From Metarhizium brunneum (lineage: Eukaryota; Ascomycota; Sordariomycetes; Hypocreales; Clavicipitaceae): a DNA stretch of 64,000 nt. Below are positions 1 to 64,000 of this stretch, piece after piece. Under the pieces are notes generated by a model that worked only from the letters and a program-made list of their open reading frames with translations, was not told where the DNA came from and did no database searches. A program made the position numbers and the translations under genes. The stretch is from positions 1,488,001-1,552,000 of the forward strand of contig NC_089426.1 of assembly GCF_013426205.1 (NCBI RefSeq), in the 5' to 3' direction. The stretch's first letter is position 1; each line of letters begins with the position of its first letter.

Positions 1-2128
1 CCTTCTGTTTGGGAGTTTGGTCGCCCTGGTTACCAGAGCCGAAGGCGTCATTGCCGTTGCCATTGCTGTTGTTGCTGTTGCCGTCGTTGCCGGAGCCGGG
101 ACCCCCGTTATCAGTTGAAGAACCATCATTGAGTTCACCAGTGGGAGAAATTGTAGAATCAATGTAGCTTGCAAATTGATGTAGAACTGGGTCGCGATTT
201 TGGTAGATAGCTGAGGAGGGTGTTTTCAGGTTGGCTGCTAGAGCTGGAAGTAGAGCCTTTGTGTAGTTCATCCTGGCAAGAGTGGTGACGAAGCCTCTCG
301 TGGCCAGTGTGTTGTAAGGAGCCAGCTCCGTGACAGGCAGCTGGTCAGCGGGAAGCCCGCAAGCACTGGAGAGAACATCTGGCAAGTACTTGAAGATCTG
401 AGAGGCGGCCATGGTATCATTAGCAAGAAAGAGGTAGTGGAGGGTGTAATTGAAGGCGATATGAATAGGAACGGCGCCCTCGAGTACAGGCGGTTTTTTA
501 TCACCATCAGTATCAGGTCGAATAACTCTGGGTACGGTGGACGGCAGAGCCTGCAACGAGGTTTCAGTCGGGTTTGAAGTAGGCGATGAGAACGAGAAAG
601 TCGTGGGCTCGATAATAACAGTGGTCGGCAGCCAGTTGTCTGTGTTTGGCAATGTGGCAGTGGGTCGAATGCTCGTCACCTCTACTCCGGTGGTCGTCGA
701 TGGTGCGACAGTACTTGTAAAATCGGACTTTGTCGTAGGAACAACTGTGTCGATATTGGAAGTAGTCGTCGGGCCCACAATAACAGTTGAGTTGTCATTC
801 GGTACGGAAATTGGCGTGGTCGGCACTGACGTAGCGGTGCCTGTAGGAGGCTCAGAAATGGTACCGTTGGTAATAGGAACATCAGTCGCAGTAGGAGCAC
901 TAGTAGGGGCACTAGAGACAGTTCCGGAGCTGGTCGAAGTGCTGTTGCCGATGGGAACGTCCGTTGTGGTTGCAGTTGGGGAGTTCGTGATGATCGAACC
1001 AGACGATGACGAAGTGGCAGTTACAGGGACTTCAGTCGAAGTAGCGTTAGGGAGCGATCCAGAGCCAGATGTGGTCGTCGTTGAACCTGGAAGGGGAAGC
1101 AAAGAAGTCAAGGAAGGCAGAAGACCTGTGGAAGGCTCTGTGGTCGGGGCAGCTTGCGTGGTAGAATTCTGTGGGATGGGCTGCTCAGGAGAGCTCGTGC
1201 TTGTGCTCGATATTGAAGTGCCAGTTTGCTCAGGTGAGTTTGTCTTCGTGCTCGCGCTCGTGCTCGCGCTCGAGGAGCCTGGCAAAAGGCTGCTAAGCAG
1301 TGTCCCGATAGGATCCAATATGCCACCGCTTGTGGTAGTCGGGGTCGTGTCCGACACGGTGTTGTTGCCAACAAGCGTATCAACAGTAGTAGACTTGGTG
1401 GCAGGTTCGCCTGTCTTCGTAGGCTTGTCCACGGTAATAGGCGTGGTAGGTTTGGTCTCCGGCGTAGTATTGTTGGTGACAGCTGGATCGACGGATGTTT
1501 GCTTAGGTGGCTCGCCCGTTGGAATAGGATCCTTCGCAGTAGCAGGTGTGGGAGGGTTGGTTTCAGGCACAGTGCTGTTGCTGGCAGAGGCGTCGACAGA
1601 TGTCACCTTGGGAGAGTCGACGGTCGTCTTCTTTGAAGGCTCGACGGTCGTCTTAGGCTCGCTCGTGGACGATACAATCCCCGTAGGACCAATGACAATA
1701 CCAGGCTCGGTCGAGGGTCTTGCACGCGCGCTTGAACTTGTTTTAGACTCATTGATCTTTGAAGTGGGCAAAACGGTCTCCTTGGGCAACCCAGATCCGG
1801 ACGAGCCGCCTGGAGTAGGGGTGCTGTCAACAGCAACTGTGGGAACAGGGGGTTTCTCTGTCGTGCTCGACTTTTGTGGTGAATCTGAACCAAGAATCTC
1901 GGAGATGAGGTCGCTTAACAAATCCCGCCTGGTCGAAGATGAAGAGGTCGTCGTCGTCGTCGTCGTGACATGAGGCGTGGATGACGAAACCTTACTCGTG
2001 ATGGTAGAGTTGTGGTACTCTCGCTTGATCTCTCGTGGAAAGTAGATGCGTGGGTGCTCTGGCTGGGCAGCGACGACAGAAGCAGCCAAAGCCACGGCCG
2101 AGGCCAAGGCTAGTGATTTGGCATACAT
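1..2128 (-). CDS. Secreted Ser/Thr-rich mucin-like protein, possible Msb2-type sensor (3' end outside window)
   Basis: One uninterrupted frame runs from the ATG at 2128 off the left edge, giving 709 residues with no intron seen. Residues 1-21 are a clear signal peptide ending in VVAA, followed by a dibasic KR near residue 34. Residues about 45-540 are dominated by Thr, Ser and Pro with many N-glycosylation sequons, as in a heavily O-glycosylated mucin. From about residue 545 the composition changes to a folded segment (start VPIHIAFNYTLHY) that I associate with a domain common in Pezizomycotina mucin-like membrane proteins. It is followed by a Gly/Asn-rich linker at the window edge. Signalling mucins such as Msb2 have this layout and then a transmembrane helix, but that part is not in view, so sensor function is inference. 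The 478-residue open frame on the opposite strand (537-1973) is a shadow of the Thr/Ser codons. Confidence 0.8.
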   Translation of the reverse strand, partial: MYAKSLALASAVALAASVVAAQPEHPRIYFPREIKREYHNSTITSKVSSSTPHVTTTTTTTSSSSTRRDLLSDLISEILGSDSPQKSSTTEKPPVPTVAVDSTPTPGGSSGSGLPKETVLPTSKINESKTSSSARARPSTEPGIVIGPTGIVSSTSEPKTTVEPSKKTTVDSPKVTSVDASASNSTVPETNPPTPATAKDPIPTGEPPKQTSVDPAVTNNTTPETKPTTPITVDKPTKTGEPATKSTTVDTLVGNNTVSDTTPTTTSGGILDPIGTLLSSLLPGSSSASTSASTKTNSPEQTGTSISSTSTSSPEQPIPQNSTTQAAPTTEPSTGLLPSLTSLLPLPGSTTTTSGSGSLPNATSTEVPVTATSSSSGSIITNSPTATTTDVPIGNSTSTSSGTVSSAPTSAPTATDVPITNGTISEPPTGTATSVPTTPISVPNDNSTVIVGPTTTSNIDTVVPTTKSDFTSTVAPSTTTGVEVTSIRPTATLPNTDNWLPTTVIIEPTTFSFSSPTSNPTETSLQALPSTVPRVIRPDTDGDKKPPVLEGAVPIHIAFNYTLHYLFLANDTMAASQIFKYLPDVLSSACGLPADQLPVTELAPYNTLATRGFVTTLARMNYTKALLPALAANLKTPSSAIYQNRDPVLHQFASYIDSTISPTGELNDGSSTDNGGPGSGNDGNSNNSNGNGNDAFGSGNQGDQTPKQK

Positions 2129-5100
2129 GATTGCAAGACGTAGCGGATAATCGACAATTGCTTCGATCAAATGTGCTGGGACAAGTAGTATTTACGTGGA
2201 GCAGAAGTGCTGACCCGAATATGAGTGACGAGTTCCGATAGGAGATTTGGTAAGAGTCTGTTACACGAAATGCTTACTGTCAGGAACGGATAGAACGAAT
2301 GTACTTGACGATAGTGTCAACGAGTGTAATCTAAGATTGTCGTCAGCTACCATTTGATTGACAGTAGGTCATGTCTTGCTTCAGCTCCGGGGTGTTGACA
2401 TGGCTGGCGGCAGCCATCAATGAGGGCAGGTCGTACAACAGGCCAAGCCAAAGCAGCCATGACATGAAGCTGATTTACATCAAAATTGCGCTCTGCAAGG
2501 CCCACTTACGTTTATTTTCGGTTGTAGGGATATATATATATATATAAATTTGGCGATTAAGCAATAACGATGGACAGTAGCGTAGAAATGAGCGACTAGA
2601 CGATATTAAATTCGTTCAAACATTCAAAATAAGCGAGATCGTTGAGTACGTCTGTGACGGCGTTGGGCGCGAGGGCAAGGGCCTTGGGTGGTGTTGAAGA
2701 CGACGATCAGTCCTCAACGTGCATTTGCCGCCCTTTGCCGTCGCAGATTCGAACGGATTCTCGTGGAGAGGAGGTAAAAGGATTGAACGCGCGGCGGCAG
2801 CGCAAGGTTGTCGGGGATCGCAAGGGGACGAAGACGACGTCGCCTGGGAGCGCGATTGACGGGTCGGGAGGGCGAGGAGGGAGGTGATAAAGAAGGAGGG
2901 AAAGGAGGGTAGAAGAGGGTGGGTAGGAGGTGAAGCAGCAACGGCTGGGGCAACATTCAATGGGAGGAATGGGAACCGGGGCGGACGGGTAGAGGCGGCC
3001 AGGGGCGTGGGCGCTGTGGAATTGTGGACAAGTCAAGGCACGGTGGAATTGAGACTTTGGGCTTGGGGACTGGCAACTGGGACGACGGAACCACGGCGAG
3101 GACCGACGAAGGCTAGGCAAGGGAGAGCAAGGCAAGGCGGCGGCCAGCAGCCAGCAGCCAAACGCAAAAGCAAACGCAAACGGCCACCGTTCAATGTTTG
3201 AACGGTGCAGCGGCCAGTCTCCTACTTAGCACAGGAACACAGACGGTGCTTGGGCGGCAAGGGGGAGCACTTGACCAGTTGCAACACGCCGGATCAGTTC
3301 GATCTGAGCATTGAGCACTTGGCGTGGCAGAGCATTGATACATTGGTTCTTGAGATTGATGAGGGAGGAACCGCTGCGGGACTGGCGGGGCTCGCGCCAC
3401 ACTCGCCCACTGGAGCAGTAAACTGCTGAGCCAGCAAGCCCGCAGCCCATTGTGCAACATGGAGTTGGAGCGTAAATTTGCTTTGGTGGAAGTGACACGA
3501 AGAAACCCTCTTCCCCTCTCCATACCCGCGTGGCCATTCGCGCGCGATATGCAGGGGTCGTGTGGGAAGCTGCCGGACAGGCCCACATCCTTTCCAGCTC
3601 CCCAGCCTATAGGAGAGCACCATGTTGGCATCGGTGGGGGCCCAACACTGACCGCACGTCGGCCTTGCTCAGACTTAGAAAATGCCTGGTAGTAATACTC
3701 CGTAGCATTGCGCGGATTACGTGTCACGGCTACCAGACTCCAACGCCAGAGACTCTCTCCCAGGTTCCAGACTACAGCATCTGGCCACTCGAGCATTAGC
3801 CCTCGGAACGGTAGGATTCTGTGTCTTCGAGTCGAGAGAACGAACTCAGCGCCTCTTACCTTGCTAGGTACCTAGGTGGTTATCAGTTATGCCACTGAAC
3901 GCGATGTTCGACCGACAACCGCGACCGTGACCGTGACAACTATCCACCAAAGACAACGAAGGTGTCAGCGCCATGGGTCACACACCGTCAAGTCCGTCCA
4001 CATCAATAATTACCGCGTCCTCCGTAAGCGTCGGCTGTGTGTCTCACCAACAAGTAGCCTGTTGGTGCGGTCTCTAGGCCCCGAATGAGTACTCCGTGGA
4101 TGATGTGTCTTGAACAATTCGCTCCAACGGAGACGGATCGTGTTATGTGCTTGAAGTGAGCAGTTGGTGCCGTCCTGTGTGGCAACCCCATTGTCCTACG
4201 TGTGTACTCTGTACTCCGTACCTAGCCAAAGCTCAGTATGCCGTCTGGTATCACCCGCCCAGATGGCCAGATAGGCAGGTGCTTTCTCTGTACTGCAGTC
4301 TCGCCTAATTATCCTGGTCGTGCTAGTACGTACTAATCTTTTCCACCGAGCTGAGCCCATCTCTACAAACCAAATGCGCCATCAGCATTCGTGTGGGCGG
4401 AGTACTCGGTACGGTGCATTGAGTAATATTTTGCGATGCAAGCCTTTTCGATTGGCTTATGGCTCTGGAATTTGAGGCTTTTCTGTACCGTCAGGTCACG
4501 TGGTGGCTGGCTTGCATCCTTGGCCACGAACGATTGATAAAACATGTTTGCCCAAGAGGCCAGGAATGTTCAAGACAAGGTTTTTCCCGACTACGGAGCG
4601 CTCACGCTAAACAACAACATGGCACCCAAATCTTGAGTGTGTCGCCGAGGAATGCATGTGCTCAGGATGGCTCTCAAGTACCAGTCAATTCGCTCGCAAT
4701 CCATCAGCAGTACATACTACTAGTAACTCCGCAGGTGATCATCTCACCTCTGCAGGTAACTGAGCCAGTCAAGGGGCTTGTTTCGACCTGCACCCGGCGA
4801 CTTTGAATTCTGGGTCTGGCTGTTGCATTTGGCACACTCGTCCCAACTCCCACAACCTTGCAGCCAACCCGGTCCAGGGAAACAAATAAAAAGGATGGAA
4901 AAAAAGTCTGACCCGTACAGACGTGCGCAGAGGCAGGGTTGCCGCATAAAGTGAGCCGTGCGTTGTGAAAACATTGGGTGGGAGAAGACGAATGTCACTC
5001 ACCTGCCTTAGCAAAGGACCGGACCTGTTGACTTTATTTTTTTACAGATCATTGATGTGTCGACCCCGAATAAACCTTCAATCAACTGCTAATAGGCTTG

Positions 5101-6198
5101 CGCATCAGCAAAAGTGAGCAGAGCAACCATGATCCTCTCACTCCCGGCAAACTGGCAAGCACTCTGTCTTCGTTGGTCGATCCGCTGCATGACGGGTTCA
5201 ATGACGCCCAGTAACCTTGCCGTGGCTAATCTTGGGATTACCGTAGCAGAGTGTTGGTTCTTTGTCAGTCAGTCTGGCGAGATGCCCCATTACCACAAGC
5301 TTTTCCAACTGCCTCCAAGTAGGTAGGGAGCAGTACTCCGTACTCCGTAGTTACCCTTGCAATACTCCGTGCGTTCTCAGGTAGGCTTTCTTTGACCCGC
5401 ACCCAGGTCCTTGCTGCCGGGACTGCTGGGCTGTTCAGCCCTTTCGAGAGTTGCGGGGCTTCTTCCTTGGTGCGACACATGCCTGTCCTGCCAAAGACCT
5501 TGACGATACGGAGCACGGAGTAGTAGTGATATTAGATCGCTCAGAATGGGCCCGTACCGACCAATTTAGCTCGCGAACACATGCGGTAAGAAACAGGTTC
5601 TGTTCCCCGCCCGAAATGGAGTTCATCCCCTTGTTCCTGAAGCTAGGTAAACCTGGGCGCCACGATGGAGCACTTGGCCAGGGACTCGGGATCCGCGATT
5701 GGCTGATTCTCACCATGGCTGCCACACTGCGACAAGGATCTGGTTAAGACACATTCGAACTGTTGCGAGTGACAAGACAGTCAAGGCAAGGAAGAAACTT
5801 GATTCAAGATGAGTCTATGCTCGTATTCCGCGCCCTTGGAGCTGTTTGTTCTAGCTGCGGGACATGAACGGCCAATCTGGTTGCGATTGAGGCTGCACGG
5901 CATTCTGAAGAAAAGAAGCTCTCTGTGCACGGCGACACTACCTACCTAGGTAAGTACCTACCTACTTTACTAAGTACATACTAGCAGTACCTGATAGTAG
6001 CGCAACGAAACATCCAGCGTCCCTCCACCTGTCTGTCCAATGCGTCAGACGGAAATAGCGCTCTACCAGTGTACGGAGTACTGCTAGTATCGAGCATTGA
6101 TGGGTTAATGTTACCAGGGAACATTGAAGGGATTGGTGCTCAGTGCTCTGTCTCAGCCGAAGTAACCAGCAGACCTCGGAGAGAGATCTCTGGACCTC

Positions 6199-6214
6199 TA
6201 CGGAGTACTCCGTA
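6199..6214. repeat. Perfect 16-bp palindrome of the TACGGAGTAC motif
   Basis: TACGGAGTACTCCGTA equals its own reverse complement and combines two inverted copies of the motif scattered over the window. Other intact or near-intact copies are at 4211-4221, 5333-5349, 6071-6081, 7388-7398, 56437-56453 and 63538-63548. Confidence 0.9.
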
Positions 6215-8115
6215 CTTAAGTAGATAGGTGAGTGACAGATGCAGGTGTCATTTTCTCTCCATTTTGCATCGATACCAGTATTTTGTTGGCTCTCATGTCT
6301 CATCTGGACGGGCAGCTGGCAATAAATCACGCAGAAGCACTTGGTAACCACTCAAACGGTCTATTGGCCTAAATGTCGCATAGGGCAACAAAGAAAGCCC
6401 TCTGTACGGAGTAGATCGCGACAGGCCACAGAGCAGAGTACAACGAACACACCCCGGGTAACCTGTGCATTCCTCCGCACAACAAACAATCACAACCGGA
6501 GTGGGCTGTGGTACAAAGAAAGACCTTTCCGCTAATATCCCCTCGTGGTTGGGCGATGCTAGGAGCCTCCAAGATGGCCTTCCTTATGCGGCAGTGGAAG
6601 AGCACGCAAACAACAACTGACTGTTATTCATGACAAGGTAGCAATTGCATGTCTCACTCTTGTATCTTGCAGTCATTACCGCTCAGGCCATCACCGTTTT
6701 CGTCTACCTGGTGTTTTGCGGTGCGAGAGACGGGTCAATATTGTAATTTCCGCCACCATTGGTTCCGGTGGACTAGATGCGATTGCTGACAGCGTCAGCC
6801 ATCAATCCATCTTGAAATCAGGCGACACCCGCCGCACCGTTGGCGCGCGATGAACAAGACTCGATGAGTGGAATCCAGTCTTGGGCTTTCTCTAGTGCCA
6901 AAGGCCAGCAACCTCTTTTCGTGGGCTGCCAAGAATATCACCTCCGCCTCGACCCTCTGTGCCTCGACGTCTGACAGTATGTACGTACGCTTTGGCTCGT
7001 CTCGGAGCCTTCTCTTTGTGGGTGACTTTAATTAACTGCTGCCCCTTTTGATGAGCCTGCTCCGTCGATGCGCTCGACGCAACTGTGGCTCCGCTGCTTC
7101 AGGTCCGAGTCCACGACACACCACTCGTCACCCATGTCCATCAGCCACACCGTTATGGCAGCTGCTGTTTGTTTGACTCTTTTCCTGTCCCGGACCAGTC
7201 AGATCGAACGTGTGCGGAGGAATGTGGTATTTCGGGAATACAGAGAGTGGTCCTGATCTCTTGGCTTGCATCTGGTTGTCAGACGAAAAAAAATCTACGA
7301 TCTTGGATGGTTTTCGATTGGGAAGTTTGCGAGACAAGCTGCTTGCCCGGATTATATGGGCTTACGAGTCCCCCAACCGAGTACGCAGTACGGAGTACCG
7401 GATCGGGAGTTTGGAACAACTCTCATTCCCTATCGGTAAGGAAGGTGAATACTGTTTCCAAAGCTCTTCATGCATCAGGCACATTCCTGGCACACAGTAC
7501 TGCCAGATAGAGCCACCAGTAAGATAGGAAACCAAGAGTACGTAACGACCTTCTTTGTCTCACATCGAGAAGCTCTGCTCTAAACAAGACCAAACCGCAA
7601 CCTTTGAGCCCTCCGTCCCCCAAAAATAGCATCGTCCCTGCTCCTCACGAATGATTCTGAAGGAGGACAGTACAACAACCACTACAATGATGATAGACGA
7701 AGAGCTCTTGGGGTTTCCTCTAATTTTGCGCCATAGTTCAACATGCGGTCGCGATTCCCAGACGATGGTTTATAGAGGGGAGAAGAAAATGTAGTTTGTA
7801 AATTCAGTGATGCAATCCCCAATGGCGTTTGTTCTGGTCTCGCCCATTTGGTAGACTGTGCATCATTACCCCGTTCTTCGTCTGGTCTTTTATCCCTGCC
7901 GCTTCAGCCAACGCTGGTACCGGAACTGTCCACCCAGGGGAGGTTGTATCAGGTTTCTCAGCGGTAGTGTCGTCTCAACCTCGCATTGCGTCCTGGAGGA
8001 CTTCTCGTGAACCTACTGGGAAAGGCTACCCTGGCTATAATAGCAACAGCGCCATTGGAGCGTTGGGATTGGAGGATTCGACCGACCTAGATATCAAGGT
8101 GTTGCTAGTAACTTG

Positions 8116-8583
8116 CTACGCAATGTAAAGTTGGGCAACGGGCGAGGGAGATGGAGATGGAGAGGCAATCAAGCACAATATTGGCTCTAGGGTAGCCCGG
8201 GTTTTGGAATTTGAAAATGACACCAGCAACGTGACCTCATCCAGCGCTAGGTCAATATGAACACATTTTCCCCTGGGCTCGGACATCTGGATACGCATTG
8301 ATATTTCAGGCGCGATTTCCGATGGACATTGAATGTTTAGCATTTCATTCTGCTTTGGCCTTCTGCAGATGAACAGGCCATCGTTGCAAACACGCCATGG
8401 CTCACACGACAGATTGCAGGCATCCTTAATCATTCTAAACCACTGCAAGTTTATGAGGAAGAAAGAATACTCGTCGGTGACTAATTGGACGAGCCACTTC
8501 ACCAAGCGCCAACGGGTATTAATATCCTCCTGTGCAAACGAATGGATGGTTGGTGTCCGAGTAGAATCCTTGAGTGAATCCAC
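8116..8583 (-). CDS. Doubtful hypothetical ORF, 155 residues
   Basis: A single open frame with ATG at 8583 and stop at 8116. The translation has an ordinary mixed amino-acid composition, with several Trp, Cys and hydrophobic stretches, rather than the low-complexity look of most shadows nearby. It ends in a Ser-Pro repeat encoded by a GGAGAT-type simple repeat at about 8148-8166. I do not recognise a family and see no signal peptide or membrane segment. It could be a lineage-specific gene, an exon of a longer gene, a decayed gene or chance. Nothing around it points to a role. Confidence 0.22.
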   Translation of the reverse strand: MDSLKDSTRTPTIHSFAQEDINTRWRLVKWLVQLVTDEYSFFLINLQWFRMIKDACNLSCEPWRVCNDGLFICRRPKQNEMLNIQCPSEIAPEISMRIQMSEPRGKCVHIDLALDEVTLLVSFSNSKTRATLEPILCLIASPSPSPSPVAQLYIA

Positions 8584-9195
8584 ACCGTTAAACTGAAATA
8601 TACCGAGTGTAGGGTAGGGGCTGCGAATGTATGTACTCGAAACGTGTCACAAAACGATAACCTTCCCACTTCATGTACACAATGGCAACAGCTGGTTTAA
8701 CTGGACCACAAGTTGGAGGATGAGAGAAAAGAGTCATGCAATTGCAAGTGCTGCACTTCCTGCACCAGACTTATACGGGGTTGTGGTATGCAGTTTTCAA
8801 TCTTACGGCCGCGTGACTGTGGCATGATTTCAATGTTATGCGTCGAAATTCGCCCCAGTATTAATTAATTGGCTACAGCCCAATGGCCGGTGGTAGCACC
8901 AGACGCATTGAAGTTTAGGTCGGAGGCGGTAAAACTCAACGGCTGCGACCGGTTGAGCGTTCCATGTCAGTAGGAGAACCCCTAGACGGGTCCATCATTG
9001 ATGTCTGGTGTCAACTGGCACTGGGTGCTTGAACGCTGGCGCCACGCTGTCAACTGGCACCCCGGCATTTGGCGCTCACATGCGCTTGACTCAAGTGCTC
9101 ATCCTTCTCTCACGCCTGCACCTGCCATATTCGACATCCCCAGACTGCACAAGCACAACACTGAAGCGGGTGCTCAGCAAACCCTCCTGCCAACC

Positions 9196-10009
9196 ATGGC
9201 GCGTAGACAACATCTCACCCTCACGGTCCTGCTAGCCATCGTCGTCTTGCTCAGCATAACTTACATCTTCTCCGGCAGCTCGGCACTCAGCCCTGCACGG
9301 CTGCTAAAGTCCGGCCGCAACAGCGAAATTCCTCTCACGGCCGATGGTAAAAAGCCAGATCCCGCCTCGAAGCCCGGCTTCGAAATCGACCTAGAAGCCA
9401 TTCCGGATCTCTCGGAAGGAGATTCCATAGCGCCCAAATTGGAAAATGCTACACTAAAGTCCGTCTCCCCGTCACACACTGCGCCCTTTGTTCTTGTTTG
9501 CCAAACCTAACAGCCCATCCAGAGCGGAACTCGGCCGCGCAACTTGGAAGTTCCTCCACACCATGGTTGCCCGGTTCCCGGATAAGCCTACAGACAGCGA
9601 CCGCAAAACCCTCGAGTCCTTCTTCCTTCTCTTCGGTCGACTGTACCCTTGCGGCGACTGCGCTCGTCACTTTCGCGGGATGCTGGACAAGTACCCACCG
9701 CAGACGAGCAGTCGTAACGCAGCCGCAGGCTGGCTGTGTGCGCTGCATAACATGGTAAACAAGAGGCTCGAGAAGCCAACGTTCGATTGTACCAAAATTG
9801 GAGACTTTTACGACTGCGGCTGCGGCGACGACAAGAAAGAGACAGATAAGAAAGAGACAGATAAGAAAGAGGCAGACAAGAAAGAGGCAGACAAGGGCGA
9901 GGAGGAGGACAAGAAGCAGAAGGTGACCAGGGACGAAGGTGGTGATGCCACTATTCCGGGGCTGGGTGGATTGGATAAGCAGTGGAGCAAGGCTATTGAG
10001 GGATTATAG
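9196..10009 (+). CDS. ERV2: ERV2-like FAD-linked sulfhydryl oxidase
   Basis: Two exons, 9196-9458 and 9523-10009, joined across a 64-bp intron (GTCCGT donor, CTAAC branch site), give 249 residues. The splice recreates the family motif ...LKAELGRATWKFLHT at residues 87-101. Residues about 6-25 are a hydrophobic signal anchor, typical of the ER form Erv2 rather than mitochondrial Erv1. The Erv/ALR domain (about 89-188) shows the redox CxxC at C131-C134 (YPCGDC), the WLCALHN segment that binds FAD, a second Cys pair C160/C177 and the C-terminal CGC at 186-188, probably the shuttle cysteines as in yeast Erv2. The enzyme would oxidise thiols in the ER using oxygen, supplying disulfides. The tail after residue 188 is a charged repeat (KETDK/KEADK) of lineage-specific length. 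The GTCCGT donor is weak, but the frame and homology support it strongly. Confidence 0.9.
9829..9899 (+). repeat. 15-bp coding minisatellite in the sulfhydryl oxidase tail
   Basis: Four tandem copies of a 15-nt unit encode D-K-K-E-T/A repeats immediately after the C-terminal CGC motif. The copies differ by only one or two bases, so the array probably changes length by slippage without shifting the frame. The product is a lysine/acid-rich, presumably disordered tail. Confidence 0.85.
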
Positions 10010-10488
10010 AATTCGGAGCATGGGTTGATTGGGATTTTGTTCTCTGGCGCTGCTGTCTTTTGGAATACTATAGCGAAATAGCGATTGTTTTCATGGTTAG
10101 TTCTTGGTTCTGCTCTGCATGTGATACGAGGACCAAGGTTTGACAGGAACAGACCTTGCAGCGAAGCATATAGAATGCATTCTCAACGTATTGTTTATTA
10201 GTACTCAAGTTAACGCATGTTGCTGGCTCTGTTGTTGTGATTCTGCGAGGATAACCAAAACATGGACCATTTGACCATTCATTGCGGTCACGTGATATGT
10301 CATGTGCGCTAAAGTCACTGGCTGTCACGGCTGCGCGTTCCCAGAGCTGCCTGAGCTACGTCTTAGCTCTAGCCCTGCTGTGATCAATCATTGACGACGC
10401 AACGCTGAGACCTTTTCTCTTCAATCCCTCATCAGAGCCATTACGAACCGGAAAGAACATCAAGCTTGCATTGAAAGAATTGCGAATC
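10010..10488. other. Intergenic region between ERV2-like and proteasome beta-1 genes
   Basis: About 480 bp that must hold the ERV2-like 3' end and the promoter of the proteasome gene. I see no conserved promoter element I can name and no ORF with protein character. Confidence 0.6.
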
Positions 10489-11490
10489 ATGGAGTTCGGC
10501 CACAAGGGTGTATTGAATGAAGGTGAGCCGTGCAAACGGAGCTGCACAGCGAAGCAACCTTGCCAACGAACAACACCATGATGCTGATGCGATGGGATAG
10601 ATGGCATCCACGTCGACATGGACCGTCTCAAGAAGGGAGAAGTGAAGTGAGTGTCTCTTGTTAAATGGTTCAACTTTATTCCAGAGTCTTATCTAACGCC
10701 ACTTCAGCTTGGGAACCTCAATGTACGAATACGCATCCTCGGATTCCTAGGGTCGAGCGATCTAACATGGCATAGCATGGCTGTCACATTTAAAGATGGT
10801 GTTATCCTGGGTATGTCCAAATGATTCCTCAATCTATTGGCAAACGCATCGACTGACTCTTGCAGGCGCCGATTCTCGAACCACGACGGGAGCGTACATT
10901 GCAAACCGAGTCACTGATAAACTGACCAGAGTACACGATACCATCTGGTGTTGCCGATCTGGCTCAGCGGCCGACACGCAGGCCGTCGCCGACATTGTTC
11001 AGTACCAGCTGGGTTTGTTTGCCATGCACAGCGGCAAGCCTCCCATGACACAAACTGCCGCGTCAATCTTTCAGGAGATTTGCTACTCCAACAAGGACCG
11101 TTTATCGTAGGTCATCACGAGGACACATGACTATTGGGATTCTTGGAACTTATTGACGATTTTCTGAACAGGGCTGGTCTGATCATCGCCGGTTGGGACG
11201 AGCGATTCGGTGGCCAGGTGTACTCGATTCCTTTGGGCGGTTCACTGCACAAGCAGGCGTATGCGATCGGTGGTTCCGGTTCCACATACATCTATGGCTA
11301 CTGCGATGCAAACTGGAAAGAAGGCATGGAGAAGGAGGAGGCTGTTAATTTCGTCAAGGGAGCTCTGAGGGAGGCGATCAAATGGGATGGAAGCTCAGGC
11401 GGTGTCATTCGCATGGTGGTTTTGACTAAGGAGGGTGCTGACCGACACTTGTATTTGCCTGATACTGACTACAAGGTACGACACGAGTAG
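10489..11490 (+). CDS. PRE3: 20S proteasome subunit beta-1 (caspase-like catalytic subunit)
   Basis: Six exons (10489-10522, 10601-10646, 10708-10722, 10776-10810, 10866-11106, 11172-11490) give 229 residues. The sequence matches yeast Pre3/beta-1 throughout: a short propeptide with [12 protein letters not shown], catalytic Thr30 exposed by cleavage after Gly29, [15 protein letters not shown] with the conserved Asp and the basic residues around it, [10 protein letters not shown], and near the end [13 protein letters not shown]. It is one of the three proteolytic subunits and cleaves after acidic residues in the core particle. I chose the ATG at 10489 because splicing to 10601 restores the conserved DGIHVDMD; the in-frame ATG at 10618 would shorten the propeptide. 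Exon 3 is only 15 nt and carries the processing site and Thr30. The C-terminus KVRHE reads to TAG without a further intron. Confidence 0.95.
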
Positions 11491-14400
11491 GGGGGGGAAG
11501 GGAGAGATGAAAGAAGGGGGGAGAGACTGACATCCGGTAGATGCCTCCCGGAGGGTAGGGATTTGGAACTTGGAAGCAAGCTCAGATGATGGTGATTTGA
11601 GCCTATCATAGACAGGTTTGGCGCTTCTGTATAATAAGTAGAATAACGAACACGGGATCAAATGCGAATTCTTGTGTACGGGATCAAAAACACGCGAGCC
11701 TATGCACGGGAGGGAGGGCTTGTGACTTGGAGGTACGGGAACGGGCCGTGGGTCGGCAGGGACGGGGAATACAACATGCCAGCTTGGACAAGATAAACAA
11801 GACCGAGGACTGAGATGCCGAGAAGCGGTGAAGATGGGAAGAGGGAGGTGGTTGATCGTACCAGAAGGGGTAAGGATATTCGAGATACGAGGTGGAAACG
11901 ATGTGGAAACGTACTTAGGCATGTATGTATATGTTGAGGCAACGGGGTTTCAATTTTTAGAAAAATAAAATAAAATAAATACAAACTAAAAAAAAACACA
12001 GTGTTAAACACTCACGGGACTTATCGTGGGGAAAGGGTCATCTCTACACGTGAGCAATGAGAGTCATTGATGTGCAGGCGAACTTATACACGGACAGGCG
12101 GTGAGCCACCGAGCATACATAGACAATAAAGATAGCACAGGACACACGGATGGGGGCGAAAAAAATTCTCCAAACTGACAGAAATGCCGTCAAATTATTA
12201 TCAACCCTTTGGCCCCCGTGGAAAGGAAATGGGTTGGTGGTAGCAGTGTTCGGGATGAGGTGCAAGAGGGTGGGACAGGGGCGTGCTGGCTGTGACCACG
12301 GGGCTGGATTGCATCTGTGCTGCACATGCTACACTAATATATGTAAAACACACCGGCACATTCATCTAGGGCAAGGTGGGTTAAAGAGGACCGAGTACAC
12401 GGGTTGGAGGAGACGGTTGATGGTTGAGATTGCCACTTTTGCTGGTCCGGGCAATATGCATGGGGGCTATCGACTAGCACAATAACTATGTACATACGTG
12501 CCATTGAAGGAAGGCAACGTGGAAAATTGGTAGTATTCTTGACCGACACAACTTGGTTCTCCCGGCTGGCAAAGGGGCCTCATTGATTTCATACTTGGGT
12601 AAATTAGAGCTGAACTGCATGGCGGGTAGCTCAGCAGGGCTGAAGACGGACGGCGTCATGGCTACGGAGCCAGCTCCCAGGGACAAAGGAAAACGGGGTA
12701 TTTGGAGAGGAGAAAGTGGAGGGAAGGAGGAGTCTGACGCAAATCTTGACGGCAGCGGAGGCGGGCAAGCTGGATGACAGCTTGGTTGGGAAAAAAAAAG
12801 AAGACTGGCCGACATGCTACAACGATGACGTGTTTCAATATATACGGAAACGGCTGGGATGGAAGCCCTTGTGCCCCGTACCACAGGAGCATTTATTGCG
12901 TTTCTCGAACAATCTGAAACAGAAAGGACGAGGAGAAACTGGGCGCATGACTGCAGCAGCAGCTCATCAGGGGAACATCGAAGCTTGACATGCGAACTGC
13001 GTCGAGGGTTCCTTGCCTCGGCGCGCCACGGGCGACGACGGGTAGGCCACCCCACGTGCGGCAAGCCTTGGCTGCGATTGTACTACTTGCCCCCGTGGTG
13101 CGGCGCCCGCCCAAACACCTTGTACCTGCTCCTCGTCCCTTCCCTTCCCGGACACGCCGTGGACGAATCAATGCCCGCCCGATGCGCACCCCCCGTCCAC
13201 GACTCGTCTGGCAGATTTGGCCGTCTTGTTGTAACTCACGGCCCTCTGTTCCCGCCGTCCTCTGCCCGCTATCTTATTTTCCCTCGCTCTTTTGCTATTC
13301 TTCGTCTCTCCTATTCAAGATAGTGTCCATCGTGACTTTGTTGTGGGCGTCCCGAGGTCTGAATTTGCGCTGCGCAACTACGCCGCCAGGGGGTGAACAA
13401 GACTCCCGTTTCCGTCCTCGCGCTCGCCAACAAGCCTAAAATAAAAACCTTATCACCACCTGCCGAGTACCTGCATCTGTCTTGCACTGCGGCCCTCCTA
13501 CGTTTTACCTCCTACGTTTTACCTCCTACGTTTTACATACCTTTAACCTTTATTTCTTCTTCTCCTCCTCCTCTTTAAAACCCTTTATTCTTTATTTTCT
13601 TTCGACCCAGGCTTGGAGTCGGGCCCCCTCAAGTCTGCTCGATAAAGAACATCAAATACATTGTATCATAGCGGCACGTGGTTGGCTCGCTCCTTCCCTA
13701 CTGTGGCAACGACTCGCGAGTGGCCTTTTCGCCACTCAACTGCGTCACTCCGGGGGCCGTCTCGTGGAGCACATCATCTCCCTCCTCTTACGACGACACT
13801 TGGGCTTGTTTGTTTCGTTATACCACCCACCCGGCTAAAATAGACACTTGTTTTATCTGATTCACCAAGCGACGATTGAATTTCCCTCCCCGCCCTCATC
13901 AGCACCGAGGTTGGCGAGCGTTGGGTGTCTTTTCTTGACTTTGGGTCGACTGCAGACGCTATCCGGCCTTTTTTCGTGTTTTTGGCTCGTCGCGAGAAAT
14001 TCAGTTGACCTCGAATATACCCCGTCGCACGATTCTGCGACTTGCGATTTTGCTACGGACGCAACCTGTTGTTGCAGAGGTGAGTTTTATATTTGGTATT
14101 TGAGTTTGTTGATTTTCTAGTAGTTGGTTGAACTTTTTTTGATGCATTCATTGATGGAACACCTCTCGCTCGCTCGTCGGCTTTGTGTTGGTAGCTGCAA
14201 AGTTGCGGCTATGAACCACCAGGAAAGTCGGGTGCAGCAATCTGCACCAGACTCTACATACTTGTTTTGCGGGCAGGGCATTTCTCAGAAGGAGAGGCGC
14301 CCTTTTTATACCTTGTTCTCGTCTTGGACGCTGCAGGTATGACGTCGCTGCGAGATGCGGCATGCGATGAGCGGCCTCATGGGGTTGAGTGCTCCGTGCA

Positions 14401-15211
14401 AGGCCGACCGACCAGCCCGTCTTGCGCTGGGCCGACGTGCAACGGAAAGGAAGCCATGGGCCTGCAATACGACGGGCTTGTGCGACAATCGCACGCCAGA
14501 CTCAGCTCGCTGCCATGCCGATGCACGGCCGGTCGATGCGACTTTATACGCGGGTGTTGGAGGGGCTGGCTGATCAAGTGGTCAAGCACCGATACACGAT
14601 CAAGTTGCGAGTCGTGGGCGTCCAGTGTCGTCGGCATTGTGTGTTCATCGGGTCGAGCGAGTCCCGGAGTTGGGGTTTAATTAACCCTTGTCCATCCCTG
14701 GGCCGGTCCCTCGTCGCCAGCGCCCGCGTCATTCGCCACGGCCACGACAAGACGACGACTTGACGTGCTCCAGCGGCAGCTCCAACGAGCCCAATCCACT
14801 CGTTGGCGGCGCTCATCCACCTGGGCCTGGAACAGAGCAGCCAAGCAACGTGCGGCCTGTCGTCTCGTCTGATGGAATTTCTCCTCTTGTTTTGGCGTCC
14901 ATCCTATTACGACCCTGATCCATCTCGTCGTCCGTCTTCGTCCTCGCCACGGCCTTTTGCCCATGCCTTCGCTCGCTGTACCTGACGACTGTTTATGACT
15001 TTTCTTTTGCCCTTGCGTATTTTGTTGCCCTTGGTCGGTTCATTCTTCCGCTAATGCATTGTGCTCCTCCTTGCAGCCCATCCATTGCCCAACGCCTACG
15101 TCGTAATTACTATTCGTGCCACCGCCCGCACACACACCCTCGGACGCTCGCCCTCTCGCGTCGCCCAGCCCGGCGTCGCCTCACCATCGCCTCAGCTGTC
15201 GTTATGATGCA
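11491..15211. other. Long intergenic region with probable leader of the cyclin gene
   Basis: No coding gene is supported in 3.7 kb. An A-rich tract at 11956-12000 and a three-copy 14-bp tandem repeat at 13494-13535 are visible. From about 13.2 kb the plus strand becomes pyrimidine-rich, as in many fungal promoters and leaders. A strong donor (AG|GTGAGT at 14079/14080) and an acceptor (CTAAT then TTGCAG at 15076) could delimit a roughly 1-kb leader intron of the downstream cyclin gene. That is inference and needs transcripts. Confidence 0.55.
13494..13535 (+). repeat. Three perfect copies of a 14-bp tandem repeat
   Basis: The unit CCTCCTACGTTTTA occurs three times head to tail without mismatch, in the pyrimidine-rich stretch upstream of the cyclin gene. 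No function can be read from it. Confidence 0.9.
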
Positions 15212-15224
15212 ATGGCCGCTCTAA
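15204..15224 (+). promoter_or_regulatory. Short upstream ORF overlapping the cyclin start codon
   Basis: Two ATGs at 15204 and 15207 open a 6-codon frame (MMQWPL, stop TAA at 15222) that overlaps the cyclin ATG at 15212 in another frame. If it is in the mature leader, it would force leaky scanning or reduce translation. Its presence in the mRNA is not proven. Confidence 0.4.
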
Positions 15225-16890
15225 TCGGTGACTTGGTACCTGATCTGTCTCGATTTCATGATATGATTGTCAACCCGTCTTCGCGGCAGAACCAACGCCA
15301 ACAACATCAATCCCCACCTCAGCGCCAACGCTCCCACTCCCGAACGCAGGCTCAAGACTCGCCGCCCCGCCGCTCCTCGAGCCGACCACGCGCTTCCGTC
15401 TCGACACCACGATCCCAGCGACGTGACGACATTGAGCACACGGCTTCCGACAGACGCAATTCGCCCGCCGCTGCGACGCGGTCCCCCACGACGGAGCAGA
15501 GGGCGCGAAAGTCTGCCGCAGCCGCAGCCGCAGCCGCTACCGACGGCACAGCGCTGGCAGAGGGTGCCTCTTCCAAGTTCCCCTCTCCGCCGCCGTCCTC
15601 GTCACCCCCGGTCGCCAGTGGTGCCACGCCGGTCGACGATGCAAAGGAAGTCTCGATGGCATCACGTACCGGAGACATCGTCTCTGCAGCCCACCCATGT
15701 CTGCATAGTGCCCCGGGCCTGACGACCTCGGTTGGACGGCACCAGCAACCATCACCACCACCCAGCCAGGGCTTCCATATACCCGACTCGTCCTTGACAT
15801 CCTCGTCGTTTAGCCATGTCGAGCCGAGCTCTACCCAACAGACCTCCCAGGAGAGCCAGCAGACGGTTGTCCACCTCCGGGATTTGGCGCACATGCAAAG
15901 CCTCGCAGACGCCAAGATGCTTGGAGGGAGTAGCTCCGCGTCCTTGGACCCAAACACCCAGATCAAATATGAAATCAGCGGAATGCCTATCGCTGACATA
16001 ATCGAAATGGTGGCTGCCCTGCTCACCAAGATCACCACTACGAACGATTTGCAGCACGATGCCATGCAGCGAAACGTGGCCCATCAGCAGCAAGCCAGTC
16101 AGTCAAACGACTCTGGGTCTCACATGAGCCCTCTGAGCCATTCCGTCTTGGCTTTCCACGGCAAAAACGTGCCTGCAATTACCATCTTGAGCTACCTCTC
16201 GCGCATACACAAGTACTGTCCCACAACCTACGAAGTGTTTCTTAGCTTGCTAGTCTACTTTGACCGCATGACGGAGCGAGTGAACGAAATTGTCATGCAT
16301 AGCGAGCAATCCCGAACGCGGGCTGCGTCATATTCGCACCCTGCACCGTCGGGGGCATCTCGGGGAGACGCGACCATGCACGAACATGCCCATGAGTCGG
16401 ATGAAAGCGATTCAGACTTGGCAGACGAAGACGACAACGATGACGAAATGGTAGACTCTCCTACAGCGGCAGGTGGACGCAACGAATCCGGACAGCCTGC
16501 CACGGAATTCGATGACCGAGTCGCAGTTAACCCGGCAACATACTTTGTAGTGGACAGTTTTAATATCCACAGATTGATTATTTCCGGGGTGACGTGCGCC
16601 AGCAAGTTCTTCTCTGACGTCTTTTACACCAACTCTCGATATGCCAAGGTACATACATGATCTCTCTGCATAGGGTGCCTTTCCCCAAAGAGTATCAACA
16701 TTTTACTGACATTGTCTTTTAGGTTGGAGGTCTCCCGCTTGCCGAGCTGAACCACCTGGAAATCCAGTTCCTCGTCCTCAACGACTTTCGCCTCGCTGTC
16801 CCCGTCGAAGATCTGGAAGCCTACGCTACCATGCTCGTCGAGTTTTATGCTCGTGAAGTCATGGCCCAAAAGTCGGCGCCAGGAGCATAG
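15212..16890 (+). CDS. PHO80-like cyclin (partner of a Pho85-type kinase)
   Basis: Exons 15212-16648 and 16723-16890, with a 74-bp intron, give 534 residues. The first 270 or so residues are Ser/Pro/Gln/Ala-rich and probably disordered, including an alanine run. The cyclin fold starts near residue 270. Helix segments around SHSVLAFHGKNVPAITILSYLSRIHKY and FLSLLVYFDRM match the PHO80-like cyclin family. An acidic, Ser-rich insertion of about 85 residues then interrupts the fold. It resumes with YFVVDSFNIHRLIISG and SDVFYTNSRYAKVGGLPLAELNHLEIQFL, the segment split by the intron. Family members activate Pho85-type CDKs in phosphate and nutrient signalling, but which cyclin subgroup this is cannot be told by eye. 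The ATG at 15212 is the first in frame after a near-cognate-only extension. A 6-codon upstream ORF overlaps it. Confidence 0.9.
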
Positions 16891-18459
16891 GAGCGCTGGA
16901 AGGATCAAAGACTACGAGACGCAAGACGGGGAAAGAGAAGCGAGTTGCTGTAGCTGGGTGGTGGTATGCACGGGTCCAAGCTGCAGCGCCGCGCCAAGGG
17001 GGCCACTCAAGGGATCCTCGATACTACTTCAGTAGGTGGCGAGGGCGAGAAACGGGCGAACCTCCGCCGGCGTGCATGGATACGATGAAACACCACGGAC
17101 TGAACAGGTGGAAATTGAAAAATAAGAGCATATAAACCTTGGAACGTAGCTACACAGCATGCCAGGTTTTTTTCTTCTTCGAAATCAGGGTTGCCAGCGC
17201 ACTTGCATGTTTTCTGATGCAACGAGCCATGTGCGAGATGATAATGAAAGGGGAAGGAGACGGCCGAGATGACATGAATCAAAGGCTGTAGATTTCGCGT
17301 TATATGCCTGGTTAGATATGGGGCGGGGCATAGCTCACGGCATGTGGCATGGGAAAGGGGCGGGCGGAAGGATGGGATGCATTCACATAGGACAGGCGTA
17401 TGGTGTTTGTCTTTTGGTCGTGAGGATGTTGGGGTCGGAGGGCAGGGTAATTTTTTTTTGTATCATTGTGCTTTTATCGCATTCATGGACGGTGAGGGGG
17501 GATGCCAAACGAATTAAAAATAGAAGTGACGAGGTGTTTTGAAGGGAGTGCAAATACATGATGTGAGCAGATTGACGTTTGGAATGCGCCGACAGTCGTG
17601 GGATTGCGAAGTAACGGTGGTTCTGGGCGGAGGCAACCATGTCGCCAGGGAGAAATGTAGAGTTGCTGGAGTGAGGGTTGTATCATTCTCCGTGGCGGAT
17701 GTAGTTGACGTGTAGGGACCAAGGGTGAATGATGGGCTGCCTAGATGTTGTACAGTCGGCAAACGAAGGCTCTATTATCCTCTGGCAGGATGTAGCCAAG
17801 CCGCGCGGGTCTGGTGGGTGATTGAGGGTGAATGATGCTGCAATTCACAAGGTCTCTCTCTACACTAGGACTTGTTGGCATGATGATGGGTCGATGTAGT
17901 AATGTCGAGAGAAGTGGGATCAATGAATAATAGTCTAGTTTTTGAGTGTCCCAACGAACTTGTATCTGTAGTAAATGTAGCCAGCACGACTTGTATGTGC
18001 AACAGATGCGGCCAAGCTATCCAGGACCAAGAATAAATAACAAGCTCGTGTATCAAGTCTCGAAACTATTTGAAAACCCACATCTCTAGATGAGCAGGCA
18101 GCACGGGAACATGACGCTTACAATTGCAAAATCTGTATATAAAAAAAGACAATGGCCCCCGCGCTAATGTGGCACATGCAAAAAAAAAAAAAAACAAGTA
18201 TATACGACGAAACGCACAACAAGGGTCGTGCGTAGAAAACAAGACGTAAAGGCGTACGCGTGAATGCCAATTCAAGCACATGTATGCCGAGTGCATTAAA
18301 AAAAAAGAAAAAAAAGAAAAGAAAAGGAAAGAAAGAAAGAAGCAGCCAATAAATAGATAGTCAAGGCAAAAAGCCAAGCCAAGCCAAGCCGAGTCAAGTC
18401 GTGGACCATGGTGAGTGACATGCCATCATGGCAAGGCAACGAAAAGGGCACGCACACAG
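16891..18459. other. Convergent intergenic region with A-rich tracts
   Basis: About 1.6 kb lies between the 3' ends of the cyclin gene and the decarboxylase-like gene. A run of 14 A at 18180-18194 and a purine tract at about 18297-18341 lie near the 3' end of the minus-strand gene. No gene is supported. Confidence 0.65.
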
Positions 18460-19634
18460 CTACAGGTTCGCCCTCTGCGGGCGCCACACGTCAATGGGCA
18501 GGTCGAAGCGCAGGTCGGCATTCTCCATCTTGAGGCCGAGCTGCCAGCGGCGCAGGCCGGGCCAGAAGTTGGGGTGGTGCTCGGGTGCCGTGTCGGCGTC
18601 ATCGTCGGCGGCGGCGGCGGCCTCGGGCTGGGCAATGTCGAACCAGCCGAGGCGGGTGCGGCGGCTGTACTGGTTCGGGGCGAGCGAGCACCAGGCGTCG
18701 GTGCCGGGGAGCTCGCCGCGGCTGCCTCGGCCCCGGGGCAGCGGCGGCATGACGAGCGTGGTGTCGAGGCCGAGGCGGTTGACCCAGCCGGTGGCGAAGG
18801 GGAAGGCCGGCACGAAGCGGATGGGCGCCCAGGTGGCCTGGAAGAAGGGGACGGCGCTGGGCTGGGCCTCGGAGGCGTCGCCGTGGGTGTCGTGGGGGTA
18901 GACCTTGACGGTGACGGCGCCGCCGGGGCCAAAGTGCCAGTCGAAGCGGGCGAGGTGTTTGGGGGTGTTCCAGTCTGCGAGGCGGGTGAGTATGAGTATG
19001 AGTATGAGTGGGAGAGGTTGTGAGGGTGGAGTTGGGTGAGGTAAAGTGAATGAGTTGGGTGAGTGAGTGAGTGAGTGAGTGAGTTGAGTGAGGTGAAGAG
19101 TCAAGGTAAAGTGAGTGAGAAGTGAGTGAGCAAGTGACAAGTCAGTGAGCGGTGATGCGTCAGTCCGCGGCAGGGAAGGCACTCACTCAGCCGCCCGTTG
19201 TAGCACGAGCGCTCCTGCGAAACGTAGATGCGCGAGATGCGCGGGTTGCGCCCCACCCCGGCCGGCCGCCCATCCGACGTGTCTCGGGACCAGTCGAACG
19301 AGCCCGGCACCACCAGCATCTCGTCGTACGGACCGACGGGCGAGTCGCGATAGCGCAGGATCTGGATCATGCCCAGCCCGCCCACCGGCCGCCCCGACGC
19401 CGCCGCCGCAAACTCGGACCCGGCCTCGAGCGGCGAGTACGCGTGCGCCGGCAGCTGCGACGACCGCGACCACCACGAGAAGAAGTAGACGTCGCCCGTG
19501 AGCTGCCACGGCGGCGCGACCGCGGGGATCGAGGGCGAGGGCGTCGACGACGACGCGGGCGTGTCTTCAGGCGGCGACGAGTCTGTCGCGCCGCCGCCTC
19601 CCGGCTTCTCGACTACCGTCGTGGTTGTTGCCAT
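18460..19634 (-). CDS. Acetoacetate-decarboxylase-like fold protein
   Basis: Exons 19634-19187 and 18974-18460, with a 212-bp intron, give 320 residues. The join gives CYNGRLNWNTPKHLARF, a continuous conserved block of the fungal acetoacetate-decarboxylase-like proteins. Other family blocks are PPWQLTGDVYFFSWW (about residues 40-54), GGLGMIQILRYRDSPVGPYDEML, PGSFDW and RISRIYVSQ. The true bacterial enzyme uses a Schiff-base lysine; I cannot identify an equivalent lysine here, so catalytic activity is unknown. Most fungal members are uncharacterised. There is no signal peptide, so it is probably cytosolic. Codons are strongly G/C-ended. The intron is unusually long for the window because it contains a GAGT-type microsatellite. 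Confidence 0.85.
18988..19086. repeat. TATGAG and GAGT microsatellites inside an intron
   Basis: Within the single intron of the decarboxylase-like gene there are three TATGAG units near 18990 and a run of about seven GAGT units at 19058-19086, with degenerate GTGA/GAGT flanks. The repeats account for the extra length of this 212-bp intron compared with the usual 50-80 bp. Confidence 0.85.
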
Positions 19635-22600
19635 GGCGTGGGCCGTGTCTTATTCCCTCCCTCTCTGTCTCTTCCCTGCCGTCTCTCCTCTATCAACCGT
19701 ATACACGACTCGAGTTGTCTTGTCCCGGCCCCTTCGTTTTTCTTCTTCTCCTTTCCTTGATTCTGCTGCCTGTCGCGTTCTATCCCGCCTTGTATCCCGC
19801 CCAAGCCACAAGCCGACGCTACGTCGGCGCCAACTAGAATCAAAGAGCACCTGTAACAACACGCCGCTTTATCACAAAGAGACGAGTAAAAGGGAAGGCG
19901 CATACAACGGAACCGAGAAACACACAGCCATGTCAGGCGAACAAGAACCAAGAAAAAAGAGGAGGGGGCCCGAGGGAGGGCATTCGATCCATCTATTAAG
20001 TAGGTCTTTTTTTTTTCCTTGGCCGGAGGCTGCGGCGTATGGAGACGGAAAAAACGGTGTCCTCGTCTCGCCCTCTCTCTCGCATTAACCGCGGGACACC
20101 TTGGGGAGCCGCGGACTCGCACGGCAAGCCGCTGTATAAACATGTGTTGCATTATTAAGGTCCCGCCGGTTTGGCCGTCTCCTCCTCTGCCCACCACCAC
20201 CCCCCCTCCCTCCCTCGTGCCAAGCAAATGGATTAAAATGAAGAGCCTGGCCCCATGTGCTTTGGCGGAGGGCGCGGCCGAGAAACGTGGAAGCCAGAAG
20301 CCAACCGGCCACGAGGGGGGGGATCGTCGTGGCTGACGGCTGCATCGTGTGTTGGCCTTTCTTTGGCCGGACGACTCGAGAAAGCTCAAATCACCACGGT
20401 GCCCCAATACGCGCCAGTCCCCTTGGAAAGGCGTGAGCATCGCAGCAGAGAGGGCCGGGCTGGACATTGTCTTTTCCCCGGGGGCGCCACCGGACGAGGC
20501 GTCGCCGTCATGGAAGGCGTCGATTGCTCGATGCGTCCCGTAGCTGTCATGACGAGGACTCGCGTACATACATAAAATGTCCACTGGTATGTGCTCACAG
20601 ACCCCGATGGGCTCTCAGGCACAGCTCGGGTGCTGCTGATTCCGCATCGTCGGGACCGCAGAGCACAACTCCCCCTTGGCGACCCTGTCACCCTGTCACC
20701 ACCCTTTTCCCCCTCCCCTCCTCCCTTGGCATGCGGCCCATCAAATTAGACTTCTGCTGTCTCTCGGGCGGGCAGGGTGGCCGTGGCAGGCGAATCGCCG
20801 GCGGGCAAGGGTCTCAGCCGGCGATGAAACCCCCTTCGAGGGCCCAACCACGCCCATGCCTCACATGACGCACATGCCGTTGTCTGCAGGGCCGAGCGAA
20901 CAGAGAAGCCCGTGTCCGAAACGGCTCGACATGGGCGTGTTGGCCGGCTACTACTTCTACATACGTACTTCTTACTACATGTCCATCAACTGCATAAATC
21001 TTGTTTGGAGCGGCAGAAAGGTTGCAGACGGGGGCCGCCCCCCACGTCTTCCGTTGCATCGTGATGCCGGAATCGCCCAGTACACGTATGTATGTATGTA
21101 GGTTTTCTGGTGACGTGCACGAAAGGGGGCGTGCTGCCGCGTCTTTTGGCAGCCCTCGTGGCTGTGTGTGTCCTGCGTCGCCCATTGCCGATGCGGTGCG
21201 CGCCCGGCTCTTGGTCGATTCTCATCGTGTTGGGGGCCGGGCTGTGCTACTTTCTCATGTGCTTGCCATGACGGTGTCGCTCGGCGTTGCCAATGTTGGA
21301 AACGGTGCCGTGGTGCCATGGCTTGGACTGGCCGCCGGCGACTCCCTTTGCGAGCGATTGCCCATGTACCTGGATAGTTTACATACTTACGTCAAGTAGT
21401 TTAGGGGTGTGGAATACTGCAAAACAGCGCTTGAGAGGGAAAAGGGCATCCCGGCGCTCTTTCCGCTGGGGGTTCGTATATGTACATATGTATGTGCTGG
21501 CCGCCTGACGACTTGGCCCTTTGCGGCGGCATGTTTTCTCTCCTTATGCTAGTTGTGCTCTATACATTCGCTTTCTCCGAATCAGTCTAGAGCCTCTTTC
21601 GTGTCTAAATATATCCCCGACAGCCCGGCCATTGTAGTCTGTACATGACCCTGGCAACCCATGTCATGTTGGTAAACACGACCGTCCAACCCGTTGAGAA
21701 ACACCCTCTCACCCACCACCATTGCTATGCACTCCGTATTCCATGTCCATCTTGTACTGTTTACTCCATTCATTACCGACGGCATGAATAGAGGCGCCAA
21801 GGCGACCGAGTAGGCACATATATCATCGCCAACACCCCGGTCTACAAAGCATGGCGTGATTCCTGCCGGGCCACGTCGCACAAGGAACCACGGTAGCACA
21901 ACTAGGGACGCAGGCTTGGAACTAGTCGATCCAGATGTCGAGCTAGTCTAAATGGACGACATTCCCACTCTCTTGTTCGAGAAACTGCCTCCATGTCGGC
22001 GCGGAACATAGTACTCACCTGCCAACTCGCGTCCGCGCAAAGACGACGCTCGGCGGAAAGGTTTATAGTGGCTGACATGCTCACGCGGCGGTTTACTTGG
22101 CTACATGCACGTATAGAAAGCCATATCATACGGCCGTACGCGCCGTCTTATACAAGGCGCTCGTGCTCGCAAACCACGTCTGGCCGTGCTCCCAGCTCAG
22201 CGTAGAGCCTCGCCAGAAGTGCCATTTATTATACAACAAACACGTGAAATGCGCATCCGATATCAAACCGATCCTGCCATGACGGGCCTCCTACTCGTAT
22301 TTCAAAGTGTGAGCCCGTGGCACAACCGTCTGCCACGTCCATCCACCACTACCACAACGAGAAACAACCTTGTTCCTATAAAACACCAACACCACAAAAC
22401 GAGGCCGCCCCCCTTGCAGCCACTCACTGCTCCCTCGCCAGCATGCCAACCAACCCTCGTCCGCTCCCCGGCGCCCATCGCCCAGTCACTAGCCATCCCC
22501 GCCATCTCAGGCACAAACGGGGGATTTGCACCCGCCGGACAATCTCCCACGACGGCAACTAGGAGCAGAGAAGCACCGCCCCGCGGGGAAGAAAGCGCAA

Positions 22601-24685
22601 TGCTACGCAAACCTTGCACTAGGAGCGACTAGAGGGCCGGGCATAAAGTCCGGGGCAGACACTAACCTGGATAGCTTCTCGGCCGAGTCGTCGTGGTTTT
22701 GTGTCTAGCTAACTACTAGTCTCTCCAAGTTCCTTGTCATGTTGGCAATGACAATGACGGACGCCCGGGGCCTCCTTTACTCACGGCCCAACTCCAATGC
22801 CTCAGACATCACTGCAACCGGACCAAGACCCGTCCAACCAATGTTGAATGCGCTCCGAGATTTTGACCAGTTCCTGTTCCCCTGGACCAGTCAGTCCGTG
22901 CTTAGACTCCTTACCCTCCGCGCCGCTGCATGTCGCAAACTTGAGAGGGGCGGTAGTTTCTTGCGCAGGCCCGGGCTGTCGGTCTCATATCTGGCCAGAG
23001 AGACAAACAAACCGCTTCCGAGCGCATACATTGTCTCGGCAGGACCTAAGTAGCTATTCTTAGAAACTGTACCCTACATAGATGTTTCAGCCGTCATGGT
23101 TGTCAGCAAATCTCGACTTCTTGCCGTGACATATGCGTCTGCACGTACATACGTATGTACAGGCCCGTCATCCGGGGTTACACGAGGGCTACAATCACGG
23201 GACCCAGGGCAGAATACTCTGACCGACTTGTTGTATCGAAAGAGCTCTTTGGTCAACTAGGTCTTGAGGAAGACCAAGGACCTTTGATGCCAAGGACTAT
23301 TATTAGATGAATTGAGTCGTGATGCTCCAAGCCTTTAGCCCTCGTCACAGGGCCAAACCAAATTCCCTATTCCCTGCACGACTTGGCACACTATCCGCTG
23401 TCCTTCCTTTCCAGTTGATCCCATTGTGTATATTTTATACAAGAATCGGAGACAACTTTTGGCACGGCCCGAATCTGTTGCAACTTGTCTGAAATGAGGT
23501 TGTGAGAAGCGAGGGAAAGGCGATCCGGTCAACATGAAAATCATGTGTTAAATCATGTTAAATAAAGTCTAGTCCTTTCGAGATATGAAAAACATGTCCG
23601 CTTGCTTTTCCACATCTTCAAGTGCCTTGTTAATTAATCATCTCGACTTCCTTCCCAAAATTAGAACTTTCCCCTTTGAACTGGCCTCTTTTTTCCTATA
23701 AAGGGCCAGGCATTACTTAATTAAGGATGCCCCCTATAGCAGAGCAAAGGAAGCCCTAAAAGCCAAAAATCCTGATTCCAGGGAACGAACCAACCCCTGC
23801 TTTCCCTGGAATCAGACTTCCTTGCTTCAAGAGGTGCCTTTATTCTGCTATATAGAGCATCCCTGTTAATATCGGCTGTGGCATCTTTTTTGCCCTTTTG
23901 GCCTCGTTAGCTTTGATCGCTGAGGCTTTGCCACAGGCTACTTACTTGCGTTAGGCTTCTTGCCACGTTTGGGTGCAGTCATGTGATTGTGAGGTTTAAC
24001 TTCTGTGGCCCATGTCAGCAAGTGTAAGACGAAAAGAGAAGATAGAAGCCAGGTAGCCAAGGTAGGTTGAGTGTATTGTACGAGCTAAAACTTGTCTGTT
24101 TCCTCGCTGTGCGAAGTGCAGGGGATATGGTCGGGAAACCCTCTCCCCACGTGACATTGTTCATACTTAAGTAGTGTGCGGGGTTGCCCCAAACCACCTT
24201 ATGAGTTGGAGAGCGAGATGAAAAGGGTCAACAGACCTCGTTGATATACGTTGTGTGTGGCCATTTCAAGTTTTTAAAGTGAGTCACCGGCATACGTAAA
24301 GTACGTCAGCTGGTACTACGTAGTATATTATTCCGTTACCACCAGACAGCCATTTCAGCTGGATGCGTACAGTAAGTAGGTGGGGTGGGCGTACATACAT
24401 TAGGGCTCGTACTGCTCACAATATGTACTGCTGTAACTTGTATCAGGCATCATTGATCCGTGTCTAATGCGTAGACGGTGTATTATTTTTACATGTTATG
24501 CTTGCATGATACTCGTGCCATGCTTGTACTATCATTTGCCATCAAAATAAAATAATAAACACTTGAAATAAAGTCCTTTCTTTTCTTCTAATCTGATAGA
24601 AAGTAAAAACATATGACAATTCTAAAATCGTAATAGTTGCGCGAGGGTCCCCGTCCCCCAACAATGACCACGACTAATTAGGACA
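19635..24685. other. Intergenic region turning from GC-rich to AT-rich, with hairpin element
   Basis: The first 3.9 kb are GC-rich, with only overlapping shadow frames. A 16-bp palindrome GTACATACGTATGTAC lies near 23145-23160. From about 23.56 kb the sequence becomes AT-rich (two TTAATTAA sites, homopolymer T and A) and holds the 138-bp inverted repeat described separately. A 14-codon minus-strand frame near 23980 (MTAPKRGKKPNASK) is too short to interpret. No gene is supported. Confidence 0.6.
23725..23862. mobile_element. 138-bp imperfect inverted repeat (MITE-like snap-back element)
   Basis: The two halves are mirror-related around 23793/23794. The innermost arms are a perfect 13-bp pair (TGATTCCAGGGAA at 23773-23785, its complement at 23802-23814), and the outer ends GGATGC (23725) and GCATCC (23862) also pair. 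Intermediate blocks (CTATAGCAGAGCAAAGG against its partner) pair with scattered mismatches. All arm positions sum to the same value, so the arms have no net indel. It sits in an AT-rich stretch beside TTAATTAA. A small non-autonomous transposon is likely; a structured RNA or a decayed larger element is possible. Confidence 0.6.
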
Positions 24686-26787
24686 CTAATTTGGGCTGTT
24701 CAAGGGCCAGAGTCTCAGCCTGGTTACAGACGAGCCCCATTCTGGTAACTCGGACTGTGTCCTGGGTATCTTGACATTTGAACTTGCGACTAAAATATTA
24801 AGCCCATCCACTTGCCTGGGATCGACCTGGGAGTTGTTGCTGGATTGTACGGCAAAGTAGAGAACATCTGTAAGAAATGGTTGAACCTCTTGCGGCGTCA
24901 AGTCGTTAACCTCTCCTGCTGCCACCATCTTTATAATTGCTGACGTCAAGGGTATTGCCCCAGATATTTTGGATTCGGACCCCGTCATTCGGTTCATGGC
25001 GAAAATGGCCACCGTGCCTGCAAGATTTGGCGCCAGGTGCCAGTTGTCTTCATCCTGTGGTGGCAGACCGAAGAAGAAGTGGACGACGAATGAGCCATCT
25101 AGAGCTTCGACATTGACTTCGACATTTGCGACCCATTCGGTGTAGTGATTTCCCTTGAAGATGCTCGACGCGTGGGGATCTTCTGCGTCATACTTGATGT
25201 TGGGTCTGAAGCTAGACCGTCCATGACCAGCATTCGCTGGCTTCTTTGTTTCAGGACTGCTCCATCTGGAGCCAGCTTTGTTCTCCATTAACCCGACAGG
25301 GCTAGAAGAACCGTACCAAATGTTTATCTTCTTGACTAGTGCCTCACGTAGGTCTTCATTATATCCCGTTTTCGCCATGGTGTCAGCATAAGAATATCCG
25401 AATGCAATTGTAGTCCTGGCCATATCTGAGTTCCAGAACTTTCCGTCATCCGTGGCAAAGAAGGGAGTCAGAGCCGACTCAGATGATTGCATGGTCCCTT
25501 TCAAAGCAGTAAAGCTAGTTTCTCCTGCAGACATGGGAGTAATCCAAGATGACGGGTTTAGTATTTGCCACATGGTTATCAATCGGTCAGTCATGGTGTG
25601 ATGCAGAAAGAAGAGGGGATCAAATGAAGAAAGAGGGACATAGGTCAAGTGACCCTTGGAACCTCCATACATATGAATAACGTCGTGAACAGACTCGATG
25701 GAGTCCAACGCGGAAAGTCCTTGGGAAACAGCCCAGGCTTTGTTGCTGAATGAGTTGAATTCATGGTAGCTGGAGAATAGAATGTATAGCCTTTGTTGAA
25801 GTTCTGGTAGCTTGGACAACAAAGCCTTGTTTACTTCCTCATTATTTGACGGTGGTGAAGTGAGACTGAGTGTGGTATTTGGGGCGCGTTTCGTTTCGTT
25901 CCATTGCTTTAACTGTTTAGGAGTTAGTTAGAAAACCTCAGTTGCCATGGAGTTTTACTTGCTGGGTTCCATATCATAGCTTCTTTATCCAGCGGGTGAA
26001 ATTCGTACGAATACAAAGGGTTCCGAATATTTTGCAAGCCATTAGGACCATATTGTAGTATAATAGGGCTCCAGAAGACATCAGGAAGATGGGTCTCGCC
26101 ACTTGGTGCTGGTAGAGACCAGTCCCAGTATGGAGTTCTAAAGGTGGAAGCTGCTCGCTGGTATAGCCGCCGTTCTGTGGCATTCGTAAACATGAAGGCA
26201 ATTGCATTGACCATCTTATGCATTTGTTGCTAGTTGAAAGCGTCAATGTGCCGTGATACCTTGCTGGGCCTCTGGGTTTGGGACCCAAGTCTTACCTCGA
26301 ATAGGGCCAGGTACGGTCGATGCCACATGGGAAATAATACCGAGCTATGCGTGCAATAACCAGACTGATCGGTCCCAGGGAGAGGCTCGACCCCGTTCCA
26401 TGTTGTAAACGGAACACCATGAATGCCTACAATTATCCGTCAGCAAGATCCAAGGCATATATATGGTATTTTTTCAAAAGACTTGCCAGCAATTTGATAC
26501 CAGGATAGGGGATCGTCTTGGTCGGCGTACTGAAACATGCTCAAAGCAAGAATATAAAGATCCCATGCGTATTTATTGTCTCTCAATTGGCGTATTTCTA
26601 AACGTAAAGGAGTTGTGCTGTTTGCCGGAATCGGTAGGCGGCCAATAACAACTGGCCCTTTGGAGTCATCTCGGCGGGTAAGTTTGGATGTGTTTGTGCC
26701 AAAATTATATGATTGCGAAATGGCAGTTGAGATAAAAAAGCCCAGTACAAACCACGGTACCATGCCCCGAAAATAGTGACGTGGCAT
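24686..26787 (-). CDS. Secreted tyrosinase (polyphenol oxidase)
   Basis: Four exons (26787-26487, 26426-26296, 26229-25963, 25912-24686) give 641 residues. An N-terminal hydrophobic stretch (VPWFVLGFFISTAISQ) is a signal peptide. Copper site A: H103 (GIHG), H127 in C125-T-H127, the Cys-His thioether seen in fungal tyrosinases, and H136 (FPMWHRPYLALFE). Copper site B: H309 and H313 (HDVIHMYGG) and H337/H338 (FDPLFFLHHTMTDR). A C-terminal region resembling the fungal tyrosinase C-domain follows, including VNVEALDGSFVVHFFFG. The enzyme hydroxylates monophenols and oxidises diphenols to quinones, feeding melanin or other phenolics. Introns 1 and 3 begin with GCAAGT, not GT; only this choice keeps frame and motifs. 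Intron 2 is GT-AG. The gene lies at the edge of an AT-rich stretch. The upstream ATG at 26787 was taken; the one at 26763 is also possible. Confidence 0.92.
25913..25962 (-). other. GC-AG intron 3 of tyrosinase
   Basis: A 50-bp intron with GCAAGT donor and AACAG acceptor joins ...TGG AAC CCA to TTA AAG CAA TGG in phase 0. The alternative GT donor two bases downstream (GTAAAA) puts the next exon in a frame that stops after about 20 codons. Confidence 0.82.
26427..26486 (-). other. GC-AG intron 1 of tyrosinase
   Basis: The exon ends ...ATT GCT G and the next starts GC ATT CAT GGT, giving the conserved IAGIHG. The intron starts GCAAGT and ends TGTAG. The nearby GT donors (GTCTTT, GTATCA) leave phase 2 and destroy the copper-A reading frame. 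Confidence 0.85.
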
Positions 26788-27448
26788 TTTGAATCAGTCA
26801 GAATGAGGCCACCACAACGAGTGTCGCTATCGTGCCTGCTGTCGGCGAGCTTCGGCTTCGTTCTAGATGTGACGTGTTGGTCAGATGCCGGGTCTTAGGA
26901 GAGCCGGGATGGAAAACAGTCCAGTGCTTAGGGGAGAGTATAAAAGACCGCAAGATGTTCTTTTTGTAGAGGCTCTGCAGAAATAGACTCTCGAATATGT
27001 CATCTCTGGAAAGGATCGGCAGTAAGATGACAGGATGCGACAAAGCAGCTAAATGACGTGCGTGTGGAAAGGAATCGTATTCGCTAGTAGAGGGGGAAAG
27101 GCAAGAGCTCGATTCGATTTCTGTAGCTAACAGCACGTGTCTGAATGCGAAAGCAGGGAAGGCGAACCATAAGTTGTACACACGGAAGGAGCAATACGCG
27201 CGGGTCGTGGATAGGAACGATGTATCATCACATCATCACTTTTGCCCTCACTTCGCCTCTCGCGACCCGGGCCACGCCCACGGTACATAGAGTACGTATC
27301 GAATAAATCGATCCTGTAAATGTCTTATATTTGCTGAGGTGCCGTTGAATACAAAAGTAGCAAAGTAAGCAAACCCCCCGTTTGGACCATAGGAGAAAAG
27401 ACGGCAGAAGCTGAAAGGAGAGCACTCAGATTGATCGTCACGGGGCCA
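26788..27448. other. Tyrosinase upstream region
   Basis: About 660 bp between the tyrosinase start and the 3' end of the threonine aldolase gene, which lies on the same strand. No ORF with protein character and no recognised binding site. Confidence 0.6.
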
Positions 27449-28902
27449 CTATGCCTTCTCGTACATACTCTTGACTCCTGCCCCTGATGAGACTTCCTCC
27501 GGCTCTGCAAACACCTTCTGAAAAACATCACCCAGCTTTCGCAGAATATCGTCTCCGTTTTGAGCAATCTGGTAATGCGTCACCAGTCGGCCCCCGGATA
27601 CGGTGAGACCAGCAGTCCGGCTCAGCTCAATGAAGCGGTCGTCGCTACACTTGGCCGAGTCGAGATCAATCCAGCACATGTTTGTGTGCACCGGATGAAC
27701 GAGTTTGCCACCCATGCCACTCCACAAGGCCTCAACCTTCTTGGCCATATCGTGTGACGCCTTGAGCCAACCATCACTGCCGTCAGCCTTCTTGCCAAAC
27801 GTTTCGTCTACGGCAACTCTAGCACAAGCCGTGATAAATCCAGGTTGCCTCATACCACCACCAATGGATTTGCGAACCCACCGAGAGTGCTTGAGAGTCT
27901 CTTGGGAACCAACGAGAAGGCTTCCAACCGGTGCCCCGAGGCCCTTGGAGAAACACAAGCTAATTGTGTCAAAGTGAGCACAGAACTCGGGCAACGAGCC
28001 AGCACCAGCTGCCACAGCCTCCCACAAGCGAGCGCCGTCGCAGTGCATTTTAATGCCATGTTGTCTTGCAAAATCGGAGATTCGCTTGACCTCGGACAGA
28101 GGCATGATCATGCCATTAAGAGTATTCTCCAGACTAATCACTCGCGTTGGACACGCATGCACATCATCGCTGAGCACAACATTTTTCTTGATATCTTCAA
28201 GGGTCAAGTGGACACCGTTTTTTGGAACTACTGCCATCACGGTAGCACCAGTAAGCGTTGACACACTGCGAGGATCGTGACCAAGATTAGCATGGTGCAA
28301 CCGTGAAACAGAAAGACGAGATGTGTGAGATGGTTACTTACCCACCGGCTTCGTATTGAATAATATGCGAGCGATGATCGCATAGAACGGAGTATGGTGG
28401 CTGAGCCAGAAGACTCCTAAGGGCGAGTTGATTGCCCATGGTTCCTGATAGGACGAACAGTCCGGCTTCCTTGCCCGACAACGCAGCAACGTGAGCTTCA
28501 AGTTCCATTGTGGTCTTGTCTTCTCGAAAGACGTCGTCTCTCAATGTACATGACTGGATGGCAGCAAGCATAGACGGTGTTGGTGTTGTCATTACATCGC
28601 CTGAATACTCTTGCGTTAGCAATTGCCTCGTCGGAATACCAATCGCAGTCGCGGTCTTGATATACCAAGTGCTGTCACCTCTTACTTCTCAAGTCAAATG
28701 CGGCGGGGCCCTTAGCACCAATCCATGCGTTATGTTCCCCCTTAAATCCTGGCATGGTGTTGCTGTTGCTCATTCTGGCTGCTGAGGATGATATGAACCT
28801 GGTCCGCTGCGGCAAAGTTGGGGAGTGTGAAATTATTCGGAGGCTGGTTGATGGCCAATTTATAGTAGCTTGATGGAGCTGCAGGTAGGATCGATGCCTC
28901 AT
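27449..28902 (-). CDS. GLY1: L-threonine aldolase, with a possible mitochondrial leader
   Basis: Exons 28902-28686, 28600-28342 and 28265-27449 give 430 residues. This PLP enzyme cleaves L-threonine or allo-threonine to glycine and acetaldehyde. Landmarks are FDLRSDVMTTPTPSML at the first splice, the dimer/PLP region EAGGVSTLTG at the second splice, LENTLNG, HCDGARLWEA with the PLP-binding Asp, and the Schiff-base lysine in CFSKGLGAPVG near residue 266. The start at 28773 (MSNSN) gives the usual cytosolic protein. The same frame extends 43 codons upstream to 28902 with a basic, Ser/Thr-rich leader ending RFISSSAAR, a typical mitochondrial presequence. Both forms could be made. The acceptor of intron 2 (CTCGCAG) was preferred because it restores EAGG|V. 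Confidence 0.93.
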
Positions 28903-31430
28903 TGTTTAATTCTATCGACTCCCCCTCCTCCTTGCCCAGGTGAGCAGAACTAGGCAAACGTTTATCTGCCTGCCGTTTCCCGATCCCCCCACCCAGCGAT
29001 GGAGCCTGTCAATGACAGGGCGTAGTCTGTGTTGTTCGTGCTGTTCGCGTACTTGGAATCATCTGGAAGAGTGACGTAGGCGGATAAACGGGTTCAAGGT
29101 TTGAGGACAGGATTCACGATTTAATGGTGAAACCGTAGCGAAGTGTCTGTTTGCCTCAACCAGAGTCTCGCATTTCCCACGTTAGATTGGTTTGATTGTG
29201 GGGGCGACGCATTGGGACTAGCACGGCTATTTACTGATAGAGGTGAAAGAGCGTTTGAAGGTTGTCATGGGCACACAGCACGAGAAAGTGGGAAATGGAC
29301 TCCGTCGTCAAAAGGCTCCCAGATAATCACTAGTATTAAACAAAGGTCAGGAATATTGAAGAAGATAAAGAAAAGCCGAATACCTATGAGATGAGCATGA
29401 TTCTAATCTTTCTGGCGGGTCACATTGACCCCTTTGCCCGTGCTTCGAAGTACCTATGTATTTGGACAGTTTAACCAGTTCCTTCCTCTTTGAAATATGT
29501 ACATACATACATAAGGCAAGAACCACTTTGATCCCGCCTTGGAGCACTTTCGTGCGCCCTTTGCCTCTGGGCTTGCAGACCTCACAAGAGTTGGCAAATG
29601 TAGTAGATTTGGCGATTCCCTTTGAAATAATCCTTGGACAACCCTTCCGTTTTATCCAGAATGAATAATGGCCCTTTTTGGCATTATCACCACCCATTAT
29701 TGCTGTCTTACCTAGCATGCGACAGCGAAACACAACCAGCGACCGTCTTGAGACCAGTCAATGCTGTCACGACGGCGAGCGTACTTGACCATGACCAGGT
29801 TCAGGTCGTAGCAACATGTTGGATTCAAGCCATTAAGCCTCTACGATATCCTCGGCAGCATTGTACTCCATAAACTGGATTCGCAAACGGCATGCACTCT
29901 TGCCTCCGCCATCGCAAACTGTTGCACCCACTGCCACCCCATCCACCGCCACTCTGTTGGATGGGCCAAGTTATCGAGTACACAGAATCCAGTGTGGATG
30001 AGTTCGGGTGCTAAAAACTAACGCGGGCCAGACTCTTTACAGGTGACACAGTTGCGCACTACGAAGCTTCAGCTGAAATGGTATTATGGAGGTGACCCAG
30101 CGGCGTCAGCCGAGCGCCTTGGGTCAGCCTTGGTCGTCGCGTGGCTTTGATATTCTGCAACTCTCACGAATTCAACCACTGTTTCTCCTGCAGAGCAAAT
30201 TGGCCAGCACAAGGAGAGGGCTTCGGGTAAGAATTGGGAGTTCCAACACACGAGAAAGAAAAAGAAAGGGAAAAGAGAAAAAGAAAGAAAATTGTGAGCA
30301 GGGTGAGCCTGTTGGGATGACAGGGAACACGCAGCTACATGCCTCAGGACCAGCAGCGTGCTTGCGGGCAAGCTGCAATGATGAGTTGGCCAACGCATCA
30401 AAGTGGCCCGTGTGCAGCGACAACACAGCACCATGCAGCCAGTAATAAGGTGCCGTTAAGTCGTCGTTCGTTGTGTCCTCCCTTTCCACCGAGCTCTATG
30501 GGTGTCCTACATCTATCTAGTATTTCTTTCTCTTCATTTCCCCTTCTCCCAGGCCGGCCAGTTTTTCTCCCCCCAAACCCACTTGGTCGCTTTCTTCGCT
30601 GCGAGTCATCAGAGCTTAACTCTTCAGTGCCTGCCGCGCCATGAGCAGGGCTGTTCTCCTTCACATGAACCACATCGCTGCCATCGAACTTATGGTCGAC
30701 TCACAATGGACCTACGTGACGACTCTTACTCTTCCGGATTTGCTTAGGCTCAACCTGGAAAAAGGCTGATTCGGGCCTGGCAGCATTTGTACGTCACCTA
30801 GCAACACAAACCACCTCTCTTGCCATCACCCAGAGGGCCGCTACTTGCCAAATGCAGAGCACCTCGCTTCTTTTCATCCTAAGTCCTGATACGTCTTATC
30901 TGTGCTATACATACAATGCCTCACGCAGCAATTAATACGCTTCAAAGGGATAAGCTGGACATATGGACAATGAGAAGTTGAGAGGAATAGAAAACAAAAA
31001 TCCACATATTGGGCAAGTATCTGTATGCCTTGTGGCCCAAGCCCCAGACCCTGTTCTACTCCCGCTCGGCAATGTTCGCTATGCCCCCAATTCAATGGAA
31101 AAGCAGGAATCAAAGAACAAGAAAACGTAAACCAAGCAGCAACCGGATCGCCAATAATTAACTACTACCCGGCAACCTGTGTTCGTGAATTCGTGAGAGA
31201 AGAAGAAATTTATATCGCCAAATCGTTAAAAAGAAAAGGGTTGGATAGCCTCGGAAGCAGTGGGCGGCGCGAACACCCACGCTTCTCCTTCCACCAGCGG
31301 AACACAACAAATGGCATTACTTGGAAAAGCATAGGGGTACGATGCTGTACTGCAATCTGTCATCGTCGTCAATCGTCGTCAGAGGATCATTTCAGCGCCG
31401 GACGTTCGTACGCATCAGGGTATGGGCAAT
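28903..31430. other. Intergenic region, nothing recognised
   Basis: About 2.5 kb from the start of threonine aldolase to the 3' end of the Arl8-type gene. It contains a TACA simple repeat near 29503-29515, a purine tract at about 30252-30292 and only overlapping short frames. No gene or RNA supported. Confidence 0.6.
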
Positions 31431-32295
31431 TCATCGGCTGGCCCATTTCACAAGAAACTGAACCACAGCATCGAGGTTAGTTTCTTCTTTGGCACTGATA
31501 CCATAGCAACAGACTTCTCTTCCTTGAATCAGCTTCAAATCCAATTCGTCAATCAGTTCATCGACGGAAAGTTTCTGAGGCAAATCAGACTTGTTGCCAA
31601 GCACCAGAAGGGGAATTCCAGCTAATGTCGGATAGCTCATGAGGGAATGCAGCTCATCCTTAGCCTGCGGAATGAGATCTACGTCTGCGATGTCTACGAT
31701 AAAGACGATAGCATTGACGCCGCGACAATATCTCTCCCACATAGTTCGAAACCTTGGCTGGCCGCCAATATCCCAACATTTCAGAGTCACATGGCCCTGT
31801 TGTACGCGTTTCATATTAAAGCCGACGGTCGGTATCGAACTGAAGGAGATTATGCGGTCAGTCATGTTTCGTCTCGTCGAGTTCCCGAGATGGAAATTTT
31901 GATGTTCGATTTAACGCAAATTTCGGACTTCGAGAGACCACGGGCAAGGAAAAGGCTTGCTTACTCGAGAGTAAATTCACCACCCTGCCACGCATTCTGT
32001 CAGCTACTGCTCCAGGGAATTGCCGGCCCGTCAACTTACGGCGAGAACTCTCAACAACGACGTTTTGCCGGCATTCTGCAAACCAACGAGCGTAACCTCC
32101 ATCTCCATCGCCCTAGAACAGCCTTATCAGCACCTGTATCGAGCAGTTTCTGGCATAGTCTGGCAAGTTGCAAGTGGGCCAAGAGGGCCGAATCCGCCTT
32201 ACGTCGTGGGAGACTGCGTGAGATTTCTGGGTAGCCTTGACTTACCAAAATGTCCGCAGAAGCCAGTCGTAAACCTTTTTAAATATTCCGGCCAT
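31431..32295 (-). CDS. ARL8: Arl8-type ADP-ribosylation-factor-like small GTPase
   Basis: Exons 32295-32246, 32112-32040, 31984-31965 and 31839-31431 give 183 residues, close to the usual 186 for Arl8. Every join lands on conserved sequence: [18 protein letters not shown], then the P-loop GLQNAGKT, then [19 protein letters not shown] (switch I), [25 protein letters not shown] (switch II and the Arl8-specific RYCRGV block) and GNKSD for guanine binding. Arl8 has no myristoylation glycine; its amphipathic N-terminus ([14 protein letters not shown]) targets lysosomes/vacuoles, where it drives organelle movement and fusion. The third exon is only 20 nt. The open frame alone would suggest a truncated GTPase without a P-loop. 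Confidence 0.94.
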
Positions 32296-34686
32296 TTTCA
32301 CCCAGGGTTTTCTTCTTGGCCGGTGTGAATATGGTGGACGGATGTTCGCAGAGGGGCGGAATGTGAGAGCTCATGCGTGCCCCGCTCAGCTTGCTAGTGG
32401 CGACGACTTCTATTAAAGCAAGGGGAAGCGCTTCGTTTGGAGAGGGCAAAGGTATATCTCGTCGTGGGTGACAAGCCGTGAGCAAACGACGCAGATACAA
32501 GCAGCCGATGCAGGAAGCAAAATGAGGTCGGTCGGTGGTGGGAAGGTGGGGCTATGAACCAGTGCTCAGTGCAGTGTGATGTCTCTGAGCATTCTACGGA
32601 GTGCGACTGAGGTTGACGACAGTTCGGCCTAGAGGCAAGGCGGCAACCGGTTCAGCAGCGCGTGCGCTTCAGACAACAGGCGGAAAACACAACAAGAAAG
32701 AAAAGAGAGGAAAGAGCAAAGGAGATCAGACTCGTAAATTCACAGCCAGCGGGGCCACGGCAAAACAAAGAATTGTGCGGGACAGGACATTCAAAGCAGT
32801 ACGGAGTAGGTCTCGACGAGCAAGATGCCTTGCGCAGAACACAGGACAAGACAACTAGAAACCCCACCCAAGGCGGGATGGCAGGCTCAGAGAAGCCAGG
32901 CCGCCAGGGTAGCGAAGTAACAAGTTGACAAGGTAGCAAGCAAGCAGAGCGCAAGCCCGTTCATTGTATGTACACCGTAGAGCCTGAATTGTGGACATCT
33001 GGACTTGGGACTGGAGCGGGGACGACCCGTGCCTTGATGGTGTAGTGTCGGCGGCTCCAGTGTTGGATGGCGGTTGGGAGGCTGTGGGGGAGAGAGGTCT
33101 CGGTCGGGCCAAGGTACGGAGTAAGATTACAAGACAATACGGGAAGCACAGCGAGTACTACAACCAACAGCACGTATGGCAGAAGTGCGACGGGGTACTC
33201 TGTGCTCGACTTGGCGAGCAGATGATGTTGTGTGGTAGCGGATATTGCTGCCCTGCCGCCGGTACAGCTACACTACCACTGCGACGGTGCTGGCTGCTGG
33301 CTGTGTTTTTTCACGACGGGGGGGAGACGACGACGACGACGACGAGAACAACGACAATGAGGGCGGTGGCCATGGCGGCGGCCCAGACTCCAAGCTTGGG
33401 CAAATGCGGCGTATGTGCCATGTATTCCGTCTTCTGTATACCTGCTTGGAGTACAGCCGAGGGTGTGGGTGTGTGCGTGGTGTGTCCATCGACAAGGAGT
33501 CACCAGACGTCCAGCCAATAAGGATTACTTGGTTCCTCTGCGGCCATTAGTTATTAGCGTTTCATCAGTCTGCCGAGCCAGGGTGGCCGCGATCAAAAGC
33601 CCAGCAAGGGTTGCCTCGACTTCAACTAAGACGACGTGCTGCGCTTCGGCATGCAAGCCATGTCCAGCGCCATGTTGTTAGAGCACGCCAAGTGAAGTGC
33701 GTTTTCGCACGTCTTGCAGGGCTCACGCTTTAGCTCAAGGAAGACCAGGCAGCCTCGACGGCTACAACTACTACATTGGAAAGATCATGGATCACAATAC
33801 TCGTACTTGCGTTCAAGTGCGGACAGGGGCCGGCTGTAGATGCGGCAGATGATGATGTTGTAACCGGACAGACCGACATGGGTGGTGACAGGTATTGTTC
33901 CTGAACGAGGTCAATGAGGCCAACGGGGTGCATATTGTGCTCTCGAGACCGCAAGGCCTTCTCCAGCGGCTCGTTGGATCACCTAGTTGGTCACTTTTTC
34001 TGCCTCGATACAATTCTTTGCGGCGCCGCAACGCTGGATCAGCATCGTGTCACTGCCACCACCCCTGGCTTGGCTTCCCAAATCTGCTCAACCTTATCTA
34101 AGCACTTGCGAAGTGCACTTCTGAGTATGTGGAGGAACGACGTGTTTGCAGCAGCAGGCGCCAGAGGCATCGAATCCAGACGTCGTCTGTCGTCAGTGGC
34201 GCAACGTTGAATGACCTCTAGCCTCGGCGGCAAGCAAGGCGCGTCAGTCGCAGCAAGGCGTCTATACATATCAGCTAATACCTACCTTGGGTACCATGCA
34301 GCCAGGTCAACGGCTGCTCAAACATGGGCAATTGCAGCGATCATTCAAGTTGCAAAGCATTGAAAATAATGGCGCGCGGGAATAGGCGGGAGCTAATTGG
34401 CGGCCCGTAGCGCCAATCCCCAGCCTGACATCTCGGTCCTGGTTGTGGCTACAGACAGACTTGGTCCAGGCGACATCAACAAGATCTGGTTTGCACGGAG
34501 CACAGCGACATCAATACCAGACCAAGACATTTATTTTTCACCGCCCCAAAGTATCTGCGCCAAATATTACATACTAGAAAATGCACACCCCTCGCTATGA
34601 ATCGCTTCAAATCAAATCGCCATGAAATGAATACATATCCAGACATACCCCTTATTATACAAGATGATGGACCAGAATGAACAACA
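32296..34686. other. Intergenic region, nothing recognised
   Basis: About 2.4 kb between the Arl8 start and the 3' end of the PRM10-like gene. Copies of TACGGAGTA occur at 32800-32808 and 33115-33123, and a GAC repeat near 33328-33346. Short frames are low-complexity shadows. Confidence 0.6.
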
Positions 34687-37372
34687 TTAAAAACTAAACA
34701 GGCCGCTTCGTCTCTTCCCCAACGGATAGATAACGACTGCGCTCATGAACAATCCCACCGCAATGCCAATCGCAATCTGAATCATCGAGGCAGCAACATT
34801 AAACACGACTGTGTTCATTGACTCGCCTTGGATGAATCTTACCGTGCTCGTACCATTGATCACAGTTGATGAGTTGGTGAGCTGATTGGCTGTACTCAAA
34901 CCACTCAGCAAACCTCCAGTCGATGCCAGGCCACCTGGTACTTGCACAAAGATTGCGGGAATGAGAGTGGCAGCGGCTACGCCGTGGCGCAAGCGAGAGT
35001 ATAGATTGGCAAGAATGCCCACAGACAAGGCACCCAATGTGTTGGCTATTTGAGGACTGGCCACGAACTTGATGCTGCTGAAGAAGTTGACAATGTAACC
35101 CGTAAACGCAATCAAGACCATGACTGGCATTTGCCGCCATTTAGCTTGATACAGAATACTGATACACAGTATAAAAAACGGCACGAAAATAAAGGTGTAG
35201 ACCGACGGCATGGGACTTTGACACGTGGTTGCCGATGTCGCATTGTTATCAAAGAGGCCATACAGAGCAGCACCAACCGTTATGCCAAAGCCAAGGAGGA
35301 GGGAGTAAATGATGGCATACACTATGCGAATCGATCCGGGGACAATAGCGCGGGACTGAAGCTCCAGGGCAGAACACACTGCAAGAAAGATTAGCATGGG
35401 CTCAATATCGAAGAAAGAAGAAGACTCATTATAAACGGACGAACACATCCACCATCCTTGGGAGATGGGTCGATGCGAGGTAGCAAGGAGGCGAGGGTGA
35501 ACTTTGGGCCAACTTACAGACCGAGTATCCGGGGAGAAGCATAACGATTCCGCTCTGAGCCAAGGCCGAGAAGCAGAACAAATTTCCCTCATTGATACTT
35601 CCAAATGCTCGAGCCAGAAAACTAACAACAATGGTGGCCGTCACCTCAAACACATTATTGTACATGTTTGATTTCGGTGTCACAATCAACTGCAACAACC
35701 CAACCAAACAGCCAAAACAAAAGGCCAATGGCAAGTCAATAAGTCGAGCGGAAAATGAAAACGGGGCACACGTTGCACTCGTCAATCCAAACACGAGGAC
35801 TCGGATCCATGCTCGAAACTTGTCCTTGGCTTTCAAGAGCTCATCCAGTCGACGGGTACCCTCTTCCACACCGATGACATCGTGCATGACCTCCTTGTAG
35901 ATGTGATGTACGTCTTTTAATTTTCCCAAGTCAATGCCTTGGGTGATGCGGACGATCCGGACTTCAGTTGTATGGGTTGATCTATCGTCAAATGAGACAA
36001 GCATACAGCCGGGCAGATATAAGAACTGGCCGTCGATTTCGAGTACGCGTGCCGTCATGGTTAGATATTCTTCCAGACGGTGAGTGGGTGCACCAAAAAG
36101 CATGAGTGCTCGACACAATTTGATGATATATCCTTGGCGGGAGAGAGTTTCAGCAATATGTACAGTAATCCGGGCCTCTTCCTTCTGCCAGAAGCCGCTT
36201 AGTCGATTGCTGCTGGTTCTTCGTTTGGCGCCAGGACGCTTCTTCCCCGGACTTTTCGGCTCCGGGGCTTGTTTGTTTGGATTGGCGAGGCGTGTGGAAG
36301 CTTCCACAAGGTTTGCCAACGTGTCCTGCGACCGATTCACCTCGTACCATTTCTTGCGGGAGCTGGTGGGTGTAGCTGTGCCAGATTCCAGACTCGGGGG
36401 CGTAACGGCACCTGGGGAGGAGGAGCTCCAATTTCGGGAATGCGCTCCATGCAAGCTGGGCTCGGTTGGCTTGTACAGCTTCAAGAGCTGTGAGAGCACG
36501 CTTCCTCGATATCGCTTTGGTGGAGGAACGTTGTACACGCCATCATACAGTCCACCGTTCACGTGGCTAGGCTGGACGTTTGCTGAGCTGACAATGACCT
36601 CTTCATCTGCGGGGAGAGTGTTTGCTGTGGCCGAGGCAAAACGGCGAGTGTGGGTTCTGACAAGGTCGTATGCCTCTTCCTTCAACGCAGCCTCGTCAGT
36701 TTCGTTTTCGGGAGTTTGTGGCTGACTGTCTACAGCTGTGCCATCAGCCGCCAAGTTACGCAGAGGAATGTGAGAATCACTGGGAAGAAGACCGCCATCG
36801 CTGGCAGCTGTCGTGGCTAGAGAGTCCATGGAAGCTCTGGACCCAGGCGGAGAGTCGCGCAAAACCTTGGCGGCCACTTGCTGAGCTCGTGCTTGAGCAA
36901 CGGCGGCCGAAATAGCCTTTTCCGAAGTAGCGTCCAAATTGATCCCCAGATCCTCAGCTGTTGCTACGGATCCTGACGAATTTGCTCGCAGAATTGATGG
37001 CCTTAGCTTAGGAGAAGGCGTAGCCGAGCGCTCGGGTACTCGTGGAGGAGGTTCGAAGTTGATGACGGGCGGTTTTGAGGCCGTTGCATTACTGTTGAAT
37101 CTGACACGACCCTTCTCTCGCCTTGCGGCAGCAACAGCAGCAGCCTCGGCCGTATCAGCAGAGGCTGGAGGAGGATAAGGAAGTGGCGTGGTTACTTGGG
37201 CAGCAGGCGGATGACTGGGAGAGGTGGCAATTGGGTCTTGGACAACATTGTGACTGTTGTCAGCATCATCGGCTGGAACGTGATGATAGGTGTGGTGGTG
37301 TATAGCCGGGTCTGGTTCGCACCCAGCATCAGACCCAGGAACGTCCTGAGCAGACTCCGACGGCGAGGCCAT
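34687..37372 (-). CDS. PRM10/ThrE-like multi-pass membrane protein
   Basis: Exons 37372-35518 and 35378-34687 give 848 residues. The first 400 or so are polar, Pro/Ser/Thr/Ala-rich and without fold. A conserved block starts with ARITVHIAETLSRQGYIIKLCRALMLFGAPTHRLEEYL (split here by nothing) and continues with VSFDD and EGTRRLDEL. It is followed by about ten hydrophobic segments (FGLTSATCAPF, LAFCFGCLVGLL, VTATIVVSFLARAF, GIVMLLPGYSVLCSALELQSR across the splice, and others) of the ThrE/DUF1212 family. Bacterial ThrE exports threonine/serine; yeast Prm10 is pheromone-induced and its substrate is unknown. The 139-bp intron restores GYSVLCSALELQ. Transport of amino acids is an inference from family only. 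Confidence 0.9.
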
Positions 37373-40300
37373 TGGCCCTCGAAAACCAAGTCGGTCCTCT
37401 CAAAAATGGCAAAAGGGTAGGAGACGAGAACAAAGTGTGGAGGCCGAGACAAATGCCTTGGTGGAAGGACGAAAAGATGGCGGAAGGGCAGAATAATAAG
37501 AGGATTTGTCTCGCGGCAGTCGTGGTGATCAAGCGAACGTGGCCCAAGACTAATACCCCATGCGGCAAAGCTTCGCCCAGACTTTGCGCAAGTGACTACA
37601 CAGCAGGCTTTACAGGAAGGGTACGGAGTAGAAGCTGTGGGAAATCTGAGGATTGGATGGTCAAAGGCATGTGGAAACAGACAGTTTTGTCTCTGGAACG
37701 ACACGGATGAGAGCCGAATGTGATGCGTCCCCATGCCCATCATGTCTTGCCCAAGCCCCTCTTGCCGTTTTTTACACTCCTGCTCTTGCTTGCTTCCCTC
37801 CATCCTTCGCTTCCTTGCGTCTCCTCTTTCTCCTCCTTGACCGGACCTCACGATACCCAACACGTAACACGTTGGCTAGAGCGTGGCCATGGCAAAGCCA
37901 GAGCAGGGCCAAAGCATGGCTCCCTTGGTGTAAAGTTTGAACTGGCATAGTAGATCCGCACATATATGCACCGTATACTCGGGACTGCCGTTGGAGGCAT
38001 GGGCGGCTGCTCAAGATGGCCAGGCCGCCACCATGTCGTCAATGTTCTAATATTAACGGCAGCCAGCGCGCACCGAGCCGCCGAGAAGGAGGCGAGTCAT
38101 TGGTCCACAGCGCCCAATCCATCCTGGTTCTTCTAGTTTGATGGCTCATGCAACTCCCATGTCGGAGCTTGGCACGAGATCTGGCTACCTAAGATCGAGC
38201 ATCTGCTCCTTCCTTAGCTGGTGATCAAGGTAGCAAAAGACAGCAAAAGGCAGTCCGAAGGGACCGAGGGAGACGGGACGAGACGAGAGGATTCGAAATT
38301 GTATGTATAATGTCGGCGTCCACGTGCCCCGACCAAATACTAGGCACGTACGGTGAATAGGCCAAACTGTGCGGAGGTCAGACCAAGCGGCTTCGTTCCA
38401 GACCGCACGGGACCAAAAGGATGGCAAGATTTGCTGACCCCTTTCGCTTTCTCCTCGGGGAATAAAAGACGGCGTGTGTGGCCTGTTCCCGAGCGGGAGA
38501 AGGCGAGGGCTTGTGTTGAAGGTTTAGCCACGGTTTCGCAAAATTCCCCACGTCTGGTTGGGCTCGTTGGCCATGTCGACTTTGGTCAACTTTGGTCGAG
38601 TCATCCTGTCTCCGGCCCCGCTTTTATGTTCTAGTTTTTTCTTCAACCTCTTTTTTTGCATGCGTCTGCAGCCATCACGAGCCCGTGAACATTTGGGCGC
38701 GCTCCCGGCAAGGGTCCCCGTCGTCCTTTGCTTGGGTTCGTCGGGCTTCCATGCTTCTCTGGCCCCTGGCTATATTATTCTGCGATATCTATTTGTTGTA
38801 CTGCCTGCTTGGGACGTCCCTGGCAGTCGACTGGGACTGGGGCTTGCTTGAGGCTTGCTTGAGGCGTCTGCAGGTCCTGGTCTGGGGATCTGGGATCAAT
38901 GATGCATCACCTTGATGTGTTTCTGATAGAGAATTGTCCGGTGCTTCTGCTTCTCGTCAACATGGCCTTGGAATGCCAAAAAGAGGCCGGTGCCGCTACC
39001 CAAGCTGTGTTCCTCACCTGGTGCCTTTCTCCTCCCTTGGGGACCGTCATGCGTTCTTCGGTCACGCAAACGAAGAAATCCATCTACTAGTACTACTAGT
39101 TCACTAGCCAGCCACTTCTTTCTTTTCTCGGCAGCAATCGCATTGTGCCTTATTGCCTCTGTGTGCTCTGCCAGAACGCATTGATCTTCCTTTCGCTTCG
39201 CCTGGCACGTCGGGTGGTTCCCCAGGGTTTCAAGTTTGTGTATGCCGCAGGTCCATGTTTTTAATATTGCCAATCCAATGTTGGGCTCTCATCACGACAT
39301 GAATGCCACTTGGTACACGGCGCGAGCCACAAAAACCGGCACTGTGTATTGCTAGTTCCTGGCAAAGCCCCCGCTTGAATCCCAGAGGGGAAACCATCAT
39401 GCAAACATTACATCCGACAACCGGCGCGTGGTCCAGTACGCCCAGCTCTGTCCAGCTTGCCTAGCTTGCCTAGCTCAGAGGCAGAGATGGAGGCCGTGGC
39501 TCGATCGTGATGGTTGAATGTGGCACCAAGGGGGCAAACAGGGACAAGGGCGCACTGCCAGTCCAAGTTTGCTCGTGTCCGGGACGAACGGGAAAAGGGA
39601 GACGGCGACTCAGCCACTTGTTGACGAGTTGCTTGAATCTGTGCTGGTGACCCAGGTTGCCTGCCAAGCCTGCCAGCACGTCAAGGAAAGTGAAGACGGA
39701 GATGGAAGTGAAAGTGACATCCGGACGTCCTCTGGCAAGAAACCAAGTTGAGCTCATCCATGGTGGACTAGTCGCGTGCCTAATGTATTGGCTACCTCAT
39801 CCGTCATAAGCTTGCAGCCATGGTTGATAGAAGATTGCGACACTTTGAGATTGGCCACATGAAACAAGAAAGTTTATCCATGACGTGACGCTAACTTGCC
39901 CGACCTGGTAATCCATACCTGACATCTATGGCCGTTGTCTCACTCACGATGACTCGGTGACGAGTACGGCCTCCTGCCTGTAGCAGTATTACCATCTGGA
40001 CACACTGAGACAAAACCGTCTTGCAGCAGATTACTTGACTGTATTGCACAGCGCCGGCAATGGCATGGGGCACCGTCCAACACGTCGCCATTGGATGTTC
40101 ACGTCACAGGATCCAGGGGCCAGCATAGCACAGAGAAGCTCAGCATAGCATGGCAATGCCCAGAAAGGAAGAAACAACATGAACGATGCAAACATAGCTA
40201 GTTCCACGTCGGCCGTCCAGAGCGGTTCCTGTGATATCAAAGAGGCGATGCATGGCGCACCTCATCCTTTTGTGGCTTTCTGCAAGGCATGGGGCTGCAT

Positions 40301-40879
40301 GTCTCCCGCCATCGTCCCCTTTCGTCCAGAAGACCTCCGGTCGCCAGATTTCCCCAGAGCCCCCCGAGTCCCTGATGTCCCGAGGCTGCTCAGACCAATC
40401 TAAATTCTGCAAATCTCCAAACTCGGCCATGGTCACAGGGGGTTGCTGCGGGTCGCGTCTCATCAACTGGGAGAAACTTGAAACCCCAAGTTTTCTGTGC
40501 TCCACTGCTTCTGCATCTCTGTACGTCCCGCGTAGCGAGAATTTCTCCACAAATCTGTGCTCTATCGATAGACCCACGTGACCGTTTCTTATCGCGAAGC
40601 TTTTTTTTTTTTCTGCCTTGCGATAAGCTCGACGTCTGTAGCGGGCTGGAGTGGAAATTTTGTATGGCTTCAACTTTTTCCCGGAGCTTGCCTGCCATAC
40701 AAAACCACTCATTTCCAGCGTGTATGGTGTCGGAAAACTGCCGGTGGCCATCAGTCACAGCTCTCTAGGTCTCTTCTAACAGAGACCTCTTCACCGACGA
40801 TCCAATTATACCACGAACAATTCTGAAATTGTGAACCTGGTGCAGTCCCGTTGCTGCGCACATTTAACAGGTCGCCGCA
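37373..40879. other. Divergent promoter region of PRM10-like and RPA135 genes
   Basis: 3.5 kb between two divergent genes. One TACGGAGTA copy lies at 37622-37630, and short CTTGCCTAG repeats at about 39452-39476. Several overlapping frames of 60-200 codons exist on both strands, but none shows a domain, a signal peptide or a consistent splice pattern. Confidence 0.6.
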
Positions 40880-43800
40880 ATGGCTCCATCGGCGACGAGT
40901 ACAAAATGGGATCACCAATATGACACCCTGCGGCGTCATGACCTCTTCCAGAACCCGCCAAAAGATCACTCTGCATATCCCGCCCTTCAATTGGCCGTGA
41001 ACCCACACATCGAGTCCTTCAATCGCATCTTCGGAAATGATGGCAAGAAAGGGCTTCTTGACTATGGATTGACGGATATTGGTACCAAGACATTTCTCGA
41101 TGGTGATGAAAGATCTGGCCCCGAGGGAAAGAATCGTCTTCGTATCCGAATCAAGGGTGTGAGCCTGCAAAAGCCCCAGGTTCCTCCGACGAACAAGATG
41201 GCACGAAACCGAGAAATCCTGCCTGCCGAGTGCAGAGAACGACATGTCTCGTATAGAGGAAGACTCTCGGCCACATTCGAGTACTCCATTAATGGCGGAG
41301 AACCTATTGAATTTGTACGAGAAATAGGACAGGTCCCCATCATGATCAAGGTATGGTAATTCAATGTCACGGCGCAAAGCCTTACTTGTCTAACATTATT
41401 ACGTTGCAGTCCAATCGATGCCATCTCGAAAATAACTCTCCTGCTCAACTTGTTCAGCGAAAAGAGGAATCTGAGGAACTCGGAGGTTATTTCATTGTCA
41501 ACGGCATTGAGAAAATTATTAGACTACTGCAAGTAAACAAGCGAAACTTTCCAATGGCCATCAATCGACCTAGTTTTCAAACCCGAGGCGCGGGTTATAC
41601 CTCGTACGGTGTTATTGTTCGATCCGTTCGACCCGACGAGACTTCTCAGACCAATGTCCTTCATTACCTCAATGACGGTAACATCACGTTTCGAATCTCA
41701 TGGCGTAAGAACGAGTACTTGATTCCTGTCATAATGATCCTTAAAGCATTGGTAGAGACAAATGACCGAGAAATTTTCGAGGGATTGATTGGGCCGATGG
41801 GATCAAAAGTAACCGAGAATACTTTCTTAACGGATCGAGTCGAATTGCTGCTACGAACATACAAGAGTTATGGACTCTACAGCAAATCGCAGACCAGAGC
41901 GTATCTAGGAGAAAAGTTTCGGGTTGTGCTTGGCGTTCCAGAAACAATGTCCGACTATGAAGTTGGTACAGAGTTTTTGAGAAGGATCGTTCTGGTTCAC
42001 CTGGGCAATGTGAACGTGACTGAGGAACAGGATCTTGACAAGTTCCGGATGCTGCTGTTCATGGTCCGCAAGCTGTATGCCCTGGCGGCTGGCGAGTGTG
42101 CCGTTGACAACCCCGATGCTCTTCAAAACCAGGAAATCCTGCTGGGTGGGTTCTTGTATGGCCAGATTCTCAAGGAACGACTCGACGAATTCCTGAGCGT
42201 TGGCGTTCGCTTGTCTCTGCGTGATTTCCTCCGACGACACCCCGAAGCTTCTTTCACGTCCGAGGATTTCAGAAAGGAGTTCCCGGGCGCGATTTTCAAA
42301 AAGGCAAATGAAAACTTGGGCAATGCCCTTGAATACTTCTTGTCCACCGGAAACTTGCAGAGCCCATCAGGATTGGACCTGCAGCAAACAGCTGGTTTTA
42401 CTGTTGTGGCTGAAAAACTCAACTTCCTCCGATTCATTAGCCATTTCCGCATGGTCCATCGTGGCGCCTTCTTTGCTCAGCTGAGGACCACTGCTGTGCG
42501 AAAGCTGCTCCCCGAGTCGTGGGGTTTCATGTGTCCTGTCCACACGCCTGATGGTTCACCATGTGGTTTGCTGAACCATTTGGCCCACAAGTGCAAGATC
42601 GTGACGGACCACGTTGACGTATCCGAACTTCCAGCGCTTGTCAAAGAACTAGGTGTTGTCGACACATCATCCGCCCTCACAAGCGACAATGTCGTCGTCA
42701 TGATGGATGGCAAGATCCTCGGCTGGTGCACACCAAAGGAGTCTCTTAGGATAGCCGACTGTCTGCGATACTGGAAAGTCGAGGGTACGCACGGCGTGCC
42801 ACTGCAATTAGAGATTGGATATGTCCCTGTGTCCAACGGGGGTTCGTATCCCGGTGTCTACATTACCTCGACCCCGGCACGGATGGTACGACCCGTGAAA
42901 TATCTCCCTCTTCAAAAGGAAGATTTTGTCGGACCCTATGAGCAGCCGTACATGTCCATCGCCGTGTTGCCACAAGAAATTGAATCCGGCGTATCTACTC
43001 ATGTCGAGTTCGACCCCACAAATATGCTGTCCATCTTGGCCAACATGACGCCCTTTTCCGATTTCAACCAGTCCCCCCGAAACATGTACCAGTGTCAGAT
43101 GGGTAAGCAGACGATGGGTACCCCCGGCGCCGCCATCAGATATCGAACAGACAACAAGTCGTACAGAATTCAGACTGGACAGACGCCCATTGTCCGCGCG
43201 CCCTTGCACAACGATTATGGTTTTGACAACTTTCCCAACGGTATGAATGCCGTTGTTGCAGTCATCTCCTACACTGGCTACGACATGGACGACGCTATGA
43301 TACTGAACAAGTCGGCGCACGAGAGGGGTTTTGGACACGGAACCATTTACAAGACCAAGAAGATTACCCTCAAGGATGATTCAAGAACTCGGGCGGCAAA
43401 GAGTGTCACAAAGGCTTTCGGATTCGCGCCTCACAGCTACGTCAGCGCCTCGTACCAAGGCATGCTGGACGACGACGGCCTCCCTCACGTGGGACGTCTC
43501 GTCCAGGAAGGCGACGTCATTTGTGCATGGCACACTGTGACCCCTGACTACAACGGCAACCTCGTCAACCTGGACGGCATCACCCACTACGAAAAGTACA
43601 AGGACGGCGAAACCGGCTTCGTCGAGGAGGTCCGTCTCATTGGCGCAGACACAGGCGGCGAAACCCTACAAACCGTCTCCATCAAGTTCCGCATCCCGCG
43701 ATCCCCCATCATCGGAGACAAGTTCTCCTCTCGCCACGGTCAAAAGGGTGTCGCTTCTCAAAAATGGCCCGCCGTCGACATGCCCTTCTCCGAGTCCGGC

Positions 43801-44634
43801 ATCCAGCCCGATGTCATCATCAACCCGCACGCGTTCCCGTCCCGAATGACGATTGGCATGTTTGTCGAGTCTCTGGCCGGCAAGGCGGGTGCGCTCCACG
43901 GCCTAGCCCAGGACTCGACGCCGTTCAAGTTTGACGAAGAAAACACGGCAGTCGACTACTTTGGCCACCAGCTCATGAAAGCCGGGTACAGCTACCACGG
44001 CAACGAACCCATGTACTCGGGCATCACGGGCGAAGAGCTCGGCGCCGACATCTACATCGGCGTCGTGTACTACCAGCGTCTGCGTCACATGGTCAACGAC
44101 AAGTTCCAGGTGCGAACCACGGGCCCCGTCGTGCCCACGACCGGGCAGCCCATCAAGGGCAGAAAACGCGGCGGTGGCATCCGTGTCGGCGAAATGGAGC
44201 GCGACGCCCTGCTCGCGCACGGCACGGCCTTTTTGCTCCAGGACAGGCTGCTCAACTGCTCCGACTACACCAAGTCGTGGATCTGCCGCCGCTGCGGCTC
44301 GTTCCTGTCCGTGCAGCCGACAGTCTCGCAGTTTGCCCCGGGCAAGAAGAGGGCCCCGACCACGGTGCGCTGCCGCAACTGCGCCACCAGGCTCGACGAG
44401 ACGGACGGCGTCGACCTGACCGAGGTTCAGGGCGAGATCTGGGAAGACGGCCAGGGCAACTGCTGGGTCGGCGGCGAGCACACGACGCAGGTGGTAGTCC
44501 CCGGCGCACTGAAGTACTTGGACGTCGAGCTGGCGGCCATGGGTGTCAAGTTGAAGTACAGGCTCAGCAAGGGTGATGAGCCGAGAAAGGGGCCTCTGCG
44601 GCCGACGGCCATGCCCAAGGCCATCAGGGCGTAG
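40880..44634 (+). CDS. RPA135: DNA-directed RNA polymerase I second-largest subunit
   Basis: Exons 40880-41350 and 41410-44634 with a 59-bp intron give 1231 residues (yeast Rpa135 has 1203). The block following the splice (CHLENNSPAQLVQRKEESEELGG... and NVLHYLNDGNITFR) identifies Pol I rather than Pol II or III. Further landmarks are the lobe/fork region PESWGFMCPVHTPDGSPCGLL, the hybrid-binding part GYDMDDAMILNKSA, GDKFSSRHGQKG and the C-terminal zinc site with C1116-X2-C1119 and C1145-X2-C1148. With the largest subunit it forms the active centre that transcribes rDNA in the nucleolus. The 5' half uses mixed third bases, while the last kilobase is strongly G/C-ended. The gene converges with the trehalase gene, 296 bp apart. 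Confidence 0.97.
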
Positions 44635-44930
44635 CGTAGACAAGGCAGGGTGGTCAAGACGTGATGAGGAATTAAAAGGAGAATAAATACATGGTGGGTA
44701 GTTGAACACATCTTTGGCATAGTTGCGCACACCCGCTGTACTGTACATATATATATTTATTTTATATACTAGGATTCAAGGGCGTCACAAAATTTTCTCG
44801 TCAGCGACACAATTTTCGTCTCGTCTCGGGTACCCCAACACCAGCGGTAGTGTCTTGTCACCAGCAAGAGCTGCCAAAAAGGGTGAGGGGTTATATATAC
44901 ACTGTCGAACAAGGTCCAAACACGACCGCC

Positions 44931-47015
44931 TCATTTCCTCCCAAATCTCTTGACCCTCCTGGCATCCCCGGCAGGCAGCTCAACCGCGCTCCTCGCCCTC
45001 TTCTCCTTGGCGCCGTCGTGCCGGGCGGCACTCAGGTCCCCGCACTCGGGCCTCTTGAGCTCGCCGCGGAAGACGTCGACGGCCCAGATGAGCACGCCGT
45101 TGGTCCAGCCGAACCCCTCGACGACCTCGTACTCGCCGCCGCCGCCGGCCACGTTGGTCGACTCGTCGCTGTACTTTTCAAACATGACGCCGTGGTCGTC
45201 GTCCCCGAGCCCGTCGAGCTTGGGCGTCTCCGAGGTGCTGCCCCCCGTGGCGTACCACGTGCAAAACGTCGAGTCGAGGTATCTCTGGGCCAGGGCGACG
45301 GCCAGGCCGTGGACGTCCCTGTAGGCCGGGTCCTCGGCGCCAAAGGTGGCGGGCGTGTTGGTCAGGCCCTTCATGAGGATGTGCATCAGGGGCGGCCACA
45401 CGTTGGGCTGGTCCCATTGCTGCCCGCCCTTGAGGTTGGTCGCGGGGATGCCGCCCTTGCGGCTGGCCAGGTACGCCGCGACGCGCGAGAAGACGGTCTT
45501 GACGGCATAGGGGTTGCTCCGGAGGTGCGCCGGCGCGGAGCCCTGCCAGAAGGGGTAGAACTGGCCGACGTGGAAGAGGACCTGTTGGCCGGGGGGCGCG
45601 CCGCGCGTGTCGGCGTCGACCGAGGCGGCGTCGTCGTCGGCAAAGACGTAGATGTTCTGGCTGGACGAGGTGAGGTTGAAGTCGAAGTAGCTGAAGAGGG
45701 TGTCGTTCCACATGACGGCGTGCATGGCGGCGCTGCGGTCGGCGGCGCGCTGCTCCCAGGCGGCGGCGGCCGAGGCGTTGCCGCTGGCGTTGAAGAAGCC
45801 CGCGATGGCGAGCTCGTTGCCGTACAGGATCGAGTTGAGGCACACGGGCACCACGTTCCTCGCGTTCATGGTCCGCAGCGGAAAGTACACCTGGCGCGCC
45901 GAGTCCTGCGGGTTCGCGATCCAGCGCGAGCTAAAGTCCCAGCCGTTCTCGGCGCCCGTCGCCAGGTTGGCGTACAGGTCCTCGTACTCGGAGGCGTTGA
46001 GCTTGTGCGTCTCCGGGTAGATGATGCCCGACTCGGCGTAGTAGGACGAGTTGCGCGCCGTCTCGTAGTCCTCGCGGTACGACTCTGGCCGCGGCTCCGT
46101 GTTATCCACGGCGTACCGGTTCAGCGTGTACGTCTGCCCGCCGGACGCGACCTCGACGGTGCGGTTGGCCATCCAGAAGTCGTACTCCTTGACGAGCAGG
46201 GGCAGCGCGCGCTTCAGGATGCTGGTGTCGTTGGTGTGGTCCATGTAGAGCTTCACCATCTGCGACAGCATGGGCGGCTGCGAGCGGTTCAGGTAGTAGA
46301 CGCGCGCGCCGTTGGGCACGATGCCGTACTGCTCGACAAAGTCGAGGAAGTTCTCGATGGTGTTCTTGGCAATCTCGGTAAAGGAGCCGCGCGTGCGCAG
46401 GAGGCCCTCGAGAATCCAGTACGAGTCCCAGTAGTACGGCTCGCGGAAACGGCCGCCGGCCACGACAAAGGGCCGCTTGATGGGGATGAAGCTGTTGGGG
46501 CAGTCGGCGCACGTGCTGGCCGCCGAGGCGTTGTAGGAGCGCGTCAGGCTGGGCCAGATGTCGATGACCTTTTGGGTGAACTCCTTGATGACGGTGTCGT
46601 TGATGGAGGCGAGGAACCGGGCGTCGGTCTTGAGCTCAGACGTGGGCACCTCCTGCAGCTCGTGGCCCGCGTCGGCGAAGTAGGTTGTGAGGAAGTCATG
46701 CAGCTCCGAGTTGTTGGTGATGGGCCGTTGGAGCTTGGCGAAGGCGCTTTGGATTTCCTCGAGAGGTTTGAGAGCCGGCCTGTCGGGACGAGGGCTTGAG
46801 AACTGGTACGTGGCATCGGGGCATGGGGAGGTGGCTTACATGTCTACAAAGGTCTTGGAGTCGGCAAAGGGCCGCGCGAGCTCAATCTCCTTGAGGAGAT
46901 CGCCATGGCAGTAGATGGGAGAGTCGCATGGAGCAGTGACGGATCCGTTGATGTAGATTGCCGTGACGGCCGGTGTTGCTGCCAGGACGGCGGCGAGACG
47001 CCCGAGGTTTGTCAT
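44931..47015 (-). CDS. Secreted alpha,alpha-trehalase, GH37
   Basis: Exons 47015-46840 and 46779-44931 with a 60-bp intron give 674 residues. Residues 1-19 (MTNLGRLAAVLAATPAVTA) form a signal peptide. GH37 signatures are AGGRFREPYYWDSYW (about residues 166-180, with the catalytic Asp in WDSYW) and QWDQPNVWPP (around 515); EGFGWTNGV near the end carries the catalytic-base glutamate region. Many N-glycosylation sequons fit a secreted enzyme. The regulatory calcium-binding head of cytosolic neutral trehalases is absent. It hydrolyses trehalose to two glucoses outside the cell or in the vacuole, for use of external (for example insect haemolymph) or spore trehalose. The basic C-terminal tail (KEKRARS... 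RRVKRFGRK) is unusual. Codons are very G/C-rich at third positions. Confidence 0.95.
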
Positions 47016-50000
47016 GATGCTCCGAGATGTTTTCCAATGCCAAGGCCAAGAAGCAGAAAGCGACCTTTCCAGCGGGATTCAAGTCTTGGGCAATGATAGA
47101 CCAGGTCCCAAAACACCGGTCCTGGCATCGAGGTCGGGATAGACCAGCACACCATTTTATATCCGGTCCCCAGGTTGTCCCTCAACATGGCTAACCCATG
47201 CCAACATGGGAGCTATGAGAAGGGATGACAACATGAGACACGTCATTTCCTCTGCTCGCGAAACGAAACCCAGCGAGTTCTGTTCGTCCGGGGTGACGAA
47301 GGCCAAGAGGCATGGGGGCAATCAAAGTGTGGAGATGGTCCCAATGGCCATGGATGGACATGCGGCTCAAATGGACCTTCTCCGTATATAATGCTTGGCT
47401 CATGCTTGTAGGGGTCTGCTGGGCGGCGCTATTAGGAGGTTAATTGCGAGGTTAACTTGCCGACGAACGTCAATGTTGGCCCAGAGATGTGGGTATCTCG
47501 GAGCCCGCCCGCCGTCCTTGATGTTTGCTCACATGGGCAGCGAATGACTCGTCCATGTTGTTTGTCGCGTGAGAGCTGCCTGGTTCGGCTGAAGGTTGAT
47601 GGATGATGGATCAAGGGGGCAAGCATCTGTCGAGCGAGCCATGGACTCGTTCCTTGCTGCAACCACAGGTGACAGAGGCATTGATGACACAGAACGCACC
47701 ATCAATGGCCTTGGAAGAAGTTAATCTCGCTGTCAATCTAAGCCATGGCGATGTGGCTGCGATATTAAACTCCGGCTCCCACCCCTTGGTACTCGGCTGC
47801 GTGGCTACCGACTCCAGCCCATCCCTGTCAGAATGGCCCATGTCATGATTAGTTTTAGATGTGTTCCTAGGCGCCGCGGTAGAGCCGTTGACCTGTCCAG
47901 CTCGAAGCTGTCCATGGGTCAGTTGTCTTGTATCATCGACCGTTGCGCAAAAGCCATGAAACATAGCCATATCTCCTCATGAAGCATTGGTTGCCGACAC
48001 AGAGATGACGTCCCTTTCCCCAAGCCAAGCCAGTCGTTGCAACATTCCCCGCGGCCGTCTCTTCACCCCGTGTGTTCTTTTTTTTTCTGGAAACACACAT
48101 GTTGGCGACTCGATGCCTCCTCCGCGCCCCGGCAACCAGACTCCTACCGCCAAATCCAAACCCCAACTGTCAACAAGACACCAATAGTGCGGTAATAAAA
48201 GGGGGGAAATAATAACACACGCACCAAAAACAGCCCCGGCCGCATACATCCACAAAAGACGCCAAACCCACAGTTTGGCCGTGAGCCAAGAGCCCGAGCG
48301 GCGCGGTTTGCCCAAGTCTGCTTAGTCCTGCAACCGCGGCCACGAGGCCATCGAAATCTTCAAGACAGATCCACCGGCTACATGGAGCAGAAGGCCCAGC
48401 AGAAAAGCTGGGGTGCCCCCAGACTCGACGCTGCGCGGCATTGGCTGCACCGGGCGTCCGGGGTAGGGTGCGTTCCGGAATGTCCACTGCCGGGCCGATT
48501 GGCTTTCTGCATTGATGACGATGCCGGGGTCTCTTTTGGGATTTTGATTGCCAGTACGGAGTAGTATCTATGTTCTACATGCTATTCTTGTTGCTCCCGC
48601 CTGAGGGTTGTGACTTGTGACTTGTGACTCGGTGACCGCCGGCATAGCTTCCGTCGAGCCCGGCGGCTTCGCACGGTTTTTGCTTTTTCCCAAGACGGAC
48701 TTCGGTGGCTGAAGGAGCCGGTGACGAAAACGCGCCGCTGCTGTGACCTTCTTGGCAGCCGAGCCAGAGAGGCTGTCCTGTCTGGTCGCTGGATATATAG
48801 CTGCAGTAGTATGACAGGGTTGCGGCAACAAGAGCATCGCTCCATGGAAGCAACATTGGAACCTGCTTCACAAAGAGGCCGAGCCCACCGCGCGCTTCTC
48901 TCGTCTCGAACCGGGCAGGCCTTTCATTTCGTCTCGCTTGGGACAGGACTCGAGATCAAGGCCCAATCACCGGCAAGCGTGATTCATCGCTGCACCTTGT
49001 GGTTCGTCTTGCCGGGGATATGGTCTTGATGATATTCAGATCCCTACTGATAAAGGTAGATGCTCTTGCTCTGATCCGCATAGGATGTTCGCCATGTATG
49101 AAACGCTGCCAGCATCCCGCCCGCCCCTTGCAATATTACAGCAGACCCTTTGGTCGCGAGCGGGACAAGTTCAAACCATCAGGTGCGGGCGTCTTTTGAA
49201 AAGGAGAGAATACTTGTCCATCATTGTAGCCTGGACAGCCCCTCGATTTGTTCTCAGCGACGGGCAGGAGTAACGCATTTTGCATCGTCATCCGGATGCA
49301 GATGTTGCCCAAACTGCAGCGTAGCCACAAGCTCCGAGCCTCCCGGATGGCAAAAGTTTCCTTCTTCTTTTCTTTTCTTGGACATGTTAGTTTCGGAGAT
49401 TCTAGATACCATGTCTCTATTACTCCTGCGCTTTCCACAGCAATGCTGATGTTGCAAGCTCACGGGTGCTGGTGAGACGTGCATGGCAAACCACCGCACC
49501 GACTGACCATCTGTAGCCAGCAGCACAGAGTTGGCGCCTCGAGCATCACCCAAAGCTACCGACAAGACGGAGAGCAAGCAGGGACGGCAAAGGCAGTCGT
49601 GGCCACGACCATGACAGTTCCCCGGGCTTCCGGCGACTCTGGGCCCGATGTCAACGCCCTCCCTCGCAACCAAGCACAAGCGGTACAAGCGAAAGTCTGC
49701 AGAACCATTTCGACGCTCAACAATTGTCATCACGCGGCGCGCCACCTCAGTTCGAGCAGACAATGCCCCTGAATCAGTCCACTAACAAGCGCGGGATCGT
49801 CTCTCTTACACTCGCCGTCGACTGCAACGCTCGACTTCACCAGCCCCGACTGGTTGCCACAAACGCCTCTGGCGGTTAAAAAAAAAAAACTCTGCCGATT
49901 AGTATTCTCGGTATCATCGTTGCTACTATACTACTTGACTTGGCCCGCTATCGCCGCGGTGATATGACTTGCTCGGGGCATCCGCTCCCCGTCTTTCCGC

Positions 50001-51184
50001 ACGGCGAAAACGAAGGACATGTGCGGCGGGCGAAATCCCGCATGCTGCCATGGTACTTGTGCCCGCGTACGGAGTAGAAATCATGCCATGGGTCTTCAGA
50101 CGAGAAAACTTGCCGACGCCTTGACGAGAGGCCCCAGTCGCGGTCGAGGCCGGGAGTCGCGGCGAGTCAGAGCGTTTCGAGGCACCAGCGAGTCGCGTTT
50201 GGGCCCCGTCAAAGCTGGTCGACGTGACCCTCGCCCATGGCTTGCCGCCACGCAAATGATTGGCAGCAGACAATGGGCGAGCATCTGGTGATGGAGATGT
50301 GGCGCCGGGCCTGGCGGCCAGTCTCGTGCGTGCCCTGACCCAAGAGGCTGGTTTCTCCTGCCGAATGAGGCAATCGCTATTCTCTCTTTTCGAAAGCCAC
50401 GAGTCAGCTTGTTAACCCCTGGCGGGGAAGAAAAAAAGTTGTCTACATACAAACTGCCGGGTTGTAAAGCGGCTCAAGCCAAGTCGACTATATCGTTTCA
50501 ATGTAAGCCGTGTTTCGCATAGTATAGACTCTAGAGATCGTGTAGACAGCTGCTTCCGTAAGTCGAACCATCCAAGCGAAAGAAGACAAGAAATTTGGTC
50601 TGAATCGTCTCAACTAGAAGCCCCTATTTTCCCATTTTCCCTTTTTTTTTTCACGCATCTTGTATTGTCTTATTCATGGGTTGCCACACGACCCAACTGC
50701 ACAACACCAACTTGCGCGAGGCGCCGCCATTCTGGCCCACTCCCAAGAGACCTTCCTTCTTGTGCCTGAAGGTGAACTTTCCGTGAACCTATCAAATCGT
50801 CCCGGAAGCGCTTCGAGAAATCATCCAGGTGTGTATATTCCGCAAAGTCTTCAGAAATGCCGCACTTGTACCTGGCCGGCGTGAGCCATGGCTTGACCTT
50901 GGGCCGTGGCGACGGGAAAGTCGGCAGGACGCAGGAGGAGAATTTTGTGCGAGTCTGATTTCTAAAGAGAAGAATTTTGGTGTATATAAATGTATGCTCA
51001 CCTCGTCCGTTTTTCTCTTCTCCTTTTCTTGTAACTTGGTTAAACAAGCTGGACTACTTTCCTTGACTTTTCAGTTCTTTACTTTACTTTCCTTTTATAC
51101 TTTATTGTATATATATATATATATATATTGACATATATATCTTCTTCCCTTCTCACACATACTTACAATTCCTTTAAATTCAAA
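47016..51184. other. Intergenic region upstream of trehalase and lysozyme-like genes
   Basis: 4.2 kb between divergent genes. TACGGAGTA copies lie at 48555-48563 and 50068-50076, homopolymer T/A runs at 48070 and 49879. A TA-dinucleotide tract at 51108-51129 precedes the lysozyme-like gene. No frame shows protein character beyond chance. Confidence 0.6.
51108..51129. repeat. TA dinucleotide tract in the lysozyme-like gene promoter
   Basis: About ten uninterrupted TA units end 56 bp before the ATG, followed by a second short TA block. It may act as the TATA region or lie in the leader. Such tracts vary readily in length. Confidence 0.7.
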
Positions 51185-51877
51185 ATGCTCGGAAACATTG
51201 CTCTCGCATCCGCTTGCCTCGCGGCCGTCGTAGCTGGTCTACCGGCCACCAAGCGCGGCATCCAAGACAAATACACCTACTACCAGGGAGACGGGTCCGT
51301 CGCCGCCGGATGGCCGTCGATGGACTCCTGGGGCTCCTGGGACGATCTCTGGAAGGCCAACTCGGGGCTGATGAACAATACTTGCACCTGGAACGGCTGG
51401 GGCCAGGACGACTCCAGCGACGAGATCGCCGCCGTGGGCAGTGCCATCCAGGACGTCGCCAATCAAACTGGCGTCGACGAGCGCTTCATCCTCGCCGTCT
51501 TGATGCAGGAGAGCAAGGGCTGCGTCCGCGCCCCTACCACCAATAACGGCGTCGTGAACCCCGGCCTTATGCAGTCGCACGACGGCTCTGGCACCTGTGC
51601 CGGCGTCGACCCTTGCCCCAGCAGCCAAATCACCCAGATGGTCCACGACGGCGTGGCCGGCACCTCATCTGGCGATGGCCTCCAGCAGCTGATTGCAAAG
51701 GCTAAGGGAACTGTTAGCGGCGACAGCCAGGTTTACTACGCCGCGGCCCGTCTGTATAACAGTGGCTCGGCCAACTATGCCAACCTCGACCTTGGCATGG
51801 GAAGCACGGCTTGCTATGCTTCTGATATTGCCAACCGCCTGACTGGCTGGACTCTGGCTACTACCGCCTGCCACTGA
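51185..51877 (+). CDS. Secreted lysozyme-like (lytic transglycosylase fold) protein
   Basis: A single exon of 230 residues. Residues 1-18 form a signal peptide, followed by LPATKR, a possible Kex2 processing site at KR24. The mature part begins with a Tyr/Trp-rich segment and then a lysozyme-like domain: VDERFILAVLMQESKGC, in which E109 sits where lytic transglycosylases (SLT/GH23) place the catalytic glutamate, followed by NNGVVNPGLMQSHDG. Six cysteines suggest three disulfides (67, 113, 135, 140 and two near the C-terminus). Family activity is cleavage of bacterial peptidoglycan, so an antibacterial secreted enzyme is plausible, but chitin-type substrates cannot be excluded. The ATG follows an A-rich context (CAAAATG) and is the first in frame. 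High G/C third positions. Confidence 0.8.
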   Translation: MLGNIALASACLAAVVAGLPATKRGIQDKYTYYQGDGSVAAGWPSMDSWGSWDDLWKANSGLMNNTCTWNGWGQDDSSDEIAAVGSAIQDVANQTGVDERFILAVLMQESKGCVRAPTTNNGVVNPGLMQSHDGSGTCAGVDPCPSSQITQMVHDGVAGTSSGDGLQQLIAKAKGTVSGDSQVYYAAARLYNSGSANYANLDLGMGSTACYASDIANRLTGWTLATTACH

Positions 51878-52198
51878 GGAACTGGCATGACAAACATCGT
51901 TTGACGCTGTCTTGAGATATGGGGCTATACTGAGTCTCGGGGGTATTTCAATCTTTTTCATGTATCTCCAACTTACATATTTTCAAACCCCCATGTACAT
52001 GTCCAGCAAAATACCAAGTCTCTCTTTGACAATCATCTTGATCTCGTCCCCTCATCCATTGTATATTGGTGTAAGCCGTGAAGTCTGCATGTCAACTGTA
52101 GTGATCAATATGCAAAATCTGTTCATGAAGTTTTTCCAGTCTGTCAGTGCGTCTTGTTGGCCGACCGGTTTGTGAAGGGCTTGTCTGTTTACCTGTTC

Positions 52199-52763
52199 AG
52201 GGGGCCAAATTGTTGACGTAGTGGATATATCTTTCCAACATTGGACGTTGGACAAGGCAGTAATGGCCCCCTCCTGGGTGGTGAAGCTGGAATATGTCAA
52301 GTGCGGCTCTGATATGGCGGCAGCCGGGATGTGATGGATTTGCGAACTTGGAACTCTTCTCGATTCCCCCTATCCCTGGTGTATACTTTCAAAGCAACAT
52401 GTCCACGGGTGCTATTTTACTGGCAGTTAGATTCAAAATAGAAGAGTGTCTCGAGGCCTGAGGGACTCACATGAGCTTCCGGGCCAACCACACAGTCGAC
52501 GCGGTACCAAAGCCCAGTCTCCGAATGACTTGATAATCGCCCATGTTGATGGGGTAATACTAGCTGGTCGCGAACCTATCGAGCTGTTCTTGCTCCAGGA
52601 GTAATGTGTCTCGGACAAGGTCAAGCCCAGCAGTGGGAAAACGCAAAGGGACTACGGGTGCTCTGCGTGTCCAGGCCTTGGCCCATTTGAAGACTGAAGG
52701 GATGCCATGTGTTGATGCAAGAGCCAAGTTTAGAAGCACTGAACCGACATTATATGGGCCCAC
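52199..52763 (-). pseudogene. Decayed SRPK-type protein kinase fragment
   Basis: Reading the minus strand from 52763 gives VPLRFPTAGLDLV..., EQEQLDRFATS, then a TAG stop at 52562-52560, and in the same frame [29 protein letters not shown], the glycine loop of fungal SRPK-like kinases. A GT-AG intron (52470-52412, 59 bp) then joins to TRGHVALKVYTRDRGNREEFQV with the VAIK-type lysine. The frame breaks near 52332, after which HPGCRHIRAALDIF and GGHYCLVQRPM continue in another frame to a TGA at 52199. Compared with the family, several residues before YQV and between EFQV and HPG are missing, and the catalytic lobe (HRDL, DFG) is not found. Weak resemblance may continue to about 52070. The family phosphorylates SR proteins or similar substrates, but this copy cannot encode a kinase. 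Confidence 0.85.
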
Positions 52764-53164
52764 TGGTATAGACCACTGGCCAATGATGTCAGTTGCACTT
52801 ACAGCCGGCCAACTTGACTCCTACAATATGACGAGGAGAAATGTCATTACAAGCATCTAGGCGGCGTTTGATATAGTTTTCAGTTTATACAATCGCCAGT
52901 TCATGTGGAGGCCAAAGCTCCTCCAGTCGTGCTTTCGCACTGAACCAATCTATATCCACCTTTGATTTCCATCAAGATCAAGAAAAGAGCTTACACACGG
53001 CGCCGGACCAAAACGAAAGAGAGGAATGACCACCGCACTGAATATTTCATAAGCTACGCATTTTTCTGTAGTTGGCATGCAGCTACACACGACGAAGGAT
53101 ATAGAAATCGACAAAACCACCCAAATGCGGACATGTTTACAGGCCTGCCCAACGGCGAGGCCGT

Positions 53165-54528
53165 TTAATCAACTTCAATGACATCCCCCGGCACCGTAAT
53201 CAAAGTAAACTTCTCATCAACGTAATACCACCTGTCATACGGCGCCGGTCTAGCTGCTGGCGGCAAGATGTTGGACTTTTCCGGAATCTCAAACTTCTTG
53301 GTCGCATCCTCGGGCTTGACATAGGTCTTGCAAGCACGAGGATTGGTAGTCTGCCAAATGCTGATCTTGCCGCGGTCCTCCTTGCCGAGAACAAGATCAC
53401 TCCAATGCTGGTGACTTTCGGCGAGTTTGGCATTCATGGTGCGAGCATTGACGTATTCGTTGCCGATGATGGGGTTGAGGCCCTTGCCACGAGCGACTTT
53501 GTAATACTTGATGGTGTTAGTGAAAAACGTGTCCGGGGGGAAACGGAGAAGGGTGTGACTTGCAATAAACCAGTCAAGAAAGGATTTGCTGAGGCCGGGT
53601 CGGTACTTGTCCAGTTCTTCGACGGCTAAACCACTTAGATGTGCGCTTTGGCATAGTTTGGTACTACGACGGCGGGCGACTTACAGCTGACGAGGTTGGC
53701 GAGAGGGTCCCTGACGTCAATAGCTATGACTTTCCAGTCCGTCGTGTTATCCTTTTTTTTTCTCTCCTTAGCGGACCGCTGTTTTATCGAATATTTCCAC
53801 ATACAGCGGGCAACATACGTCAATCATGGCAAGACCTCCCAGAACTTTGACCTGCTTGACCTCGCCCGTGTATCCTGGCCTAGCCATTGTCAGCAACAAG
53901 AGTCGCAAAATCGTTTGCAAAATATGCCCAACTTACGAAATGGAGCTGACGTCAAATAAATCGACCGGGTCATTGTCTCCCACAAGGCCGGTATAGTTGT
54001 CCTTGACATTCTTGTTCTCCCACGTCTGTGGAATCGACCCATACAAGAAGGGATACGTCTTGTGCGGCCAGAAACTAGCCACAAACCGGGGCTTGTTCTT
54101 TGAGGTGTCGTGGAAGAGAGGGTCTGTCGACAATTTAGCAAAAGTCTTTCCAACTCTAGAAATACATTGACTACAACGTACTCAGAGGCTCGTTGCGCTG
54201 CGTTTCAATCTTGCCGTCGGTCCATCGGGGAATCTCAACTACAAAGTTGATGACCGGCCCAGGCTTGTTATCCGGGTACAAAGGCACATCGTGCCAAGGC
54301 GAGACGGGATATCCATCCTTCTGCAGCCATACTCTCCAGTCCTTTTCCCACAGCGTCAACTCATTGCGTCAAACAATGTACATGAAGGGATGAATTCTGC
54401 GTGAAGCGACTTACAACTGTGTTCCTAGCGCCAACCTCTCGGAGTGTATAGGAGCCGTCATTCTGGGCAACAGCACCGACTGCGCTCAGAGGCACGAGGA
54501 CCGCTTGCAACAGTTTCAAGACATACAT
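53165..54528 (-). CDS. Family I inorganic pyrophosphatase with signal peptide
   Basis: Six exons (54528-54415, 54359-54182, 54123-53937, 53879-53819, 53751-53685, 53625-53165) give 355 residues. The protein begins with a hydrophobic signal peptide (MYVLKLLQAVLVPLSAVGAVA) in place of the cytosolic N-terminus. Conserved soluble-pyrophosphatase blocks follow: KDGYPVSPWHDVPLY, FVVEIPRWTDGKIE, YPFLYGSIPQTWE, the metal-binding DNDPVDLFDV, GYTGEVKQVKVLGGLAMID, DWKVIAIDV and YYKVARGKG. Family I enzymes hydrolyse pyrophosphate with magnesium. The signal peptide places this one in the secretory pathway or outside the cell, unlike the essential cytosolic enzyme, which should be encoded elsewhere. I chose ATG 54528 over 54579 because it starts the signal peptide. 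The exon-5 acceptor after a run of nine A (53753/53752) gives the family length; an upstream AAG acceptor would add five residues. Confidence 0.92.
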
Positions 54529-55369
54529 TCTCGACAATGCTACAACAAAGGCAGACGGAGGAATAGTGTGCTCGCTCACTCACATGTCATGCAGCACGGG
54601 AATCCCTCTTTAATACCATCGCATCTGCATCTCCACAAGTGGCAATCAAGACACGCCGCCCACCGGATCACACACTTTTAGCGCATGAAACTAGATGCAA
54701 AGGATTTCCAGAGCAGCTCAATGTGCTGCGCTGAGTGGTACCATTTGATGTAAACTTTGATGCGAGTTATCAATCTAGAGCCGCAGGCTAATGCGATGAC
54801 ATGCTGTGCCCCCTGTCAATGATCTGCCTTGGTGCCAGTGAGCTCAAGGGTCATGGCCCACGTGGGTCTTGGCAACATGAAGAATTAACAGGTTCAAGTT
54901 TTTGAGGGCATGTTAGGACCGGGGCCCTCCACCGAGGCACGCGTGTGGTAAAGTGATTTGGTGGAGGAGTAAGGCTATTTCTGGGCCTCCGGTTGCGGAT
55001 CTTGAGTCGATCTCGTGTCCAGAATACACAACAGAAGCAGAAGTGGTCTGTAAAGTCGTGGCAAACGGAAAATGATCAAGTCAAGGCAAATGAACAAGGC
55101 GGGTTTCATTGGTATTGTAGACCCGGCCGACGTGGCTTAAGCGAAGATGGTGTGGATGAGAAAGGAAATAAACGTGGCGGCGTTGATGAGGCCGATGATG
55201 AAAGGGTGCATCCAGTGACGTCTGATTACGACCAAGGCCTCTTCACACGGCAATGTGTCCATACTGAGGAGAATTAATACTAATCACAGTGACAGGGGTA
55301 TCCAATTCGACTCGAACATGTATACATACAGACAGTACATAGATCCAACCTTCTCCTCAGGCCTCCCAT
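54529..55369. other. Intergenic region, nothing recognised
   Basis: About 840 bp between the pyrophosphatase start and the 3' end of the YbjQ-family gene, which lies on the same strand. No ORF with protein character. Confidence 0.6.
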
Positions 55370-55886
55370 CTATGTCGCCTTCGCACCACTCAGCTGAGGC
55401 GGCGATCTGACCTGGTCATCAATCTTCTCCACAATACAGGCTGTCCCGTATGCCGCTGTCTGCGCGAACCCGCCCATGTCACCAGCGTCGAATCGCAAGC
55501 AAATAATCGCATTTCCGCCCCGGCGCTTGCATTCTTCCACCACACGGCTTATAGAGTCATTTCGACACGAGTACAGCATGGAGGTGAACCACTGGAGTTC
55601 GCCACCAGCAAAGCTCTTGAATACCATGCCGAGACTGGCGGCGATATTCCGACTGCGGACAGTGATTCCATAAACCGCGCCGAGAACTTGGACGATTCGG
55701 TATCCAGGGAGATCCATCATAGCTATACAGGTGCGTCAGTGTTGTGGTCGATTGGTTGTGTGCCCGCCCAGCGAGAGACCTACTTGTCGTAATGACGCCT
55801 TCGGTTTCGGTGAAGCAGTGAAGGTCGGAGATCTGAGGGGGGATGTTGGCAACTTCCTCAGCCTGCTTTTCTTTGCGTCCGGCCAT
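55370..55886 (-). CDS. YbjQ/UPF0145-family small protein
   Basis: Exons 55886-55784 and 55722-55370 with a 61-bp intron give 151 residues. The second exon covers the YbjQ-like domain: GYRIVQVLGAVYGITVRSRNI, then a central helix region, AISR-type VVEECKRRGGNAIICLRFDA and a C-terminal strand with GTACIV. In bacteria this pentameric family is of unclear function, sometimes called heavy-metal binding. Fungal copies are uncharacterised. A short charged N-terminal extension (MAGRKEKQAEEV) is added here. There is no signal peptide or membrane segment, so it is probably cytosolic. It is flanked by large empty regions, so neighbours give no clue. Confidence 0.85.
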
Positions 55887-58800
55887 TTCGAAGGTGTCAA
55901 GTTATACTATAAATGTGGTTGTCATGGATCGGATGAGAGGCCGAGAAGATATGTTGTCCCAGTAGTTGGTCAATGTATTTTGAGTAGAGAGTTTATAGGG
56001 ACATATGCCACGCTAGGAGAGAAAAATCCAAATAGCTGAACAGCGAGCAACTCTCTTATTTATACTAACGGGAGAATTGGCAAATGCAGTCGTCATAAGG
56101 GTTGTCATCCTCGTTGTATTTTGCCGTTTCAGTCAAGATGTGGCTGACAGCGAGCCTCTCATGGAAGCGTCGTGGCCAATGGGCAACTTCTCCGTAATGG
56201 ACGACGAGTTAGTCAACTACAGTCCAGCTGTGGCGGCGGTGGCTACCTGGCTGTTGAGACCGTTTGCGACAGGCGTTGGGATGGCTCTGAGGCTCTTTTG
56301 ACGTGCTTCACTGAGGCTGAGCTCACGTATTCGTCGTATCGAGGCGACACGGCACCTGCGAGCCGCGCGAGTGGGGTCGACGCTGGCTCTCAACCGACTT
56401 TAGAACTCAGCCAACCGAAAACCAAGGAATGGAGTGTACGGAGTACGGAGTACATAACTAGGAGTACTACTATTAGATAACTTACTTGCCTGTTTTGATG
56501 CCGAGCCCATTCGGCCATGCAGTGGCTCAGTCAGCCATTCCCGACTTCGTCAATAGTGCTCGGCACATAGAAAATTAAACGAGAATGGCCCGTAATGTCG
56601 CTCCATCTGAAGCGGGACGTTGTTGTGGCATCCCGTCATATCTGCACCGCATCAGACGTTGGCTGTGCATCCACGGTACCCTTGGACGAGTTGATCTGGA
56701 GACTATTATTTAAGCTGCACAGCCTTGGCCCAAGTTCACCGGTTTCAGTTGCAATCCCTTCCCGGTCAGGACAACTAAGCGCTCTTTGCTGCGTCCCGGC
56801 GAGACGCCATCAATTGGGTTGAAGGTGTGCCGTTGGGTTGGTCGCTTACCAAACGGCATGTCGACTCTAGTTCCTTCTTATTCGCCAGGTGGCCGGTGAT
56901 CTAAAACATCATGAGCGCCTCTGGATGAAGCTTGCTTGAACCATGTAATATTGGTTGGTTGTCATCGTTCCGACAGAGTCAATTGGCGTATATGGCACTG
57001 AGACTCCGAAATGTGTATATCGCCCATGCTGAAAGTTCGGTAACAATGCCCAGTCCAATATTCCCACGCACAAACTGGCCATTGGACCGATTCTCAACTG
57101 CTCAAACGCCAAGTGTCGTGCCGAATCCCTCGGTATACCACCGCTAATCCTCCAAGCGCATTCTCAAAGACATTGATTGATTTAGACACCCACAACCAGC
57201 GTCCAAGGTCCGACCAAGTAGCGGGCCATACATACGTACAGCGCTGCAGAACCCTGTAACCTGACATCTTCAGACCCTGGTTGGCATCTGCGGGATGGGG
57301 GTGGTATCCTGGGCAAGAGTGTCACCACCCCTACCAATCAATTAGCAACAGCCTCAGTTTTTCTCAGCGCCATCTAACGGATGTATCAGCCAAAAGCTCA
57401 CCGCCTGTGGTGTATTTCAAATACAATATTACCCCCGTTCGTCCTAGTCCTCGGAATGAATTCTTCAAGGCGACCAGACAGCACACATGCGCTGTTTGCC
57501 TTGTTTTCAAACCGACATGCTCGGACATGAAAGAATTTATGGATTTCTCATCATGGGGTTGTTGAAGATGGACACAGATGGCATGGACCAAATGTACGGA
57601 AGAGATGGGCTTGATGCCGCTGAGGCCCGCGGCATTCCGCGCGTCACATATTGTGCTTATGCCAACTTCACCTCCCCCGTGTCTGGCCACCCGGGCAGTT
57701 TCTGGATATCGTCAGATTGCCTTTCGTTGTCATCGCGGGATGCTTGCGTTTTCATTTTTGCACGGCAAGGGAATTTTCGGTGATGGTGGCTACCTTGTTG
57801 CAGGGGTTCGTTACCCGCATGACAAAATTGGCGACCATGTCTATCAAACATTGAACGAGGAGTGATGGGCAGAACGCTGCGTTGGTAACACGCGGAGAGA
57901 ACGGGCAACGACGGGGCACCGGGCCGTGGCGCTGGAGCTGGAACTGCATCTGCGGGATTGAATCCCCAAGGTACTCCGTACGGAGGAGTATGTATGTGCA
58001 CACACATGTGTGTTTGCCGCATGCAAGAGGATGACCACCGCCATGGCTCTGTCAATGCCCAACCCACCACTTTCGCCCGAAGTGCGGACGTCACCTTGAT
58101 CCACGACACACCCCCATCATGGCTTGCCAGCGGGGTGCTCCTTCCTTCTTCCCGCATGGTGGCGTCGCCCGTTTGTACCGTCTGGTACACCTCTCTAGTA
58201 CTCCATACTGCATACTCCAACTGTCTTCATGGGCCAGCCCCAACCAGAGCAACTCGATGGCCTCCTTTACGTCCACGCACGCCCATGTTTTGCCTCTTTA
58301 CATGTCCCAATCTCACATAGTCTTTAATTCATGTGAATTGATTTGCTCTACGCCTCCGCAACGATGAACGACTGCAACTCCTTTGCCACCACGATGGCCC
58401 GGATACACGTGGAAATCAAGTAGACCTTTGGGTAGCTTTGTCTTCCACAGCCCAGAGGGTAGCAAGCTCCATGGTGCTGCTGAATTTTTCTTCTTCTGCT
58501 TCTGCTTGGTCGTGCCGTCCCCGGCTGTGTCTTCCGCGGGAAGCAGAGGGTAGTGACTTCATTCGTCACTCTCATCACGGCGATGCGAGACGTCGTCGAA
58601 AGGAGGCTAAGCAGCACCAACAACTTGTCGACTCCACTTGTACCGAGAGGCTCTTTCTCCATGTGTGCTGGCTGGATCCTGTAGCGGCTCAAATCAGGTG
58701 CTTAACCACCAGTTGTGGTAATTGAGTGGTGCCCGATGTAGGTCGAGTGCGGGCAAAGAAGGCTTGGGACCGGCATATTAAAGGGACAGCATTTCTGTGG

Positions 58801-59012
58801 CCCCGCGGGTGCCCCTCTCCCACTCGTGACAGCTTCTCAAAAGCTTGAATCGACAGGTCTTCTTTCTTGGCCTTTCTTTTTTATCTTTAGTTGCCGGATG
58901 GACCATTGCTTGCAGTATTATTAGCCAACGGCGACAAGCGACTTAATATACCAGCCCTACTGTCACCACTCCCTCCACTTGGGCCCCATCGTATCCGCCC
59001 ACACTAGTGACG
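55887..59012. other. Intergenic region, nothing recognised
   Basis: 3.1 kb between divergent genes. It contains a tandem TACGGAGTAC copy at 56437-56453 and a GTACTCCGTACGGAG copy at 57971-57985. Short overlapping frames only. Confidence 0.6.
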
Positions 59013-61409
59013 ATGACCAGCCAAGACCATGGATCCTTCTTGAACAATCATGAAGACATACTTGCCGGTCTCGAAATCAATCCGGCTGCTACATATCACG
59101 CTGAGGGCAATATCAACTGCTTCGACGACTATACCCAACATAAGTAAGTAGTCCGTCAATGCCAAGGCCATGAGCGCCACTCCCATCTATCTCCTAACAC
59201 TTGTATTAGTGTATCCCAAGCACAACTTTCCTCAGATTATACATTGAGCTTGCCACAACACGATCGAATCAGGGCACGACTGGAACAAGCCCAGCGGTTA
59301 ACCGACAACCTTACTCAAGTATTCGTCAATGACGTTAACAATATACAATATCAACACCATGGCACCCAATCGGCAACGTCTGCTAATCAACCTTCACACT
59401 TTCAACAATTATATGATGAAAACAATATTGGCCTGACACTTCAAGCTGCGCAAGAAGGGCCAGCTGTTGGAGATTCAGTAATTGGTAACGTCGAGGCACC
59501 ATTCTATGACAATCTATTGCAGCACAATCCGACTTTCGGTGTTTCATCCAACAATGAACACGAAAGTTCAAACTCGCATCTAAACGTGCTCGCAGCTCCC
59601 TTTTATCCAACCTCCCATACAGAAAATTGGCCCCCTGACTCGAGTGACTGTTCCTGGCTAAGGGCTTCATATCTGCATTATAATGATAATAATAATGACG
59701 GAAGTTTAGATGAGATTATAACTTCCCCCTCCTACAACAATCCTCTTGCACTGTCGGGGTTGACCTCCACATCACTCTACACTCAGCCTTACGAAGATGA
59801 GCTAGCAACTATGACCAGCTCTCAACAGGCTTTCAATGCTCCTTACACTCAATATATTGACAACGGCGTGGTATTTACAGGCGGAATGCTCTATAGCCCG
59901 CAGCCAACTACCGCGCCGTCTCAAGTGTCTACATCCATCAGTGGCGCTGGGTCTCAACATGAAAATTCCTCGTCCAGCCTCACGGCTGCATCATCTCTTC
60001 GGCAGACGCGCAGCATTCCTTCGAGGACGGCAGGATGGGGTCCCAGACGAGCACCATCACTATCTCGCTCAATTTCTGCCCAAACCAGTTTCAGTCACGA
60101 ATCGAATGGCTCAGGACCATCCAGGAGGGGTAAGCGGAATGGCCCAATGGACCCAAGGAGAAACCGGCAAGCACAGGAAACCAGGATTCAGCAGTCCGTC
60201 TGTGCGGACTGTAAATTGCGCAAAGTACATGTTTGTCTCTCGTCTCTTTTTTATTGTCGAAACAATCCCTACAACGAACTAACCGTCCCTGGGCAGTGCA
60301 ACAGAACTGAAGCTCTTGAGACATGCGACGCGTGCAGGAAGAAGGGGTTGCCATGCGTTAAACATTTCTTCTCCCGCGATCTGAAAACACGGCCAGAATA
60401 TCAGTTTGGTACGTCATCTCGATACAGAGTTTCGAGAAAAGCACCTATAAACATGTGACTCACAGCTGATTTAGGACTGTTTCTGATCAATTCGGCATTG
60501 GTACCAGACATGATCAAACCCTGGTTGACTCAGAACATAGACTTCACAAGAAATCTTTGCTATCTGGATTACTTCAGCCGATCTTATAATATTATTCGCT
60601 TGCAATCACCGGAAGCATGGTGTGATCTCGATCTAGTTGCCTGTCGACAGCATTGGCAACAAGCAAAACTGGATTACAACGATCCAGAAGATCATTGTAC
60701 GGTGGAAGACTTTATTACCAATAAACACAAATGGCAAGACACTCTGAATTGTCGTGCCCTTCTGTTGATGCCATCCTCAGAGAACAGCTGGGATGACCCG
60801 TTGAAAGCTTTTTCGAGGCTGGATAAAATTTCAGGCCCAGTATCATGCAATTTGATTCGCAAGTCTGGAATTGCATCCAGGGCACGACCACTCAATCTTC
60901 AAGACGAAAATGAGAAGAGCTTATATTTCATCGCGATGCTCTCCCTCGAACGAATTCGGCATTACATGGAACTGGAAGCATATCACTGCTTGGAGCAGAA
61001 ACTAGTTCCAGGCAGAGTGGATGAAAACGTCAGAGTCGTCAGATGTCTAGGCGTGATGTTACATTCACTCCGCCGACGTATTGCAATCTGTGAAGCCACT
61101 CAAATATGGACTTATTTTCAAAACGGTCCGCTCGCGAAGTATCTAGGTTCAGGCTCGGAACCAAGCATTGAGCCTCCAGTCATCAGGCAAATGAAAAAGT
61201 TTTGCTTCCAGTTATATACGCACTTTCTCTGTCGCTTCACCAAGATGAATGCAGTCTCCAGGGGTGTGGTATCGGATGCGCAATGTACCATGCATCACTT
61301 AACAAGAACGCAAATCAGGGAATACCTGCCTACAGACCCAAGTATACATGGTTTCGCCAACTGGATGGCCGAAGGCCAAGTGCGATTCGGGTCACCTGGG
61401 TGGTTATAA
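59013..61409 (+). CDS. Zn2Cys6 zinc-cluster transcription factor
   Basis: Exons 59013-59143, 59210-60230, 60297-60408 and 60466-61409 give 735 residues. The DNA-binding cluster is C375-X2-C378-X6-C385-X8-C394-X2-C397-X6-C404, split by the second intron exactly before C385. Using the GTTTGT donor at 60231 keeps the canonical X6 spacing (KLRKVH), while the GTACAT donor six bases earlier would delete two residues and break it. A basic stretch (RRGKRNGPMDPRRNRQ) precedes the cluster. The first 370 residues are Asn/Gln/Ser/His-rich and probably disordered activation sequence. The C-terminal 310 residues are mostly helical in character but lack an obvious fungal-specific TF signature. The cluster lies mid-protein, not at the N-terminus. 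No target can be inferred; neighbours are unrelated housekeeping genes. Confidence 0.88.
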
Positions 61410-62175
61410 AGATGTGTTTACCGAGCAGACTTTAGGGCCTTCTGGAGGCTAGGTTTTGGCATTATCTTGGGTTTGGACTATAAAGCCATTGCATCTGCCG
61501 GTTAGCAGTAACAGGGAAGAAAAGCGGAAGACAAATACGGCTCAGGCCACGGTATCTGGAAGGGCATGATAGCTTTGTAGATCTGGTGTAACAGTGACGA
61601 ATTGTGAAGCAGAGGTGGGGAATGTTGTACACAAATATTGGAAGCGGATATAAGGAACAAGGCACAGATGTCATAACAAAGTGTTTTATTTGGAGAGGGT
61701 TCTCATTCCCTGTCGCAGTGGCAAACGTGCCTCACATTGACAATATCCATACAGAATCAATTCACCCCCATTAAGAACCGTAGGCAAAGAGAGAAGAAGA
61801 GCAACTGGATGCGCCCAAACAAAACCATTTTTGGATGCCAGACGGAGAAACATGTCGTGTTGTGTCTCCATTCTCCATGCTAGTGGATTTGAAATCCACA
61901 GCTTCCACCAACGTACATTAAAACAAAACTTGAGGTTCTCCCTCTGCGAAATAGGCAGTTTATCTGCCCCTAATCACGTCCCTTGGCAATTCCCATCTCT
62001 GCCTGTATCACCTTCGGACTCCCTTACTCCATGCATTTTGTCATGACCGGTAACGAGATGTTTCGCCACTACTTGATTGCCGGCGATATTTTGTAGGTTT
62101 ATAATAAACTGAGTTCCTTTTTTTTTCGTCCACTGTTTCGCCACTCCTGAATATTCTTCGCCGTATTGTTACAAA
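61410..62175. other. Convergent 3' region of the zinc-cluster and ISU1 genes
   Basis: About 770 bp between two convergent 3' ends. Short T-rich stretches (62117-62125) only; no gene. Confidence 0.65.
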
Positions 62176-63001
62176 TTACGCAGCTTGCTGCATGGTCTCT
62201 CTGATCGTCTTGGCGGTGCCGGCGAGATCGGTAATCTTGGCCTTGGGGTTCTTGCCGTGATAGTCGGCAATGGCAGCCTTGATGGCATCTTCTGCGAGCA
62301 TGGAGCAGTGAACTGAGAGAGGGTCAGATTTAAAAAAAAAAATTCACCAGACGTTTGATGCAGCTGCGCAGCTCTATGGAGGTACGTACGCTTAACGGGT
62401 GGCAGGCAGAGTTCCTTTGATATGTCGACATTACGGATCTTGGATGCATCCTCCACTGTATCATTGGCCGGTTAGCAATTTGCAGCTTGCGCCAATTTGA
62501 AATTTCGAGCGAGAGAGAAGTTCCTCGACTGGTGCATTGCAAAATTGGATATAACTCACATCGCATCCCCTTGACCAACTCGGTCAAATAACTCGAGCTT
62601 GCGATTGCGGAACCGCATCCAAACGTCTTGAATTTGGCATCAGTAATGGTTCCCGTGGCCTCGTCAACTCGAATCTGCAGCTTCATAACGTCGCCGCATG
62701 CTGGGGCGCCAACGAGTCCAGTGCCGACAGCGGGATCCTTCTTGTCCATGGAGCCTGGGTTCCGGGGTCGGCTGTAGTGGTCCAGCAGTAGAGCCGAGCA
62801 TGTTAGCTGAATGTACGCGAAAAGGGGCGAAAAAATGCGAAAGAAAGAAAAAGGTTATTGATGCGATGCTGCACTCAGGGATGACCACTTATCTTTATCG
62901 TGGTAGAATCGGCGCCCGGCCAGCTGAGGAGTTGCCGCTACCGCGGCGATGGGAGAGGGCATTGCCCGGATTGTACGGAAGGGCGCTCTTAATGAAAACA
63001 T
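62176..63001 (-). CDS. ISU1: Mitochondrial iron-sulfur cluster scaffold protein ISU1
   Basis: Exons 63001-62893, 62787-62560, 62455-62390 and 62312-62176 give 179 residues. Residues 1-32 are a basic mitochondrial presequence (MFSLRAPFRTIRAMPS... RRFYH). The scaffold follows: HDKVLDHYSRPRN, GTGLVGAPACGDVMKLQIRV (first cluster Cys), FKTFGCGSAIASSS (second), KGMRLEDA, and LPPVKLHCSMLAEDA, holding the LPPVK motif bound by the mitochondrial Hsp70 and the third Cys. On this scaffold Nfs1, frataxin and ferredoxin build 2Fe-2S clusters. Introns 2 and 3 are GT-AG. Intron 1 (62892-62788) must start ATAAGT and end CTCTAC to encode KVLDHYS. A GT-AG alternative (62888-62772) stays in frame but replaces VLDHYS with DN. 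The open frame continues upstream of the ATG to 63208, but that extension lacks conservation signals. Confidence 0.94.
62788..62892 (-). other. AT-AC intron 1 of ISU1 with U2-like donor
   Basis: 105 bp beginning ATAAGT and ending CTCTAC, with a GCTAAC branch-site match 16 nt before the end and a pyrimidine-rich middle. The splice joins GAT AAA G to TG CTG GAC, giving DKVLD. The donor is GTAAGT with its first G changed to A, not the U12-type ATATCC, so this looks like a U2-type AT-AC intron. Confidence 0.8.
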
Positions 63002-64000
63002 TTTGATTGCGATGTGTATGTGTGATGCGTCCGACTGCGATGAGCGATGGCGCAACAGGTGGGTTGTCGTGGTTGTGAGGTCGAGGTCGAAAATGTGAGG
63101 AAAAGAGATTAAATGGAGATTATGAAGGTGGCGACAGCGGACGGAGCAGAGGGATGCTGGGGGACTTGCTTGGCTGGCGCTTGTGTGTGGTAGAGCAGCA
63201 CTGAGCACTCAGCAAGATTGATAAAAAACGCCGAACATGTCCGGGCACCGGCGCTCGTCATACACCACGGGCCAATCAAGGCACAAGGAAAACTAAAAAG
63301 CCGACGCTGCGTAAAGCACAGGTCAAAAAATGGTTTGTGTCATACGGTAGATTCAGCACTGTGTGGCTACGGTGCAATCGCGGTGGCAGTACGGAGTACA
63401 CAGTATGGATATGACGAAGATTTGCGCACCAGGAAAGTGCTGGAGATTATCTGTCCGGGGGTGGGAAGGAGCCAACGGGCAGAACCAATAGCAAGGTCGA
63501 GTGTGAGGGCGAGGGTCCAGCAAGTATCTGGTAGGCAGTACGGAGTACGTAACGGAGGAAGGAGCGCCCTTCCTACACTTCGTATGTACGAACGAGTGTC
63601 CGATTCGGCCAAAACGACGGGCTGTCGATTTACCCCGCCCCACCAGGTCAAATGCTGGGCAGTTAGTTGACGGATCAGCAGTAGGCCACTGATGATACGT
63701 ACAGTGAAGAGTGAGGGGGGGTTGAGGCCTTGGAGCCTTGTGGCCGTTATTTGCACGCTCAACATGTGAGCCGTACGCAATGTACGGAGTAGGCTAGCTG
63801 GGTCGCGACGTGCACATGCTGCAAGACCTGAACGGTGTTGATCGGCTCCAAGTTCTCCGTACCACGGTTATCTGCGGGCCCACTCCGGTCACCGGCCTAC
63901 CCTTGACTTTGATTGGGAAAGGGTTTGCGGCTGGCTCCGAGCCATGGGTAATACGAGATGGCATAGCGGTTTTGTAATTGTCTTTGCAATTTATCTGTTG
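63002..64000. other. ISU1 upstream region
   Basis: About 1 kb with no supported gene. Three TACGGAGTA copies lie at 63389-63399, 63538-63548 and 63783-63791. Confidence 0.6.

Follow-up and report, generated by a model that had tools for sequence, protein, structure and literature searches.

The ISU1 locus and the ends of its first intron

The window (the whole 64-kb stretch of Metarhizium brunneum DNA analysed here) contains ISU1, a mitochondrial iron-sulfur scaffold gene on the minus strand that runs from an ATG at 63001 to a stop ending at 62176 (Table 1). ISU1 function is essential in yeast. A genome-wide NifU_N search of M. brunneum (37,771,916 bases, 7 contigs) returned this gene as its sole match, while Rfam and tRNA scans of the 64-kb window returned none. 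The window contains 17 copies of the 10-mer TACTCCGTAC, where 0.05 would be expected; three of them lie upstream of ISU1 (63389-63398, 63538-63547, and 63782-63791) and 14 elsewhere. The strain, ARSEF 4556, is an insect pathogen, and its assembly is a Nanopore and Illumina hybrid, according to the accessible portion of PMC7842015.

Table 1. Features of ISU1 in window coordinates.
Feature	Position	Strand	Basis
ISU1 exon 1 (leader and YHDK; ATG to AAAG)	62893..63001	-	sequence
AT-AC intron 1, 105 nt, phase 1	62788..62892	-	sole pair restoring YHDKVLDHYSRPRN
Intron 1 5' splice site ATAAGT (exon AAAG|)	62887..62892	-	complementary to own U1 over -3 to +6, with a mismatch at +1
Branch site CTAAC, branch A at 62803	62802..62806	-	15 nt ahead of last intron base
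Intron 1 3' splice site CTCTAC	62788..62793	-	sequence
In-frame TAA, reached on intron 1 retention	62855..62857	-	sequence
Rival in-frame GT-AG intron, gives YHDKDNRPRN	62772..62888	-	sequence, pair enumeration
ISU1 exon 2, first bases TG|CTG GAC CAC TAC	62560..62787	-	sequence
ISU1 intron 2, GTGAGT...CAG, ordinary GT-AG	62456..62559	-	sequence
ISU1 exon 3	62390..62455	-	sequence
ISU1 intron 3, GTACGT...CAG, ordinary GT-AG	62313..62389	-	sequence
ISU1 exon 4 through stop	62176..62312	-	sequence

Joining the first two exons across ATAAGT and CTCTAC (62892-62788) gives ...YHDK-V(G|TG)-LDHYSRPRN, with the valine codon split G|TG as the initial annotation had described, and a product of 179 aa with one stop, at its end. 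We enumerated 188 in-frame, stop-free splice pairs (22 GT-AG, 97 GC-AG, and 69 AT-AC; with donors at 63000-62791, acceptors as far as 62563, and an intron length of at most 400), and this pair was the only one to restore YHDKVLDHYSRPRN. A scan that accepted any end letters (donors 62905-62851 combined with acceptors 62800-62766) found no other pair yielding YHDKVLDHYSRPRN. The original claim that the conserved scaffold start is encoded without a gap only by an intron running from ATAAGT to CTCTAC therefore holds. So does its observation of a competing in-frame GT-AG intron (62888-62772), which gives a protein of 175 aa with DN in place of VLDHYS and thus loses six residues; a further in-frame GT-AG choice, 62885-62772, reads YHDKDKCRPRN.

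Protein-level comparisons separate the two products. The AT-AC protein scores 181.6 bits against NifU_N (cut-off 22) and the GT-AG protein (62888-62772) 162.9; against TIGR01999 (IscU) the former passes the cut-off of 192.4 with a score of 208, and the latter falls marginally below it at 192.1. The stretch restored by the AT-AC join aligns without gaps to yeast Isu1 and ISCU chains of solved structure, and VLD or VID precedes HY..PRN in 185 of 197 homologues (from a scan for HY..PRN with a preceding D, E, or N). All enumerated GT-AG and GC-AG alternatives for intron 1 were ruled out on protein conservation. The AT-AC observation is thus confirmed, and AT-AC is the best reading of the sequence.

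Splice signals and spliceosome class

Compared with the complement of the genome's U1 5' end, the intron 1 donor (AAAG|ATAAGTGG) agrees at 8/12 positions, and between -3 and +6 the first intron base is the sole mismatch, in keeping with its initial description as a U2-like donor one base away from GTAAGT. By the same measure introns 2 and 3 each score 7/12 and the rival GT donor 5/12. The U1 complement was taken from the two matches of a genome search, which share the 5' end ATACTTACCTTG and score 56.7 and 45.3 bits, both below the Rfam gathering cut-off of 69.5. These U1 snRNA matches are diverged (L003 1501-1652 on contig C1, 56.7 bits; L004 1501-1651 on contig C2, 45.3 bits). The branch A lies 15 nt from the last intron base in intron 1, 16 nt in intron 2, and 11 nt in intron 3; from the CTAAC branch A to the rival AG the distance is 31 nt.

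Intron 1 therefore has AT and AC ends, a donor that is of U1 type at all but +1 and is not ATATCCTT, and an ordinary U2 branch site, CTAAC, near its 3' end. Neither the U12 donor RTATCCTT nor the U12 branch site TCCTTRAC is present in the intron, the donor there being ATAAGTGG. Genome searches for U12, U6atac, U4atac, and PDCD7 gave no match with a method that had no positive-control match, and U6 was found above its cut-off. The initial annotation had proposed the search for U12 snRNA; U1 was recovered from the same genome as the two below-cut-off matches described above. Two surveys, in their accessible portions, describe no convincing case of a minor intron from Ascomycota (PMC10639083, PMC2846911). 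The ends, donor, and branch site of intron 1 support its classification as U2-type.

Four genome searches with patterns shaped on intron 1 showed no excess over reversed controls (7 vs 7, 14 vs 15, 14 vs 27, and 11 vs 26), whereas a canonical intron pattern gave 101 matches vs 26. The ISU1 intron is thus not one of many with exactly those motifs. In a rough coding test of 46 loci (50 rows), which used a weak coding model trained on 9 ORFs, ISU1 ranked second; the first-ranked locus, L124, belongs to a set of three near-identical copies spaced at a few hundred bases. Because the coding model is weak and the patterns require GCTAAC, the genome could contain other AT-AC introns.

ISU1 gene models in related fungi

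Protein searches, each represented by the best 120 of 8,000 scored and clustered at 90% identity, gave 242 different proteins. Our clade set comprises 28 rows: 26 NCBI-named models plus P0001 and P0029. The named models are from Metarhizium (3), Pochonia (1), Claviceps (9), Ophiocordyceps (5), Purpureocillium (3), Tolypocladium (2), Hirsutella (1), Drechmeria (1), and Cordyceps sp. RAO-2017. We take Metarhizium, Claviceps, Ophiocordyceps, and Tolypocladium to belong to the Clavicipitaceae/Ophiocordycipitaceae; for Pochonia, Purpureocillium, Drechmeria, and Hirsutella, the family was taken from a taxonomy look-up. Cordyceps sp. RAO-2017 is classed in Cordycipitaceae and its ISU1 groups with the Ophiocordycipitaceae rows; the other 25 are Clavicipitaceae/Ophiocordycipitaceae.

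Among the matches listed, junction 1 is intact in 4 of the 26 named models, junction 2 in 26/26, and junction 3 in 23/26 (Fisher p of 1e-10 and 2e-7 for junction 1 vs junctions 2 and 3, with models that are non-independent, nine being Claviceps); leaving out RAO-2017, junction 1 is intact in 3/25 of these matches. That gene finders lose conserved residues here, as had been anticipated, is therefore visible in the relatives' deposited models. The intact models (P0012, P0016, P0018, and P0019) come from Cordyceps sp. RAO-2017, Tolypocladium capitatum, Ophiocordyceps unilateralis, and O. camponoti-floridani, species that may lack the intron, have it with GT-AG ends, or have it correctly called. 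Named models P0013, P0023, P0038, P0192, and P0193 skip junction 1 or start past it.

Many of the broken models appear to read into the intron. YHDKD, which reads as exon 1 running on through G|AT or G|AC (D has two codons) into the intron, occurs in 17 of the 28 clade rows among the matches listed. In the deposited models, M. rileyi and Claviceps lovelessii read YHDKDN, and M. humberi and M. acridum read YHDKDKC. Read back from the protein models, the donors would be ATAAGT-like in Metarhizium, Pochonia, C. lovelessii, C. sorghi, and Hirsutella, ATGAGT-like in six Claviceps models (DES), and ATATGT-like in Purpureocillium lilacinum P0021, O. sinensis, and O. camponoti-saundersi (DI); in P. 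lavendulum (DM) the donor letters are ambiguous. This read-back takes D as GAT or GAC, leaves +5 as A/G after K and E, assumes GT at +5/+6 for the DN and DI models, and assumes the other ambiguous letters. The donors so obtained would correspond to GTAAGT, GTGAGT, and GTATGT changed at the first base only, and the models suggest an AT-AC intron at exactly the same spot in the relatives' ISU1.

One homologue supports the AT-AC join in a relative: P0001 (JGI, 1,166-nt contig, 96% identical) reads YHDKVIDHYS. As all three introns are absent from it, we infer that it represents a spliced transcript. A second row, P0029 (13 members), lacks introns 2 and 3 and starts at MDKKD, which may reflect retention of intron 1 or a cut 5' end. 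We did not accept P0029 as proof of retention, as short-contig proteins of other fungi (P0196 and P0197) share its start methionine. A viral-contig scan for relatives' genomic DNA gave at least 80 loci with IscU relatives, and pattern scans gave at least 118 stretches in one case and 17 and 72 in the others. Among all 338 loci collected in the analysis, only L001 and L008 match YH[DE]K, then GATRDGT, then DHY..PRN, and both are M. brunneum's own ISU1.

Outside the clade, the motif is present in 179 of 214 proteins among the matches listed; for proteins of at least 160 aa among these matches, 179/189 are intact and 10 are not. Some of the intact proteins are probably transcript-derived. As intact models outnumber broken ones, these fungi may lack the intron, carry it in GT-AG form, or have had it called correctly. 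YHEKD is found in 8 of the 10 broken models of at least 160 aa among the matches listed, in three classes: Lecanoromycetes (Alectoria fallacina), Eurotiomycetes (Blastomyces gilchristii, placed in the class by its genus, and B. percursus), and Dothideomycetes (Paraphaeosphaeria minitans, Verruconis gallopava, Venturia nashicola, Glonium stellatum, and Coniosporium apollinis). Many of the shorter models begin at the GSM methionine; such starts fit a failure at intron 1 and may also have other causes. Thirteen named ascomycete ISU1 models (P0198, P0200, P0202, P0203, P0205, P0207, P0211, P0212, P0219, P0227, P0237, P0238, and P0242) begin at about this methionine with nothing earlier, possibly through the same annotation failure.

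A tree of the ISU1 core domain (window 62176-62740 and homologues; midpoint root, with an unsettled bootstrap) places the Clavicipitaceae/Ophiocordycipitaceae with Xylogone, Grosmannia, and Thielaviopsis. Fusarium, Trichoderma, and Beauveria, which are other Hypocreales, are set apart by a long branch (support 100/98). This conflict with the species tree may reflect old paralogy or gene transfer.

Our best reading of these models is that the ISU1 AT-AC intron is likely old and often mis-annotated. We give even odds to a single AT-AC intron older than the divergence of Sordariomycetes, Dothideomycetes, Eurotiomycetes, and Lecanoromycetes, which the major spliceosome would have maintained as AT-AC throughout. 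It would be trapped in that state because its two ends can change only together, and it would have gone unrecognised because automatic gene models break on it. Several separate origins at this position are a more doubtful prospect: the mostly intact proteins outside the clade mean that the state may be patchy and the ISU1 tree departs from that of the species, but position and phase are identical and the donors drift at +3/+4 across four classes, as read from the models, for which one origin is the simplest account.

Proposed mechanism and comparison with known AT-AC introns

We propose that the major spliceosome removes intron 1 of ISU1 as an AT-AC intron of U2 type, that Clavicipitaceae and Ophiocordycipitaceae share it by inheritance, as probably does a wider range of Pezizomycotina, and that a valley between splice-site states keeps it AT-AC; we place the probability of this joint reading at about 0.9. 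U1 would pair with AAG|ATAAGT, mismatched at the first intron base alone, and U2 would pair with the CTAAC branch site; the terminal A and C would then take the place of the usual G and G during the second step. In the two families the intron would be common by descent. Its +3/+4 bases would drift (ATAAGT, ATGAGT, ATATGT) and its terminal AT would stay constant because a change at one end leaves a poor AT-AG or GT-AC intron, so that two changes would be needed to regain GT-AG. In a mutated yeast intron AT-AC was reportedly the most efficient combination after GT-AG (Parker and Siliciano 1993, as cited in the accessible part of PMC6726248), and U2-type AT-AC introns occur without U12 (the same part of PMC6726248, citing Wu and Krainer 1997). 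By analogy with yeast, AT-AC splicing by the major spliceosome is most likely in ISU1.

Other readings account for the locus less well. Splicing at 62888-62772 or 62885-62772, with a shorter and divergent N-terminal stretch in this lineage, would use canonical ends in a frame free of stops, and the deposited models of M. rileyi, C. lovelessii, M. humberi, and M. acridum match the equivalent joins. However, it would sacrifice VLDHYS in spite of the conservation of VLD/VID before HY..PRN, leave the 62888-62772 protein marginally short of the IscU cut-off, and depend, at 62888-62772, on a U1 match of 5/12 and on a branch A 31 nt from the AG, and the broken models vary between species, as expected of forced guesses; we regard it as very unlikely. 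A minor-spliceosome intron is extremely unlikely. AT-AC ends were first discovered in that class, as the accessible part of PMC10639083 recounts, but the donor ATAAGT and a CTAAC 15 nt from the end depart from RTATCCTT and TCCTTRAC, the minor-spliceosome components went unmatched (by the method without a positive-control match) in a genome where U6 and U1 were found, and the Ascomycota surveys cited above (PMC10639083, PMC2846911, in their accessible portions) point the same way. That AT and AC are sequencing errors in a GT-AG intron is barely credible: a hybrid assembly may contain errors (PMC7842015, accessible portion), but two independent ones would be required, at the first and the last base, and the same junction is broken in the relatives' models.

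An unlikely reading with more in its favour is that the intron acts as a regulatory switch, GT-AG use or retention giving a defective or stopped product that would tune ISU1 output. The in-frame GT-AG rival overlaps the AT-AC intron, retention meets a stop, P0029 lacks introns 2 and 3 yet starts at MDKKD, and in an Arabidopsis reporter a nested GT-AG intron competes with a U2-type AT-AC intron (PMC5473141, accessible text). Against this, the start methionine shared with P0196 and P0197 from other fungi means that P0029 need not be retention, and the folding of intron 1 is ordinary (z 0.68). Regulatory use in ISU1 is therefore possible, its basis within the gene being the overlapping rival sites.

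If the major-spliceosome AT-AC intron is held across families without a known minor spliceosome, ISU1 would provide a natural test of the interaction between the first and last intron bases and of the idea that compensatory pairs act as evolutionary traps. In practical terms, the conserved motif is missing at the same place in 22 of the 26 named clade ISU1 models among the matches listed, and shortened ISU1 models outside the clade may have the same cause as the clade's broken ones.

AT-AC introns of this kind are already known; what appears to be new is the sharing across families, possibly classes, and the trail of damaged models. Among the records listed by our searches of the open literature on fungal AT-AC introns, Metarhizium included, none names the ISU1 intron. 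Trichoderma longibrachiatum belongs to the same order as M. brunneum. Its RNA-seq junctions include 69 AT-AC of 14,305 (PMC4324775), and RNA-seq of human fungal pathogens gave 0.09-5.19% (PMC6176087), each in the accessible text. The initial statement that AT-AC introns are very rare in fungi thus agrees with annotations, in which few occur (PMC7072748, accessible part), whereas RNA-seq gives a higher share (PMC4324775). The T. longibrachiatum cases are TopHat junctions in genes that the accessible text leaves unnamed and for which it shows no conservation (PMC4324775).

The inferred U2-type AT-AC introns of C. elegans (PMC3033335) and the Arabidopsis GFP reporter (PMC5473141) share with the ISU1 intron, as interpreted here, AT and AC ends that the major spliceosome processes, and in that group such splicing extends to a genome believed to be without U12 components. 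ISU1 differs in that its intron is apparently common to several fungal families and lies in a single-copy gene, and no such case is described in the accessible portions of those papers. The yeast first- and last-base mutants (Parker and Siliciano 1993, via the accessible part of PMC6726248) are likewise AT-AC, but they were engineered, whereas the ISU1 intron is natural and apparently inherited. Yeast, an ascomycete that lacks U12, also splices the AT-AC protointron of SUT635, which, as described in the same part of PMC6726248, lies in a non-coding RNA and is used alongside GT-AG splicing; in ISU1, in contrast, the AT-AC join is needed for the conserved protein.
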